From positions 2,280,001 through 2,344,000 of the forward strand of contig NC_013960.1 in the NCBI RefSeq assembly GCF_000024725.1: DNA of 64,000 nucleotides, in the 5' to 3' direction. This stretch comes from Nitrosococcus halophilus Nc 4. Lineage in GTDB: Bacteria > Pseudomonadota > Gammaproteobacteria > Nitrosococcales > Nitrosococcaceae. Of this stretch, positions 1 through 64,000 are shown one piece after another. The notes under the pieces are model-generated. The model had not been told where the DNA came from. It worked only from the letters and a program-made list of their open reading frames with translations, and ran no database searches. Numbering within the stretch: the first letter of the stretch is position 1; each line of letters opens with the position of its first letter. The position numbers and the translations under genes are program-made.

Positions 1-509
1 GCCTGGAATTTTTTGGCCAACTTACCGATCGTGGTGGTTTTGCCGACTCCATTGACGCCCACCATGAGAATGACGAAGGGTTTGATGCCCTCGGGAATCA
101 CGAGGGGGTGGCTAGAGGGCAGCAGCAGTTCTTGCATATTCTCCCGTAAGGCGGCCATTAAGGCGGCCGGATCTTTGAGTTGTTTGCGGGAGACTCGCAC
201 GGTGAGATTATCGATGATGGATTGGGTGGCTTCTACCCCTACATCGGCAACAAGCAGTTGAGTTTCAATCTCTTCCAGTAATTCATCATCGATGTTTTTT
301 TTACCCAGCATCAAGTCGGCGATGCCGCCGGTCAAGTTGCCGCGGGTGCGACCCAGGCGATTACGCAGGCGTTTAAACAACCGCTGCTTTTTCACGGTTT
401 CCGTGCCCCCATTGGCTTCCTCCGGGGTTTCAGCCATTTCAGGGGGAGAAGTCACCGTTTCTGGATTTTGTTCTGGGCTCTTTCCCTTTCGCTTAAAGAA
501 ACTTACCAT
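1..509 (-). CDS. ftsY: Signal recognition particle receptor FtsY (N-terminal part; 3' end outside window)
   Basis: On the reverse strand an ATG at 509 opens a frame that runs off the left edge. The product starts MVSFFKRKGKSPEQNPET, then has a Pro/Glu-rich acidic stretch, a helical N domain (KRLRNRLGRTRGNL), and near residue 155 the SRP GTPase P-loop MVGVNGVGKTTTIGKLA. Known role: membrane-associated receptor GTPase that docks ribosome-SRP complexes for co-translational insertion. About 169 residues are visible; the rest of the G domain is missing because the window ends. It is divergent from the M16 protease pair, with about 80 bp between the starts. Confidence 0.95.
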   Translation of the reverse strand, partial: MVSFFKRKGKSPEQNPETVTSPPEMAETPEEANGGTETVKKQRLFKRLRNRLGRTRGNLTGGIADLMLGKKNIDDELLEEIETQLLVADVGVEATQSIIDNLTVRVSRKQLKDPAALMAALRENMQELLLPSSHPLVIPEGIKPFVILMVGVNGVGKTTTIGKLAKKFQ

Positions 510-589
510 GGTTGTTACGACTCATTAGGTAATACTGACTAAGTATCCTATCATTATTGCCATTTTCATTAAGAGTAAGAAGGAAGACG

Positions 590-1969
590 ATGACGCCATT
601 CATACGCTTGCTAGGGACCTTTGTGGTCTTGGTGCTGCCGCTGGCGGCTGTGGCCAAAGTGCATGAATTTACCCTGGAGAACGGGCTAAAACTCCTGGTT
701 AAGGAAGACCCTCGCGCACCAGTGATGGTCTCCCAAGTGTGGTACAAGGTAGGCTCTAGCTACGAGCACAGTGGGATCACCGGCATTTCCCATATGCTGG
801 AGCATATGATGTTTAAGGGTACCAAAACCCTGGAGCCTAACCAATTTTCGCAAATTATTTCCGCTAACGGCGGCGAGGAGAATGCCTTTACGGGCCGCGA
901 TTATACGGCCTATTTTGAGCAAATGGCCAATGACCGGGTGGAGGTGAGCTTCCGCTTGGAGGCTGATCGCATGCGTAATCTGGTGCTCGATCCCGAGGAA
1001 CTACGCAAGGAAAAGCAGGTGGTGATGGAAGAGCGGCGTATGCGCACGGAAGATAACCCCAATGCCTTGACCTACGAGCGTTTTAACGCCACGGCCTTTC
1101 TGAGTAGTCCTTATCATCATCCCATCATTGGCTGGATGAGTGATATCCAACATTATGGGCTAAAGGATTTGCAGGCCTGGTATCAGAAATGGTATGCCCC
1201 TAACAATGCCACGGTCGTGGTGGTGGGCGATGTGGACCCGGAGGCCATCTATACTTTGGCCAAAAAGTATTTCGGTCCCCTGGAGCCGGAGACGATCACT
1301 CCGCCGAAACCCCAGCAAGAGATTCCCCAGAATGGCCGTCGGGAGATCTTCGTGAAGGCCCCGGCCGAGCTGCCTTATCTGTTGTTAGGCTGGAAAGTTC
1401 CCGTCATCAAGACTGCTGAAGAGGATTGGGAGGCCTACGCCCTGGAAGTGCTAGCAGGAATCCTGGATGGGGGGCGCAGTTCCCGTTTCTCCAAGGAACT
1501 GATCCGGGGCAGTCAGGTCGCTACCAGTGTGGGGGTTAGCTACGATCTTTATGCCCGTGGCCAGGACCAGTTGGTGATTGCCGGGGTCCCGGCCCAAGGA
1601 CATACCATCGCCGAGTTAGAGGAGGCTATTGGGGCCCAGATCCAGCGGTTGCAAAAGGAGCTGGTAAGCAAAGAAGAACTGGAGCGAATCAAAAACCAAG
1701 TCGTGGCCCATAAAGTCTTTGAGCAGGATTCCATGTTCTTTCAAGCCATGCAGTTGGGTTTGTTGGAGACAGTGGGCTTAGACTGGCGGCTAGCCGATGC
1801 CTATGTGGATCGTGTACAGGCCATCACCGCTCAGCAAGTTCAAGCGGTGGCCCAAAAATATCTGCTGGAGGGCAATTTGACCCGAGCGGAATTGGTGCCT
1901 TTGCCTATTCAGCCGGGAGAAGAAGCACCCCCAACTCAGCCCACCGAGGGAGGCCGCCATGTTTCGTAG
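590..1969 (+). CDS. M16 family zinc metalloprotease (catalytic partner)
   Basis: Secreted insulinase-type peptidase of 459 residues. The start at 590 is preferred because AAGGAAG lies just upstream and it gives a clean signal peptide (MTPFIRLLGTFVVLVLPLAAVA); an in-frame TTG lies at 557. The inverted zinc motif HxxEH is intact (HMLEH around residue 80), with the downstream Glu region following. The second half is the usual M16 C-terminal domain. Its stop overlaps the next gene by 11 bp. The next gene encodes a relative without the zinc site, so the two probably form a periplasmic heterodimer as in other M16 pairs (inference). The substrate is unknown. Confidence 0.93.
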   Translation: MTPFIRLLGTFVVLVLPLAAVAKVHEFTLENGLKLLVKEDPRAPVMVSQVWYKVGSSYEHSGITGISHMLEHMMFKGTKTLEPNQFSQIISANGGEENAFTGRDYTAYFEQMANDRVEVSFRLEADRMRNLVLDPEELRKEKQVVMEERRMRTEDNPNALTYERFNATAFLSSPYHHPIIGWMSDIQHYGLKDLQAWYQKWYAPNNATVVVVGDVDPEAIYTLAKKYFGPLEPETITPPKPQQEIPQNGRREIFVKAPAELPYLLLGWKVPVIKTAEEDWEAYALEVLAGILDGGRSSRFSKELIRGSQVATSVGVSYDLYARGQDQLVIAGVPAQGHTIAELEEAIGAQIQRLQKELVSKEELERIKNQVVAHKVFEQDSMFFQAMQLGLLETVGLDWRLADAYVDRVQAITAQQVQAVAQKYLLEGNLTRAELVPLPIQPGEEAPPTQPTEGGRHVS

Positions 1970-3263
1970 TCTGCTCGTTTTAATTCTATGGGGTATTGCG
2001 GGGACGGTTTCGGCAGCCCCTGATATTCAGCACTGGACCGCGGCAAACGGGGCGCGGGTCTATTTTATCCAGGCCAAGGAACTGCCCATGGTGGATATCC
2101 GGGTGGTCTTTGACGCCGGTGCGGCCCGGGATGGGGACCAACCGGGATTGGCCCGATTGAGCAATGCTTTATTGTCGGAGGGCGCGGGCGAGCTGGATGC
2201 CGATGCCATCGCCGAGCGTTTCGATAGCCTGGGCGCCCAATTTGGCACCCAAGCCGAGCGGGACATGGCAGTAGTGAGTCTACGCAGCCTGACAAGGCCT
2301 GAAATTTTGCAGCCGGCGCTGGAGACCATGGCCTTGGTTTTGGCCAAGCCTGCCATGCCATCAGGGGCTTTTGAGCGAGTGCGCAAACGCATGGAGGCCA
2401 CCCTACAAAGGCAGTTGCAGTCGCCAAGCAGTCTTGCTAGCCGAGCCTTTTACCGTCACCTTTACGGCGATTATCCTTATGCTCATTTACCTTCAGGGAC
2501 CGAGGAGGGGCTAGCCAGTCTGAGCCGGGATGACGCCTTGGCTTTCCATCAGCGCCACTATGTGGGTCGTAATGCGGTAGTGGCCATTGTAGGCGCCCTG
2601 GACCGTACTCAGGCCGAAGAAGTCGCAGAGCAGGTGATAGGCGATTTGCCCGCCGGAAAACCGGCGCCCACGCTACCTTCTGTACCTAGCCTCGAGGAGG
2701 CCAGTAGGGAGGTCATTACTTATCCTTCCACCCAAACCACCGTCATCCTGGGCACGGTAGGCATGCGCCGTGGCGATCCCGACTATTTCCCCTTATATGT
2801 GGGGAACCATGTATTGGGCGGCAGCGGCCTGGTGTCACGGATCAGTGTGGAACTGCGGGAGAAAAGGGGCCTGACCTATAGCGCCTACAGCTATTTTAGC
2901 CCCATGCGTCGCCGGGGTCCCTATATTTTGGCGTTACAGACCCGCAATGAACAGGCGGAGGAAGCCTTGCAGGTGCTGCGCAACACTCTGAAAGAGTTTA
3001 TGACCAGGGGGCCCGGTGAGGAGGAACTCCAGTTTGCCAAGCAAAATATTACCGGGGGGTTTCCACTAAGAATCGATAGTAATGGGGAGAAAGTCCAGTA
3101 TCTTGCTATGATTGGTTTCTATCGATTGCCGCTGGATTATTTGGAAACCTTTACCTCCCAGGTGGAAGCGGTCACGGTGGCCCAGATTCGGGAGGCCTTT
3201 CAGAAAAGAGTTGATCTAGATAAGATGGTCACGGTTATGGTGGGTGGTGCCGCCGAAGGGTAG
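1959..3263 (+). CDS. M16 family peptidase-like protein lacking the zinc motif
   Basis: A 434-residue secreted protein with a signal peptide (MFRSLLVLILWGIAGTVSA). It has the M16 fold, including the C-terminal signature around GGSGLVSRISVELREKRGL. At the position of HxxEH it reads LARLSNALLSEGAG, so the zinc ligands are gone and it should not be catalytic. In characterised M16B pairs the second subunit supplies an Arg/Tyr pair for substrate binding; RGLTYSAYSYF fits that role. It overlaps both its upstream catalytic partner and downstream rsmD. Confidence 0.92.
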   Translation: MFRSLLVLILWGIAGTVSAAPDIQHWTAANGARVYFIQAKELPMVDIRVVFDAGAARDGDQPGLARLSNALLSEGAGELDADAIAERFDSLGAQFGTQAERDMAVVSLRSLTRPEILQPALETMALVLAKPAMPSGAFERVRKRMEATLQRQLQSPSSLASRAFYRHLYGDYPYAHLPSGTEEGLASLSRDDALAFHQRHYVGRNAVVAIVGALDRTQAEEVAEQVIGDLPAGKPAPTLPSVPSLEEASREVITYPSTQTTVILGTVGMRRGDPDYFPLYVGNHVLGGSGLVSRISVELREKRGLTYSAYSYFSPMRRRGPYILALQTRNEQAEEALQVLRNTLKEFMTRGPGEEELQFAKQNITGGFPLRIDSNGEKVQYLAMIGFYRLPLDYLETFTSQVEAVTVAQIREAFQKRVDLDKMVTVMVGGAAEG

Positions 3264-3825
3264 AGCCGGAGCTTCCCGAGGCCAGGTTCGGATTATTGGT
3301 GGTCTCTGGCGCGGTCGGAAACTCACCTTTTCCCCTCGCCCAGGGCTGCGCCCTACCCCGGATCGGGTTCGGGAGACCTTATTTAATTGGCTTCAGCCGG
3401 TGATTATGGGCGCCCATTGCTTGGATTTATTTGCAGGCAGCGGCGTCTTGGGTCTGGAGGCCAGTTCCCGGGGGGCGGCGCAAGTGGTCATGGTGGAGAA
3501 GGATCCGCGGGTCTGTCGGGAAATTTATGCTCAGGTAATGCGCCTTGATGCTAAGGGGGTAGAGGTGGTTGCCAGTGAGGCTTTGGCTTATCTCCGGAGC
3601 CCTACTCAAAGTTTTGATATTGCTTTTTTAGACCCCCCCTTTGGGAGTGAGTTGCTAGGGCCCTGCTGCGAGCACCTGGAGCAGGGCGGTTGGTTGACCC
3701 TCGGCGCCTACATTTATCTGGAGGCCCGGGGCCGTGGGGGTTTACCGCCTTTGCCCGCTAGCTGGGAGTTAGTGCACAGCAAACAAGCCGGGGAAGTGGG
3801 GTATTATTTGGCTCGCCGTAGTTAA
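3244..3825 (+). CDS. rsmD: 16S rRNA (guanine966-N2)-methyltransferase RsmD
   Basis: SAM-dependent methyltransferase for G966 of 16S rRNA, 193 residues. It shows VRIIGGLWRGRKL at the N-terminus, RPTPDRVRETLFNWL, the SAM motif CLDLFAGSGVLGLEA and the catalytic motif LDPPFG. The start is GTG 3244 or the adjacent GTG 3247, inside the end of the preceding M16 gene; no later start keeps the conserved N-terminus. rsmD-coaD is a common gammaproteobacterial pair, and here it is co-directional with the proteases. Confidence 0.95.
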   Translation: MVPPKGRAGASRGQVRIIGGLWRGRKLTFSPRPGLRPTPDRVRETLFNWLQPVIMGAHCLDLFAGSGVLGLEASSRGAAQVVMVEKDPRVCREIYAQVMRLDAKGVEVVASEALAYLRSPTQSFDIAFLDPPFGSELLGPCCEHLEQGGWLTLGAYIYLEARGRGGLPPLPASWELVHSKQAGEVGYYLARRS

Positions 3826-3849
3826 ACTCAGCTGACTTGAGAATTCTAA

Positions 3850-4335
<486 letters not shown>

Positions 4336-4369
4336 AATATTTATAATTGAGTATTTTAGTCAGGAATAA

Positions 4370-4627
<258 letters not shown>

Positions 4628-4703
4628 CTCGAAGTTTTTTGGATAGCTAAGTCTTTTTGCGATATCCGGTTAGCCTAGATAGATCAGTTAGCCGAATCGA
4701 GAC

Positions 4704-5567
4704 TTAATCATCCGCTAGCTGGTCGATGGCCTCCCTATCCCCTGTCTCCAGTTGGACCTTGATCGCCCCCATACTACTTAGCACGCTGGCGATCTTGCTA
4801 GCCCCGGGGATAGGCAGGATATGCTCTCCTTTTTGCAGTAGCCAAGCCAGCGCAATCTGATAGGGGGAGGCCTGGTGCTTTTCACCAAGATCTTGAAATA
4901 AAGGGTGGGCAGTTAAACGTTCGTGGTGACGCCGTCCTCCGACAGGGCTGTAAGGAACGTAGCTGATCCCTTGGTTTTGGCATAGATCCGCTAATCCGCT
5001 CTGGAAATCCTGCTTGTGGAAGGGATGGCAGCGATTTTGCACTGCGGCAATTGGAACTTGCTTCAAAGCCAGTTCCAATTGCCGGGAATCAATATTGGAG
5101 AGCCCTAAGTGCCGAATTTTGCCTTCCTCCTTGAGCCGGATTAGCATCCCCAGGGACTCCTCGAAGGGGATGTTGGGATCAGGCGCATGGAGATAATAGA
5201 GGTCGATGATTTCGCAGTGGAGATCTCGCAGGCTTTGTTCGCAGGAGGTGCGTAGCCATTCGGGGTGGGCGTCAACGACCCATTCTCCGCGAGGACGCCG
5301 GAGTCCTCCCTTGGTCGCAACCAATACTTCATTGCGTGCCCCAAGTTGGGTCAGGGCAGAATAGATAAGGCGCTCGTTATGACCCAATTCTCCATCATCA
5401 AGACAGTAAACATTCGCGGTATCGATAAAATTGCCGCCGTTTTCCACAAATGCTCGAATGACCTCCATGGCGTCCTTTTTCTCCGGCCGCCCGGCGATGG
5501 AAAGAGGCATGGCGCCGAGGCCGATGGCATAAAGTTGATAGCCTGTCCCGTCAAGCTCTCTTTTCAT
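4704..5567 (-). CDS. Aldo/keto reductase
   Basis: NAD(P)H-dependent oxidoreductase of 287 residues with the TIM-barrel family marks: Asp/Tyr of the tetrad in NFIDTANVY, Lys in VLVATKGG, His in DLYYLHAPD, and the cofactor-binding C-terminal stretch GEHILPIPGASK. The closest group appears to be the YajO/Tas-like AKRs; the physiological substrate cannot be told from sequence. It is a monocistronic minus-strand gene, convergent with the ferredoxin. A purine-rich sequence (AAGGAGA) lies just before the ATG at 5567. Confidence 0.9.
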   Translation of the reverse strand: MKRELDGTGYQLYAIGLGAMPLSIAGRPEKKDAMEVIRAFVENGGNFIDTANVYCLDDGELGHNERLIYSALTQLGARNEVLVATKGGLRRPRGEWVVDAHPEWLRTSCEQSLRDLHCEIIDLYYLHAPDPNIPFEESLGMLIRLKEEGKIRHLGLSNIDSRQLELALKQVPIAAVQNRCHPFHKQDFQSGLADLCQNQGISYVPYSPVGGRRHHERLTAHPLFQDLGEKHQASPYQIALAWLLQKGEHILPIPGASKIASVLSSMGAIKVQLETGDREAIDQLADD

Positions 5568-5993
5568 GAAAATCTCCTTAATGAATGCCCTATTCGACGA
5601 TCCGGATGAACCCTATGATTTCAAGACGGAATTCCGCAATACCCTGCCGAATTTCTGTACCCTCGTTTGCCGAAGAGTCTGAGCCCACGTCAACTACCTC
5701 TCCCTAAAGGAAGAGGCTTGTAGCTGTACTCCCTCAATCCCTATGAGATCAACGCACGCTACATTGGGCACCAAGAGCGGGTTTCCTGGCTTAACCGCTT
5801 GCCCGTTAGGCTGGTTGACACGTCTGACCAGGACGCTGCAGAAGCGGAGCAGCCTTATTGTATTAACGCAGCATCTTGGTCGTTTGGCGATGCTGTCCAG
5901 TTACCCGGAGACGTTAAACAATGCCAGTATTTTTAAGCACGAACTGTTTACCCGGTGGGTGCCTAAGTGCAGGCACATTATACCCTAATTGCG

Positions 5994-6033
5994 GGCGCTT
6001 CCTCCCCCACCTGAAGGTCGGGGCCTCCGCGCC
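5994..6033 (+). repeat. Compound hairpin resembling an IS200/IS605-group transposon end
   Basis: Nested stems are visible: GGCGC/GCGCC outermost, CCCC/GGGG inside, and ACC-TGAA-GGT at the tip. This style of subterminal palindrome is what HUH (Y1) transposons carry at their right ends. No transposase is next to it, so it would be a relic. Confidence 0.45.
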
Positions 6034-6137
6034 TGTGCCAACCTGAGAGGTTTAATTGGTGATCGTCAAGACGGTGATGCACCATTTTGAGGAGAGTTAA
6101 CTCATGCGTTCCATTGGAGCCTCACATGGATGTTAGG

Positions 6138-6275
6138 CGACCCCCTAGCAAGGTTGCGAAGTGAAACGGCGCGCCGAGCGCGAGGGCCGCATTGCTTGCG
6201 TTTTGCCATGAATTGGCGCTATGATTTTATTGCTCTCGGAGCCTAGGGTGGGGAGCACCCGATGTGAAAGCGCGA
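6138..6275 (+). ncRNA. HEARO/omegaRNA-like structured RNA, short or truncated copy
   Basis: Shares blocks with 12943-13283 in the same order and orientation: CGACCCCCTAGC at the start, GAGCGCGAGGGCC in the middle, and CCTAGGG closing a long-range CCCTAG/CTAGGG helix (6143-6148 with 6243-6248). Bases between the blocks differ but keep pairing potential, which suggests RNA structure rather than protein. The 3' half seen in the other copy is missing. HEARO RNAs are the guide RNAs of IscB nucleases and often occur without the nuclease gene. The family assignment is from memory of the motif style. Confidence 0.45.
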
Positions 6276-6599
6276 GGAGCGGTAAAGACCCCAAGACCAA
6301 GGTCACCCCTTCGTCGAGGACCGCGAGGAATCGCGAATTCTCCAGGTTGATGAAGTTTTGTAGGAACAAAATTGAAATCAGTCATGGCGAAACTCCAAAA
6401 GTTATGACGCTCAGGGCAATGTTGTCCAAATGGTGATTTTGGACGCAAAAGCTAAAGGATTATTGCCCCTTGTCAACGAAGAAGCAGCCTAAACACTTGC
6501 GTTCAATCTAACGCAGCAAAATCATCTCTCAAATACTTCAGACCAATGGCGGCTGTCCGCTCAACTCCACTTACTATTAAGCCTGTTGTCGACCCGGTG

Positions 6600-8273
6600 A
6601 TGACCATCTTCCTCCGTATCGCGGTGTTTGCTTTTCTGGTTTTGGGGAGTAGTTTAGCTGTCGCCCAGAAAGCCCCCCCCGCAGCGGCTATCGCCAGTGC
6701 CCACCCCCTTGCTACCCGTGCCGGGCATAAGGTGCTGGAAGCGGGGGGTAATGCGTTTGATGCGGCGGTGGCGATGAGCGCAGCCCTGGCGGTGGTGGAA
6801 CCTTACAGCTCCGGGCTGGGAGGGGGCGGATTCTGGCTGCTCCATCGCGCCAAGGATAATGTCGAAATCATGATTGACGGCCGAGAACGGGCTCCCCTTG
6901 CGGCCACCTCTCAAATGTATCTTGATGATGCAGGTGAATTGATTGAGGGAGCCTCTGTCGATGGGCCGTTAGCAGCGGCAATCCCCGGTCTGCCAGCGGC
7001 ACTGGCCCATCTGGCAGCGCATTATGGTCGCTTGTCCCTCGCCGAAACTTTAGCCCCCGCCATCGGCTATGCCCATGGGGGATTTGAGGTGGATGAGCCT
7101 TACCGCCGCCGGGTGGCCTTTCGCCTTCCTGTGCTTAAGCGCTGGCCCGCTGCCAGTCGGGTGTTTTTGAGCAATGGAAAAGTACCCACCCTAGGGGAGC
7201 GGATTAAACAACCCGCCTTGGCGGCTACCCTGGAAGCTCTCGCTGCACGGGGCGCGGCAGGTTTTTACCAGGGGCCGGTGGCAGAGGCCCTGGTAGACGG
7301 CGTGCGAGCTGCTGGAGGTATTTGGCGTTTGGAAGATTTAACCCAATATCAGGTGGTGGAGCGAGAACCGGTGCGGGGTAAATACCGTGGTTTTAATATT
7401 ATTTCTGCGAGTCCCCCTTCTTCCGGTGGCATCGCTTTGCTGACCATGTTGAATATCCTCGCCCAGGAGGATTTATCCACCCTCTCAGGGGCGGCTCGTA
7501 CCCATTTCATTATCGAAGCCATGCGCCGTGCTTACCGGGATCGGGCCCAGTACTTAGGGGACCCGGATTTTGTGGATATTCCAGTGGAAAGGTTGAGCCA
7601 TCCTTATTATGGTGCCGGATTGCGGGCTGGCATCCGCCTCGACCGGGCAACCCCTAGCGCCCATCTTCCTGGTATTGGAAACCAGGAAACCGGACCACAT
7701 ACCACGCATTTTTCTATCATCGATCGGGAGGGAAATTGGGTCGCCGCCACCTTGAGTATCAACTACCCTTTTGGCTCTGGTTTCATGCCTCCCGGTACGG
7801 GGGTTTTACTTAACGATGAGATGGACGACTTTGCGGCTGCCCCCGGCGTACCCAATGTCTATGGCCTGATTGGCAATCAAGCTAATGCCATTGCGCCTGG
7901 GAAAAGGCCCTTGTCCAGCATGACCCCTACCTTCGTGGAGGACGAACGCGGCGTATTGGTATTGGGAACGCCTGGGGGCAGCCGGATTATCACCATGGTA
8001 TTGCTTGGCCTCCTGAATCATGTGGAGGGGGCGGATTTAACCCGCTTAGTATCGCAACCCCGTTTTCACCACCAATATTTACCCGATGAGGTGCAATATG
8101 AACCCCAGGCTTTTGATGACAAACTAATTCGGCGTTTGCAAGCTTTGGGGCATCGCCTGACACCCCATGAGCGGCGGTGGGGGAATATGCAAGCCCTGTT
8201 TTGGGATCGAGTTCGAAACCGGGTTGAGGCGGCCAGTGATCCCAGGGGGGTGGGGCAAGCGGTTGTTCGTTGA
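6600..8273 (+). CDS. ggt: Gamma-glutamyltransferase (glutathione hydrolase)
   Basis: N-terminal nucleophile hydrolase that cleaves gamma-glutamyl bonds, mainly glutathione, in the periplasm. The product has a signal peptide (MTIFLRIAVFAFLVLGSSLAVA) when started at 6600; an ATG at 6546 in frame would add 18 residues. The proenzyme has the large-subunit motif PYSSGLGGGGFW, the autoprocessing Thr in GPHTTHFSI starting the small subunit, and PLSSMTPTF and GTPGGSRII in the active site. Length is usual. It stands alone. Confidence 0.93.
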   Translation: MTIFLRIAVFAFLVLGSSLAVAQKAPPAAAIASAHPLATRAGHKVLEAGGNAFDAAVAMSAALAVVEPYSSGLGGGGFWLLHRAKDNVEIMIDGRERAPLAATSQMYLDDAGELIEGASVDGPLAAAIPGLPAALAHLAAHYGRLSLAETLAPAIGYAHGGFEVDEPYRRRVAFRLPVLKRWPAASRVFLSNGKVPTLGERIKQPALAATLEALAARGAAGFYQGPVAEALVDGVRAAGGIWRLEDLTQYQVVEREPVRGKYRGFNIISASPPSSGGIALLTMLNILAQEDLSTLSGAARTHFIIEAMRRAYRDRAQYLGDPDFVDIPVERLSHPYYGAGLRAGIRLDRATPSAHLPGIGNQETGPHTTHFSIIDREGNWVAATLSINYPFGSGFMPPGTGVLLNDEMDDFAAAPGVPNVYGLIGNQANAIAPGKRPLSSMTPTFVEDERGVLVLGTPGGSRIITMVLLGLLNHVEGADLTRLVSQPRFHHQYLPDEVQYEPQAFDDKLIRRLQALGHRLTPHERRWGNMQALFWDRVRNRVEAASDPRGVGQAVVR

Positions 8274-8647
8274 GAGCCGGAAATACATGTTGATGAGGTG
8301 TTGAAACGGTTGCGTGCCGTGCTCCATCCATAAGATGTTCTAGGTTGTGTTTTAAATGGGGAGAATTGAGCAAATTAATGGGGGCTAAGTCCATCCGTTT
8401 CAGGTATGAGCTTGCCGGAAACGGCCTCAAGGCCTTATTGATGTTGATGCGCGCCCCTTCGGGCCTCCGGCGGAAGTCCCGATTCGCTCCCGGCGAATCG
8501 CTCCGGCCTACGAGGAGGCACCAATAAACAGCCTGTAGGCCGGATTAAGCGTCGCGTATCCGGCAAAACAATACTGCCGGTGCTCTATTCACCCCCTCAT
8601 CCTTACCTTCTCCCGCCAGGGGAGAAGAAAAAAGGCACTACTGGCCG
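8274..8647. repeat. Intergenic REP-like palindromes
   Basis: No gene. There are three palindromes in a row: GATTCGC-tcccg-GCGAATC at 8481-8499; GCCGGAT...ATCCGGC at 8539-8564, which resembles enterobacterial REP sequence; and CTTCTCCC-gcca-GGGGAGAAG at 8607-8627. The arrangement between two convergent genes (ggt plus, eIF2B-like minus) is typical of BIME/REP clusters that also act as transcript ends. Confidence 0.6.
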
Positions 8648-9523
8648 CTATATTGTAAAAAAAGGAAGTTCACTCGCCTGGCGGTAAACTCCCTGCTCGG
8701 TGATATAGGCACTGATCAAATCCGGGGGCGTAATATCAAAATAAATATTGCGCAGGGTTATCCCGGGCTGGGGCTCAAGGGCCAACTCCTCCGGCCCTTT
8801 TTCCTCTAGGTGGGCCTGGGCCGGCGAAGCAGATACCCGCTTAAAGGTTTCGCTGGCCACATAGAAGGGGATATTTTGGCGGCGGGCGGCTAAAGCGAGT
8901 AGCAAGGTACCGGCTTTGTTGATTACGGAGCCATCATTGAGCAGGGTGTCTGCGCCCACCACAATCGCTTTGGCCTTTCCCACAAAGAGCCCCATCTGGG
9001 CGTCGGTAATCAAGGTCGTGGCAATTCCCCATGCGGACAGTTGCCTGGCGAGCCTATAGCCTTCCTGGAGCGGCCGGGATTCGGTCACAACGGCGTTAAC
9101 CCCTTGCTCTTTCAATATCTTAAAAGAAGCCACCACGGTAGAGCTGAGGCTGTGGGTCATCACCGTCGCGCTCCTACCTACCAGCGCTGCTGTTTGCCGG
9201 GCGATGGCAGTGACTGCCTGTTGGGATTGATCCTGTAGTTGCTGGGCAAGGGCCACTATTTTTGGACGCAGGCTGGCCACCTCTTCCTGGGGGAGACAAA
9301 CTAGGAGGGATTGCCAGCGTCCTACTAGATTCTGGACGGGAGCCATACTGGGTCGGGTTTGCCGGAGCCGATTAGCGATGAGGTTTAATTCGGTGATAAG
9401 GCCACCACAGCTTGTGGCCGGGCTGGTTTGGGCTCGGTTAGCCAGCAAGGCGAGACTGCGCCGAGCCAATTCGCTGGCCCCGTGTTCCCGATCCTCGGCA
9501 AGAATTGCTATCTCATCTTTCAT
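8648..9523 (-). CDS. eIF2B alpha/beta/delta-like protein (ribose-1,5-bisphosphate isomerase-like)
   Basis: A 291-residue protein of the eIF-2B/MtnA/R15P isomerase superfamily: helical N-terminal domain, then a Rossmann-like part with TESRPLQEGYRLA, a signature VVGADTLLNDGSVINKAGT (catalytic Asp in GAD, NK motif), and FDITPPDLI at the end. MtnA-type isomerases and archaeal R15P isomerase share these elements. It overlaps the upstream NUDIX gene by 4 bp and follows ppc, so it is likely a sugar-phosphate or nucleotide-salvage isomerase rather than a translation factor (inference). Confidence 0.8.
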   Translation of the reverse strand: MKDEIAILAEDREHGASELARRSLALLANRAQTSPATSCGGLITELNLIANRLRQTRPSMAPVQNLVGRWQSLLVCLPQEEVASLRPKIVALAQQLQDQSQQAVTAIARQTAALVGRSATVMTHSLSSTVVASFKILKEQGVNAVVTESRPLQEGYRLARQLSAWGIATTLITDAQMGLFVGKAKAIVVGADTLLNDGSVINKAGTLLLALAARRQNIPFYVASETFKRVSASPAQAHLEEKGPEELALEPQPGITLRNIYFDITPPDLISAYITEQGVYRQASELPFFTI

Positions 9524-9945
9524 GGGGGATAGACTTGAGCAAGGGCCTCAGCAAGGGCAGGAACGGTGGGATAATCGGATAATGCTGTGGGGGTTACCCA
9601 GCATAGCTCGGTGTTTTCCCAATCTAAACGGATAGCCTCAGGATGTTCAACCTGGAATAGGAAAGGGTGAACTTCCCACAGTACCGGCGAATCAGGGTCA
9701 TCCACGGAGAGTGGTGGGCCACTCTTGAGCAGGGTAATGTCTTCTCCCTTTAGCCCGGTCTCTTCTTGGATTTCACGGAGGGCCTGCGCTAGGGGAGTGG
9801 GATCTTCTAAATAGCCGCTAATCCCTGACCAGCGCCCTTGGTAGCTGCCCACTCGTTGGCTGCGGCGGACCAGCAATATCTTGCCTTGATGTTCCAAAAA
9901 AACAGTGACAACTTGGCGGATGGGCTTGGGAGTAGGTGGTTTCAT
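9520..9945 (-). CDS. NUDIX hydrolase
   Basis: A 141-residue NUDIX protein. The catalytic half of the box is clear (REIQEETGL), but the first half is degenerate: the spaced Glu before the REXXEE block is replaced by Pro in LEDPTPLAQAL. It should hydrolyse a nucleoside diphosphate linked to another group; the substrate is unknown. It is directly coupled by a 4-bp overlap to the eIF2B/R15P-isomerase-like gene. Domain fusions of these two families are known in haloarchaea, which supports a shared nucleotide-ribose pathway (inference). Confidence 0.88.
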   Translation of the reverse strand: MKPPTPKPIRQVVTVFLEHQGKILLVRRSQRVGSYQGRWSGISGYLEDPTPLAQALREIQEETGLKGEDITLLKSGPPLSVDDPDSPVLWEVHPFLFQVEHPEAIRLDWENTELCWVTPTALSDYPTVPALAEALAQVYPP

Positions 9946-9994
9946 TGCCCTCCTGGGTTAGTTGGAAAATCAGCGGATACTCCTTCAAGATAGA

Positions 9995-12883
9995 CTAGCC
10001 TGTATTGCGCATCCCCGCGGCAATAGCATTGATAGAACGCAGCAAGGGATCGATCCAAGCTTGGCGTTCTACGGGGGTGAGCAGGGGGTCGCGGGTGCGC
10101 TGGATGAGGGTGAGTTGGATATGGTTGAGGGGGTCTAGATAAGGGTCCCGACGCCTCAGGGACAAGGCCAAGGAGGGATTTTCCTCCAGTAGCGTGTGAG
10201 CGCCCACAATATGGAGCACTTGCGTCACGGTGCGCTGATATTCGGCACTGAGCATGGCAAAGATTCGCTCTCCCGTCTCGGGATCGAGACACAACTCGGC
10301 GTATTGTTGGGCGATGCGCAACTCGGCCTTGGCCAAAGACATTTGGATATTACTCAGCATGGCCCGAAAATAGGGCCATTCTTGATACATGGCTTGGAGT
10401 TTTGCAAGCCGATCGGGGGCGCCGGCCCGCCATTGCTCCAAGGCGCTGCCGATGCCATACCAGGCGGGGAAAGTGTGGCGGGCTTGGGCCCAACCAAAGA
10501 CCCAGGCAATGGCCCGTACTGAGGCCTTGGAGCGATCGCCTTTTTTCCGGTGGGAGGGCCGGGAGCCAATATTCAAAAGTCCAATTTCATTGACGGGAGT
10601 GGCTTCGTAGAAATAATCTTGAAAACCGGGCGTTTCCTCCGTAAGTTCCCGGTAGGCCCGCTCGCCAGCTTCGGCTAAAAAGTCCATGACTCCGAGATAG
10701 TCGCGCTTTTCTTCTTGGGGGGGCTGGACGAGGCAAGCGCTCGCCTTAATCAAGCCGCTTATTCCCATGTCTAGCTCATAAATGGCAGTCTCGGTGTTGC
10801 TGTACCGAGAGGAGAGCACCTCGCCTTGTTCCGTGAATTTGATTTGACCGTGGACTGTACCCCGAGGTTGGGACAGGATAGCGTCAAAGGTGGGGCCGCC
10901 GCCACGGCCAATGGTTCCCCCCCGGCCATGGAAGATGCGGCAATCTACACCCCGGTCGCCAGTCAGGGCGGTGACTTTCTTTTGCGCTTCATACAGTTTC
11001 CAGGAGGAGGCCAGAATTCCCCCGTCCTTACAGGAATCCGAGTAGCCAATCATGACTTCTTGCTGGTTACCAGAAGCCTGGAGTAGGGCTTGATAACTGG
11101 GATCATCGAGCAGAGCGGTCATGACAGGCTCGATATGCTCCAAATCCTCGATGGTCTCAAACAAGGGGGAAATCTGGAGGTCGCAATGCCATTGACCTTG
11201 CTGGTGTTTAGCCAAGCCAGCGAGATGGCCTAGGAACATGACCTCTAGGACATGACTGGCGGCATGGGTCATGGAAATCACATAGGTGCCAAAGACCCGG
11301 GGGCTGACCTCCCGGCGCATTTGGGCCATGACGTCAAATATTTCAAGGGTTTCCCGGGTAGGGGGAGTCAGTTGCTCCCGGTCGATGGGGACTCCTTCTT
11401 CACGGGCGAGCTGTTCGGAGAGCAGTTGTTGACGTTCGGTCTCTGAGAGATCAAGGTAAGCGGGGTGGAGTCCTGCCTGCTTTACTAATTCAGCGACTGC
11501 CTCTGTATGGCAACTGGATTCCTGGCGAATGTCCAGTTTAAGGAGGTAAAACCCAAAACTTTCTACCAGGCGAATCAGATCTTGTAGTTCTCCTGCTGCA
11601 ATGTTGCCATCGCCATGGTTGATAAGACTGTCGCGAATGAGGTAAAGATCCTGAAGGAATTCATCCTCAGAGGGATAACCTACACCGCTAGGGGGGCTGA
11701 GCCCGCTCTCTGGCTTAAGATGTAGCTCCACTGCCCGTAAATTATCAAGCAGGCGGTAGCGCATCAGGTAGAGCTTGCGCCGGTAAGGCTCATGACTAAA
11801 GCGGGTAGGGTTGCCGAGGAGGGCCTCTGGGCAGTCATTAAGATCCTGGTTAATGCTGTCCATCAGGGCTGTGGAGGGTTGGATGAGGGGAATGGAGTGA
11901 GTCAGGATACGCATCAATTCCCCAATGCGCTCGAGGTAATGCCGCAACGCCATCCGCATTTGCAAGCGCACTGCCATGGCAGTGATCTCCGGTTTGACAT
12001 TGGGATTGCCGTCCCGATCTCCTCCAATCCAGGATCCAAAGTGCAAAAAGCTGGGTACTCGGATTGTGGTATTTTCAGGGAGATCATCCCCATAGACTTT
12101 GTGAATGGCTTCTTCCAGTTGGCGATAGGTTTCGGGGACTGCTTGGAATAAGCTGACTTTGAAATAGAACAGGCCATTGATGATTTCATCTCGGACCTGG
12201 GGCCGGTGAGCCCGCACTTCGTCAGTCTTCCAGAGGACTTGAATCTGCCGTTCTAATTGACGGTGCAGTGCTTCCTCCTCCCGTTGACTCAGTCGAGCCT
12301 CGTCCAGAAGTTTGCTGGTGAGGAAAATCTTGCGGAGGTGTTCCATTACCGTGCGCCGCTTGGCCTCAGTGGGATGGGCGGTAATGACAGGAATATAAGC
12401 CAGGCTATCCAGTAGAATTTGAAGTTGCCCAGGCCCAACTCCCCCATTTCGTACCTCCTGTAGGGTCTCTTCAAATGAGCCCCGCCAAAGAGGTCCCCCC
12501 GCATCAATGCGGCGTTGCCGTTGGCGGTGTTGGTAGGCCTCCTCGGCAATATTCGCGAGACTGAAGTAGATGCTAAATGCCCGCACCACTTGGGTAAGCG
12601 TTTCCACATCTAGCTTACTGATAAGGCGCAGTAGCTGGATTCGTTTATCTGGATTCTCTTTTTTGCGTAGGTTGATGTAGCCCTTGCGCAAGGCTTCTAC
12701 AGCGGCGAATACTTTTTCCCTCGACTGGGCTTGGATGACTTGGCCCAGTAGATTGCCAAAAAGCTTGACTCGGGCACGCAATTCCTTATCGCGCCAGGGA
12801 GTGGCATTCTTGGTTTGATCCGGGGACACGGAAGCTATTGGTGCGGGTTTGGCTTCGGGGATTTGTTTCATCATGGGTGTCAT
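9995..12883 (-). CDS. ppc: Phosphoenolpyruvate carboxylase
   Basis: Anaplerotic enzyme making oxaloacetate from PEP and bicarbonate. About 962 residues when started at ATG 12883 (further ATGs at 12874 and 12871; the frame stays open to 12940). Diagnostic motifs: VITAHPTEAKRRT with the catalytic His, GGDRDGNPNV, GYSDSCKDGG, FHGRGGTIGRGGGP, and the C-terminal RNTG. First gene of a probable ppc-NUDIX-eIF2B-like transcript with a 49-bp gap to the NUDIX gene. Confidence 0.97.
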   Translation of the reverse strand: MTPMMKQIPEAKPAPIASVSPDQTKNATPWRDKELRARVKLFGNLLGQVIQAQSREKVFAAVEALRKGYINLRKKENPDKRIQLLRLISKLDVETLTQVVRAFSIYFSLANIAEEAYQHRQRQRRIDAGGPLWRGSFEETLQEVRNGGVGPGQLQILLDSLAYIPVITAHPTEAKRRTVMEHLRKIFLTSKLLDEARLSQREEEALHRQLERQIQVLWKTDEVRAHRPQVRDEIINGLFYFKVSLFQAVPETYRQLEEAIHKVYGDDLPENTTIRVPSFLHFGSWIGGDRDGNPNVKPEITAMAVRLQMRMALRHYLERIGELMRILTHSIPLIQPSTALMDSINQDLNDCPEALLGNPTRFSHEPYRRKLYLMRYRLLDNLRAVELHLKPESGLSPPSGVGYPSEDEFLQDLYLIRDSLINHGDGNIAAGELQDLIRLVESFGFYLLKLDIRQESSCHTEAVAELVKQAGLHPAYLDLSETERQQLLSEQLAREEGVPIDREQLTPPTRETLEIFDVMAQMRREVSPRVFGTYVISMTHAASHVLEVMFLGHLAGLAKHQQGQWHCDLQISPLFETIEDLEHIEPVMTALLDDPSYQALLQASGNQQEVMIGYSDSCKDGGILASSWKLYEAQKKVTALTGDRGVDCRIFHGRGGTIGRGGGPTFDAILSQPRGTVHGQIKFTEQGEVLSSRYSNTETAIYELDMGISGLIKASACLVQPPQEEKRDYLGVMDFLAEAGERAYRELTEETPGFQDYFYEATPVNEIGLLNIGSRPSHRKKGDRSKASVRAIAWVFGWAQARHTFPAWYGIGSALEQWRAGAPDRLAKLQAMYQEWPYFRAMLSNIQMSLAKAELRIAQQYAELCLDPETGERIFAMLSAEYQRTVTQVLHIVGAHTLLEENPSLALSLRRRDPYLDPLNHIQLTLIQRTRDPLLTPVERQAWIDPLLRSINAIAAGMRNTG

Positions 12884-12942
12884 TATAACCTGTATAGCTT
12901 GGTCTGGCGCATCTGGCCTTGAAGGAGTGCATGGACGCACGA

Positions 12943-13283
12943 CGACCCCCTAGCGAGAGTGCGCAGCTTTGCGGAGCATCGAGCGCGAGGGCCACATAAC
13001 TTGTTGTTCACTGTGGCGCGTTTCGGTAACATCGACCTCAGGCTAGGGTGTGGTCTCAATAGGGAGACCTTGGGGTTGTTATCAGAAGATCGGCCATGAT
13101 GTAAAACCCGACCGGCACATCCCTTTTGGCTACCGCGAGGAGCGCGGGAAGTTAGGCCTGTGGAGGGGCACAGCCTCCCGACGATACCAGGGTCGGCCTG
13201 GGACAATAGGGGCCTCAATGAAGCAGGAAACGCGCAGAGGGCAACCGGGCAGGAGCCCGGTCGGCGAAAGCAGATAAGCCGAT
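12943..13283 (+). ncRNA. HEARO/omegaRNA-like structured RNA, long copy
   Basis: Nearly all of the 409-bp gap between glgA and ppc folds on the plus strand. A long-range helix joins CCCTAGC (12948-12954) and GCTAGGG (13042-13048). Hairpins follow: GCCACA/TGTGGC, GGTCTC/GAGACC (13052-13069), AGGC..GTG/CAC..GCCT (13154-13176), CCAGG/CCTGG (13187-13201) and CCGGGC/GCCCGG (13245-13260), then GGCGAAAGC with a GNRA tetraloop that fixes the strand. The 5' 110 nt match the copy at 6138. No IscB gene is adjacent. The family name is inferred from layout; it could be another structured RNA. Confidence 0.5.
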
Positions 13284-13349
13284 AATTGTCACTCATAAGC
13301 AGCGAACTCCGAGGCTAAGATACACCCCTATTTATACTTTGGCATGGGG

Positions 13350-14798
13350 CTAATTTGGGACGAGCCGGCGATAAAGGTGGAGGTAGGCCTTAGCGCTAGC
13401 CCGCCAGCTAAAGTCCTGTTCCATGCCGGTCAGGGCGAGTTGGCGCCATAGGCTGCGCTGGTGATACAAAGCCAATGCCCGTCGGATGGCAGCAAGTAGG
13501 GCGGAGGGGGTAGGCTCTGTGAAGATGAAGCCTGTGGCCCGTCCTCGGCGGAGGTTTTCTTCGGTTGCATCCACCACGGTATCGGAGAGACCCCCAGTGC
13601 GGCGCACAATCGGCACAGTGCCATAACGTAAGGCATAAAGCTGGGTTAGGCCGCAGGGTTCAAAGCGAGAAGGCATGAGGAAGATATCAGCACCCGCTTG
13701 GATGCCATGGGCGAGCTGTTCATCATAGCGGATGGACAATCCCATTTGGTGGGGGTAGCGGGAAGCAAGTTTTTGCAGGGCATGCTCATAGTCTTCGTCG
13801 CCTTGGCCTAGAAAAACCACTTGGACCTTTTCAGAGAGTAGCTTAGGTAACGCCCTGAGGATAAGGTCAATCCCTTTTTGTTCTACTAACCGCCCGACAA
13901 AACCCAGCAGGGGGATAGTTTCGTCTTCAAGCAAGCCATAGTGGCGCTGCAGTGCCAACTTGTTAAAGGCTTTATGGTGCCAACAGCTTTTGTCATAGGG
14001 TTTCTCGATGAAAGTATCGTGGATTGGATCCCAATGCTGGTAATCGGCGCCATTGAGAATGCCCGTAAGGTGTTCTGCCCGCCGGCGAAGCACGCCGTCC
14101 AGGCCGCAACCAAATTCTGGGGTCAGGATTTCCCGGGCATAGGTGGGGCTGACGGTGGTGAGCCAATCGGCAAATACCAGTCCCCCCTTGATAAAGGAAA
14201 ATTGCTGGTGAAACTCTAAAGCATCGGGGGACCACCACCCGGAGGGCAGTTTTAAGGCTTCGAACTGCTGGCGGGGGAACACCCCTTGGTAGGAGAGGTT
14301 ATGAATGGTGAATAGCGTTGCAGGGCGATTTTTGGCTTGGCTGAGAAGCGGAGGAAGCAGCCCTGTTTGCCAATCGTTGCAGTGGATGATATCAGGCTGT
14401 CGCCCCAGTGCTGGATGACTTGCAAAGGCGGCAATGGCTTGGCAGAAAGTAGCAAAGCGTGAGGCATTGTCTGGCCAATCCTGGCCATTTTCGTCTAAAT
14501 AAGGGTTGCCTGGGCGGTCAAAGTATTCAGGACTGTCTACCAACCAGACGGGGTTTGGCCCCTCGGGGAGTTGGCTTTTCAAAATGCGAACTGGCCTTGG
14601 TGTTGAGGGAAGCTGCAAACAGGCCACTTCTGTCAGGTTTCCAAGGTGGATTTTGCAGGCAGGGTAGGCCGGTAGGATGATGCCTACGTCCTGTCCTAGG
14701 TGGGCGAGTTCCACGGGCAAGGTGCCGGCGACATCACCCAAACCGCCCGTTTTGATTAGAGGATGGACCTCACTGCTGGCAAAAAGGATTTTATACAC
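13350..14798 (-). CDS. glgA: Glycogen synthase (ADP-glucose)
   Basis: GT5 starch/glycogen synthase. A GTG at 14798 with CGAGG upstream gives MYKILFASSEVHPLIKTGG, placing the ADP-glucose-binding KTGGLGDV at residues 16-23 as in other GlgA proteins; an ATG at 14819 would add seven residues. Other motifs: DIIHCNDWQTGL, TIHNLSYQG, and in the C-terminal Rossmann domain FVGRLVEQKG and SRFEPCGLTQLYALRYGT. About 482 residues. It is separated from ppc by the structured RNA block. Confidence 0.96.
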   Translation of the reverse strand: MYKILFASSEVHPLIKTGGLGDVAGTLPVELAHLGQDVGIILPAYPACKIHLGNLTEVACLQLPSTPRPVRILKSQLPEGPNPVWLVDSPEYFDRPGNPYLDENGQDWPDNASRFATFCQAIAAFASHPALGRQPDIIHCNDWQTGLLPPLLSQAKNRPATLFTIHNLSYQGVFPRQQFEALKLPSGWWSPDALEFHQQFSFIKGGLVFADWLTTVSPTYAREILTPEFGCGLDGVLRRRAEHLTGILNGADYQHWDPIHDTFIEKPYDKSCWHHKAFNKLALQRHYGLLEDETIPLLGFVGRLVEQKGIDLILRALPKLLSEKVQVVFLGQGDEDYEHALQKLASRYPHQMGLSIRYDEQLAHGIQAGADIFLMPSRFEPCGLTQLYALRYGTVPIVRRTGGLSDTVVDATEENLRRGRATGFIFTEPTPSALLAAIRRALALYHQRSLWRQLALTGMEQDFSWRASAKAYLHLYRRLVPN

Positions 14799-14819
14799 TT
14801 TGATGCCTCGAAAAATCAC

Positions 14820-15203
14820 AAAGCTTATTCGGCCACAAGGTGCATGTCATTAAGTTAGACAGATTATTTTTGATTTTTTTGTTTTAAAAAATGGAAAATT
14901 AAGCTTAAGGTATAGCAAAACCATACCCGCGCCGGGAGGTCGGTGCTTAGACGCAATAAAAATTGTCTGCAAAAACTAGATATATTTTTAACAAAAGCCC
15001 ATTAGTATACCAAAATTTGATTTCATGTGCTAATCAGAATATTGTGCCGGGCTTTTAAGTTCTCACCCTGGCGGATGGTTATATTCTCTCTCCTGCTGAG
15101 CAACTTGAATGCTGAGTGGGCGGGTGAGGACCTTGAAAAGGACGATCTAAAATCCAGGCTATAGTATTCCCTATGGCCTTTGTGATCGCCAGGTGAGGTT
15201 AAT
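14820..15203. other. AT-rich intergenic region between divergent glgA and zwf
   Basis: 384 bp with no gene. It holds A/T-rich runs near 14870-14890 and should contain promoters for both flanking genes, but I see no convincing spaced -35/-10 pair or operator. A purine-rich AGGTGAGG before 15204 is the zwf ribosome binding site. Confidence 0.6.
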
Positions 15204-16676
15204 ATGCTTGCATCCTGTACTTTCGTAATTTTCGGTGCTACCGGTAACCTAAGCTGCAATAAGCTATTGCCTGCGCTCTATCATTTAGAGGTGGAGCAAC
15301 GGCTGCCCAATAAAATGGCTATCATAGGTCTTGGACGTCGAGATTGGAATACTGAGCACTGGCGCCAATGGGTGGCTGAGAAAATTGAGTCGAAGGCAAG
15401 AGGGGGCCTAGATAAAGCGATTTTAGCCCGTTTTCAACAACGATTGTATTATTTTCAGGGGGATCTTGCGGAAGCGGACACCTACCCCCATCTTAAGGCC
15501 TACCTGGAAGAGGAAGCTCAGGCCTTTCCTGCCAATATGGTGTTCTATATGTCCATCCGTCCGGCAGAGTTCGGCGTGGTTTCCGATAATTTAGGTGTGG
15601 TGGGCCTTAACTCAGAAAAAGACGGTTGGCGGCGGTTGGTGGTGGAAAAACCTTTTGGCTATGATGTGGACAGCGCTGAGCGCCTGGAAACTCGGTTGCA
15701 TCGATATTTTGCCGAGCGTCAAATCTTTCGCATCGACCATTATTTGGGGAAGGGGACGGTGCAGAATGTGTTTGTTTTCCGCTTTGCTAATTTGATGCTC
15801 GAACCCCTCTGGAACCGTAATTATATCGACCACATTCAAATCACCCATGCAGAAACACAGGGGCTTGAGGGGCGGGCAGGGTATTACGAAGGGACTGGTG
15901 CTCTACGGGATATGATCCAAAGTCACCTTTTACAAATGCTTGCCCTAGTGGCAATGGAACCCCCGCCGAGTATGGATCCGGAATCCTTGCGGGATGAGAA
16001 AGTCAAGGTATTGAAGTCCATCCGCCCTATTCCGGCAAGCGCCGTCAATGCCCATGCTTTTCGGGCCCAGTACGCACCCGGCACCTTCCAGGATAAAAAA
16101 GTGCCAGGCTATTTGGAGGAAAAAGGGGTCGACAAGGATAGCACCACGGAGACTTATGCGGCCCTCAAGCTTTATATCGATAATTGGCGCTGGCGTGGTG
16201 TACCGTTTTATTTGCGCACGGGCAAACGGATGGCGACGACCACCTCCCAGATTTCGATCCGTTTTAAACATGTGCCTCAGCAGCTATTTCGCCAAACCCC
16301 CATCCATCGCCTCGAACCCAACTGGCTCTTGCTTGGCATCCAACCCAATGAGTGCTTACGGCTTGAACTGCAGGTCAAGGAGCCAGGGCTGGAAATGCGG
16401 GCCCATACCACGACTTTGGATGCCGCCTACTGTAGCCGAGGGGAAATTAAACTGGATGCTTATGAGGCGCTGCTTTTGGACGTTATTGAGGGAGATAATT
16501 CCCTATTTTTGCGTTATGACGAAGTGCGCTGGGCTTGGCGGGTGGTGGATCCCATCCTTAAGGTGTGGGCAAGTGAGCGGGAGTTTATCCATAGTTATGG
16601 GGCGGGCAGTTGGGGGCCGTCTGAAACCTCGCGCTTGTTTGACCGTGATGACCAACGCTGGCGGAATACTCTTTAG
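15204..16676 (+). CDS. zwf: Glucose-6-phosphate 1-dehydrogenase
   Basis: First enzyme of the oxidative pentose phosphate and Entner-Doudoroff routes. 490 residues; NADP-binding [18 protein letters not shown] at the N-terminus (usual GASGDL reads GATGNL), the substrate and catalytic motif [13 protein letters not shown], and [14 protein letters not shown]. Its stop is only 12 bp before rfbB, so zwf is probably co-transcribed with the dTDP-rhamnose genes. Confidence 0.97.
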
Positions 16677-16688
16677 AGATAAAAACCA

Positions 16689-17765
16689 ATGACACAACAA
16701 ACGCTTTTGATCACAGGGGGGGCTGGTTTCATCGGCTCTGCCGTGGTACGGCATTTCATTGAAAACACAGACCAAAGGGTGATTAATGTGGATAAACTCA
16801 CCTATGCGGGTAATCTGGAGTCCTTGGAATCTATCGCCTTCCATCCCCGCTATGAATTTGTCCATGCCGATATCTGTGATGGGGGGGCGATGGCGCAACT
16901 CTTTGCCCAGTATCGGCCCCATGCCGTGCTGCACTTGGCCGCCGAATCCCATGTGGATCGCTCCATTGATAGTCCAGTGGATTTTATCAATACCAATATC
17001 ACCGGGACCTATACCTTACTGGAAACAGCCTTAGATTATTGGCGAAAGCTTGATAAGAGCGCCCAAGCCCAGTTTCGCTTTCACCACATTTCCACCGATG
17101 AGGTTTTTGGCTCTTTAGGTGAAACGGGCTTATTTCATGAAGACTCACCCTATCAACCCAATTCACCCTACGCAGCGAGCAAAGCCGCTTCTGATCACCT
17201 GGTGAGGGCTTGGCATCATACTTATGGATTGCCGGTTTTGATCACCAACTGTTCCAATAATTATGGTCCCTACCAATTTCCGGAAAAACTCATTCCCCTT
17301 ATGGTGCTGAATGGGATTGAAGGTAAGCCCCTCCCTGTTTATGGCGCGGGTGACAATGTGCGGGATTGGCTTTATGTGGAAGACCATGTGCGGGCTTTGC
17401 AAATCGTCCTGACTGAGGGACAGCCAGGAGAAACCTATAATATTGGTGGGCATAACGAACAGACCAATATCGAAGTGGTTGAACTCATTTGCCAGCTACT
17501 CGATGAACTGCTTCCCGAGTCCCCCCACCGGCCTCACCGTTCTCTCATTACCTTCGTGTCGGACCGACCGGGTCATGATCGACGGTATGCCATTGATGCG
17601 GGAAAAATCGCTAGCGAATTAGGTTGGAGACCGCAGGAAACCTTTGAGACTGGGCTGCGCAAGACCCTTCAGTGGTATTTGGATAATCAGAAGTGGTGTC
17701 AGCGGGTACTCGATGGCAGCTATCGTCGAGAGCGTTTGGGCACAAGGGGGCAAGTCTATGCGTAA
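16689..17765 (+). CDS. rfbB: dTDP-glucose 4,6-dehydratase
   Basis: Short-chain dehydrogenase of 358 residues converting dTDP-glucose to the 4-keto-6-deoxy sugar. NAD-binding [34 protein letters not shown], the [12 protein letters not shown] catalytic Tyr/Lys pair, and [14 protein letters not shown]. Its last 8 bases overlap rfbA. Second step of dTDP-L-rhamnose synthesis. Confidence 0.97.
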
Positions 17766-18636
17766 GGGAATTATTCTTGCCGGGGGGTCGGGGACCCGGT
17801 TATATCCCGTCACCCAGCCGGTTTGCAAGCAACTGCTACCTGTCTATGACAAACCAATGATCTACTATCCCCTCTCGGTATTGATGTTAGCGGGTATCCG
17901 GCAGATCTTGGTGATTTCCACTCCCCAGGATTTGCCTCGTATCGAGCAATTATTGGGGGATGGCTCCCAGTGGGGGCTGAGTTTTTCCTACCGGGTGCAA
18001 CCCCGGCCCGAGGGAATCGCACAAGCCTTTATTCTTGCCAAAGACTTCATCAGGGGAGAACCTTGTGCTTTGATACTTGGAGACAATATTTTCCACGGGG
18101 ACGATCTTTCTTTACTGCTCCAGGAGGCCGCCAAGCGGGATTCGGGAGCCACGGTATTTGCCTATCCTGTTCATGATCCAGAGCGTTATGGAGTCGTTGA
18201 ATTTGAAGATGGTCGCAAGGTTTTGAGCATTGAAGAAAAACCTGCCGCGCCCAAATCCCGTTATGCGGTGACAGGCTTGTATTTTTACAATGAGCAGGTA
18301 GTGGAAATAGCAGAATCCCTGACTCCCTCAGCTCGGGGAGAGTTGGAGATCACGGATGTTAATCGACACTACTTAAGAGAAGAACAACTGTTTGTGGAAG
18401 TGATGAGCCGCGGCATGGCTTGGCTAGATACGGGCACCCATGACTCCCTGTTAGATGCCGCCTTATTCATTCATACTATTGAAAAACGCCAAGGACTGAA
18501 GATTGCTTGTCCCGAAGAGATTGCCTATCGGATGGGCTATATCGGCGACGCAGATCTGGAGCGTTTGGCCGGACCGCTGCAAAAAAGCGGTTATGGTGAC
18601 TATTTGTTGAATTTATTGCGTGAAAAAGTTTATTAA
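17758..18636 (+). CDS. rfbA: Glucose-1-phosphate thymidylyltransferase
   Basis: Makes dTDP-glucose from dTTP and glucose 1-phosphate. ATG 17758 gives [19 protein letters not shown], the canonical N-terminus with the nucleotide-binding GGSGTRL; longer frames upstream are readthrough of the rfbB region. Other motifs: [25 protein letters not shown] and [18 protein letters not shown]. About 292 residues. It overlaps rfbB by 8 bp. Confidence 0.97.
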
Positions 18637-18642
18637 ATCTCC

Positions 18643-19188
18643 ATGAAAGCTAAGCCGACTAAGCTCCCCGAGGTTTTGCTCATTGAACCCCGTGTCTTTG
18701 GTGACAAGCGGGGTTTTTTCTTTGAAAGCTATAACAAGATAGCCTTTGCGGCAGCCACCGATATTCAGGCCGAGTTTGTACAAGACAACCATTCTTGCTC
18801 GGCAAGGCACGTCCTACGGGGTTTACACTACCAGATTCGGCAGCCCCAAGGTAAATTGGTTCGGGTCGTTGCGGGTGAAGTCTTTGATGTGGCCGTTGAT
18901 CTGCGGCGCAGTTCTTCTAGTTTTGGCCATTGGGTCGGTTGCCACCTCTCGGCGGAAAACAAGCATCAGCTCTGGGTGCCAGAAGGATTTGCCCACGGTT
19001 TTTTAGTGCTAAGTGAGTATGCGGAGTTCTTATATAAGACCACGGACTACTATGCCCCGGAATATGAGCGTTGCATTCGCTGGGATGATCCGGAGCTGGC
19101 TATAGACTGGCCCTTGGAGAAGGCTCCGCTGGTCTCCACCAAGGACCAAGCAGGTGTCGCTTTTAAAGAGGCGGAGCTGTTCCCATGA
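18643..19188 (+). CDS. rfbC: dTDP-4-dehydrorhamnose 3,5-epimerase
   Basis: Cupin-fold epimerase of 181 residues. Seen: IEPRVFGDKRGFFFESYN at the N-terminus, DNHSCSARHVLRGLHYQ with the catalytic His, GEVFDVAVDLRRSS, and the VPEGFAHGFLVLSE region. Third step of the dTDP-L-rhamnose pathway. It overlaps rfbD by 4 bp (ATGA). Confidence 0.97.
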   Translation: MKAKPTKLPEVLLIEPRVFGDKRGFFFESYNKIAFAAATDIQAEFVQDNHSCSARHVLRGLHYQIRQPQGKLVRVVAGEVFDVAVDLRRSSSSFGHWVGCHLSAENKHQLWVPEGFAHGFLVLSEYAEFLYKTTDYYAPEYERCIRWDDPELAIDWPLEKAPLVSTKDQAGVAFKEAELFP

Positions 19189-20075
19189 ACAATACTCGGA
19201 AACGGATACTTTTGCTGGGCGCAAGTGGTCAGGTGGGTTGGGAGTTGCAGCGGACACTGGCTCCCTTAGGGGAGGTGATTGCCTTGAGACGAGATCGCCT
19301 CGATCTGGCCCAAGTAGAGAATATTGGCTCTTGCCTTGCCGACATTCAGCCGATCTTAATTGTCAATGCAGCGGCTTATACCGCCGTGGACCAGGCAGAA
19401 GAGGAACCGGAACGGGCCATGGCCATCAATGGCGATGTTCCTGGAATTCTGGCTGAAGCAGCGCGCCAACAGGGCGCGGCGCTTATCCATTATTCCACCG
19501 ACTATGTCTTTGATGGGGAAAATACTTCCCCTTATCGGGAGACGGATACTCCCCGCCCCCTCAATGTATATGGCCAAACTAAACTGGCGGGGGAGAAGGC
19601 TATCGCCGCAGTGGGTGGAGCCTATTTGATCTTGCGAACCAGCTGGGTCTATGGGTTAAGGGGCCGTAATTTTCTATTGACCATGCAGCGACTTGCCCAG
19701 GAGAGAGAGGCCCTCAAAGTAGTGGATGACCAATGGGGCACTCCCACCTGGAGCCGTTTGATAGCAGAAGGAACGGCCCAAATTATTGCCCAGTCCCGAG
19801 GTCAGATGCAGGACTATATTCGCCAACAGGCAGGTACTTACCACCTAAGTTGTGGGGGAAAAACTACCTGGTATGGTTTTGCGCGGGTCATTTTGGATCG
19901 GTTAGCGCAAAGGACCACGCCGGTGGCGAGGCTGGAGGCTATTCCGACTTCAGGTTATCCTACCCCAGCCCAGCGCCCTGCCTTCTCTAGTTTGGATAAT
20001 AGCCATGTTCGGGACACCTTTGGGATTCAACTGCCCCATTGGAAGGAGGCGCTAGGGCTTGCGCTTTCAGATTGA
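19185..20075 (+). CDS. rfbD: dTDP-4-dehydrorhamnose reductase
   Basis: Final step to dTDP-L-rhamnose, NAD(P)H-dependent, 296 residues. NAD-binding LLGASGQVGWELQRTL, VNAAAYTAVDQAE, YSTDYVFDG, and VYGQTKLAGEKA with the catalytic Tyr/Lys. Last gene of the zwf-rfbBACD run; it ends 10 bp from convergent asnB, leaving no room for a separate terminator. Confidence 0.96.
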   Translation: MNNTRKRILLLGASGQVGWELQRTLAPLGEVIALRRDRLDLAQVENIGSCLADIQPILIVNAAAYTAVDQAEEEPERAMAINGDVPGILAEAARQQGAALIHYSTDYVFDGENTSPYRETDTPRPLNVYGQTKLAGEKAIAAVGGAYLILRTSWVYGLRGRNFLLTMQRLAQEREALKVVDDQWGTPTWSRLIAEGTAQIIAQSRGQMQDYIRQQAGTYHLSCGGKTTWYGFARVILDRLAQRTTPVARLEAIPTSGYPTPAQRPAFSSLDNSHVRDTFGIQLPHWKEALGLALSD

Positions 20076-20085
20076 CCACTAAGGG

Positions 20086-22098
20086 TTAAGCGACCCAACC
20101 TAATTCTTGAGCCCGTTGCCGCGCCAGCGCCGGGATATCCGTAGCAATAAAATGCTGATGCAGGATTTGCACCCCTAGGAGGTGGTTGATGATTGCATCT
20201 AACCGCACTTTAGTGGATATTGGTGTTGCTTCGGCCTCATGTAATTCAAACAGGGTATTGACCCCTTGAACATCCAATAATCCAGCCTGGGCGATGGCCT
20301 CCTCCGTCAGATATTTTTGGGCCAATTGGTTCACGGCTGCCCACTTTTGGGGATCCGTATGGGCAGGCGGCGCCATGAAAGCGAATTTTTCTCGTTCATA
20401 AAGTACCTTAGGTAGTAACCCTCGCATGGCCTCCCGTAAGACATACTTTTCCTTCTGCCCTTTAATCCGCATAGCGGGGGGCAGTTGGGTAGCGAGTTCG
20501 GCCAGATGGTGGTCTAGGAAGGGGGGGCGAGCTTCCATGGAGTTGGCCATATCCACCCGGTCTCCCCCCCAGGTCAGGATCTGCCCCTCAAGCATGGTTT
20601 TGACCCAAACATACTGGGCCTTGTCCAAAGGATGACGGTCAGCCAACATATCTGCGTCCAGATTCTCCGCGATAGCTTGTCCCGGTTTATAGTTTTCTAG
20701 TTGCTCCCGGAACGGAGCGCTCAGCAAAGCAGGGACATGTTCAGCCGCATGGAGCCAAGGCTGAAGGCAGCTAGGGGTAAAACCCATCAAGGCATTCAGA
20801 GCCGGGTCCTGGGTTTCGTTCTCGGCCAGCATCGCCCCCCGGAAGAGTTGGTTGCTTTGGGCCAGCCCCTGTTCCCATTGGGCTCGTTCCTGGGGGGAGA
20901 GGATATCAAGCCCATGGAGGAACATGTCTCGGCGGAAGGCGGGATAGCCCCCAAATAGTTCGTCCGAGCCTTCACCGGTGACGACCACTTTATATTGCGC
21001 TTGGTGGACATGGCGGCTCATTAGCAGTTTGGCAACCCCAAGGGTGTTGTAGATAGTTCGCTCGGTATGCCAGAGAGTTTCGGCAAAGTGGTCATAGAGG
21101 TGATCGGCCCGCAGCCGGATAATGTCTTGATCAGCCCCTGTTGAGCGCGCCATTTCCTGGGCGATGGGCGTTTCATCATAATCCGCATCATCAAAACCGA
21201 TGGTGAAAGCTTTGACGGGTGACTGCTGGATGGCAGCCGAGAGACCTAGGGCGATGCAGGAGTCAATGCCTCCGGAGAGATAGCACCCTACCGGCACGTC
21301 TGCTTCTAGTCGAAGTTGCACAGCCTCGGTAAGCTTTGCCCGGACTCCTTCAATATAGTGCTCTTCCGGCAGGGAGTCGTGGCGATCCGATAGCCGGGGA
21401 AAATCAAGATCCCAGTATTTCTCTTCCCGGATCTGGAAAGTACCCTGTTTGCGCTCCACAATGACCACATGACCGGGTTTGACTTGATGAATGCCCTCGA
21501 AGGCGGTGCTGCCGGGTACCATGGTTTGCATCAATTGATGAAAGAGGCCTTGAGGGCTGAAGCGGCGTGGAACTTCAGGGTGGGCAAAGAGGGCCTTGAG
21601 TTCGGAACCAAATACCAGGGTGCCGTTCACTTGGGTCCAGTAGAGGGGTTTGATCCCAAAACGGTCCCGTACGAGCATTAGCCGATCCCTTTCCTGATCG
21701 TAGAGGGCAAAGGCAAATTCTCCCCGCAAGTGAGGTAACATGCCCTGTAGCCCTAGCCGGGGGTAGAGATGAAGCACCAACTCGGAGTCGCTCTTGGTTC
21801 GAAAACGGGCCCCCCGCGCGGTTAAATCGGCCCGGATTCGTTTGTAATCATAAAGTTCCCCATTGGTGGTGAGCAGCAATCGACCGTCCTCAGAAGCAAA
21901 AGGTTGTTGGCCTCGGTTCTCTTCCAGGTCAATAATGGAGAGGCGGGCATGACTGAAGCCGATCCCTTGTTCATTGAGGACTTTATAGCCAAAACCGTCC
22001 GGGCCGCGATGATGCTGAATGGCAGCCATGGCCACGAGGGTTTGGGGATCGATAGGATGGGAGGGGTTGAGATGTATGTAACCGGCAATACCACACAT
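20086..22098 (-). CDS. asnB: Asparagine synthase (glutamine-hydrolysing)
   Basis: 670 residues. The class II glutamine amidotransferase domain starts with MCGIAGY, so Cys2 is the nucleophile; the synthetase domain has the PPi-loop motif CYLSGGIDS, TGEGSDELFGGYPAFR and EARPPFLDHHLAEL. AAAGGAATG precedes the start. The size and sequence fit the larger bacterial AsnB group, which often works in exopolysaccharide or capsule amidation; the position beside the rhamnose genes would fit that too, but primary asparagine synthesis is equally possible. Confidence 0.93.
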   Translation of the reverse strand: MCGIAGYIHLNPSHPIDPQTLVAMAAIQHHRGPDGFGYKVLNEQGIGFSHARLSIIDLEENRGQQPFASEDGRLLLTTNGELYDYKRIRADLTARGARFRTKSDSELVLHLYPRLGLQGMLPHLRGEFAFALYDQERDRLMLVRDRFGIKPLYWTQVNGTLVFGSELKALFAHPEVPRRFSPQGLFHQLMQTMVPGSTAFEGIHQVKPGHVVIVERKQGTFQIREEKYWDLDFPRLSDRHDSLPEEHYIEGVRAKLTEAVQLRLEADVPVGCYLSGGIDSCIALGLSAAIQQSPVKAFTIGFDDADYDETPIAQEMARSTGADQDIIRLRADHLYDHFAETLWHTERTIYNTLGVAKLLMSRHVHQAQYKVVVTGEGSDELFGGYPAFRRDMFLHGLDILSPQERAQWEQGLAQSNQLFRGAMLAENETQDPALNALMGFTPSCLQPWLHAAEHVPALLSAPFREQLENYKPGQAIAENLDADMLADRHPLDKAQYVWVKTMLEGQILTWGGDRVDMANSMEARPPFLDHHLAELATQLPPAMRIKGQKEKYVLREAMRGLLPKVLYEREKFAFMAPPAHTDPQKWAAVNQLAQKYLTEEAIAQAGLLDVQGVNTLFELHEAEATPISTKVRLDAIINHLLGVQILHQHFIATDIPALARQRAQELGWVA

Positions 22099-22240
22099 AG
22101 TTTCATTCCTTTTGTGGGTTGAGAATCAGTTCCTAGGAAAATGGCAAGCGGGTGACTCCCTAAAAGGGCGTTTTAGGTTTCGCTGTTGGGTCACCAAGTG
22201 GGTTTAGAGAAAGCGCTCTTTAGGGCGTATTTATTCCAGG

Positions 22241-23323
22241 CTAGCTTTGCCCTGGGGTGTCCATCACCTGATCGATACGTTGAACAAGGGAAGTGAGTAA
22301 AGCCATGCGCATAAATACGGCCCCCCGGGCTTGGGCAAAGTACCAATTATGCTCCGTATTGTCCAAATCAGTGGACAATTCCTCCCCCCGAGCCAAGGGA
22401 TGGAGAATAATCGCCCCCGGTTTTAGGGGAGAAGACTGGCGAAGTCCCAAGCCTTCTCCCAGCTTTTCAAAACTGTCTCCTACCCAAGCAATGGAATTGA
22501 TGTACACCACGTCCAAGGTGGGAAGTTCAGGATTGAGATGGCGGGCTATTCGGAGGGTAAGACCGGAAAGTTCTAGCTCCTCCCGCTGATCTTTTGCAAA
22601 TACGTCTTCCTGGTGGCAAATCACGACCACTTCTTTTATCGCTGGTGCAAATAAGGCCAGGAACAACAGCAGACTGCGCACGGTGCGCATATAACCGGGT
22701 ATTCCTACGATGCCCACCCTTATCTGGGTCTCGGCCGGGACCTTCGGTGCTATCAACTCAGGTCGCCACTTGAACAAGGTATACAAATCGGCTAAGCCCT
22801 GGGTGGGATGCTCATCAATGCCGTTCCCTGCATTGATAATGGGAATACGCAAGGATTCCAGCATTTTGTAGACGGCCTCCTCGCTGCCATCCCGCAGTAC
22901 CACTAAATCTCCGTAGTTATTGAACATCTCGGCCACGTCGGCCAAGGTTTCCCCCTTGGCAATGCCCGTAGTGGCCGGATCGGTAATGGACATTACATCG
23001 CCGCCTAGTCGATGCCAGGCACTCTCAAATGAAAGTCGGGTACGGGTGCTGGGTTCATAAAAGGCATTGATGAGAATCTTACCCGTGAGGGGCAGTTGCA
23101 TCCGGGTGGGGGTAGTCTCATAAAGGGCCGCTAGACGGCTGAGTTGAATGACTTTCTCCCGGTCGAACTGGCGAGCGCTGAGTATAGGGCGATTAGCCAG
23201 ATCCACCAAAGGCGCCGGATTTTCTGGAATCTGCTCCATGAGGGCCAAGGGCCGCTCGATGCCGGCCGTATCATCCTTGGGCTGTAAAGGCTCCTTTAAT
23301 AGAGGGTTGAATTTCTTCACCAT
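22241..23323 (-). CDS. Aspartate carbamoyltransferase-like enzyme with altered acceptor site
   Basis: About 360 residues. The carbamoyl-phosphate half is intact: YEPSTRTRLSFE, AKGETLADVAE and HPTQGLADLY. In the second half the L-aspartate ligands of true ATCase are changed: the TRVQ motif (Arg229, Gln231 in E. coli PyrB) reads INSIAW here, and HPLPRVDE reads HPLARGEE. So the fold is ATCase but the acceptor probably is not aspartate. Last gene of an overlapping operon of ureido-hydrolase-type genes. ATG 23323 is chosen (MVKKFNPLLK); it overlaps the 40-residue ORF by 7 bp. Confidence 0.85.
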   Translation of the reverse strand: MVKKFNPLLKEPLQPKDDTAGIERPLALMEQIPENPAPLVDLANRPILSARQFDREKVIQLSRLAALYETTPTRMQLPLTGKILINAFYEPSTRTRLSFESAWHRLGGDVMSITDPATTGIAKGETLADVAEMFNNYGDLVVLRDGSEEAVYKMLESLRIPIINAGNGIDEHPTQGLADLYTLFKWRPELIAPKVPAETQIRVGIVGIPGYMRTVRSLLLFLALFAPAIKEVVVICHQEDVFAKDQREELELSGLTLRIARHLNPELPTLDVVYINSIAWVGDSFEKLGEGLGLRQSSPLKPGAIILHPLARGEELSTDLDNTEHNWYFAQARGAVFMRMALLTSLVQRIDQVMDTPGQS

Positions 23324-23439
23324 AACTGACCCTTTATCCAATCGCGAAGCAGCAATACGAGCAAAACTAAAGGCGCAGCGGAGGTGATGATTAGGGCTGC
23401 CGTGACTAACCCAGTCAGCCATTCTGCCGATATCAGCAT
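23317..23439 (-). CDS. Small membrane protein, putative symporter accessory subunit
   Basis: A 40-residue frame (starts MLISAEWLTGL, ends RDWIKGQLW) with one long hydrophobic helix of about 22 residues. Its start lies inside the last codons of the symporter gene (7-bp overlap) and its end overlaps the carbamoyltransferase start by 7 bp, so it fills the gap exactly. Very small one-helix proteins encoded beside sodium/solute symporters are known as small accessory proteins; I infer this role from location and topology. Confidence 0.7.
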   Translation of the reverse strand: MLISAEWLTGLVTAALIITSAAPLVLLVLLLRDWIKGQLW

Positions 23440-24881
23440 GGGGTTTCCTCTTGTGGATGAGCTTCCTGTAATCTGTCCCAGTTGAAGTCCCGGGGCCAAA
23501 GCCAGGTGCTTAAGAGCACGATAACCATGGACACGAAGGCGCCTACCAGGGCGGCCACATAAAACCCAATGGCGAAATAACTGGAGAGACCGGCAATGCT
23601 GCCCAGGGCCATGGCAGCGACTGCCCCCATTGGGTTGGTGCGGCGCCAATAGAGCCCTGCGGCAATGGGCCAGATGGTGCTGGCCACGAAAGCGCCGGTG
23701 AAATAGAGCAATTCGGCGAGCGTGGCTAGCCGGGGGACGCATAGGAGCCAAGTCAATACCCCAAGACCGATAATGGTGACCACCGTCACCCTACGGAGCT
23801 GCTGACCGGTGGCATGAGGGCGCAAGTGGCGCCGGTAGAGGTCTTCCACCACCAAGATACTGGTCGCTGCCAATAAAGAATCTAGGCTTGAGGAAAGGGC
23901 TGAGAATACCATAATCAGTACCAGAACTGCGCCAGTGACACCCAGCAATTCTCCGGCAACCATGGGACCGACCATATCCGCCGCCGGGATATTGAGATCC
24001 AGGGCGGGAACCGCCAGGGCAATAAAACCAGCCACGACCGGGATCGGCATCCATAAGATGCCCGCAGTGAAATAGGCCTTAAATCCCACCCCTTCTCGAA
24101 AGGAAAAAGCGCGGCTCCACCACACGTTAGAGTGAAACACTTCACCTATCCCAAACAACAGATTATTGAAAAGAAACATGAGGGCAGCGGGCATCAGGAG
24201 ATTAAGTAATTGGGGGCGTTCTTCAACGACTGCGGTATGGATGCGGTCAAAGCCTACGTTATCGATGGCGAGCCAGGCAATCACCACCAGCCCAGATAAA
24301 ATCAGCAGCGATTGGATAAAATCGGTGCCGATAACGGCGCGAAAGCCTCCCAACAGGGTATAGCTGACACAGATAGTTAGAATAATAGTCATGCCATAGT
24401 GGTAGGGAATGCCGGTCAGGGCATTGATGAGAATGCCTCCCGCCATTCCCATACTCACTAGCCAGCCGAGGCCGTAAAACAGGGAGATGAGAAGGAACAG
24501 TCGCCAGGCAGTTTTTCCATAGCGCAAGCGGATAAAATCACCGCTCGTATAGCCATTGGGCATGAGCTTGCGGATCCGCTTGGCAAGTGGGGCAAACATG
24601 AGCAGCCCTACCGCTCCCAGGGAATAGCCCAGCATCCCCCAGATGCCCATCTGGAAGGCCAGCTGGGGGGCGGCCATGGTAGTATTGCTGGTCACCCAGG
24701 TGGCCATGGCGGTGGCAGTGCCTAAGGCAAGTCCTACCCTGCGTCCGGCCAGCACATATTCGTCTAGGGCTTTGGCATTGCGGCCCCAGAACCAGCCGAG
24801 CCAGACCCAAATCACGCTGAGAATGGCTAAGGTGATCCAACCGAGGCGAGGCTCCAGGATGGCGCTGTTAATCGAATTCAT
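23433..24881 (-). CDS. Sodium:solute symporter (SSS family)
   Basis: A 482-residue integral membrane protein with about 13 hydrophobic segments and SSS signatures: GTATAMATWVTSNTTM, an LGGFRAVIGTDFIQS segment like the family pattern, and FSALSSSLDSLLAATSI with the Ser/Ser sodium-site region. Substrate not determinable; family members carry amino acids, pantothenate, urea, nucleobases or allantoin. Its place between the hydrolase genes and the carbamoyltransferase suggests import of the ureido compound the operon breaks down. It overlaps the upstream gene by 4 bp. Confidence 0.92.
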   Translation of the reverse strand: MNSINSAILEPRLGWITLAILSVIWVWLGWFWGRNAKALDEYVLAGRRVGLALGTATAMATWVTSNTTMAAPQLAFQMGIWGMLGYSLGAVGLLMFAPLAKRIRKLMPNGYTSGDFIRLRYGKTAWRLFLLISLFYGLGWLVSMGMAGGILINALTGIPYHYGMTIILTICVSYTLLGGFRAVIGTDFIQSLLILSGLVVIAWLAIDNVGFDRIHTAVVEERPQLLNLLMPAALMFLFNNLLFGIGEVFHSNVWWSRAFSFREGVGFKAYFTAGILWMPIPVVAGFIALAVPALDLNIPAADMVGPMVAGELLGVTGAVLVLIMVFSALSSSLDSLLAATSILVVEDLYRRHLRPHATGQQLRRVTVVTIIGLGVLTWLLCVPRLATLAELLYFTGAFVASTIWPIAAGLYWRRTNPMGAVAAMALGSIAGLSSYFAIGFYVAALVGAFVSMVIVLLSTWLWPRDFNWDRLQEAHPQEETPC

Positions 24882-25609
24882 GTGGGCACCACCTGGTTGA
24901 TTTCCTCAATGGCTTCATTGGTGGACATGACTCGTGCATAACGATCTTTCATAGTTTGTATGGTCGCCTTTTGCAGTTCCGGAGTGACCGTGGTGCAACC
25001 ATCCTCGATCAAAGTCGTGTAGAAACCTAGATCGCAGGCGTCGCGAATAGCTGTGGAGACACATTCATTGCTATAGACTCCAGCCACGAATAGGCCCGTA
25101 ATCCCTAAGTTACGCAAGACATAGGACAAATTGGTGGAGCTAAAGACGCCGCTGGCGGTTTTGTTAATGATAATCTCATCTCCTTGGGGGGCGATTTCTG
25201 GCAGAAACTCCGCTTCCTTAGAGCCTGGCGGGGCATAGAGGCCTAAGCGTTTGTGTTGGGGGCCGCGATCACGACCGTCTTTTGTTAAGGACTGGATGCG
25301 GGTGTGAATGACCTCCAAGCCGTTGCTGCGAAAGGTGTCTTGCAGGCGCCGCACATTGGGTAAGACGATCTGTTCTAACTGGTCAAAGTAATAGAATTCG
25401 GGGGCCTCTTTAGGGACTTGCCCTTTGGGTAAATGGGCAAAAACTCCATAGCCAGGCGCCGCATCCAGGTATTGTAAGTCCACTACCAGCAGCGCGGTGC
25501 GGCCCCTTTCTAAGGATTCCACAACGGCGGGGATTTCGGTCACGGTCTCCCGGTAGCTGTCCCGCAATGGATCAAAACTTTCCTTTGAGGATGAGTTTGG
25601 TTTGGCCAT
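24878..25609 (-). CDS. Isochorismatase-family cysteine hydrolase
   Basis: 243 residues. The Asp-Lys-Cys triad is visible: Asp in LLVVDLQYLD, Lys in IIINKTASGVFSST, Cys in VYSNECVSTAIRDA. The fold includes true isochorismatases, N-carbamoylsarcosine amidase, biuret hydrolase and RutB-type ureidoacrylate amidohydrolase. The neighbours (M20 carbamoylase, symporter, carbamoyltransferase) favour an amidohydrolase acting on a carbamoyl-N compound; exact substrate unknown. Long N-terminal extension of about 35 residues. Confidence 0.88.
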   Translation of the reverse strand: MAKPNSSSKESFDPLRDSYRETVTEIPAVVESLERGRTALLVVDLQYLDAAPGYGVFAHLPKGQVPKEAPEFYYFDQLEQIVLPNVRRLQDTFRSNGLEVIHTRIQSLTKDGRDRGPQHKRLGLYAPPGSKEAEFLPEIAPQGDEIIINKTASGVFSSTNLSYVLRNLGITGLFVAGVYSNECVSTAIRDACDLGFYTTLIEDGCTTVTPELQKATIQTMKDRYARVMSTNEAIEEINQVVPT

Positions 25610-25627
25610 GATGGTATTAATGAAAGC

Positions 25628-26866
25628 TTAGTGGGCTAGTTGATAGAGCGTATTTAACGCTACGTTGGCTCCTATTTCGATGTCCTCCCAGGGGGTCCAT
25701 TCTGCCGGGGAATGACTGCGTCCCCCTTGGCTAGGAACAAAAATCATGCCTGCCCGGGTAAGGGTCGCCATGATTTGGGTGTCGTGGGCAGCTCCGCTTG
25801 GCATCTGCAAAGGCTCCACCCCGAGATTTCGGGCCGCATCAAAAATGGCCTCCATGAGGCCTGGGTCGCACTTGACCGGTTCAATCTCACTCAAAACTTC
25901 AAATTCGAACATGAGCCCTCGGCGACGGGCAATCGCAGAGAGGGCGCGGCGGAAGGCATCAGCTAAATCCCTAAGGATGACCCCTTCGGTGTCCCGCACA
26001 TCCAGCGAGAATTTGACGCTTCCCGGGACTACATTGGCGGCTCCGGGAAAAATCTCTACCCGACCGATGGTCGCTACGCTACGAGCGCTGCCATTTTCTT
26101 CCAGGATCCGGGGGATTTCCCCAGCAAATTCAGCCAGGCCTTGAAAGGCATCCTGGCGCATGTCCATGGGGGTGGTGCCGGCATGGTTGGCCGTTCCCTT
26201 CAGGGTGGCCTCCCATTTGAACAAGCCGACGATGCCTTCAACCACACCAATGCTGACTCCCTCCCGTTCTAAAACGGGACCTTGTTCAATATGAAGTTCT
26301 AGAAAGGCGAGTACGCTTTCCGGCTTGCGCCGGGCCCGCAGGATATCCGTGGGATTAAGGCCCTGGGCCGTCATCACTTGGGAGAGGCTCATTCCGTCCA
26401 GGTCGCGGGCATTGTAAATAGCCTCAGGGGTGAGCTGGCCGCAGATAGCCTGAGACCCCAGCATGCCGCCGAAACGCCCTTCTTCATCGGTAAAAGCGAT
26501 GGCTTCTACCGCATGGCGCAAAGACAGCCCCAGCTCCTTGAAGCGTCGCAGGCACTCCAGTCCCACCAATACCCCTAGGGCCCCATCGAGGTGGCCGGCT
26601 CCCGGTACCGTATCAATATGGGAGCCGGTCATGATGCTGGGACGTTGACCATCCCAATTGAAGCGGGCGTGGATATTCGCAGCCCCATCCACGTACAGAT
26701 CTAATCCCGCTTCTTGAATGCGTTTTTGCAGCCATTCGCGGGCGGCCTGGTCGCCTTCGCTAAAGGCCATGCGGTAAAGGCTGTAATTTTCATGCCGGCC
26801 AATACGGGCTAAGGTCTCCACATCCGCTTGCAGCCGCTCGAAGTTCACCTTGAGGGATTTCGCCAT
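25628..26866 (-). CDS. M20 family N-carbamoyl-L-amino acid hydrolase / allantoate amidohydrolase
   Basis: 412 residues from the ATG at 26866, which shares its A with the TGA of the preceding gene. Zinc-site motifs: GSHIDTVPGAGHLDGALG (His, Asp), FTDEEGRFGG, LELHIEQGPVLE, and the dimerisation-domain bridge NHAGTTPMDMRQDA. C-terminal SGAAHDTQIM and SQGGRSHSPAEW are typical of the HyuC/AllC/beta-ureidopropionase group. These enzymes release ammonia and CO2 from N-carbamoyl compounds. An 18-bp gap separates it from the isochorismatase-like gene. Confidence 0.9.
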   Translation of the reverse strand: MAKSLKVNFERLQADVETLARIGRHENYSLYRMAFSEGDQAAREWLQKRIQEAGLDLYVDGAANIHARFNWDGQRPSIMTGSHIDTVPGAGHLDGALGVLVGLECLRRFKELGLSLRHAVEAIAFTDEEGRFGGMLGSQAICGQLTPEAIYNARDLDGMSLSQVMTAQGLNPTDILRARRKPESVLAFLELHIEQGPVLEREGVSIGVVEGIVGLFKWEATLKGTANHAGTTPMDMRQDAFQGLAEFAGEIPRILEENGSARSVATIGRVEIFPGAANVVPGSVKFSLDVRDTEGVILRDLADAFRRALSAIARRRGLMFEFEVLSEIEPVKCDPGLMEAIFDAARNLGVEPLQMPSGAAHDTQIMATLTRAGMIFVPSQGGRSHSPAEWTPWEDIEIGANVALNTLYQLAH

Positions 26867-27357
26867 CACTTGGCTCTCTCTTTTTGACTGTGCCGGGCTC
26901 CAGAGATTATAAGAACTAGGGTGGCAAGGAATACCACGGCCCCAGCGGCAAAGAAAGCAAAAGCGCGCGCGGGAGGATGGTGTCGGACAGTTACCGCTAC
27001 CGGTGAACTCCATGGGCTTGTTGGCTGTCCCTGGTCCAAGGCGCGGACCCGATAAAAATATTGGCCGTTCTTGCGCCCGCTGATTAGCGTTGCTTGATCG
27101 GGACCTCGGTAAATCGTTGTTGGTTGGGTAAATCCCGCGTCACTAGCTTCTTGGAGTTCATAGCTTGAGGCTAACAACCCATTTCCCTGCCATTTTAGAT
27201 GGTAAAATCCTGCTGTTGCAGTACGGCTGTCAGAGACGAGTTCCGGGACAAGGGGAGCTGCTTCAACCGCCCACGCCGATGAGGCTATAGGGAGAAGGAC
27301 AATAATAACTGAAATAACTGATCTTAATTTTTCCGTAATACTGGCTCGAATCCTCAT
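26866..27357 (-). CDS. Membrane-anchored fibronectin type III-like protein
   Basis: 163 residues: an N-terminal signal segment ending in SSAWAVEAAP, one FN3-like beta domain (YHLKWQGNG...SYELQEASDAGF...GQYFYRVRALDQG...SPWSSPVAVTV), then a C-terminal transmembrane helix (FAFFAAGAVVFLATLVLIIS) and a basic tail. First gene of the operon ending in the carbamoyltransferase, coupled to the M20 gene by TGATG. No enzyme motif; a periplasmic binding or scaffold role is a guess. Divergent from glrK, with 135 bp between them. Confidence 0.8.
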   Translation of the reverse strand: MRIRASITEKLRSVISVIIVLLPIASSAWAVEAAPLVPELVSDSRTATAGFYHLKWQGNGLLASSYELQEASDAGFTQPTTIYRGPDQATLISGRKNGQYFYRVRALDQGQPTSPWSSPVAVTVRHHPPARAFAFFAAGAVVFLATLVLIISGARHSQKERAK

Positions 27358-27492
27358 GATAATTTATGGCTGTTTCGGCCCTACTTATTGTGTCAAGTCA
27401 GAGGATATGGCGAATGGGCCAGGAGTTGTTTCGTCATCATATCCAAGGCAAATCTTTTTTCATTATACAAGCTTAGAGTCTAGGTTCCATAA

Positions 27493-29085
27493 ATGGAGGA
27501 TCAATCCGTTACTGCTCGCCATCGATCCCATAAGTCTGGTGTCAAAAAAAGCGTTTGGACTTTCGGAAAGTTTGGAATTGTCCCATTTAGACAGCGGTTG
27601 TTCAAATTAGCACAGGCCAAAATATCCCCTTTGGGGCGTCTTTACTGGGCACGCCCAAACTCTTTTATTGCTTTGATTTTGGGGGGGTTCTTAATTGTAG
27701 CCTTGCCTTTATCCGCCGGACTGATTATCGCCACTGTGGAAATGGAATACTTGGCGCGTCAAAGCACGGCAGCCGTTTATAAAAGCGTTCGGGTAACTCA
27801 AGGAAGTCGAATCTTGGGACAACAACTTATTGCAATGGAGCGTGCTGTGAGGCAATTTCAGGTGTTGAATGATCCTGCGCTATATCAGGCCTATATGGCT
27901 AACCGCCGCAAATTCCGGGATATTCTAGGGCAAATGTTAGAATTACCTCTCAGCGAGGAGCAACGGCAAGGGTTTGGCGCGCTGGCGCGTAAAGAGAGCG
28001 AGATTTACGATGTTTTGAGTCGTTATGCTTTAGATGCCGATGCCAGTAAACAAGCTCTCAACCAGTTTTCCGGCTTAGCACGCCAGGCACAGGCGCTACT
28101 AGCGGAGAGTAATCAGTTGGTGGGCGAAGAGGTTAATGCCCTGCAAGAGACGGCACGCAAGTCGAAGGAGTGGCTCTTTTGGCAAGCATTGATTCTTATT
28201 CCTGCGGCAGTGGCCATGGCCGGTTTGTTTACGGTCTTGATTAGGCGATATTTTCGCCAGTTTGACAAATCCATAAGGCGCCTGGGTGATGGGGATTTTG
28301 AGACCCCTATCAAGGTGACGGGTCCCCGTGACTTGGAAGCACTAGGGCAACAATTGGATTGGTTACGACAACGTTTGGTCGAGCTGGAAGAAGCCAAAAC
28401 CAAGTTTCTTCGACACGTTTCCCATGAGCTCAAAACGCCGTTGGCAGCCCTGCGGGAGGGGGCGGAATTGCTTTGCGATCAGGTTACGGGCCGTTTGAAT
28501 CCGCAGCAATTAGAAGTGGCCCGGATCTTACGTGACAATAGTTTGCGTTTGCAAAAGCTGATTGAAGATATGCTTCGCTTTAGCCTAGCAGGGAGCAATC
28601 AAATCGAACATATTCCCGAAGTCGTGCGGTTGGATCAGCTGATTAAAATCGTGTTATCTGATCACAAGCCGACCACGCTATCGAAGCGGGTTAAGCTCGT
28701 TGCAGATTTGAATCCGGTAAGAGTTTTTGGTGACCGGGAACGTTTGAAAGCCATTATTGATAATTTAGTGTCCAATGCCCTTAAGTATTCACCCTCTGAT
28801 AGTTCAGTGAAGGTCAAATTAGCCCAGGAAGGCAATCAAGTCCACCTTGATGTGTGTGATTCCGGTCCCGGGGTTGCGTCTGAGGATGGAGAACGGATAT
28901 TTGATTCCTTCTATCAAGGGAGGGCGCAGCCCTTAGGCCCCGTTAAAGGAACCGGCTTAGGACTTTCAATTGTAAAAGAAAGCGTCCTCGCCCATGGAGG
29001 CCATATCGAACTTATCAATAGTGGTCAAAGGGGAGCGCATTTTCGAGTGACTCTGCCTTTGACAGTGGCGGAGCAGCGCCCATGA
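27493..29085 (+). CDS. glrK: Two-component sensor histidine kinase GlrK (QseE)-like
   Basis: 530 residues. Two transmembrane helices (about residues 57-80 and 225-245) flank a helical periplasmic domain, followed by a HAMP-like linker, the H-box FLRHVSHELKTPLAAL, N-box IDNLVSNALKYSP, and G-boxes DSGPGVASEDGERIF and GTGLGLSIVKES. The following genes (lipoprotein, sigma-54 response regulator) match the glrK-qseG-glrR order. It overlaps qseG by 4 bp. The N-terminus is about 40 residues longer than E. coli GlrK, so the true start may be internal. Confidence 0.88.
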   Translation: MEDQSVTARHRSHKSGVKKSVWTFGKFGIVPFRQRLFKLAQAKISPLGRLYWARPNSFIALILGGFLIVALPLSAGLIIATVEMEYLARQSTAAVYKSVRVTQGSRILGQQLIAMERAVRQFQVLNDPALYQAYMANRRKFRDILGQMLELPLSEEQRQGFGALARKESEIYDVLSRYALDADASKQALNQFSGLARQAQALLAESNQLVGEEVNALQETARKSKEWLFWQALILIPAAVAMAGLFTVLIRRYFRQFDKSIRRLGDGDFETPIKVTGPRDLEALGQQLDWLRQRLVELEEAKTKFLRHVSHELKTPLAALREGAELLCDQVTGRLNPQQLEVARILRDNSLRLQKLIEDMLRFSLAGSNQIEHIPEVVRLDQLIKIVLSDHKPTTLSKRVKLVADLNPVRVFGDRERLKAIIDNLVSNALKYSPSDSSVKVKLAQEGNQVHLDVCDSGPGVASEDGERIFDSFYQGRAQPLGPVKGTGLGLSIVKESVLAHGGHIELINSGQRGAHFRVTLPLTVAEQRP

Positions 29086-29783
29086 GGGAGATAAGCTATG
29101 GGAAGGCACTAGGTGTGTTGGTGCTGGCTTTGTTGTTAGCCAGCTGTACCGCACTGAAATCTGCTTATCCAATTCCCGTTGATGAACTTTCTACTCCGCC
29201 ACCCAACCACTTAGAACCGGATCCGAATAATTCGGTACTTCTGCTTCACTATTATCGTGGTTTGCGTTCCTTGTCAGAGGGGGAGCTGCGGCAAGAATTG
29301 GATCGAGCATGGCAGGCGACCGCCAAAGAGCCGACGGCCTTTGATCGCTTACGGCTGATTTTGCTCCTTTCTTTACCCGAGGCACCGTTCCAGGACTTGG
29401 AGCAAGCCCGGGGGATGTTGCATGATTTTCTAGAGACTGAGAATGCTGAAGGACTCTATGATTTGGCCTTATTGCTTCAAGGGTTTGTGGTGGAAGAGGC
29501 ACAACAGGAACGTCGCTATCGTCTCCTTCAAGAAAAGCTCCAACAAAAAGAGGAGCAAGTGAGACGCTTGAGAAGTGGACTGAAATACCTTGATGGTCGT
29601 CGTAAGCAGGAGCAGGAGTGGGCCAAGAGCTTGGAGAAGCAACTAGAAGACGAGCGAGGAAGAGCGGAAACGTTAGAACGAAAGCTTGAGGCCCTTAAAA
29701 CCATAGAAAAAAGGCTAGAGCACCGAAATCAATCCAAGGAGAATTTGGAACTACCTGAACAGGGAAAAGAATTAGATGAGTGA
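29082..29783 (+). CDS. qseG: QseG-like lipoprotein
   Basis: 233 residues with a lipoprotein signal (VLALLLASC, lipobox LASC with Cys22) and a C-terminal long coiled coil rich in Glu/Lys/Arg (about residues 145-225). In enterobacteria QseG is an outer-membrane lipoprotein that touches the periplasmic domain of GlrK and is needed for signalling. Its place between kinase and regulator, overlapping both, supports the call; sequence similarity itself is weak by eye. Confidence 0.8.
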   Translation: MREISYGKALGVLVLALLLASCTALKSAYPIPVDELSTPPPNHLEPDPNNSVLLLHYYRGLRSLSEGELRQELDRAWQATAKEPTAFDRLRLILLLSLPEAPFQDLEQARGMLHDFLETENAEGLYDLALLLQGFVVEEAQQERRYRLLQEKLQQKEEQVRRLRSGLKYLDGRRKQEQEWAKSLEKQLEDERGRAETLERKLEALKTIEKRLEHRNQSKENLELPEQGKELDE

Positions 29784-31137
29784 AAAAAACAGGATTCTAC
29801 TGGTAGATGATGATCGCGATCTGCTGCGATTATTATCAATGCGTTTGGCTGGACGTGGTTACGAAACTGTAGTCGCGGAAAGCGGGGAAGAGGCGTTGGC
29901 TCAGGTGGAGTTGGCCCGCCCCCAAGCGGTAATCACCGATTTGCGAATGGAAGGAATGGATGGGATGGTGTTGGCGGACTGCATTCACCGCAAAAACCCA
30001 GCATTGCCGGTGATTATTTTGACCGCCCATGGTTCGATCCCCGATGCAGTGCATGCGACTAAAAATGGAGTCTTCGCTTTTCTGACTAAACCCTTCAATA
30101 GCCGGGAACTCTTGGCCCAAGTGGAGAAGGCGCTTCAGATTTCGGGTACCCACTACGCTTCGGAGAAAGAGCCGACAGAGAGTTGGCGCGAGGAGATCAT
30201 CACCCGCAGCTCACTGATGGAGGATTTACTGAGTCAGGCTCGGCTAGTTGCCGAAAGCGATGCCAGCATTTGCCTGCGAGGTGACAGCGGGACGGGCAAG
30301 GAGTTACTGGCCAAAGCTATCCATAAGGCCAGCTCCCGGAATGAACAACCTTTTATTGCCGTTAACTGTGCGGCCATTCCAGAGTTGCTGCTGGAATCTG
30401 AGTTATTCGGCCATGCTAAAGGTGCGTTTACTGGCGCAACCCGGGATTATCCAGGACTATTTCAGGCCGCCCATGGGGGTACCTTGTTTCTGGATGAAAT
30501 CGGGGATATGCCTTTTTCTCTCCAGGTAAAATTGCTACGGGCTTTGCAGGAGCAACAAGTACGGCCTGTGGGGAGTACCTCCACTGTCATGGTGGATGTG
30601 CGTATTATCTCGGCCACCCACAGAGATTTGGATGCAGAAGTACGTGATGGCAATTTTCGGGAAGATCTCTATTATCGGCTTAATGTGGTGGTATTGGAGA
30701 TTCCACCCCTCGCCGAGCGGCGAGAAGATATCCTTCCCCTTGCCAGCCATTTTCTATCCACTATTGGGAATGGAATCAAGAAAAATGTTCGGGGGTTTTC
30801 CGGCGAAGCCATAGAGTTGTTGGTGAGTGCTCCTTGGCCGGGCAATGTACGCCAGCTCCATAATGTTGTGGAACAAACCGTCGCTTTGTCCACCACCCCC
30901 ATTATTTCCGCTAAACTGGTCAAAAAAGCACTGCGGCAGCAGTCAGGCCAATTTCCTTCCTTTGCAGAAGCCCGGAGGCAGTTTGAGCAGGAATATCTGG
31001 CGGGCCTACTCAAAATCACCAATGGCAATGTGACTCAGGCGGCCCGTCTGGCCCAGCGTAATCGCACCGATTTTTATAAGCTTTTGCAACGTCATAACTT
31101 GGATCCTTCCGCATTTAAGCCTGTGAAGCGGCAGTAA
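29776..31137 (+). CDS. glrR: Sigma-54-dependent response regulator GlrR-like
   Basis: 453 residues in three domains: receiver (LLVDDDRDLLRLL, phosphoacceptor Asp in AVITDLRMEG, Lys in LTKPFNSRE), AAA+ sigma-54 activator (GDSGTGKELLAKAIH, the sigma-54 contact loop GAFTGATRDYPGLF, LFLDEIGDMP), and a C-terminal Fis-type helix-turn-helix (NGNVTQAARLAQRNRTDFYKLL). E. coli GlrR activates sRNA glmY and rpoE promoters. It overlaps qseG by 8 bp. A sigma-54-type promoter lies nearby at 32336 but may belong to another activator. Confidence 0.9.
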   Translation: MSEKNRILLVDDDRDLLRLLSMRLAGRGYETVVAESGEEALAQVELARPQAVITDLRMEGMDGMVLADCIHRKNPALPVIILTAHGSIPDAVHATKNGVFAFLTKPFNSRELLAQVEKALQISGTHYASEKEPTESWREEIITRSSLMEDLLSQARLVAESDASICLRGDSGTGKELLAKAIHKASSRNEQPFIAVNCAAIPELLLESELFGHAKGAFTGATRDYPGLFQAAHGGTLFLDEIGDMPFSLQVKLLRALQEQQVRPVGSTSTVMVDVRIISATHRDLDAEVRDGNFREDLYYRLNVVVLEIPPLAERREDILPLASHFLSTIGNGIKKNVRGFSGEAIELLVSAPWPGNVRQLHNVVEQTVALSTTPIISAKLVKKALRQQSGQFPSFAEARRQFEQEYLAGLLKITNGNVTQAARLAQRNRTDFYKLLQRHNLDPSAFKPVKRQ

Positions 31138-31199
31138 GCACCAAATCTAATGAAGCCGCGAATGCACGCGAATGAACGCCATATCTTGAGCAGTTAGTC

Positions 31200-31517
31200 A
31201 TGGAGTATGGGGAATTTGGGTTCATGATCCTGGCCCTTTTGGGGGGGATGCTCCTGGGGGGATTTTATTTTGGAGGGCTATGGCTGACCGTACGCCGTTT
31301 GCCTCATGTACGGCATCCCGCCTTATGGATGATGTTGAGCCTGGTGCTGCGCTCCGCGGTAGTACTTGCCTGTTTCTATTTCCTCTTGGGGAGCCATTGG
31401 GAACAAATACTGGCTGCTTTAGCGGGCATGCTGCTTATCCGTACTTTTCTCGTACGCCGCCTCCGGCCAAAGAGCGAAGAGGTGACACCCTCCTCACCCC
31501 GGAGACAGCAAATATAG
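31200..31517 (+). CDS. atpR: N-ATPase subunit AtpR, detached from its operon
   Basis: A 105-residue membrane protein with three hydrophobic helices and the AtpR family pattern: GGMLLGGFYFGGLWLTVRRL, PALWMMLSLVLRSAVVL with the conserved Arg, and a final GMLLIRTFLVRRL. In known N-ATPase operons atpR sits between atpQ and atpB; here that slot (39664-39681) has no room and atpR lies about 8 kb away on the opposite strand, 62 bp after glrR. It ends 2 bp before the RAYT element's left REP. Confidence 0.82.
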   Translation: MEYGEFGFMILALLGGMLLGGFYFGGLWLTVRRLPHVRHPALWMMLSLVLRSAVVLACFYFLLGSHWEQILAALAGMLLIRTFLVRRLRPKSEEVTPSSPRRQQI

Positions 31518-31578
31518 GACGTAGGATGGGTAGAGCGCTAGCGAAACCCATCATTACAGCGGGTTTCATCATTATGTT

Positions 31579-32106
31579 ATGACCGACTACCGTCGCTATC
31601 GTATCAAAGGTGGTTGTTATTTTTTCACCGTTGCGCTTGTGGACAGGGAACAGGGGGTGCTGATAGAAAATATTGGCCAATTACGGTTAGCATTTCGTGA
31701 GGTCATGGCCAACCATCCTTTTCAAATTGACGCCATTGTCATTCTGCCTGATCATCTGCATTGCATCTGGACCCTTCCTGAAGGGGACGATCGCTTTTCC
31801 ATGCGGTGGCGCCAGATCAAATCCGCTTTCTCGCGGCAAGTTCCCAAGGTGGAGGCGCGATCAAAGAGCAGGATCAAGAAACGGGAAAGAGGTTTATGGC
31901 AACGCCGTTTTTGGGAACATGGGATACGGGATGATAGGGATTATCGCCAGCACCTGGATTATATTCATTACAATCCTGTAAAGCATGGTTATGTCCAGCG
32001 GGTTGTCGATTGGCCATATTCCTCCTTTCATCGTTTCGTGGGTTGGGGAGTTTATCCCCAAGATTGGGCGGGTGATGAAGTGAATCAGGAAATGGATTGG
32101 GAATAG
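31579..32106 (+). CDS. REP-associated tyrosine transposase (RAYT)
   Basis: 175 residues of the Y1_Tnp/HUH family. Start MTDYRRYRIKGGCYFFTV; HUH metal motif in ILPDHLHCIWTLP; RGLWQRRFWEHGIRDD and DYIHYNPVKHGYV, typical of TnpA-REP proteins and containing the candidate nucleophilic tyrosines. It probably nicks single-stranded REP DNA and moves REP sequences. Intact, so possibly active. Confidence 0.9.
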   Translation: MTDYRRYRIKGGCYFFTVALVDREQGVLIENIGQLRLAFREVMANHPFQIDAIVILPDHLHCIWTLPEGDDRFSMRWRQIKSAFSRQVPKVEARSKSRIKKRERGLWQRRFWEHGIRDDRDYRQHLDYIHYNPVKHGYVQRVVDWPYSSFHRFVGWGVYPQDWAGDEVNQEMDWE

Positions 32107-32132
32107 AGTATGGAATTGATGGGTTTCGCTCA

Positions 32133-32233
32133 AGAGAGTGTAAAAGTATTACTGATTTTTATGCGTTGGGACATGCAGGCTGTTCATTGTTATTTGCTGG
32201 AATAGGGGAAAATCAAACACTTTTACACTTTCT
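32133..32233. repeat. Miniature inverted-repeat insertion inside the right REP
   Basis: 101 bp with 15-bp terminal inverted repeats: AGAGAGTGTAAAAGT on the left and ACTTTTACACTTTCT on the right (14 of 15 match when reversed). It interrupts the right REP of the RAYT element, whose halves rejoin to match the left REP. No coding capacity. A clear target duplication cannot be defined because CGCT occurs on both sides of the original site. Confidence 0.6.
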
Positions 32234-32335
32234 AACGCTCTACCCATCCTACGCAGATTTAGTGGATTGTCATAAAAGTTTACAGTTAGGGTAAAAACTT
32301 AATTTTAAAATTTTAAAAAACAGTTACTTACTTAT

Positions 32336-32352
32336 TTGGCGTTTATCTTGCA
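32336..32352 (+). promoter_or_regulatory. Sigma-54 (-24/-12) promoter for the PEP-CTERM gene
   Basis: TTGGCGTTTATCTTGCA matches the consensus TTGGCAC-N5-TTGCA with correct GG to GC spacing. It lies about 108 bp before the start of the PEP-CTERM protein. RpoN control of PEP-CTERM genes through PrsK/PrsR is known in several lineages; the activator here is not identified. Confidence 0.6.
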
Positions 32353-32459
32353 TAAGATATCTTGTATGGAGAGAGTACCCCTTAATTAGGATTGCATTCA
32401 TAAAAATATAGATTTAGGAACAACTTGTTGTTGGTTGCCTAATACGATGGGTAGAGATT

Positions 32460-33203
32460 ATGTATAAACTTTTATGGTCTGGTCTGTTGTTGTTTCTCGG
32501 GCTTATAGCGAGTTCAGCCCAAGCTGTGTTGATAAACGCCCAGCTTACGGGAGATGGTCGGGCTGGTAACCCTGACTTGCTCCAGGTCGATGTTCTGATA
32601 GATGTGACCGGTAATGTTGCAGAGTGGGATATTACTGTCGATACGACTAACCACCCCGACATCAAACTTGATGAATTTTATTTTAATCTAAGAGATCCGT
32701 TTAACGGTAACAGTTCGCCTTGGACATTTGAAACAAACCCGCCAGCGGGATCAAATAGTGGAAATGCTAATTTCTATTTTACCGATTTTGATCCAGCTGA
32801 TTGGTTGATTGATTCGCCTGCCGACCCTGTGGGTGGGGGGACCTTTACACCAAACTTCTTATTTGAATACTCAGGATCAAATGTTAATAATTTAACGTCA
32901 CTGAGTTTTACAATGGTTTCTAACATTGGCGATTTTGTAGCAGATGATTTTTTGATGGCGCCTAGTTCGGTGAGTACGGATAATGATTTGGGTTCCGGTC
33001 AATTGGGTGCTCATCTTCAGTCACTTGCAGTGAATGATGCCACCTGCCCTGATGGTAGTTGTAGCGATAGTGGATTTGCTTTGGGTGTTTACAGTGACGG
33101 CGGTGGACCCCAGCAAATCCCCGAACCAAGCGTTCTGGCTCTCTTCGGCACCGGTCTTCTGGGCTTAGGTCTCATTGGCCGTCGTCGTAAGCGCTTAGCT
33201 TAA
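32460..33203 (+). CDS. PEP-CTERM sorting domain protein
   Basis: 247 residues. Signal peptide (MYKLLWSGLLLFLGLIASSAQA), an Asp/Asn/Gly-rich body with few aromatics, and the tripartite PEP-CTERM tail: IPEPSVLAL, a transmembrane stretch (FGTGLLGLGLIG) and RRRKRLA. Such proteins are recognised by exosortase EpsH and sent to the outer surface, usually with exopolysaccharide. Two Cys in CPDGSC. A sigma-54-type promoter precedes it and a strong hairpin terminator follows. Confidence 0.92.
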   Translation: MYKLLWSGLLLFLGLIASSAQAVLINAQLTGDGRAGNPDLLQVDVLIDVTGNVAEWDITVDTTNHPDIKLDEFYFNLRDPFNGNSSPWTFETNPPAGSNSGNANFYFTDFDPADWLIDSPADPVGGGTFTPNFLFEYSGSNVNNLTSLSFTMVSNIGDFVADDFLMAPSSVSTDNDLGSGQLGAHLQSLAVNDATCPDGSCSDSGFALGVYSDGGGPQQIPEPSVLALFGTGLLGLGLIGRRRKRLA

Positions 33204-33228
33204 AACAAAATTTTTGTGTAAAAAAAAC

Positions 33229-33254
33229 AGACACCGGCTTTAAGCCGGTGTCTT
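33229..33254. terminator. Bidirectional intrinsic terminator
   Basis: Perfect stem ACACCGGCTT/AAGCCGGTGT. On the minus side it is followed by a run of seven T (AAAAAAA at 33221-33227 on plus), ending the subtilase transcript; on the plus side by CTTT, ending the PEP-CTERM transcript. Confidence 0.85.
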
Positions 33255-33283
33255 TGGGGTTGAATTTCTACAGAAAATTTCCG

Positions 33284-35137
33284 CTATTTATCTTTACCTC
33301 CCTTCCCATTGCCATTGCCTTTTCCTCCCCCGGAGCCTCCTTTACTACCAGAACCCACATTGACGGTTATTGAGGTCGTGGCGGTATTGCCTGCCCTGTC
33401 TTCGGCGACTGCACTGATGCTATGGGAACCTTTGGCGTCTTTGCGGGTATTCCAACTGTAGGAGAGGGGACTGGTGTCGGTTGCGCTCCTCATTGCCCCG
33501 TCGATGAAGAGCTGAATGGCGGCAAGGTCGGTGTTATCGCTGGCATTCACTGTAATATGGACTGTACCGCTAACGGTGCTACCCTCCGCAGGCTCTGTGA
33601 TGCTCACGCTGGGAGGCGTGGTGTCGCTGGAATCCGGGGTGTTGTCCACGAGTAGGGTGACAGTGGAGGAAACCCCTTCGTTGCCGGCAGCATCATAGGC
33701 ATAAGCGATAAGGGATACCGAACCATCGGCTACCTGAGTGGAATCCCAGCTAAAGCCATAGAGGGAAGTGGTATCACTGCCAACGAATTGGTCATTAGCA
33801 TAAAGGTCGACTCGGGTCACACCGGCGTTATCCTCGGCACTGACGTCGATGGCGACGGTACCGGACACTGTGGCTCCCTCGCTGGGAGAGAGGATGGCCA
33901 CCGAGGGTGCTTGGGTATCGATGGCGTTCGTCTCGCTGGCGGCAACCACGGCGCTGTAAGCATTGATACGACCATGGCCGTAGAAGCTGTCCCAACCGCT
34001 GCTACCCAGGTCATCGGCGGTGCTTTCTAAAATGGATTCTATTTCTCCCGGTGAGAGGAACGGATTGGCGGATAGGATCAGTGCAACCACCCCGGCAGTA
34101 GCGGGGCTGGCAAAGGAGGTGCCAGAAACCGAGCCGTAGCTGCCGCCCCGGGTAGTGGTCCAGATTCCCGCACCGGGAGCGGAGACATCCACATAGTCGC
34201 CATAGCTGGACCAACTGGCTTTGCTGTCGCTGCTGGTGGTGGCAGAAACCGAAATCATGTAGGGGTTATCACTGTAGCCGGGATTACTGCCACTGTTGCC
34301 GGCGGCGACTACCACAATTCCCCCTAGGCTTTGGAAATACTGGGCGGCATTGGAGACGGTCGAGCTATTGGTCACATCATAGCTGATGTTGGCTACCTGG
34401 GCGCCTTGATCAGCCGCCCAGGTCAGGGCCTCGGCAATATCGCTCCAGTAGGCCCAGCCATCGCTGGAATCCGTGACTCGGAGGGGCATAATAAGGGCGT
34501 TCCAAGCGATGGAGGCAACCCCCTGGCTATTGTTGCTGCTGGCTGCGGCAGTGCCGGCCACCTTGGTGCCATGGCCGTGGATATCGGAGGTGTTGCTGTT
34601 ATTGCCGGCCGTATTCCACCCAGAGAGGACTTTGCCAAACAGATCCGGGTGGGTGTCATCCACCCCCGTATCTAGAACCGCCACCGTAATGTTATCCCCG
34701 AAGGCGGTGTCCCAGGCTAAAGGTGCGGCGATCTTTGGCAAGTGCCAAGCGCTTGAATATTTCGGATCATCGGGAATGGTTTCACTCAGCTCCACCACCC
34801 AGTCTTTTTCGGCAAACTTGATGTGGGGATTGCGTGCCAGGGCCCGGGCCACGGCCTCTTCGGCTTGTTCAGGCACATCTACAATATGGACATTGAGGGG
34901 ACCAATACGGCCCTTTGAGGTAGCGCCCGTCCGGGCAAAGATTTTATTCAGTTCTGAGTCTGGCAATCCTGCCTTAGGTTGGACCAGGAGGCGTCCGGGA
35001 GCCCAGGGCTTGGCAGGGGGCTCAGCTTGGGCCGGGGAAATGAATAGGGGCAGGGCGGCGGCTAATAGAAAAAGCATGGAGGTGGTTTTAATGAGTGAAA
35101 CGAGGTGCGCTCCTTGGCGCGCGATACAGCGTTCCAT
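33284..35137 (-). CDS. Subtilisin-like S8 serine protease with two Ig-like repeats
   Basis: 617 residues from ATG 35137 (AAAGGAG upstream). Signal peptide ending SPAQA, an I9-like propeptide region, then the peptidase domain with Asp in VAVLDTGVDD, His in HGHGTKVAG and Ser in GTSFASPATAG. Two homologous bacterial Ig-like domains follow (starting APSVAILSPSEG and PPSVSITEPAEG), then a Gly/Lys/Ser-rich tail (GKGNGNGKGGKDK). Secreted or surface-linked; convergent with the PEP-CTERM gene. Confidence 0.93.
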   Translation of the reverse strand: MERCIARQGAHLVSLIKTTSMLFLLAAALPLFISPAQAEPPAKPWAPGRLLVQPKAGLPDSELNKIFARTGATSKGRIGPLNVHIVDVPEQAEEAVARALARNPHIKFAEKDWVVELSETIPDDPKYSSAWHLPKIAAPLAWDTAFGDNITVAVLDTGVDDTHPDLFGKVLSGWNTAGNNSNTSDIHGHGTKVAGTAAASSNNSQGVASIAWNALIMPLRVTDSSDGWAYWSDIAEALTWAADQGAQVANISYDVTNSSTVSNAAQYFQSLGGIVVVAAGNSGSNPGYSDNPYMISVSATTSSDSKASWSSYGDYVDVSAPGAGIWTTTRGGSYGSVSGTSFASPATAGVVALILSANPFLSPGEIESILESTADDLGSSGWDSFYGHGRINAYSAVVAASETNAIDTQAPSVAILSPSEGATVSGTVAIDVSAEDNAGVTRVDLYANDQFVGSDTTSLYGFSWDSTQVADGSVSLIAYAYDAAGNEGVSSTVTLLVDNTPDSSDTTPPSVSITEPAEGSTVSGTVHITVNASDNTDLAAIQLFIDGAMRSATDTSPLSYSWNTRKDAKGSHSISAVAEDRAGNTATTSITVNVGSGSKGGSGGGKGNGNGKGGKDK

Positions 35138-35164
35138 AAATTGCTCCTTTGGGTTGCAGGACAA

Positions 35165-35498
35165 AACTTAGTGATTGGGAAATCACCGAACTTGAGTTCG
35201 GCAACCTCAACCTGAAAACCTTAACGGCAGGTTTTATCGAGAATTCATGGGGGCAACTGGGAGTTGCTTCACATCCTTGGGAATTGGCGGAGATAGGGCG
35301 GGCAGAAAACCGCGGTGAAACCAATGGGGGGATGGAGTGTAGTCGCTAGGTAGGGTGTTCATCGACAGTTGTTGTTATTGCTTTTTGAGCTTTATGGTGA
35401 AATTTGGATTAGTCCGGATAATGCCTGGGATCACCACAAAGGCACGAAGAACACAAACACGTTGGTGTCCTTTGTGTCTTTGTGGTGAAAAATCTAGA
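35165..35498. repeat. Intergenic region with a long imperfect palindrome
   Basis: 334 bp between atpG and the subtilase. At 35431-35488 the arms CACCACAAAGGCACGAAGAAC and GTGTCCTTTGTGTCTTTGTGGTG pair imperfectly, a common dispersed intergenic palindrome that could end the N-ATPase transcript. A second hairpin CCGAACT/AGTTCGG lies near 35187-35202 in the subtilase leader. No gene seen. Confidence 0.6.
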
Positions 35499-36410
35499 TT
35501 AGGGGGATAAACCCGGTATCATCGTCTCCGCACTTAACAGAATAACTTCAATTTCTTCAATAATTTCTTCCTGGCGTAGTGTATTAGATTTGAGCGCCAG
35601 ATTGGCGATTTTTTCCTCTAAACGATGGATAGCCCCTTCTAGGTGTTGCATACGGTGGTAGTTTTCGGCCATCAAGGAGGCGTAACAGATTTCATGGAGG
35701 GTGGCGAAGAGATAGTGATCCACAAGTTCGGTGAAAAAGTTTTGGGAAGAAAGGTTAAGGAGGGGAGGAGAGGCAAACTGGATGGGGGGAAGGAGCTCCT
35801 GGAAGGGGGGAAGGAGCGGTGTTAGCTGCACTTCGGGTTGGGGGCTTCCCTTGGGGTTAGCCGAGGAGGGTTCCAATCCCTGGGTCGTGGGATGATGGGG
35901 GTGGGTTCGATGGTGCAGCAGGGTGACTGGAGGGAGCGTTTCGGGTTCTCGAAATTGATCCAGGGCATTGACCAATCGGCTTAGGACCTCTTCTATTTCT
36001 TCGGCCATATTAGCCCCTTCAAGTAGGGCCACTGCTCTGGGGTCACCTTCCAGTTTAAGGCAGAGTTTGCGTCCCACCGCAATAAGAAAGGGCGAAGGGG
36101 AGGGATTTGATTTTAATGCGGTCTCTAGGGCTTTAAGCACCGTTTCGTTAAAATCCCCGCAGAACCCCCGTTGTGAGCCCATCAACAGATAGATGTGCCG
36201 GGAATCTTGGGTAAGGGGCTGGCGTGGAGGATAGAAGTGATGAAAGTCAGCGGCAACGGCCTTAATGCTGTCCACTACCTGTTGTTGGGCGGGGAGCAGA
36301 CGCCCGAGCTTGCGGGTCTCCAGCAGCGCAAGCATTTTCATGCTGTCCATAATGCTGCTGATCTCCTGGAGGGAGCGAAGGTGTTGCTCGGTTTCCCGGC
36401 GTCGGCTCAT
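35499..36410 (-). CDS. atpG: N-ATPase gamma subunit AtpG
   Basis: 303 residues. N-terminal helix ([29 protein letters not shown]) and a C-terminal helix form the rotor shaft; [16 protein letters not shown] corresponds to the conserved mid-region. Divergent from housekeeping gamma subunits, as usual for N-type ATPases. Last gene of the operon, overlapping atpA by 4 bp. Confidence 0.88.
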
Positions 36411-37903
36411 TCTTTATCTTCGGGGATGGCCGATAGCCATGTTTCCAAGGTTTGCAGCCATTCGTTCCGATCCCTATCCAAGGTGAGCGAACTGTTCTGG
36501 ATGTGTTCCACCAGCCTATTTAATTGCCTTGGAATAGCCTCTAATTCAAACGGGTCGAACCGTCCTTCATTGAAGGCAATCAACCAGGCGAGCTGGCACT
36601 TAATGGAGAGGGGGCTGAGGCGATTCTGAGTAAGCAACTTGCGTAATACACGACCGTGCCGGATTTTGGCCTGCATTGAGGGCTCGAGATGGGCGCCGAA
36701 GCGGGTAAAGATTTCCAATTCCAAAAATTGTAAATAATCGAGTTTCATGCGACCCGCTTCTTCTCGGATACGGAAGTGTTGGGCCTTGCCTCCGATACGG
36801 GATACTGATTTGGCCACATCGATAGCGGGCCGAAAACCGCTGGCAAACAAGTCTGCATCCAAATAGATTTGTCCGTCTGTAATCGAGATGAGATTGGTGG
36901 GGATATAAGCGGCAATTTCTCCCTGTTGGGTTTCAACAATGGGCATGGCCGCCATGCTGCCGCCACCATAGCGGGAAGTTAAGCAGGTCGCCCGCTCTAG
37001 GAGACGGGCATGGAGGTGAAAAATATCCCCTGGGTAAGCTTCCCGCCCTGGAGGGCGACGCAGCAGGAGGGAGAGTTCGCGATAAATCCGGGCATGGGTG
37101 CTCAGGTCATCATAGATCACAAGGGTGTCCTTGCCCTGGGCCATCCAAGCTTCAGCGAGAGTGCAACCGGCGAAAGGTGCTAAATATTGCAGGCCCGGCA
37201 GGGCATTGGCTTCGCCGACCACGACTGTGGTGTAGTCCAAGGCCCCGTACTGGCGCAAGGTGTCTAGGGTTCTGAGTACCGTTGAGCGCTTCTGGCCAAT
37301 GAGCACATACACGCAATAGACCCCTTGTCCTTTCTGGTTGATGATGGTGTCGACAGCGATGGCGCTTTTGCCCAGCCCTTCATCGCCTATGATGAGTTGG
37401 CGTTGACCTCGCCCCATGGGAATCATGGTGTCGATGATTTTGATACCCGTATAGAGGGGCGCATGAACGAAATCCCGGGTGACCATAGGGGGCGAAGGAT
37501 GTTCCAAATTCCGCCTTTCTGAGCACTGAGGTGATTCCATGCCATCAAGGGGCGTCCCCAGGGGATCGATGACCCGCCCGAGAAGATTATCCCCCACGGG
37601 GATACTCAGTTGCTGGCCCGTCAGATGCACACCAGTGCCGCTAGTGAGCGCATCGGTGTCCAGGAGTAAAATAGCCCCCAGCAATTCTTGGGTCAGATGA
37701 AAGACGACGCCTAGACTCCCCTCCTCAAAGACGAGAAGCTCTTCGAGTTTGGCGGAGGGCAATCCTTGAATCCAAGTAATGCCATCTCCTACCGAGATGA
37801 CATTGCCCTGTTCAGTAATCCGGAGCCTAAAATGGTATTCCTCAAACCAAGTGTCTAGTGCGGTTAGGGGCCCGGGGCTACCGGCTTTATTCAAGTCGTC
37901 CAT
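36407..37903 (-). CDS. atpA: N-ATPase alpha subunit AtpA
   Basis: 498 residues. Non-catalytic nucleotide-binding subunit with a P-loop variant [13 protein letters not shown] (usual GDRQTGKT), [48 protein letters not shown] and SRIGGKAQ. It overlaps atpF by 17 bp and atpG by 4 bp. Confidence 0.93.
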
Positions 37904-38642
37904 GGATAGCTTCAGCGAAATAGCTCAATTCATCCTGCAAGTTGGCCCGTAATACCCAAGGGCCGATGCTGATGCGCAGCCCGGCGATAAGCTCTGGATC
38001 TTGGCGGAAATCCAAAACATTTGGGTTTTTCCCTGCTAAACGGTGAAAGGCAGCTTGCAAGGTTTGCCGCTTAGATTCCTCTAGGGGGTAGGCGCTGGCG
38101 ACTTTAATGGGTTCGGTGGTATTGGTTAGGGTCTCCCGCAAGTTCTCTTGTTGTTCCAGGGGTAGGGTGGTCAGATCCTCCAGGACCAGAGCCACTAGTT
38201 TGGCTTCTAGTTCAGGACCGGCGAGACGGGAGAGCAATTGGGAGGCAAAGCGGACAGTTCGTTCTAGGGCCGCCTCTTGGTCTTTGCGTCGGGCCTGATT
38301 TTGGTTCCGTTCGAGCAAGACTTGAGCCCGTTCCCGCTCTGCTTCTAGGGAATTCCGCAGGGCTGCCACTTGCCGTTCCTGTTCGGCATTAAGCTCGCGG
38401 TGCAATTTTTCCAGGGCCGCCGCTTTTTCTTTTTCCCATTCTCTGAGCCGATTTTGGTATTGCTGCTCCATAGCTTCGGCCTTGCTGCGGATGGTCTTGG
38501 CTTCCTCAAGGGTTTGCTGGATGGTGCTGCGGCGCCGCTCGATTACTCCCAAAATGGGACGGTAGAAAAAATGTTTGAGGAACCAGACCAGAATGAGGAA
38601 ATTGATAATCTCCAGGATAAAGGTGGACCAGTTCAGTTCCAA
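37887..38642 (-). CDS. atpF: N-ATPase b subunit AtpF (long form)
   Basis: 251 residues: one N-terminal membrane helix ([22 protein letters not shown]), a long Glu/Arg/Gln-rich coiled coil to about residue 130, and a C-terminal globular region. N-ATPases lack a separate delta subunit, and the extended C-terminal part of b is thought to replace it; no atpH is present here either. Start is TTG 38642 with GGGAG upstream. Confidence 0.88.
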
Positions 38643-38706
38643 AGAAATCTCCCTGACAGGATGCTTGATGGATGGGACTCAAACCAGGCTATCATCGCCT
38701 CCCCGT

Positions 38707-38982
38707 TTACTGAATAAGGTATTCCAGCAAGGGATTTCTAAACAACACAATGAGCACGATGACCAAACAATAGATAGCCAGGGATTCGATCATGGCAAGG
38801 CCAATGAATAGGGTTCGGGTAATAGAACCTTCCGCCTCCGGCTGACGGGATAAGGCCTCTAGAGCGTGGCTGATGGAACGGCCCATGGCTATTGCAGGCA
38901 ACATGGTGCCTAATACAATACCTAAAATGGCCATTATTGTGGAAACGAGGACGAACCACGTTATGTCTGATATTTCTGACAT
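38707..38982 (-). CDS. atpE: N-ATPase c subunit AtpE
   Basis: 91-residue hairpin proteolipid. The second helix carries AMIESLAIYCLVI with the ion-binding Glu followed by Ser. The first helix reads GTMLPAIAMGRSISHALEAL, then RQPEA in the loop. Compared with the Ilyobacter Na+ c subunit, the Gln ligand of helix 1 is Met here and the Gly-rich GxGxG packing motif is replaced by bulkier residues. AAGGAAT lies 7 bases before the start. Confidence 0.93.
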   Translation of the reverse strand: MSEISDITWFVLVSTIMAILGIVLGTMLPAIAMGRSISHALEALSRQPEAEGSITRTLFIGLAMIESLAIYCLVIVLIVLFRNPLLEYLIQ

Positions 38983-38985
38983 GCG

Positions 38986-39663
38986 TCAATTCCTTCTATT
39001 CTTTTTTTGTCTCATTTGTTGGGATTGAATGCCGCCGGCAATGTAAACCAGAGCAAGCATGCCGAAGATATAGGTTTGGACTAAAGCCTCAATGATGTGC
39101 AACATGAGGATGGGAATGGGCACCAAGAATCCGGCGACCAAGAGGATCAAAAGGGCTGCCATTTCCAAGCTCATCATGTTGCCGAACAGGCGTACTGCCA
39201 AGGCGACGGTACGGGTGATTTCGCCAATGATATGAAAAGGCAATAGAATGGGGTTAGGGCTGAGGTAGTGGTGCAGATAGTTCCTTAACCCTTGGGTGCG
39301 GATGCCGTACCAGTGAACCGATAAAAAGACCAGAAATGCCAGTGCCGAAGTGGCGGATAAATCCCGGGTCGGGGCATGGAGACCGGGAATGAGGCTACTG
39401 AGATTGGCCAGTAATAAAAACAGCCATAGGGTGCCAATGAAAGGTAATACTTCTCGCGTGTATTGAGGCAGGACTCCGTGCACGCTTTTTTCAAAGACAC
39501 TGACGATCCCTTCCAAGGCGGTCTGAAGGGGACCGGGATCAAGCTGTAGGTTTCGGCTGGTAAGTACCACAGTGAGTGCCAGCGCGATCATCAATCCCCA
39601 GGTGGTGTTGACAGTCTCGGTAATGATGAGCGGCCCTATTTGCCACTGCACTCCATTAAGCAT
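38986..39663 (-). CDS. atpB: N-ATPase a subunit AtpB
   Basis: About 225 residues, multi-spanning. Essential stator Arg in [34 protein letters not shown] at the end. The start at 39663 is preferred because GGAAGG sits 7 bases upstream; ATG 39678 would add five residues. Directly follows atpQ; the atpR gene expected between them is absent. Confidence 0.92.
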
Positions 39664-39681
39664 TGCCGAACCTTCCATTAT

Positions 39682-39953
39682 TTACTCTCTGCTGCGGATG
39701 AATAAGTAGACATTGACGGCACCTAGGAAAACCCCTAGGAGAAGCAGGCTTACCGTCCATACTACCGAGTAGTCGGGGGCGCGCTCATCCAACCACTGTC
39801 CCAGGTAAGCTCCAGCGACTACCGGCGCCACAAATAATAGTCCTAGGGTACCGAGATAGGCTGTTTGAGCCAAGAGGGTGGGGCGTTCCTGCTCCGCCTT
39901 TTTAAGGCGACGGGCTTGGCGCTCGACTTTCTCTCGAAGCTGATGGGTATATT

Positions 39954-39957
<4 letters not shown>
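39682..39957 (-). CDS. atpQ: N-ATPase AtpQ (AtpI-like membrane subunit)
   Basis: 91 residues from ATG 39957, which overlaps the atpC stop as ATGA. A basic N-terminal stretch (LREKVERQARRLKKAEQER) and two membrane helices with GAYLGQWLDER between them, as in AtpI/AtpQ. Thought to help ion or Mg2+ handling or c-ring assembly. Confidence 0.88.
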
Positions 39958-42177
<2,220 letters not shown>

Positions 42178-42372
42178 ATGGTTAGAAGAAAGACCCGATT
42201 CCGTTGCGTTGCCCAAAGAGGGTGGTATTTTCTGACTCGGGAAGGCCGTATCGGTCCTTTCGATACTCGGCGGGAAGCCGAAGAAATGTGCCAGCGCTAC
42301 CTTGACGAGATGGTAATTCTCCGCAGGGAGCAACAGGGAAGGGTCTCGCAGGAGATCAGAAAAATAGCGTAG
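42178..42372 (+). CDS. Small DUF6316-like protein
   Basis: 64 residues from ATG 42178, with AAGGAG 5 bases upstream. Conserved-looking core WYFLTREGRIGPFDTRREAEE, basic N-terminus. Resembles the short gammaproteobacterial DUF6316 proteins; function unknown. Stands alone between the N-ATPase operon and hpf. Confidence 0.7.
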   Translation: MVRRKTRFRCVAQRGWYFLTREGRIGPFDTRREAEEMCQRYLDEMVILRREQQGRVSQEIRKIA

Positions 42373-42450
42373 GAGATTAATTGCCCAAATCAAAATAGTA
42401 TCTCTGTTAACCAAGGAAGGGGAAGGTTGCGGCACATTAAAGATGCGAGA

Positions 42451-42487
42451 AGGGCGGCGTTTTTACCATAAATTGTAACGCCGCCCT
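42451..42487. terminator. Hairpin between convergent genes
   Basis: AGGGCGGCGTT at 42451-42461 pairs with AACGCCGCCCT at 42477-42487, with a 15-nt loop. It lies between the DUF6316-like gene (plus) and the HPF-like gene (minus), so it can serve both. Confidence 0.65.
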
Positions 42488-42501
42488 GAGAATAGTTTTT
42501 A

Positions 42502-43050
42502 TTAACCTTTGAGGTGGACGGTGCTTGCCTGAGGACCTAAATCCCCCTCTTCTTCAGTGAAGCGCACTTCCCGGCCCACTTGTAAGTCCTTGAAGTCCTC
42601 ATTTAAGACACTGTTTCGGTGAAAATAAATTTCCCGACCATCAACGGTTTCAATCTTACCATAGTCTTGCTCAGGGACTAGCAGTGATATACGGCCAGAG
42701 GGTGGCGGTTCATGATGCTTGACGTTGCCCCTTTGCCGCTGGGAGTAGCTTTCAAGCTGACGTTGGGCTGCATTAAAGGCGTCTCGGAGCGCAACATAAA
42801 CGTCTTCGTGAGCTTTTTTCCCATGGTGCTCACGACTGACCACAAGTTCTCCGCCTGGCACCGTTAAGTCGATGCGGACATGATAAAGCTTGCCCTGGTG
42901 GCGGTGCCGATGAGGGGCCTCAACGACCACTCGGCAGCCCATGATACGATCATAGAACTGCTCTAGCTTAGCGGCTTTTTCACGAATCCTGTCCTCTACG
43001 GCGATGGACGGCTCCATATGACGAAAGCTAATTTGTATAGGTAATTGCAT
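42502..43050 (-). CDS. HPF/YfiA-like ribosome-associated protein fused to a cold-shock domain
   Basis: 182 residues in two parts. Residues 1-100 form the S30AE fold (MQLPIQISFRHMEPS...EKAAKLEQFYDRIMGCRVVVEAP...HEDVYVALRDAFNAAQRQLE), as in hibernation factors that bind the 30S decoding site. Residues 125-182 look like a cold-shock OB fold (YGKIETVDGREIYFHRNSVL...DLQVGREVRFTEEEGDLGPQASTV). The long HPF of other bacteria has a different C-terminal dimer domain. Confidence 0.85.
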   Translation of the reverse strand: MQLPIQISFRHMEPSIAVEDRIREKAAKLEQFYDRIMGCRVVVEAPHRHRHQGKLYHVRIDLTVPGGELVVSREHHGKKAHEDVYVALRDAFNAAQRQLESYSQRQRGNVKHHEPPPSGRISLLVPEQDYGKIETVDGREIYFHRNSVLNEDFKDLQVGREVRFTEEEGDLGPQASTVHLKG

Positions 43051-43395
43051 ACGGGTGCCTCTCCGACAAGGTTGGGCTTCAAAAATTCAATAAGATATTG
43101 ATGTGGATGGATTATCCAGCCCTTCTGGCCTGGATTTTTTGATTTTTTGAATACAAGATGAGAATGGTTCAAAGATATGAGCTTATTGGGTGATAAGTTA
43201 TTTCTAATCGGACACATTCTGGCTGAACTAAAGAAGCCAGTTTTGCAATCCTTACTTGATTTATAGACCATCCATGATAGAAAAGAAAAGAGGGCAGCAG
43301 AGTAAATTACAATTTAGAGAACAGCGTCAATAATTGGAAAACTTATTAAGAAAGTTAGCTAAGGTACTGTCAACTAAATTTAAAGTGAGATTAGC
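43051..43395. other. Intergenic region, nothing identified
   Basis: 345 bp, AT-rich, between the divergent HPF-like gene and the small gene at 43396. Runs of T around 43135-43150. I see no gene, repeat or clear promoter. Confidence 0.5.
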
Positions 43396-43641
43396 ATGTC
43401 AGATAGCAGCGATGTCCCTAATGTTGGCGCACCCGACCCGGAATTAAGAAACTCTCCTATCGCTTTGGAAACCGACGAAGAAACTGAAGTCCTGCGGTTA
43501 GAAGTGCCTGGTGAGGCCGTCTGCTACTTTAATAATCAAAGCTATAAAAGTGGCACCCATGTTTGTAGTAGCGGTGTTTTGCTTCGTTGTGACTATGGGG
43601 TTTGGGTGCGGGTAGGGCCTTGTGATCCGGACAATCCCTGA
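43396..43641 (+). CDS. Small cysteine-containing protein (DUF1496-like)
   Basis: 81 residues: acidic, Pro-containing first half, then CYFNNQSYKSGTHVCSSG, VLLRCDYGVWVRVGPC with four Cys. The Cys-Tyr...Tyr-Ser-x-Gly...Leu-x-Cys pattern resembles DUF1496 proteins. No signal peptide. The last 113 bp overlap, in antisense, the end of the gene on the other strand. Confidence 0.6.
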   Translation: MSDSSDVPNVGAPDPELRNSPIALETDEETEVLRLEVPGEAVCYFNNQSYKSGTHVCSSGVLLRCDYGVWVRVGPCDPDNP

Positions 43642-43927
43642 GTAGCCGATCCGATGGGAGAAGAAGGCTAGAGGAATCGATTTCTCTCTGGGGGGGCTGT
43701 TCAGGGATTTCTGGTGGAATTTCTTCCGGTACCTCCTCCGGTGGGGGAGGTTCTTCAGGAGGAGCCTCGGGTGGAATTTCTTGGGGTACCTCCTCTGGAG
43801 GCATTTCCGGGGGGAATTCTGGTGGAATCTCAGGTTCTTGCTGTAGCCTTTTTCCCTCGTTTTCCATCATCCCAGCAGGAAAAGGCCCATAGCCAGGCGT
43901 CAAGGTTGGGTTTTGTCTTTTCCACAT
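43529..43927 (-). CDS. Pro/Glu-rich repetitive protein of unknown function
   Basis: 132 residues from ATG 43927, which has a very strong AAGGAGG 7 bases upstream. The middle is a run of PPE/IPPE-type units (about 50 residues, half Pro and Glu), with a short N-terminal WKRQNPTLTPGYGPFP. The tail (His/Tyr-rich) is read from the opposite strand of the small Cys gene. The strong start supports expression; no family recognised. Confidence 0.55.
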   Translation of the reverse strand: MWKRQNPTLTPGYGPFPAGMMENEGKRLQQEPEIPPEFPPEMPPEEVPQEIPPEAPPEEPPPPEEVPEEIPPEIPEQPPQREIDSSSLLLPSDRLLRDCPDHKALPAPKPHSHNEAKHRYYKHGCHFYSFDY

Positions 43928-44070
43928 TGGGGAGGCCTCCTTATCGTCAGCTATTAAGAAATTTTGACTACCCCTCGTGTTCCAGTAAAGGGCTGCCAAG
44001 GTGGTGCTTGCATTAGACTCGAGTGGTCCACAGTCCTCGCCGGCTAGAAAATCTATTCCGAAAGGGGCGT

Positions 44071-44382
44071 TTACTCACCTTCATTCCCATATCTTTTGAT
44101 GATTTTCGGTTCCTCCTCCGGGTGGGTATCCGTATCCGTATCCGTATATCCTAGATCATCCTGTTCGATATCATCATAGGGGGTGGTCCAATTTTCCGGC
44201 GGCTCAATCCACTCCAAGTCCGATGCTTCCCAGGCCACCATATCCATTTCCCCAATATCGCCGTCTACATATTGGATTTCGATGATGCCACTGGTTTCAT
44301 CTATATCGATAACTCGAAAGATTTGGTGTGTCTCGATATTTTCGTACCACTCGCCTGGGATGGGTTCTATCTCAGTTGTCAT
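44071..44382 (-). CDS. Small acidic DUF6763-like protein
   Basis: 103 residues. ATG 44382 is 8 bases from AGGAG; ATG 44388 is also in frame. Core EWYENIETHQIFRVIDID and YVDGDIGEMDMVAWEASDLEW, then an acidic tail with a (TD)3 stretch encoded by a short TATCCG tandem repeat. Resembles a conserved gammaproteobacterial small protein family; function unknown. Confidence 0.65.
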   Translation of the reverse strand: MTTEIEPIPGEWYENIETHQIFRVIDIDETSGIIEIQYVDGDIGEMDMVAWEASDLEWIEPPENWTTPYDDIEQDDLGYTDTDTDTHPEEEPKIIKRYGNEGE

Positions 44383-44546
44383 TGTCATATCTCCTAGGGA
44401 TTGCAGTAAATCATGCCACAAGCCAGCATAGACTAGTATTTATGAACTTTTAAAGAATTTGGAGAGCAGATATTGGGGCGGAAGTTGGGGAACAAAAGGC
44501 TAAATATAATATTCAAGGTATTATATAAGTAGAAGAGGAAATAGCT

Positions 44547-44813
44547 ATGGGCCAGGCTGATCTAAGTGTGCGGGTTGAGTGTTATGCTGGCTATCAGGGG
44601 GAAGAAACTCCCCGCCGTTTCTTTCTCGGTAGGAGGTCAGTAGAGGTATTAGAAGTCGTTGATCGTTGGCTGGCACCGGATTACCGTTATTTTAAAATCC
44701 GGAGTGGAGATGGGAGTATATATATCCTGCGCCACGATGTGGCATCAGGGCGTTGGGAATTGACGCTGTTTGACAGCGGTAAGCGGGAAGAGACCCGCTT
44801 ATCCTCGACTTAA
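44547..44813 (+). CDS. Conserved small protein (DUF6504-like)
   Basis: 88 residues without a signal: VECYAGYQGEETPRRFFLG, EVLEVVDRW, PDYRYFKIRSGDGSIYILRHD and WELTLFD. This pattern recurs in short cytoplasmic proteins of unknown role. Precedes yidD by 50 bp. Confidence 0.65.
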   Translation: MGQADLSVRVECYAGYQGEETPRRFFLGRRSVEVLEVVDRWLAPDYRYFKIRSGDGSIYILRHDVASGRWELTLFDSGKREETRLSST

Positions 44814-44863
44814 GGAGCTGTTTGGGCAGGGATGTTAAGCTTAGTCAATAGGCCGTATCCACA

Positions 44864-45100
44864 ATGAAAACTATCCTGTTGTCTTTAATTGCCGTTTATC
44901 GCTATGGCATTAGCCCCCTAATGGGCAACCACTGCCGTTACTATCCCTCCTGTTCAGCGTATACTCAGGAGGCCATCCAGTGCTATGGTGGAGTTCGGGG
45001 AAGCTGGCTCGGGTTAAAACGCCTTTTGCGTTGCCATCCCTTTCATCCGGGTGGCGTTGATCCGGTACCTGATATCCCTCAATGGCGATCGAAACCTTGA
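44864..45100 (+). CDS. yidD: Membrane protein insertion efficiency factor YidD
   Basis: 78 residues: amphipathic N-terminal helix ([17 protein letters not shown]), the [15 protein letters not shown] signature, and [16 protein letters not shown]. Usually found between rnpA and yidC at the rpmH locus; here it is away from that locus. Confidence 0.93.
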
Positions 45101-45196
45101 TTCCCTGGGGGGAGAAAAGTTTTCCTGTACTCAAATCAAAGAGGGGGCTTTTAGCTGAGCGTTGAAATTTACGCTAATCTCTGCTAATTTATAAAA

Positions 45197-45811
45197 ATGC
45201 AAAAGAGGTTAGTAAAAATTGGCGAAGCCGCCAAGCTGCTAGGCACTACCCCGGATACGCTCAGAAAATGGGAAGCATCCGGGGAGCTGCTACCGGCCAG
45301 AAAAACCAAAGGCGGAACCCGTTATTACGCTGTAGCGGATTTGCTAGAGCTGGCGAATGAGAGCAGCCCAACGGTTTGCTATGCCCGTGTCAGCAGCGAT
45401 GAGCAAAAGGAAGAGCTTGGGCGTCAGCATGCCATGCTAGAGGCTTACTGTGCGGCCAAAGGATGGAAATCCGAGATTATTAAAGATCTCGGTTCAGGGA
45501 TGAATTACCGGAAAAAAGGCTTAAACAGGCTGCTTGAGCTAATTTTACGGGGGAGGATGCGGCGGCTAGTGATTACTCACAAAGACCGGCTATTGAGGTT
45601 TGGCGCGGAGTTGATTTTTACCCTCTGCGAAATTCAAGGCATTGAGATTGTGATTATCCATAAAGGTGAGCCACCCAGTTTTGAGGAAGAGCTTGCCCAA
45701 GATGTTTTAGAAATCATCACGGTACTTTCAGCCCGGTTATATGGAAGCCGAAGCAGAAAGCACCAGCAGACGATAGAGGCGCTAAAGCATGTTACTAGCA
45801 CACAAAATTGA
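45197..45811 (+). CDS. tnpA: IS607-family serine recombinase TnpA
   Basis: 204 residues: MerR-type DNA-binding N-terminus (LVKIGEAAKLLGTTPDTLRKWEASGELLPARKT), then the serine resolvase catalytic domain with the nucleophilic Ser in CYARVSSDEQ and LVITHKDRLLRFG. Family IS607, which carries tnpB behind tnpA. The gene looks complete, but its tnpB is cut short. Confidence 0.93.
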   Translation: MQKRLVKIGEAAKLLGTTPDTLRKWEASGELLPARKTKGGTRYYAVADLLELANESSPTVCYARVSSDEQKEELGRQHAMLEAYCAAKGWKSEIIKDLGSGMNYRKKGLNRLLELILRGRMRRLVITHKDRLLRFGAELIFTLCEIQGIEIVIIHKGEPPSFEEELAQDVLEIITVLSARLYGSRSRKHQQTIEALKHVTSTQN

Positions 45812-45926
45812 GTTGCGGCCCTCTATCAGCCAAGCCGCGTTAGATAAGGCGTGCGGGTCTAGGCGGCACTGTTATAACAAGCTGTTGGAGCACTTCTCTC
45901 AGGATGAGAATAAGTGGAGCAAGTGA
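45789..45926 (+). pseudogene. tnpB: Truncated TnpB (N-terminal 45 codons) of IS607
   Basis: Starts at ATG 45789 within the tnpA end, in the overlap typical of IS607. The fragment begins MLLAHKIELRPSISQ and has the TnpB N-terminal pattern ACGSRRHCYNKLLEHFSQ, then breaks into unrelated sequence, where the M23 peptidase gene begins. The rest of TnpB and the right end of the element have been lost. Confidence 0.8.
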
Positions 45927-46771
45927 GCGGTAGGTTTGTGCATGGACTAATTGGATTGCTGGGGTTTGGGTGGTTACTCCTGAGCCCTGGGTGGGCGGCG
46001 GAATTGGCCCTGGAGTTTCACGGACCCTTACAGCAAGGAAGCTTGGTCATCGGGCAAACGGAACCGGGGGTAGAGGTCTTTCTGGATGGGCGCCAGCTGC
46101 GGATTTCCGAGGATGGATTGTTTTTGATGGGCTTTGGCCGTGATGCCAAGCCGGAGGCGACTCTTAAGCTTGTTTTCCCCGATGGCGCACATGAAGTCCG
46201 AGAACTTGAGATCGCCCAGCGCCAGTATCAAATCCAGCGTATTGAGGGCTTGCCTCCCCGTAAGGTGACCCCCCGCACCGAAGATTTAGTGCGTATCCGC
46301 AAAGAGGCGGCCCTGGTTAGAAAGGCACGGAAACGAGATGATCCCCGTACTGATTTTTTAAGCGGGTTTATTTGGCCTGTGCAAGGTGCTATCTCTGGCG
46401 TTTATGGGAGTCAGCGAATCCTGAATGGCCAGCCTCGGCGTCCCCATTATGGAATTGATATTGCGGCACCTACTGGAACGCCTGTACGGGCTCCCTCGGA
46501 TGGATTCGTTACCTTGGTCCATCCCGATATGTTTTTTTCAGGAGGAACGCTTATTCTCGATCACGGGCATGGGCTTTCATCCGCATTTTTGCATTTGCGG
46601 CGGATTTTAGTCAAAGAAGGTGAGCGGGTAACCCAGGGAGAGATCATCGCTGAGGTGGGTGCCACGGGACGGGTTACCGGCGCTCACTTGGATTGGAGAA
46701 TCAACCTTTTTCAAACTCGGCTTGATCCTCAGCTCTTGGTCGCTCCGATGCCGACGGCGGCAAGGGAATGA
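45914..46771 (+). CDS. M23 family metallopeptidase-like protein
   Basis: Up to 285 residues. Start uncertain: GTG 45914, 45923 or 45938, the last giving MHGLIGLLGFGWLLLSPGWAA as signal peptide. The C-terminal half is a LytM domain (GVYGSQRILNG, HYGIDIAAPTGTPVRAPSDG, HGHGLSSAFLHLRR, GRVTGAHLDWRINLF). The final HxH zinc motif reads HLD, so catalysis may be changed. The IS607 remnant has replaced the sequence just upstream. Confidence 0.82.
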   Translation: MEQVSGRFVHGLIGLLGFGWLLLSPGWAAELALEFHGPLQQGSLVIGQTEPGVEVFLDGRQLRISEDGLFLMGFGRDAKPEATLKLVFPDGAHEVRELEIAQRQYQIQRIEGLPPRKVTPRTEDLVRIRKEAALVRKARKRDDPRTDFLSGFIWPVQGAISGVYGSQRILNGQPRRPHYGIDIAAPTGTPVRAPSDGFVTLVHPDMFFSGGTLILDHGHGLSSAFLHLRRILVKEGERVTQGEIIAEVGATGRVTGAHLDWRINLFQTRLDPQLLVAPMPTAARE

Positions 46772-46856
46772 GCGGTTCTCATTCCCTTGCTAGGGAAAAC
46801 CTAGGTCAGGCCAATAGTTTTTAGGACATCCCGGCTCGGCAGAAGCGGAAAAATAG

Positions 46857-47321
46857 TTATTGATAGCCGCATTGGCCGGGGGTCACGACAATTTCGCCGA
46901 TAGGTTTAAGATCCTTGCCATGAAAAGAGTAGCGAGCGCTGACTCCGTGTTCTAAGAAAACATGTAGATCCGGGCTGTTACAAGCCAGTTCAAGTGCTTT
47001 CGGACTTGTTTCCTCTACAAATTGGTTGTTATCGAACTGATCGGAGGAAGCATTTATTTTAACGTAATTATACCTAAGTTCTCCGTCTCGTCCCTCGACG
47101 CTGCGAAGCTCTGTCTCTCTGTCAACCTTCTTAGGGAGCGCCTTATTGATCTGTGCGGCGATAATTTTAAGGGCCGCTTGAGATTGTAGCTCTTCCGGGC
47201 TGATTTTTTCTCCATTGGGCAGAGTAATCTTGTTTGAATCTAGCCAATTAGTTTTGGCTGCGGCTATTCCTACCACCAAGATAGGAAGAAAAATCCAAAG
47301 GTATTTTAGGGACTTTTTCAC
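46857..47321 (-). CDS. Membrane-anchored protein of unknown function
   Basis: 154 residues from GTG 47321 (AGAGGT upstream). An uncleaved-looking N-terminal hydrophobic helix (YLWIFLPILVVGIAAA) then a soluble region with two Cys (LACNSPDLHVFL, GQCGYQ) near the end that may form a disulfide. No family recognised. Convergent with the M23 gene. Confidence 0.6.
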   Translation of the reverse strand: MKKSLKYLWIFLPILVVGIAAAKTNWLDSNKITLPNGEKISPEELQSQAALKIIAAQINKALPKKVDRETELRSVEGRDGELRYNYVKINASSDQFDNNQFVEETSPKALELACNSPDLHVFLEHGVSARYSFHGKDLKPIGEIVVTPGQCGYQ

Positions 47322-47560
47322 CTTTTTTACCTCTTAACATGAGCAATGGTTACAGTAGTTATACCCCACTACCTCAATATAGGCTTTAGGTAGGGGTTGG
47401 CAAAGGTATACCAACTTTGTGGTTATTATGGACTAAGGTGTGCTTGCCTGAATAGCCCTAATTGAGGTTGGAGAGCCAAATCGCTAGATATAGCGGTTCC
47501 CATAAACGAGAGTGGTCTATTTATTTAATATCGCCATTTTAAATTTGCGTTTGCTGGCTA

Positions 47561-48013
47561 ATGTCTATCACCATTCATTTACCTTTTCGCTGGGTTCTTC
47601 TTGGCGGCTTATTGATGGTGTCGGCTTTATTCACCGAAGCCTATTCGGCGGGTACCGTTAGTGAACTACGCGCCCGTCATAACGAACGAGCTTTTGACCT
47701 TCGCATGGAGCAACAGCGTTTTCGTCATCGTTTACAAAGCGACCGACTTCCGCTGGCAAAGCAGCGCGGGCTTAATCTGCGACTCCAGCAACAGGGAATA
47801 CGCCAAAGGGATTTGCAACGCCAACAAATCCTGGAGCAAAACCTCTTACGGCAGCAGCAAGGCCATCGGTTGGACCCAACTCGCCGGGGTGGGCCAGAGC
47901 TGAGACAGCGTTTTCGGCGGGAGCATCAAGAGCAACAATTTCAGTTTAAGCAAGAGCGCAGGGGTCTCATGCTCAGGCAGCCGTCCTTGGATTCTCAAAC
48001 ACCGTTAAAATGA
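47561..48013 (+). CDS. Secreted Gln/Arg-rich protein of unknown function
   Basis: 150 residues: signal peptide (WVLLGGLLMVSALFTEAYSAG), then a highly charged region with many Gln and Arg and short QRFRHRL/QQGIRQRDLQRQQ repeats, likely helical. Weak ribosome binding site. Ends 12 bp before the decayed exporter permease on the other strand. Confidence 0.5.
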   Translation: MSITIHLPFRWVLLGGLLMVSALFTEAYSAGTVSELRARHNERAFDLRMEQQRFRHRLQSDRLPLAKQRGLNLRLQQQGIRQRDLQRQQILEQNLLRQQQGHRLDPTRRGGPELRQRFRREHQEQQFQFKQERRGLMLRQPSLDSQTPLK

Positions 48014-48025
48014 TACCTATAACGA

Positions 48026-49159
48026 CTATGTTTGAGTGGTTTCCACTGTCCTCCGAAAGCGTGACAAGGCGGCGATAAAAAAGAGGAAGCCAATCCCGAA
48101 AATGGCCATAAAGCTGGGCCAAACGATTTCAAATCCCGCGCCCCGGTAGAGGATGGCCTGGGCCAGGTTGACAAAATGGGTAGTGGGTGCAAGCAGCATG
48201 ATGTCCTGCACGGCTTCTGGCATGCTCTCCCGGGGAGTGATGCCCCCGGAAAGCAAGTGCAAGGGCAAAATGATCAGGATTGCAAGCAGTCCTAGCTGGG
48301 GCATGGAACGGGCGATAGTCCCCATAAAAATGCCCATTGCCGTGGTGGCAAATAGGTGCAAGAGGGTACCGAGCAGGAATAGAGGGATGGAGCCGGCAAT
48401 CGGCACGGCCAGCAGCCCTTGGACGACCAGCCATAGGGAGAGGGCCGTGGCTAGGAGCACCACCAGGCCGTTGGCCCAGACTTTGGCCACCATAATCTCA
48501 AGGGGAGTCAAAGGCATCACCAGCAGGTGTTCAAGGATCCCATGTTCCCGCTCCCGGATGAGGGCGGCCCCCGTAAGGAGAATAGAGAGCATGGTAATGT
48601 TATTGATGATTTCCATGACGCTGCCAAACTAACTACTGCTCAAATTAGGGTTGAATTTTATCCGGGGAGTCAATTGGATGGGGTATGGGGCCTCAGCCCG
48701 GAAACCTTGTACAAACTCGGTGATTTCTCCCGCCAAGATATTCTGGACGTAGCCTGCGCCAATAAAGGCCTGGCTCATCCGGGTCGCATCGACATTGAGC
48801 TGGATTTCGGGTTGCTTGCCGGCCAGCACGTCCCGTTCAAAATGGGGTGGAATGTCTATGACAAAAGTATATTGGCCAGAATCCATCCCCGCGTCGATGT
48901 CCGCGATGGTAATAAGTTCCGGGGTTTTGAAATAAGGCGGATAAAAGGCGTTGATAAGGCGCTTTGACAGCGGCGAGCGGTCTTCGTCGACAATGGCGAT
49001 GGGGCTGTTGTGCAGTTCCAGCGAGGTTGCGGTGGCCGCACTGTAAATACCGCCGGAGAAGGCCCAAATGATAAAGAGCAGGAGGACTTTGTCATGCCAT
49101 AGGCTGCGCAGTTCCTTGAGTCCCAGACGGTAGCTATTGGTCAGTTGCTGTCGCTTCAT
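48026..49159 (-). pseudogene. yhhJ: ABC-2 permease YhhJ-like, interrupted by an in-frame amber codon
   Basis: The reading frame spans 378 codons, the normal YhhJ size, but codon 177 is TAG (48629-48631) in the sequence NLSSS-stop-FGSVMEI, where a Trp (TGG) would be expected. Upstream part: N-terminal helix and extracytoplasmic domain (SPIAIVDEDRSPLSKRL). Downstream part (from 48628): five or six membrane helices with EREHGILEHLLVMPL, typical of ABC2 permeases. A single G to A change would explain it. Start overlaps the rbbA stop (ATGA). Confidence 0.85.
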
Positions 49160-51887
49160 TTTTCCTGTTTTCTTAAGAATATCAGGCTTAGCAGGGTGAA
49201 TACCGGGATGAAGGCCGCAAGAGCAATGAAATAGGGGTAGAGATCGCTGAAATCCAAGGCTTTAGTGAAAGTACCACGGCTGATGATCAGAAAATAGGTG
49301 GTTGGAAAAAGTTGGCCAATCCAAGCGCCTACACCTTCCAGGGATGACACGGGATCGGTGAGCCCAGAGAAATTGACCGCAGCCAGCAGCGATACAATGG
49401 CCGTACCCGCCAGTGCCGCAATTTGAGTTTGGGCAAAAGTAGACATGAGCAGGCCGAATCCGGTAGTGGCAGTGACATAGAGCAACGCGCCCGCGGTCAA
49501 TGCTGCAAAGCTTCCCTTAAGGGGGACCTCAAACAAGAAAACCGCCAGAACAACCAAGCCAAAAAAACTGATCATGCTCACACCGATATAGGGAAGCTGT
49601 TTGCCTAGCAGAAATTCCAGGCGGGTCACGGGGGTGACATAGAGATTGGTGATAGAGCCGAGTTCTTTTTCCCGCACGACTCCGAGCGCGACCAGCATGG
49701 CGGGAATGAAGACCAAGAGAACCGGGATCATTGCTGGCATCATGGCATAGAGGCTTTTGAAGTCTTGGTTGTAGCGGTAACGGATCTCCAGATCCGCAGG
49801 TATCGGTCGGGGTTCGATACCGTAGGTACGAATGGCGAGATCAGTCAGGTATTGATAGTGCAGCCCTTCCACATAGCCGCGGATGGTCTCGCCGCGAAAT
49901 GGCATGGCCCCATCGATCCAGACCCCGATTTCTGGTGCTCGCCCCCGTTTTAGATCCTTTCCGAAATTGGGCGGAATCTCGATAGCCAGGCTTAGTTCCC
50001 CGCTTTTCATCCGCTGCTCCAACTCGGTGTAATCATGGATGGGGGGGCGTTTAATAAAATAACGGGAGCCTGCCACATTGTGTAGATAATCGCGGCTTGC
50101 CGGCGTTTGGTCCCAGTCTAGGGCGGCAAATTTGAGGTCTTCCACATCGAAGGTCATGCCATAGCCGAGGGTGAACATGAGTAGTACGGAACCCACTAGG
50201 GCAAACAGTAGGCGAATGGGGTCCCGTTTGATTTCGAGGCTCTCCCGGCGGGCGTAACCTAGTAGACGCCGTAGGCTGAAGGCCGTGGCGCGGGGAGGTT
50301 TTTTAGGGGGCGATTGGGGTATTACCCCCGCCATTGTATTGTCCTTAAGGTTTTCAGCCAAGCCAGTCGCTTCCTCCAGGTAGACGATGAAGGCTTCTTC
50401 CAGGGTTTCGACACCGCGCCTTTGCTTGAGCGCCGAAGGGCTATCGCTGGCGAGCACTTGGCCGGCGTGCATCAGTGAAATACGGTCGCAACGCTCGGCC
50501 TCGTTCATAAAGTGAGTGGAAATAAAAATGGTGACCCCTTGATTGCGGGAGAGATCCAGCAGCAGCTCCCAGAATTGGTCCCGGGCGACAGGGTCTACTC
50601 CGGAGGTGGGTTCAGTTCCGGTTCATGGGCAATGGCCACGGCCAAGGAGAGACGCTGTTGGATACCGAGGGGGAGTGCTAGGGGGAGTTCGTCTAGATAG
50701 GGGGCCAAATCGAAGCGGGCGATTAGCGTGGTCAGTCGTTCCGGGAGGCGTTCTTTCGGCAGATGGAATAGTTGGGCGTGGAGTTCCAGGTTTTGGCGTA
50801 CCGTTAATTCCCCGTAGAGGGAGAAAAATTGGGACATGTAGCCCACTCGCTTGCGGATCTCCAGATCTTGGGCCGCTATGGGGTGGCCAAATAACCAGGC
50901 TTTGCCGTCCGTGGGCGGCAGCAAGCCGGTGAGCATCTTCATCGTCGTGGTTTTACCGCAGCCGTTGGAACCCAGGAAGCCAAAGATTTCGCCCTGTTGG
51001 ATACGAAAATTAACCCGGTCGACGGCGGTAAAGTCACCGAATCGCTTGGTGAGGGCTTGAGCTTCAATGGCGGGCGTGCCTTCGGCCCCAAAGGTGGCGG
51101 GCGGGACGACTAAGGTTCTATGGTTAGAGCGCTTTTTCTCGGGCAGTAGCTGGATAAACGCGGTATCTAGATCCTCCGTTCCGGTCCGGGATTTGAGTGC
51201 TGCAGGGTGGCCCGTGGCTAAAATTTTGCCTTCGTCCATGGCTGCCAGCCAATCAAAGCGTTCCGCTTCTTCCATATAGGAGGTGGCCACCAACACGCTC
51301 ATTTCAGGTCGGCGCTTTCGGATACCGTCAATGAGCTCCCAAAATTGCCGCCGGGAGAGGGGGTCAACGCCGGTGGTAGGCTCGTCCAGGATCAGCAGAT
51401 CCGGGTCGTGGATCAGGGCACAGCATAGTCCAAGTTTTTGTTTCATGCCCCCCGACAATTTGGCGGCGGGACGGTGCTTGAAGGGGGCGAGACCGGTACC
51501 GTGCAGCAGTTGGTGGATGCGTTGCTCCCGTTCCTCCCGGCCCTGGCCGAATAGGCGGCCGAAAAAATCCACATTTTCCCATACCGTTAGAGTAGCGTAG
51601 AGATTTTTTCCCAACCCCTGGGGCATATAGGCAAGGCGCGGCAGTATAGCCGTGCGATAATGGCTATGGCCCATGTTGCCTCCAAATACCGTTACCTGAC
51701 CGCTCTGGATCTGGCGGGCCCCAGCTATCAGGGCCAACAGGGTGGACTTGCCGACTCCGTCTGGGCCGATGAAGCCCACCATGCCGCCGGCAGGAAGCGC
51801 CAGATGAAGATTATTCACCGCAACCGTTTCGCCATAGCGATGAGTGAGGCCCGCGACCTCCGCTACCAAAGGTTGCTCGGTGATCAT
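49156..51887 (-). pseudogene. rbbA: RbbA-like ABC transporter, frameshifted by a small deletion at the second Walker B
   Basis: Expected as one protein of about 914 residues: ABC domain 1 ([35 protein letters not shown]), ABC domain 2 ([35 protein letters not shown]) and an ABC2 membrane domain (YARRESLEIKRDP, ...GVVREKELGSITNLYV). At about 50612-50616 the sequence jumps from HEPEL to [16 protein letters not shown] in another frame; the LILD part of Walker B is missing, consistent with loss of 13 nt. The first frame stops at 50595; the C-terminal half could only start again at ATG 50508. Confidence 0.85.
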
Positions 51888-52016
51888 TGGGGTAATTTTA
51901 CTCGGAGGCTGTCAGGCCACGGAGTATTGAGGTCTAGGCGTACATAGGCGATGCCGGGCACGCCTGTTTTCACTTTCTCTATATGCTCTTTGAGCAACTC
52001 CGGATCGATTTTGACC
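51884..52016 (-). pseudogene. yhiI: C-terminal remnant of a YhiI-like membrane fusion protein
   Basis: Forty-odd codons ([20 protein letters not shown], then [21 protein letters not shown]) end in a TGA overlapping the rbbA start. This matches the end of HlyD-type YhiI, which normally precedes rbbA-yhhJ. The N-terminal 300 residues are gone and the ABC ATPase gene lies in their place. Confidence 0.75.
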
Positions 52017-52739
52017 TTAGGCCACCTCCGTTTGGCGTTGGTCAGAGGCCACTCGCCCGTCCACAAAGTGCACGATGCGCTTGGCATAGGCGGCCATATC
52101 CGCTTCATGGGTGACCATGACGATGGTAATGCCCTGGTCCCGATTGAAAGTGGTCAGCAGTTCCATGATTTCCCGGCTACGGGTTGTGTCCAGGTTGCCG
52201 GTGGGCTCATCGGCGAATAACACATGGGGTTGGGTCACGATGGCTCGGGCAATGGCCACCCGCTGCTGTTGTCCACCGGAAAGCTCGCCTGGGGTGTGGT
52301 GTTCCCAGCCATTTAAGCCCACTGCCGCCAGGGCGTTCCGGGCCCAAGCATGGCGCACTGCCGCCGGGATGCCTCGGTAGATGAGGGGCAGCTCCACATT
52401 TTCTAGGGCTGAGGTGCGGTTCAGCAAGTTGAAGCCCTGAAACACGAATCCCAGATAGTGACGGCGCAACCGGGCACGCTGGTTGCGGGATAGCCTGCCC
52501 ACCTCGATCCCTTGGAAAAAATAAGCCCCCCTGCTGGGGGTATCCAGACAGCCAAGAATATTCAAACAGGTGGATTTTCCGGAACCACTGGGTCCCATCA
52601 CCGCCACGAAATCCCCTGCCTCAATGGAAAGATTAACGCCGCGCAGTGCCTCCATAGCAGCCCTGCCGGTACCATAGATTTTGGTCACCTCTCGAAGCGC
52701 AATCAACGGCGGTTTGAGCTGCTTTCGGGTCATTGCCAT
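52017..52739 (-). CDS. MacB-type ABC transporter ATP-binding protein without a permease
   Basis: 240 residues: Walker [17 protein letters not shown]-loop FQGFNLLNR, signature [15 protein letters not shown], Walker [15 protein letters not shown]-loop VTHEAD. It is the LolD/MacB-type single ATPase. The expected FtsX-like permease gene does not follow; instead there is a fragment of yhiI. TGATG coupling to the upstream adaptor. Confidence 0.92.
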
Positions 52740-54022
52740 CACGAGGGACGGGGGAGGGTGTCAGTGACAAGTACTGTCCCGGGTTCGATTTCCCCTTCCA
52801 GCACTTGGGTCATGATGCCGTCTGTGGCGCCGATGGTGATAGGGAGGGCTGTAGGCCGTCCTTCCTGTAAACTCCATACCCGCTGTTGTTGGGGGTTGCC
52901 GTTGACCTCCGGGCGTTGTTTGGAAGGAGAACGGGAGGGGTGGGGAAAGAGATAGCCAATTAAGCCCCGGTTAGAGGTGGAGGGCTTATCTTGGACGGGA
53001 GGGGTAAAGCGCAGCGCTCTGTTGGGGATCAGCAGCGCATTTTCCACCTGTTCCACGACGATGTCTGCGGTGGCGGTCATCCCCGGTCGCAGGGACAGAT
53101 CGGAGTTATTTACCCTCAGCACGGTTTCATAGGTAATCACGCCATCTATTTCTTGGGCGCCGTAGCGGACCTGAGTAATCTGGGCTGAAAAGATTCGGCC
53201 TGGATAGGCGTCCACGGTAAAGGTGGCCCTTTGGCCTTCTTTTACCTGACCCACATCGGCCTCGTCCACATCCACGTGGAGTTCCATCTGAGTGAGATCT
53301 TCAGCCAGGGTGAATAGTACGGGAGTCTGGAAAGAGGCGGCTACGGTCTGGCCTGGTTCCACTGCGCGCACCAGGACGATGCCGCTGATAGGGGAGCGGA
53401 TGACGGCTTTTGCTAGATCGGTCTCATGGGTGTCCAAGGTGGCGCGGGCTACGGCAACTTGGGCCTTGGCGCTGGCTTCTGCTGCCTGGGCCCGGGCATA
53501 AGCGGCCCGGGTGGTGTCTAATTCTTCTTGGGAGCATAACTGCCGTTGCGCTAACTTTTGACAGCGTTCAAAACGCAACCGGGTTTCCAGGACGGTGGCT
53601 TTTGCTTCTTGTTCCTTCGCTTTAGCTGAATCGAGGGAGGCCCGCGCTTGAATCACTTCTGCTTCCAGACGGTCAGTATCCAGCCGCGCCAAAACCTGCC
53701 CCCGCTCGATCTGGTGGTTGTAATCCACCTCTACGGTTTCAATGGTTCCGGAGAGCTCGCTGCCCACATCGACTTGATTAACCGGTTCCAGTGTTCCCGT
53801 GGCGGTTACCGTAACGGTGAGATTACCCCATTGTGCCTGGGCTGTTTTAAATTGAGTCTTAGGGCTATTGCCGGCGCTTTGGTAGGTGACAACGATACCG
53901 GTGAGGGCCAGTACCGCCATGGCGGCGAGCAGCCACTTCCAACGCTTCCGGCCAGTAGAGTGTGACCCCAGGCCTAAGACTTGGCTGATGTCGTCGGAGC
54001 GCTCTGTAGCATTATTTGTCAT
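52739..54022 (-). CDS. MacA-like periplasmic adaptor (RND/HlyD family)
   Basis: About 427 residues from ATG 54022. N-terminal membrane helix (WLLAAMAVLALTGIVVTY), lipoyl-like halves (VDVGSELSGTIETVEVDYNH, SPISGIVLVRAVEPGQTV), a coiled-coil hairpin with many Ala/Glu/Lys between, then beta-barrel and membrane-proximal domains. Carries substrates with an inner-membrane ABC transporter to an outer-membrane channel; its permease is missing in this locus. Confidence 0.9.
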   Translation of the reverse strand: MTNNATERSDDISQVLGLGSHSTGRKRWKWLLAAMAVLALTGIVVTYQSAGNSPKTQFKTAQAQWGNLTVTVTATGTLEPVNQVDVGSELSGTIETVEVDYNHQIERGQVLARLDTDRLEAEVIQARASLDSAKAKEQEAKATVLETRLRFERCQKLAQRQLCSQEELDTTRAAYARAQAAEASAKAQVAVARATLDTHETDLAKAVIRSPISGIVLVRAVEPGQTVAASFQTPVLFTLAEDLTQMELHVDVDEADVGQVKEGQRATFTVDAYPGRIFSAQITQVRYGAQEIDGVITYETVLRVNNSDLSLRPGMTATADIVVEQVENALLIPNRALRFTPPVQDKPSTSNRGLIGYLFPHPSRSPSKQRPEVNGNPQQQRVWSLQEGRPTALPITIGATDGIMTQVLEGEIEPGTVLVTDTLPRPS

Positions 54023-54091
54023 GGTTGAGATGGCATGGTGGCAAGAGGTAGCGACCCTGGGAATTCCCCTTGCAGTAGGGGGCGTTTGCAA

Positions 54092-54474
54092 TGGGTAGCC
54101 ATTAAATAATCTATCAGTAAGGGAAAGTGGTATTGGAATTTCCCTGTAATGAGATAGATTGATTGAAATTTAGTTCAGTATTTTTGAAAGCGCTGAATTC
54201 CTCCTTGGGGGAATCCCCGCTTGCCTTTTTTTACCGCTAGTCTGGTACTGTATTTTCTGGGAGACTGCTAGAGCGGTATTCAGGGTTTAACAGGAAAAAG
54301 GAAGACACTCGCCTATGTTGTTGGATAAAATACCAATATTACAAGACTTAGGGAGTCCATTTAGGGGAAATCCTTAACCCTATCCCAGGCGGCAGGGAAA
54401 TCGGTGTTAGGATGTGCTTTTCATAGAGAAACGCGGAAGATAAGTTTAAACCACATTTTAAGGGATCCTTATCA
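54092..54474. other. Intergenic region upstream of the TPR protein
   Basis: 383 bp between divergent macA-like and TPR genes. A short GGGG-AAT-CCCC hairpin followed by T-rich sequence lies near 54208-54232; beyond it TTGCCT (54221) and TACTGT (54246) are possible but poorly spaced promoter hexamers. Nothing else identified. Confidence 0.45.
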
Positions 54475-55194
54475 ATGAAAAGAATTAAGCGGCGATTAGC
54501 AAAAAATGAGTTAGCGCGGGGGAAATTACAAGCTGAGAAAGCAAGAAAAACCTTAGATTCCAAGGCGGATGATTTATTTGAAGCCGCCTATAAGAAGCTT
54601 TCCTCGGCGGCTTTACTGGATGCTAGTAATGCTGAAATTTTCCATTATTGGGGATTAGTGCTTTATGACCAAGCCCAACGGAAACAGGGTAAGGAAGCTA
54701 AGGAGCTTTATAAAACAGCATGTGAAAAATTTGAAACGGCCCTTAGACTTGAGCCGGACAGCGCAAAGGTCATGAATGACTGGGGCGCGGCCTTAATTGA
54801 GCAGGCCAAGAATAAACCTGATAAACGTGCCGAAGCCTTGTATGGGGAAGCAAAAGAGAAAATTGCTGCTGCGGAGGCCTTAGAGCCAGGGGTGGGGGCT
54901 TATAATCTAGCTTGCATCCATAGTTTGCGTGGAGAACAGAAAGCATGCCAAAAATATTTAGAACAGGGGCACCAGGCAAATAGCCTTCCTCCTCTAAAAC
55001 ATCTTAAGGTGGACAAGGATCTGGATAATGTCAGAAATGAGAAATGGTTTAAGAACTTTCTCGAAAAACTTGCTGAGGAAGAAGAAATGGAAACTTCGGA
55101 AGCGGAGGTTGTAGAAACGGAAGTAGAGGCAGAAAAGCAGTCAGAGAAAAACCGGGGTGTTAGTTCTTGGTGGCGTCGGTTAAAGCGTTCATAA
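54475..55194 (+). CDS. TPR-repeat protein
   Basis: 239 residues, no signal. Basic N-terminus (MKRIKRRLAKNELARGK), then at least three TPR-like helix pairs (FHYWGLVLYDQAQRK, FETALRLEPDSAKVMNDWGAAL, AAAEALEPGVGAYNLACIHSL), an acidic Glu-rich stretch and a basic end (SSWWRRLKRS). Likely a protein-interaction scaffold; partner unknown. A GGGA sequence precedes the start. Confidence 0.75.
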   Translation: MKRIKRRLAKNELARGKLQAEKARKTLDSKADDLFEAAYKKLSSAALLDASNAEIFHYWGLVLYDQAQRKQGKEAKELYKTACEKFETALRLEPDSAKVMNDWGAALIEQAKNKPDKRAEALYGEAKEKIAAAEALEPGVGAYNLACIHSLRGEQKACQKYLEQGHQANSLPPLKHLKVDKDLDNVRNEKWFKNFLEKLAEEEEMETSEAEVVETEVEAEKQSEKNRGVSSWWRRLKRS

Positions 55195-55360
55195 AATTCA
55201 TGCTAGGAGTGGGGACATCGGCAAGAATGTCCTGGAGCCCCTGTTGCTTCACCGGGTTATTGACTTAAGGCCCGCTGTAAAAAAATAGGTAGTGCTGCAT
55301 ATTGAGTGATTATGCGCTATATTTATATTATGTATGTATAGATTTCTCAAGGAGATAGCC

Positions 55361-55657
55361 ATGAACTGTCCCCGATGCGGTGGTACTCATATTGTCAAAA
55401 ATGGGAGTAATGGGGTCGGGACACCCAAATTTTTATGCAAAGTCTGCGGTCGGCAATTCGTGGAGGACCCCAAGAATTGCTCCATTACTCAAGAGACGAA
55501 AGAGCTGATTGATAAATTGCTCTTAGAGAGAATTCCGCTGGCAGGGATTGTCCGAGTCACGGGCGTTTCAGAGCGCTGGTTGCAATATTATGTGAACGAT
55601 AAATATGCGCATACACCGCGGCGAGTGGAGATAAAAAAAAGTCCAGAGCTCGTTTAA
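55361..55657 (+). CDS. insA: IS1 InsA-like protein
   Basis: 98 residues: zinc-finger motif CPRCGGTHIVKNG...CKVCGRQFV and a helix-turn-helix region. Alone it acts as a DNA-binding repressor; with the second frame it forms the transposase. The run of eight A at 55633-55640 allows -1 frameshifting into the insB frame. Confidence 0.9.
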   Translation: MNCPRCGGTHIVKNGSNGVGTPKFLCKVCGRQFVEDPKNCSITQETKELIDKLLLERIPLAGIVRVTGVSERWLQYYVNDKYAHTPRRVEIKKSPELV

Positions 55658-56079
55658 CCCTTGAGTGCGATGAGCTTTGGTCGTTTGTCGCCAGAAAGGG
55701 CAATAAACAATGGGTGTGGTTAGCGTTCGATAGGGACACCCAAGAAGTTGTGGGGGTTTATATCGGCGATCGGAGTCAAACAGGGGCACAAGGATTATGG
55801 CAGTCCTTACCCGCCGTTTATCGGCAGCGGGCCGTAAGTTACACCGATTTTTGGGAAGCCTATGAGGCTATCTTCCCAGGGCCACGCCATCGCAGCGTGG
55901 GCAAAGAAACGGGACAAACAAGCCACATTGAACGCTTTAATTGTACGCTCAGACAGCGTGTTTCGCGTTTAGTCAGAAAAGCACTCTCTTTCTCCAAGAA
56001 ATTAGAAAACCATGTCGGCGCTATTTGGTATTTTGTCCACCATTATAATGCGACCCTTTGCCCAACAACCCGATCCTGA
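55639..56079 (+). CDS. insB: IS1 InsB-like transposase domain (made by -1 frameshift)
   Basis: Read from 55639 after the slip: KSRARLTLECDELWSFVARK, then VWLAFDRDTQEVVGVYIGDRS, SYTDFWEAY and HIERFNCTLRQRVSRLVRK, the DDE transposase of IS1 (acidic residues in CDELW, YTDFW and HIERF). The InsAB' fusion would be 239 residues. An internal ATG at 55714 is probably not the start. Confidence 0.88.
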   Translation, partial: KSRARLTLECDELWSFVARKGNKQWVWLAFDRDTQEVVGVYIGDRSQTGAQGLWQSLPAVYRQRAVSYTDFWEAYEAIFPGPRHRSVGKETGQTSHIERFNCTLRQRVSRLVRKALSFSKKLENHVGAIWYFVHHYNATLCPTTRS

Positions 56080-56113
56080 TTATCACTCATAATGCAGGAC
56101 TACCAAAAAATAA

Positions 56114-56149
56114 AAGCAAGGGTACCCCAAATATAAGATACCCTTGCTT
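56114..56149 (-). terminator. Intrinsic terminator on the minus strand
   Basis: AAGCAAGGGTA/TACCCTTGCTT is a perfect 11-bp stem. On the minus strand it is followed by TTTTATTTTTT, part of which is the IS1 target duplication. It would end the transcript of the small gene at 56318-56497. Confidence 0.8.
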
Positions 56150-56175
56150 ATTAGAGAGCAGAAAGTAAACGACCG

Positions 56176-56191
56176 ACCTGCTAAAGCAGGT
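56176..56191 (+). terminator. Short hairpin with T-rich tail
   Basis: ACCTGC-TAAA-GCAGGT followed by GGCTTTTTC on the plus strand. It may be a terminator or a transposon-end palindrome; this form is common next to TnpB-type elements. Confidence 0.45.
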
Positions 56192-56317
56192 GGCTTTTTC
56201 AGACCCAACCCCAAAAGAAGCGGTCATTTATGGTAATCAAGAGAGCCCACATACGGACGGCTTACCCCACAGGGGCGCCCGTTGCCAAGCTGATAAGCAA
56301 AGCAATCCCTCGATAGC

Positions 56318-56497
56318 TTAAGCAGAGCCTATGCCAAGCAGATTGAGGGCCAACAGTACGTAAAAAACCACCAATAGAAAATTCAGTGGCGAGGCGCCGG
56401 TTTTCATGTCTTCTGAAGCGGAGACTTCAAATTGCCGCCTCGGGCGGGCATTTTTAAATATCTTTCTGGCGTCAATTAATTTGCTTCTTTGTTCCAT
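56318..56497 (-). CDS. Small tail-anchored membrane protein, unknown function
   Basis: 59 residues from ATG 56497. A charged soluble part (MEQRSKLIDARKIFKNARPR, then RQFEVSASEDMKTG) followed by one C-terminal hydrophobic helix (PLNFLLVVFYVLLALNLLGI) and a 3-residue tail. It has the topology of a tail-anchored protein or of a small membrane toxin; I recognise no family. Its own terminator lies at 56114-56149. Confidence 0.55.
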   Translation of the reverse strand: MEQRSKLIDARKIFKNARPRRQFEVSASEDMKTGASPLNFLLVVFYVLLALNLLGIGSA

Positions 56498-56635
56498 TGC
56501 CTGCGATTTCCTCGTCTATTTCAGGTTATCGTTTATCAGATAGAACTAGTTTAAAAATTAAAGCTGAAAACAAGCTGAAAAATGTTCCCATGGGGGGATC
56601 TGTAAGTATCTCAGTAAAAGTTTTTAAGTATTCCT

Positions 56636-56735
56636 GGAGCGAGCCGGTGGCGTGGAGCCAGGGGACAGGGAAGCCCCCGCAAACCCTCTTTTCAGGGAAG
56701 AAAAACGGATTTGCGGAACACCACCAGCTCGCTCC
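56636..56735. repeat. 100-nt structured palindrome
   Basis: Outer arms GGAGCGAGC (56636) and GCTCGCTCC (56727), next stem GGTGG/CCACC, then GCAAA/TTTGC, and a GGGG/CCCC hairpin inside. No protein is encoded. It may be a dispersed element or a structured RNA; strand cannot be told. Confidence 0.5.
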
Positions 56736-56844
56736 TAAAACGCCTCATATTTTATTCATAGGTACTTAAGTAGGGGATTGGAAGAGGCAATCAGGAAATC
56801 AATGCTAAAACCTAGGCTATTTGCAAGGCGGGCCTGTTGTCTAA

Positions 56845-56934
56845 TACCAATTTCATGTAATTTTGCATTGTATAGATGCAGTCTAAACAAGCACTTGAAG
56901 CCTTAATAAATTGCATTCTTTGATTAAATTGGTA
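56845..56934. repeat. 90-bp MITE, copy 1
   Basis: Begins TACCAATTTCATGTAATTTT and ends AAATTGGTA, with CCAATTT terminal inverted repeats inside TA dinucleotides. About 80% identical to 58164-58253 and of equal length. The TA borders suggest an IS630/Tc1-type origin. Confidence 0.75.
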
Positions 56935-57305
56935 TGAGACCCTTAGCCGTCGGCGTACACCAAGAGCTTATCCCGTTCGCCACCGAGCGAGGATTTAGCA
57001 AACTTGCGCTTAGGCGAGCATTGGGAATGCACATGAACTGCACGCCCTACCTATATGCCCTGGCAGAGCGCCGGGGCCGTGTGTCTCTGGATGGGGAGGA
57101 AGTCGAGAAGCCGACAGAGGAACACGCGGAACATGCACGGCAGAAGCTAAAGGCGAGGTTTGAGGCAAGGAAGCAGAAACGCGCCAATGAGCCACCAAAG
57201 AAAAGCAATACCGCGAAGGTGACTCCTATCCAGAGGGAAACACCACCAAAGCGGCCAATTCTCAGCTTGAAACGGGCGAAGGGGCTATCTAAGAACGCGG
57301 TTTAG
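56934..57305 (+). CDS. Truncated ProQ/FinO-family RNA chaperone
   Basis: 123 residues. From RPLAVGVHQELIPFATERGF and LRRALGMHMNCTPYLYALA it matches the middle and end of the FinO/ProQ RNA-binding domain, followed by a basic Lys/Arg/Pro tail. The first helices of the domain are missing: the ATG at 56934 is made by the right end of the MITE (GGTATG). It is probably a plasmid- or phage-type ProQ broken by MITE insertion; translation and folding are uncertain. Confidence 0.7.
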   Translation: MRPLAVGVHQELIPFATERGFSKLALRRALGMHMNCTPYLYALAERRGRVSLDGEEVEKPTEEHAEHARQKLKARFEARKQKRANEPPKKSNTAKVTPIQRETPPKRPILSLKRAKGLSKNAV

Positions 57306-57347
57306 ACACCCTCCACCACTAAGAATTATTCTTATTTGAGGGGGGGG

Positions 57348-57623
57348 TTACCCCTTATTTAACCCCACCGTTTTCTTTTTTTTCTTATTCAATGCCCTAT
57401 AGAACTCACGCTTGCTAACGCCCGCTTGGGATGCCATGGATTTGATGAGGTCAGGCCCGAAAGGGGCTTTCGGGCAATCAACAGTGACCTTATGTAAAAC
57501 TTTCTCGGAGTATTTTACCCATTGCTCGTGTGAGGTGCCTTTCCGTGGGCGCGGTTCAAAACCAAGGTTCTTAAGGATCTGTTTTACCTCCCGGCATTCC
57601 AGCGGTCGCCAGCGCCAACCCAT
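57348..57623 (-). CDS. hicA: HicA-type mRNA interferase toxin
   Basis: 91 residues from ATG 57623, sharing one base with the hicB stop (TAATG). HicA fold: CREVKQILKNLGFEPRPRKG, then GTSHEQW with the likely catalytic His, LHKVTVDCP and FGPDLIKSMASQAGVSK. Longer than minimal HicA (about 60), with a Lys-rich tail. Toxin downstream of antitoxin. Confidence 0.88.
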   Translation of the reverse strand: MGWRWRPLECREVKQILKNLGFEPRPRKGTSHEQWVKYSEKVLHKVTVDCPKAPFGPDLIKSMASQAGVSKREFYRALNKKKKKTVGLNKG

Positions 57624-57976
57624 TATGCATGGTTCATAGGATGATGGTGTGGATCGCGAGGAAAGAGAGGAACCTGCTCCTGGAAAACCCGATAAATTTC
57701 TCTCTTCCAATGAACAACACGGGAAATCGATGCATAACAGCAGTAGCGCCAGCGGATGCTGAGCGGGGCTTTGCGCTGCATGAGTTGCATAGCATATTCG
57801 CGATCTTCACCGGCAAGTGCATCATAGACGTAATCAGCGATCATCGCCTCTAGCTTGCGCTTTACTTCTTCTAACGAATCACCCTGAGCAGCTAAGTTAA
57901 GGTCAATACAAAACCCTTGCCACTGGTCATCCCGGCGTTCAACAAAGCAGCGTAAAAAAAGAGCTTGTGGACGCAT
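57623..57976 (-). CDS. hicB: HicB-like antitoxin
   Basis: 117 residues. N-terminal partial RNase H-like HicB domain: LFLRCFVERRDDQWQGFCID, LNLAAQGDSLEEVKRKL. The C-terminal part (basic, Trp/Arg, His-rich end) shows no clear ribbon-helix-helix or HTH. GAGGTG precedes the ATG. Two 10-bp repeats upstream may be its operator. Confidence 0.82.
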   Translation of the reverse strand: MRPQALFLRCFVERRDDQWQGFCIDLNLAAQGDSLEEVKRKLEAMIADYVYDALAGEDREYAMQLMQRKAPLSIRWRYCCYASISRVVHWKREIYRVFQEQVPLFPRDPHHHPMNHA

Positions 57977-58026
57977 CTCGCATCACCTCTCTTGTTTGGG
58001 TGCTCAAATGTATGACAATTTTACTT

Positions 58027-58054
58027 AGTATATTCTTCCACAAGAGTATATTCT
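58027..58054 (-). promoter_or_regulatory. Candidate hicBA promoter/operator
   Basis: AGAATATACT occurs twice on the minus strand, starts 18 bp apart (58045-58054 and 58027-58036). Both contain TATACT, a good -10 hexamer. Tandem copies upstream of a toxin-antitoxin pair suggest an autoregulatory operator. No clear -35 element. Confidence 0.4.
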
Positions 58055-58163
58055 ACTACCTCTCTTTTGTTCTTATCGGCTTTTAAAAGCTTTTTCTATC
58101 TTCCAATTCCTCCCCACACCCACGGGCTAACCCCCATAAACATTCGCGAAACCGGGGGCCTTA

Positions 58164-58253
58164 TACCAATTTCATGTAATTTTGCACTGTATAGGTCTAA
58201 TTTAAACAAACACTTACAACCTTAATAAATTGCATTCTTTTGTCAAATTGGTA
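58164..58253. repeat. 90-bp MITE, copy 2
   Basis: Same length, borders (TACCAATTT...AAATTGGTA) and order as the copy at 56845-56934. The copies flank the truncated proQ and hicBA genes. Confidence 0.75.
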
Positions 58254-58353
58254 TTAGGGGTACCCATTACTAGGGTACGGGGGTACAATACGTTATGTTA
58301 TATCGTAACAATTGGAGGAAAGCGGTTTTTAAGCGTGACGGGAGTTTGAAGGT

Positions 58354-58476
58354 TTGAGCATCGAGCGGCTAACCCGAGCTAAGGCCATCATCGAGGCGCA
58401 CGGAGGCGCAGAGCTGGCCGAGTGGTTTAGTTTATTATCTACTGATATTTTCAAGGGGAAATCAAATGAGTTTTAA
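58354..58476 (+). CDS. Possible small phage-like protein (TTG start)
   Basis: 40 residues beginning MSIERLTRAKAIIEAHGG from TTG 58354; its end overlaps the next gene by 11 bp, as in phage gene strings. Soluble, helical. Codons and overlap support it, but there is no family match. Confidence 0.4.
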   Translation: MSIERLTRAKAIIEAHGGAELAEWFSLLSTDIFKGKSNEF

Positions 58477-58882
58477 GCCTGGGCAAAGCGGCAACCCAGC
58501 AGGGAGGCCGAAAGGGACCAAAGACAAACGGACTGAGTTTAGGGAGCTGTTGCGCCCCCATGCGCCGGATTTAATTAAGAAGGCGGTAGAGATGGCTTTA
58601 GAGGGGGATGCCACCGCGCTAAAGTTGTGTCTAGATAAACTAATCCCCAACCTCAGACCCCAGGCAGAGCCGGTATCCATTCAGTTTAATGGCGAGTCAT
58701 TACTTGAGAAAGGCCAAGAAATTTTAAAGGCAGTCAGTAAGGGGGAGATCACACCAGAGGAAGGGAATCACCTGTTAGCCGCGTTGGCGAACTATGGAGG
58801 GCTTGTTGGCAAGGAGCAGTCTTTGAAAAGGCATCGCGATTACCAGTCGTTTGATGCCATATTTAAAGGAGGCATATTATAA
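58466..58882 (+). CDS. DUF5681-type phage protein (small-terminase-like)
   Basis: 138 residues. The N-terminal FKPGQSGNPAGRPKGTKDKR is the DUF5681 signature found in prophage genes next to terminases, followed by a helical region with a VEMALEGDATALKLCLDKLI stretch. AAGGGG lies 9 bases upstream. No large terminase follows, so this is a phage remnant. Confidence 0.8.
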   Translation: MSFKPGQSGNPAGRPKGTKDKRTEFRELLRPHAPDLIKKAVEMALEGDATALKLCLDKLIPNLRPQAEPVSIQFNGESLLEKGQEILKAVSKGEITPEEGNHLLAALANYGGLVGKEQSLKRHRDYQSFDAIFKGGIL

Positions 58883-59490
58883 AAGCCCAGATGTGGCGCG
58901 CTAGCATCGGCAGATATTTGGTAAATCGCGCTTAAGCGCATCGAGTCACACTGAGTGGTGTTGGATTTTATGTAATACCCCCTGTTCTCCATCTCTGGAG
59001 GTTTCAGATTCTAGACCGGGCAGGTAGCCTATTTTTTATATCCACAAAATTCATACGGGTACCCGCCCACCCTAAATTTCTATAACTTCATGCACCAAAA
59101 CCGGATGGGCAGCCCATTTTTTGCATCCGCAAAATTATTAAGTGGGGGGGTCCTTTCTGGGATTTTATCTCATGCGGGTGCAGGGAACCACGGGAAAAAG
59201 CTACACAGCAAAATTTTTCTAGGATGTCCTTCCTGTTAGCTAAATGTTGACTGGGCAGAAAACCTTACATTGCGGCCACATATGCGAGGGGGTGCGAGCT
59301 TAATGAGTTATCTAGCTTGCGAGCTGTCTAGGCTTGACGGGGAGGGGGATGGGGTGCCTTGTGAGGCGCTTTGTCGGTAGTAAGACGGTACTAGAACACC
59401 CTGGTAAGTATTCCTTCCAAACTGGTAGGGTTAAAGATTAATGTGACTAAACGATAACTGTTGTTGAAAGTATTGAAAATGGGAGAAAAA
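58883..59490. other. Non-coding interval with an imperfect direct repeat
   Basis: About 600 bp with no credible gene. 59018-59054 and 59107-59138 share GCAG..GCC(C/T)ATTTTTT..ATCC.CAAAATT. Could be decayed phage DNA. No integrase or attachment site is evident. Confidence 0.5.
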
Positions 59491-60378
59491 ATGAGAAAAA
59501 GCCTAGCCTTAGTAACTGCTCTATTCGCCTCAACCGCCACCTTAGCCGCCCCCGAGAACGGCTGGTGGTGGAACCCTGCCGAGCCGGGCACAGGATACAA
59601 CATCGAGACGCAGAACGGAACGCTATTTGTCTCCACATTCGTCGATGGCGGGTCCGGTAATCCTGTATGGTACTCAGGTTCAGGGCAGCTTAACAGAAAT
59701 AATATGGCCACTATTAACCTTTCGAACTCTGAAGTCGGGCAGTGTTTGGGATGCAAGTCTACCAGTATTTCATCCAGCGATAGCGGCTTCCAAATAACGC
59801 TAAGCTTCCAAAGTAGAGGTCAGGGAAAGGTAATCATAGACGGAAAGGAGAAACCGATAGAGCGACGTAACTTCAACTATGGCGGTGATCTCCAGAAGTT
59901 ATTAGGAAGATGGAGTTTAATGATCGTAGATGATGGGGTTTTCGGTCTTGGTTTTGGGGATTTCATCAGTTATGACTCAATAGATGGTAAATTCGTGGAA
60001 GGTGTAAGGTTAATGAATGGAAGCCAACCAAGTACTGTAATTTCCACTGATGACGGAAAATATATCGGACTTATCGCGCTTAGAAATGGTTTCGAGGCAA
60101 TAATTTATTTTGGGTTCTCCGCTCTTAATAGAGTAGGAGGGTTGTTCGCCATCATTGACGAAGATGCGACAGCATCAGAAGGTCTTGATGAATTAGAACG
60201 TAATGGGGTTCTATTCATCGGGTATCGCATGACGCCAGGAAGCAGGGCAAACCAAAAATCCTCTAATCTAAGCTCTTTGAGCACCCAAGACACGTTAGTC
60301 TCTCAAGACATGAGGAACTTCTTAGAAGAAGTAATTATTCATTCAGCAGATATTTCTCTGCCTAGTCAAATTAAATAG
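59491..60378 (+). CDS. Secreted protein with a GWWWNP motif, unknown function
   Basis: 295 residues from ATG 59491 (GGAGA upstream): signal peptide (KSLALVTALFASTATLAA), then ENGWWWNPAEPGTGYNIE and GNPVWYSGSG, a motif seen repeatedly in secreted beta-rich proteins of Proteobacteria. A single Cys pair (CLGC). A terminator follows. AT-richer than its core neighbours, fitting transferred DNA. Confidence 0.7.
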   Translation: MRKSLALVTALFASTATLAAPENGWWWNPAEPGTGYNIETQNGTLFVSTFVDGGSGNPVWYSGSGQLNRNNMATINLSNSEVGQCLGCKSTSISSSDSGFQITLSFQSRGQGKVIIDGKEKPIERRNFNYGGDLQKLLGRWSLMIVDDGVFGLGFGDFISYDSIDGKFVEGVRLMNGSQPSTVISTDDGKYIGLIALRNGFEAIIYFGFSALNRVGGLFAIIDEDATASEGLDELERNGVLFIGYRMTPGSRANQKSSNLSSLSTQDTLVSQDMRNFLEEVIIHSADISLPSQIK

Positions 60379-60401
60379 TCAATTTCTAGCTAATAAAATA
60401 C

Positions 60402-60443
60402 AAAACCCTGTTAGCCCCTAACCCCCGGCTGGCGGGGTTTTTG
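60402..60443 (+). terminator. Intrinsic terminator
   Basis: AAAACCCTG pairs with CGGGGTTTT across a GC-rich loop (with an inner CAGCCGGGGG-type stem), followed by TTTGTTT. Ends the secreted-protein transcript. Confidence 0.7.
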
Positions 60444-60902
60444 TTTAGCGTGCTCCCAATACCCTGTGTGGGTGGCGAAGAAATTGGTTACCCCGAATTT
60501 TCGGAGTCCCTAAAAAAGGCTCCCCCGTGCCGGTGGAGAATGAATTGAGAGGTAAGCGAGACCATAAAAAGGGAGAGCATGAATTTTTTCGTCCCCTAAA
60601 AGGGGAGTTTTGCGGTACCTATAAAAACAGAGATAGCGGAGTCTATAAAAGAGCCAAAAACCGAATTGACCCGCCTAAATGCTACCCCATTTGCTACCCG
60701 AGGCTTTTTTGGAGCGGATAAATATCTTGTAAGGTATTGTTAATTAAAGGCTAAGCGTTGCAGGCTTCCACTGTGGCCAAATCCGTCTTACTCCATAAGG
60801 GTGCGCACCCTATTTATAGATTAAAACATGGTGACGGGGTGCCATGCGAGAGCTTGTGCCGGTAAAATGTCTTATCCTTGAGTATTTTGAGGAAACTGAA
60901 TT
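60444..60902. other. Interval without a supported gene
   Basis: 460 bp. A 64-codon plus frame from GTG 60527 has no start signal or family resemblance and I do not call it. A repeat-like CCTATAAAAACAGAGATAGC / TCTATAAAAGAGCC sits at 60618-60656. Otherwise nothing seen. Confidence 0.45.
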
Positions 60903-61157
60903 ATGAAGAAAGTGACACTGACTCTGGCAATCCCAATCGCTATGAGCATAACTGAACAAATCACCCCATTAAGCGAAGCTGAGGTATACGCTAGGTGTCC
61001 TGGGGCATTAGAAACTTTGTGCGAAGGAAGATTGGCTAGGGCAAGAGGTGAGCATCAAAGCGGAACGCCTTTCACACAATTAAACACTATCGCTTCTAGT
61101 GCAACCGCTGCAACTGGCTACATTTCAAATCCGTTTGATTTTGGCGTGTCAAAATAA
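60903..61157 (+). CDS. Small protein with an N-terminal hydrophobic segment, unknown function
   Basis: 84 residues; GAGG upstream of ATG 60903 and a strong terminator after it support a real monocistronic gene. Starts MKKVTLTLAIPIAMSI (weak signal or double-glycine-less leader), then two Cys (ARCPGALETLCEGR) and a Ser/Thr/Ala-rich end. Could be a secreted peptide; no family recognised. Confidence 0.55.
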   Translation: MKKVTLTLAIPIAMSITEQITPLSEAEVYARCPGALETLCEGRLARARGEHQSGTPFTQLNTIASSATAATGYISNPFDFGVSK

Positions 61158-61192
61158 CGTCGCAGCAGGTGCAGGATGCCTATAAGGATATT

Positions 61193-61233
61193 CCGGGGGC
61201 ATATTATTGATACTTACCCCCGGCTGTTTTTTT
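61193..61233 (+). terminator. Strong intrinsic terminator
   Basis: CCGGGGG and CCCCCGG form a perfect 7-bp stem with a 17-nt loop, followed by CTG and seven T. Confidence 0.85.
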
Positions 61234-61335
61234 CATCTATAGGACTTGTTGGGGACTTGATTTTAGAAGGGACAAACAACGATACTAAGCACCCAAGAAA
61301 ATACAGCTTTAAGTATTTGTTTATAAAGTTTTAAA

Positions 61336-61410
61336 TGGTGGGCGATACTGGGATTGAACCAGTGACCCCTGCCGTGTGAAGGCAGTGCTCTCCCGCTGAG
61401 CTAATCGCCC
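61336..61410 (-). tRNA. tRNA-Val (anticodon CAC)
   Basis: Cloverleaf read on the minus strand: acceptor GGGCGAT/ATCGCCC, D-stem GCTC/GAGC, anticodon stem CTGCC/GGCAG with loop TTCACAC (anticodon CAC, reads GTG), T-stem ACTGG/CCAGT with TTCAATC loop, discriminator A and encoded CCA. Its 3' end faces the accessory region, the usual integration side of islands. Confidence 0.95.
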
Positions 61411-61477
61411 TAAGTGAGGTGCAATTTTACGGCCAGACTCTTTCGGGGTCAATGACAACTTTATAGAGGGGAAGGGG

Positions 61478-63147
<1,670 letters not shown>

Positions 63148-63149
63148 GA

Positions 63150-64000
63150 TTATTGCGGTCCACCTACTAGCAATTTTTCTAGCAAGGCCTTTTGGGCATG
63201 GAGGCGATTTTCCGCTTCGTCCCAGACCACGCTTTGCGGGCCATCAATCACCTCTGCGGTGACTTCCTCACCCCGGTGGGCAGGGAGACAGTGCATGAAA
63301 AGGGCATCCTCCTGAGCCAGGGCCATCAGTTTGCTATTGATTTGGTAGTCTGCAAAGTCCTGAAGCCGGCGTAGCTTTTCTTTTTCTTGCCCCATACTGG
63401 TCCAAACATCGGTAACCACCAGGTCAGCTCCTTTGGCCGCCTCCCGTGGGTCTATCATGATTTGCGCCCGTTCCCCCGCCGTTTGCAAAATAGTGGGGTC
63501 GGGTTCATAGCCTACCGGGGTAGCGATCCGCAGCTGGAAATCGAATTGGCAGGCCGCATTAATGTAGGATTGGCACATGTTGTTACCATCCCCTATCCAG
63601 GCGATGGTTCGGCCCTGGATACCTCCCCGGTGCTCGAGGTAGGTTTGAATGTCCGCCAGTAACTGGCAGGGATGATAGCCATCTGTGAGGGCATTGATTA
63701 CGGGTACCCGGGAGTAGGCCGCGAAGCGCTCCAACATCGAGTGGGAAAAGGTGCGGACCATCAAACAATCCACCATCCGGGAGAGGACCCGGGCCGTATC
63801 TTCTATGGGTTCTCCCCGTCCGAGTTGGGTATCCTGGGGTGAGAGGAAGATGGCACTGCCACCCAATTGGGCCATGCCTGCCTCAAAGGAGACGCGGGTA
63901 CGGGTGGAGGATTTCTCGAACAGCATCCCAAGTACTTTGTTTTTCAGGGGCTCGTAGATTTTCCCCTGCCGTTGTAGGGTTTTGAGATCCATGGCCCGCA
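63150..64000 (-). CDS. argF: Ornithine carbamoyltransferase (5' end outside window)
   Basis: At least 283 residues; the frame continues through the right edge ([13 protein letters not shown]), so about 25 N-terminal residues are missing. Carbamoyl-phosphate motif [35 protein letters not shown], and [11 protein letters not shown] with the ornithine-site Cys. Arginine synthesis. A normal OTCase, unlike the carbamoyltransferase at 22241-23323. Confidence 0.96.

What the first reader, a model, noticed from the sequence alone, without database searches (positions are those of the whole stretch)
22241..27357. Six-gene operon that looks like an undescribed carbamoyl/ureido-compound catabolic system
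Seen: one minus-strand run of FN3-like protein, M20 carbamoylase, isochorismatase-fold hydrolase, sodium/solute symporter, 40-residue membrane protein and an ATCase-like enzyme, nearly all overlapping by 1-7 bp. Known: M20 carbamoylases and isochorismatase-fold amidases split N-carbamoyl compounds; SSS proteins import them. Inferred: uptake and stepwise breakdown of a ureido compound, with the carbamoyltransferase either making carbamoyl phosphate or moving the carbamoyl group. For an ammonia oxidiser this could supply NH3 and CO2. I know no named pathway with this exact set.
Basis: partly seen in the sequence, partly recalled or inferred. Interest (0 to 1): 0.8.

Follow-up and report, generated by a model that had tools for sequence, protein, structure and literature searches.

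The report
Gene set for orphan salt-protectant osmolyte
Seven neighbouring genes in this salt-loving bacterium probably make, take up and recycle N-carbamoyl-glutamine amide, a salt-protecting molecule described in 1991 whose genes do not seem to have been named; the genome of the species it was isolated from carries the same seven genes.

Summary
Reading order on the minus strand is FN3, M20, ISO, SSS, SML, CT, ASN. CT, ASN and ISO orthologues occur in exactly the same 23 of 369 gammaproteobacterial genomes. Of 80 named CT loci, 77 have ASN downstream.

[quoted passage not shown] CT would carbamoylate glutamine and ASN amidate the alpha-carboxyl; FN3-SSS-SML would import it; ISO and M20 would undo the two steps. 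The genome of E. marismortui DSM 4180T holds all seven genes, as M20-ISO-CT-ASN and FN3-SSS-SML. Thiorhodospira sibirica, said to have no annotated osmotic-stress genes, holds all seven in five places. CT keeps the carbamoyl-phosphate and alpha-carboxylate residues of ATCase but lost both aspartate side-chain residues.

The ammonia-supplying reading is not supported as the main role; M20 and ISO fit the recycling half. The product is inferred, not assayed. No paper naming CGA genes was found in the open-access text searched.

The parts
26866..27357 (-). FN3: secretion-signal-like N-terminus, one FN3 domain, C-terminal probable membrane helix; probable accessory subunit of the SSS transporter
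   Evidence: AF2 model mean pLDDT 84.6, FN3 folds in Foldseek; found with SML in 57 of 57 SSS-containing loci with at least 5.2 kb upstream; adjacent to SSS where the cluster is rearranged
25628..26866 (-). M20: L-carbamoylase-like amidohydrolase, inferred N-carbamoyl-L-glutamine hydrolase (recycling step 2)
   Evidence: NF006771 554.6 > 399, TIGR01879 372.5 > 204; closest solved structure by sequence 3n5f N-carbamoyl-L-amino acid hydrolase, 293 bits, next 212; GSH.D, EEGRFGG, HIEQGP and SH motifs in at least 97% of 87 rows
24878..25609 (-). ISO: isochorismatase-fold cysteine amidase, inferred to remove the 1-amide of CGA (recycling step 1)
   Evidence: PF00857; D, K, C positions in at least 97% of 83 rows; nearest solved structure by sequence, 6xix 'Cysteine hydrolase', scores only 62.5 bits; same 23 of 369 genomes as CT and ASN
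23433..24881 (-). SSS: sodium/solute symporter, inferred (re)uptake of CGA
   Evidence: PF00474 104.9 bits > 22.8; TIGR00813 144.4 below its cut-off 184; orthologue (73%) in E. marismortui at a separate FN3-SSS-SML locus
23317..23439 (-). SML: 40-residue protein, probably single-pass in the membrane, inferred symporter small subunit
   Evidence: no Pfam or NCBIfam match; iterated profile finds it in 57 of 57 SSS loci with at least 5.2 kb upstream
22241..23323 (-). CT: ATCase-fold carbamoyltransferase with altered acceptor site, inferred L-glutamine N-alpha-carbamoyltransferase (synthesis step 1)
   Evidence: AF2 model Z 37.0, rmsd 2.4 over 318 residues to ATCase 5iln; residue map; clade apart from PyrB
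20086..22098 (-).
   Evidence: TIGR01536 431.6 > 267.1; downstream of CT in 77 of 80 named loci; MCGI and SGGIDSC motifs in at least 97% of 90 rows

Best explanation
[quoted passage not shown] Synthesis (inferred chemistry): CT transfers carbamoyl from carbamoyl phosphate to the alpha-amino group of L-glutamine; ASN then uses ATP and a second glutamine to convert the alpha-carboxyl to the amide, masking both charges. Recovery: SSS, with two small partners FN3 and SML, re-imports leaked or external CGA with sodium. Disposal when salt falls: ISO hydrolyses the 1-amide, then the M20 enzyme hydrolyses the carbamoyl group, returning glutamine, CO2 and 2 NH3. Shown here: gene families, conserved co-occurrence, altered CT acceptor site, conserved catalytic motifs, presence of the complete set in the genome of the CGA species' type strain. 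Inferred: the product, the substrate of each enzyme, the direction and the regulation.
For: (1) CT, ASN and ISO orthologues fall in exactly the same 23 of 369 genomes (chance of identical sets 4.7e-37 if genomes were independent, which they are not). (2) The genome of E. marismortui DSM 4180T, the species CGA was isolated from (PMC1224877 passage; accession FOUO in PMC8877833, same as locus L124), has M20-ISO-CT-ASN and FN3-SSS-SML elsewhere, with no stop inside the matched stretches of the genes checked except at the SSS C-terminus. (3) T. [quoted passage not shown] (4) CT keeps the carbamoyl-phosphate ligands and R167 (alpha-carboxylate, recalled) in 102-103 of 103 rows (97 distinct sequences); the R229 and Q231 positions are A/S/T (one K) and A/V/L. 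This fits an acceptor with a free alpha-carboxyl and a side chain other than aspartate's. (5) ASN resembles enzymes amidating free carboxyls, including the NAGGN amidotransferase (321.8 bits, below that family's cut-off). (6) M20 is nearest to an N-carbamoyl-L-amino acid hydrolase. (7) The 28 named hosts whose titles do not say MAG belong to marine, halophilic or haloalkaliphilic genera (genus ecology recalled). (8) In Ectothiorhodospira the cluster lies between sucrose synthase and a sugar kinase most like fructokinase, and in an unrelated MAG (L154) beside such genes; sucrose is another osmolyte.
Against: No enzyme has been assayed. In the passages I read CGA is not reported from Nitrosococcus, Thioalkalivibrio, Kangiella or spirochaetes; a 2013 review says one organism only, a 2020 paper lists it among solutes of other purple sulfur bacteria without naming species there, while the gene set is in far more organisms. 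A Raman study cited in the 2013 review saw no CGA signal in E. marismortui extracts, though the compound was not in the reference library; CGA is called a minor solute there. At least four other named Ectothiorhodospira species carry the cluster with no CGA report known to me. ASN passes the general asparagine synthase cut-off, so plain asparagine synthesis is not excluded by family alone. S80 of ATCase is G in this family, one row has K at the R229 position, and specificity for glutamine cannot be read from sequence. The acceptor loop is modelled poorly (pLDDT under 50 at 279-288). The window's own genome does have a carbamate kinase. The original CGA paper was not held, so I rely on reviews for the species and on recall that DSM 4180T is the strain it used.
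Confidence: 0.8

Rival explanations
1. Same architecture, different product: CT carbamoylates another amino acid (glutamate with ASN amidating one or both carboxyls, asparagine, or a small neutral amino acid), and the end product is a different N-carbamoyl amino acid amide osmolyte or nitrogen store.
For: The acceptor pocket of CT is altered, but sequence does not name glutamine; in the papers found, CGA is tied by name only to Ectothiorhodospira.
Against: CGA is a known solute whose two modifications match CT and ASN one for one, in a species whose genome holds all seven genes.
Confidence: 0.12
2. One reading: a catabolic system that imports an external ureido compound and breaks it down for NH3 and CO2, with CT running in the phosphorolytic direction.
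For: M20 and ISO are hydrolases and SSS is of an importer family; the window's genome has a carbamate kinase above cut-off (391 > 358.25).
Against: CT and ASN are the constant pair and ASN is of an ATP-consuming amide-forming family; no ISO orthologue in the Kangiella, Aliikangiella and Aliidiomarina genomes searched; no carbamate kinase passes the cut-off in 4 of 5 genomes, E. marismortui among them; named hosts share salinity rather than one nitrogen metabolism (ecology recalled).
Confidence: 0.06
3. Unlinked housekeeping functions: CT is a second pyrimidine ATCase and ASN an ordinary asparagine synthetase, next to a carbamoyl amino acid scavenging operon.
For: ASN passes TIGR01536; CT has the ATCase fold.
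Against: A PyrB above cut-off (NF002032 409.2 > 263) sits elsewhere in the same genome, beside a gene that looks like pyrR by eye; CT is below the ATCase cut-offs and lost both aspartate side-chain residues; strict co-occurrence even where the genes are scattered.
Confidence: 0.02

Closest known systems
N-acetylglutaminylglutamine amide (NAGGN) pathway
   Same: A glutamine-based osmolyte with masked amino end and amidated carboxyl; an asparagine-synthetase-like enzyme makes the amide (pathway recalled).
   Different: Here an ATCase-like carbamoyltransferase would mask the amino end and there is no dipeptide; ASN scores 321.8 against the NAGGN amidotransferase cut-off of 570.1.
Aspartate carbamoyltransferase (PyrB)
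   Same: Fold (Z 37.0 to 5iln), carbamoyl-phosphate ligands and R167 equivalent.
   Different: R229 and Q231 equivalents lost, N-terminal extension of about 40 residues, separate clade, below TIGR00670 and NF002032 cut-offs.
M20 L-carbamoylase / allantoate amidohydrolase family
   Same: Above subfamily cut-offs NF006771 and TIGR01879; nearest to 3n5f.
   Different: Below the cut-offs of every equivalog model listed, AllC and ErtE included; here paired with an amidase and synthesis genes.
Biuret / ureidoacrylate / N-carbamoylsarcosine amidohydrolases
   Same: Isochorismatase fold with the D, K, C positions.
   Different: 70.8 bits against the biuret hydrolase cut-off of 370 and 54.2 against RutB's 377.95.
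Ectoine and glycine betaine gene clusters
   Same: Compatible-solute function with linked uptake or breakdown genes in halophiles (recalled).
   Different: Unrelated enzymes and product; N. halophilus is listed with ectoine genes (PMC7824335 table passage).

Membership tests
Aspartate carbamoyltransferase (PyrB) | Score above TIGR00670 / NF002032 cut-offs | tested here: not met
   188.0 against 236.95; 177.8 against 263. Own PyrB control 306.5 and 409.2
Aspartate carbamoyltransferase (PyrB) | Aspartate side-chain residues R229 and Q231 (function recalled) | tested here: not met
   A/S/T (one K) and A/V/L in 103 rows, 97 distinct sequences
ATCase/OTCase superfamily | Carbamoyl-phosphate ligands STRT, K84, R105, H134, Q137 (functions recalled) | tested here: met
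   103 of 103 rows, Q137 102 of 103; S80 is G
M20 carbamoylase (TIGR01879 / NF006771) | Score above subfamily cut-offs | tested here: met
   372.5 > 204 and 554.6 > 399
Allantoate amidohydrolase AllC (TIGR03176) | Score above equivalog cut-off | tested here: not met
   262.6 against 597.75
Biuret amidohydrolase BiuH (NF050097) | Score above equivalog cut-off | tested here: not met
   70.8 against 370
Isochorismatase-fold cysteine hydrolase | PF00857 and D-K-C catalytic triad (triad recalled) | tested here: met
   113.8 bits > 27; triad positions in at least 97% of 83 rows
Asparagine-synthetase-like amidotransferase (TIGR01536) | Score above cut-off, Cys2, PP-loop SGG.DS (motifs recalled) | tested here: met
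   431.6 > 267.1; MCGI and SGGIDSC in at least 97% of 90 rows
NAGGN amidotransferase (TIGR03104) | Score above equivalog cut-off | tested here: not met
   321.8 against 570.1
CGA pathway (proposed) | Present in the CGA species | tested here: met
   all seven in E. marismortui DSM 4180T
CGA pathway (proposed) | Enzymes make CGA from glutamine | not testable with these tools
   needs assay

The most novel reading that the evidence does not exclude
This is the missing genetic basis of CGA, an osmolyte so far tied by name to one purple sulfur bacterium: an ATCase-derived glutamine carbamoyltransferase plus an amidotransferase, with a three-part sodium symporter (SSS plus FN3 and 40-residue partners) and a two-step recycling branch. 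It would make CGA a widespread, nitrogen-rich compatible solute of ammonia oxidisers, haloalkaliphilic sulfur oxidisers, marine Kangiella/Idiomarina relatives and marine spirochaetes.
Probability: 0.72. Interest if true: 0.8.

Novelty: new variant of a known kind. Interest (0 to 1): 0.74.

Why it matters
CGA was described in 1991 and a 2013 review still listed it from one organism only; no genes for it turned up in my searches of open-access papers. A defined gene set would turn an orphan osmolyte into a genome-predictable trait, predict it in several phyla, explain how Thiorhodospira sibirica may cope with salt without the usual genes, and reveal a new acceptor specificity in one of the best-studied enzyme folds (ATCase). 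With four nitrogens per molecule (formula recalled) it would also link salt adaptation to nitrogen budget in an ammonia oxidiser.

Tried and rejected
Catabolic carbamoyl-phosphate route: tested by looking for carbamate kinase; 1 of 5 genomes passes, the window's own, and the loci without ISO keep CT and ASN. Rejected as the main role, not excluded as a side role.

NAGGN membership for ASN and BiuH/RutB membership for ISO: below cut-offs.

Pfam/NCBIfam for FN3, SML and the 233-aa neighbour gene gave nothing above a curated cut-off.

Promoter and terminator scan: 4 promoter-like and 11 terminator-like sites against 5.4 and 9.7 expected; uninformative. It neither splits ASN from CT nor proves co-transcription.

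CT homologues at about 40% identity (L091-L094): none of the other cluster genes nearby; not pursued. The tree places four of them inside the CT clade on long branches, and the program warns that such joins may be false.

Literature: searches (CGA names; 3 and 5 papers, all listed; solute plus enzyme names; 0 papers; 15 of 489 listed; 10 of 64 listed; E. marismortui or DSM 4180; 20 of 26 listed) showed no paper naming CGA genes. Only open-access PMC is searched, and not all listed papers were opened; a subscription paper could exist. Passages were seen of PMC7824335, PMC1224877, PMC3857566, PMC8877833, PMC6056424, PMC5818414 and PMC7398229; all others only as search listings.

Rows dropped or doubled: the 80 named loci are the best 80 of 310 relatives. 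Of the 23 class genomes, neighbourhoods of G393 and G368 were not fetched. One search used 101 rows. Searches used only hits above identity and coverage limits set in the script, 81 to 103 rows per gene of 104 loci; some loci are the same contig fetched twice, leaving 74 to 97 distinct sequences per gene. Plain tblastn missed FN3 or SML in some loci; the iterated profiles found them, and could over-recruit.
Full report
WHAT IS THERE. The window is G000:C2:2280001-2344000 of a 4.145 Mb genome in two contigs of 4,079,427 and 65,833 bases; from recall this fits Nitrosococcus halophilus. On the minus strand lie FN3 (27357-26866), M20 (26866-25628), ISO (25609-24878), SSS (24881-23433), SML (23439-23317), CT (23323-22241) and, 142 bp further on, ASN (22098-20086).

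THE UNIT IS CONSERVED. All seven genes are in the same order in the three other genomes of the genus. Of 20 further gammaproteobacterial loci fetched, 19 keep M20-ISO-CT-ASN and the twentieth (L087) is cut by a contig end; 14 show all seven genes by plain tblastn. In one sample of 369 gammaproteobacterial genomes, CT orthologues (61% identity or more), ASN orthologues (68% or more) and ISO orthologues (65% or more; next best 44%) occur in the same 23 genomes. A scan of named genomes found 310 relatives of CT and kept 80. By plain tblastn, 77 of 80 have ASN downstream on the same strand; two of the three misses (L126, L152) are contig ends and the third (L118) is Thiorhodospira sibirica. Thirty-seven of 80 show all seven in this order.

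MODULES. The variants show three modules. CT and ASN are constant. M20-ISO can sit upstream (most Gammaproteobacteria), between CT and ASN (eight MAG loci, seven labelled spirochaete), or be missing from the locus (Kangiella, Aliidiomarina, Idiomarina, Aliikangiella; some of these have a more distant M20 nearby). In the genomes of Aliidiomarina sedimenti, Kangiella aquimarina and Aliikangiella sp. no ISO orthologue was found (best 29% partial, in Aliidiomarina) and the best M20 is 44-46%. FN3, SSS and SML travel together: FN3 and SML are in 57 of 57 SSS-containing loci with at least 5.2 kb upstream; of 9 loci with such upstream sequence but no SSS, 8 have neither and T. sibirica keeps SML. Where M20-ISO has moved away, FN3 is next to SSS. 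FN3 and SML are therefore best read as partners of the symporter. The FN3 model is an FN3 domain plus a long C-terminal helix.

THE LINK TO A KNOWN MOLECULE. [quoted passage not shown] mobilis (PMC1224877 passage), and that it was known from one organism (PMC3857566 passage); a 2020 paper lists it among solutes found in other purple sulfur bacteria (PMC7824335 passage). PMC8877833 lists the genome of E. marismortui DSM 4180T as FOUO00000000. Locus L124 is NZ_FOUO01000006.1, titled E. mobilis strain DSM 4180, and carries M20-ISO-CT-ASN. The same genome carries FN3-SSS-SML on another contig, SSS 73% identical. The matched stretches are free of internal stops, apart from one at the natural end of SSS. 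So the genome of the CGA species holds the full set. T. [quoted passage not shown] Retention of the complete set without linkage is strong evidence for one pathway.

MECHANISM. CT has the ATCase fold (Z 37.0, rmsd 2.4 over 318 residues to 5iln) and forms a clade with its orthologues apart from PyrB (some long branches). It keeps the carbamoyl-phosphate residues and R167, which contacts the substrate analogue in ATCase (PMC6056424 passage; the alpha-carboxylate role is recalled), in 102-103 of 103 rows, with S80 changed to G. The two residues that hold the aspartate side chain (recalled) are changed in all 103 rows. The same genome has an ordinary pyrB, above the ATCase cut-offs, next to a gene that looks like pyrR by eye. 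ASN has the glutaminase cysteine and the PP-loop and resembles amidotransferases acting on free carboxyls. M20 is closest to an N-carbamoyl-L-amino acid hydrolase, and ISO is a cysteine amidase with conserved D, K, C positions. Carbamoylation plus amidation of glutamine gives exactly CGA; amidase plus carbamoylase gives glutamine back. The chemistry is inferred.

SETTING. All 28 records whose titles do not say MAG belong to Ectothiorhodospira, Thiorhodospira, Thioalkalivibrio, Thiohalobacter, Thiohalophilus, Aliidiomarina, Kangiella or Aliikangiella, which from recall are marine, halophilic or haloalkaliphilic. The other 52 are MAGs whose habitats I did not check. In Ectothiorhodospira the cluster lies between a sucrose synthase (TIGR02470, 1199 > 810) and a sugar kinase most like fructokinase but below that cut-off. 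In L154, an unrelated MAG, relatives of both follow ASN. Sucrose is another osmolyte.

AGAINST. Nothing was assayed. CGA is not reported from most carriers in what I read, and one Raman study saw no signal for it in E. marismortui, though the compound was not in its library. Glutamine specificity is not readable from sequence. The acceptor loop is poorly modelled. The window's own genome has a carbamate kinase, so a catabolic direction is possible there. The original paper was not held. The chance figure for identical genome sets ignores relatedness.

VERDICT. A real, conserved seven-gene unit, most likely the CGA synthesis, uptake and recycling system. New as a gene assignment as far as the open-access searches show.

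Noticed in passing
window 27493-31137 (+): Divergent three-gene set: histidine kinase, 233-aa protein without family match, and a sigma-54 response regulator close to but below the GlrR cut-off (626.9 against 763). It adjoins the cluster in the three other Nitrosococcus-genus genomes; possible regulator, unproven.
   Followed up: partly
L119 4917-7301 (-) and 18829-19734 (-); relatives of both in L117, L120, L122, L123, L124, L127: Sucrose synthase and a fructokinase-like sugar kinase flank the cluster in Ectothiorhodospira, suggesting an osmolyte gene neighbourhood.
   Followed up: yes
L091, L092, L093, L094: Carbamoyltransferases about 40% identical to CT in other contexts, one (L093) in a genome that also has the full cluster; acceptor unknown.
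   Followed up: partly
L133 3977-4810 (+): A second, weak CT-like stretch (25% identity) upstream of a full cluster.
   Followed up: no
L150, L161, L166, L169, L175, L176, L181, L185: Eight MAG loci, seven labelled Leptospiraceae or Spirochaetaceae, have the M20-ISO pair between CT and ASN, and their CTs cluster together, which suggests transfer followed by rearrangement.
   Followed up: partly
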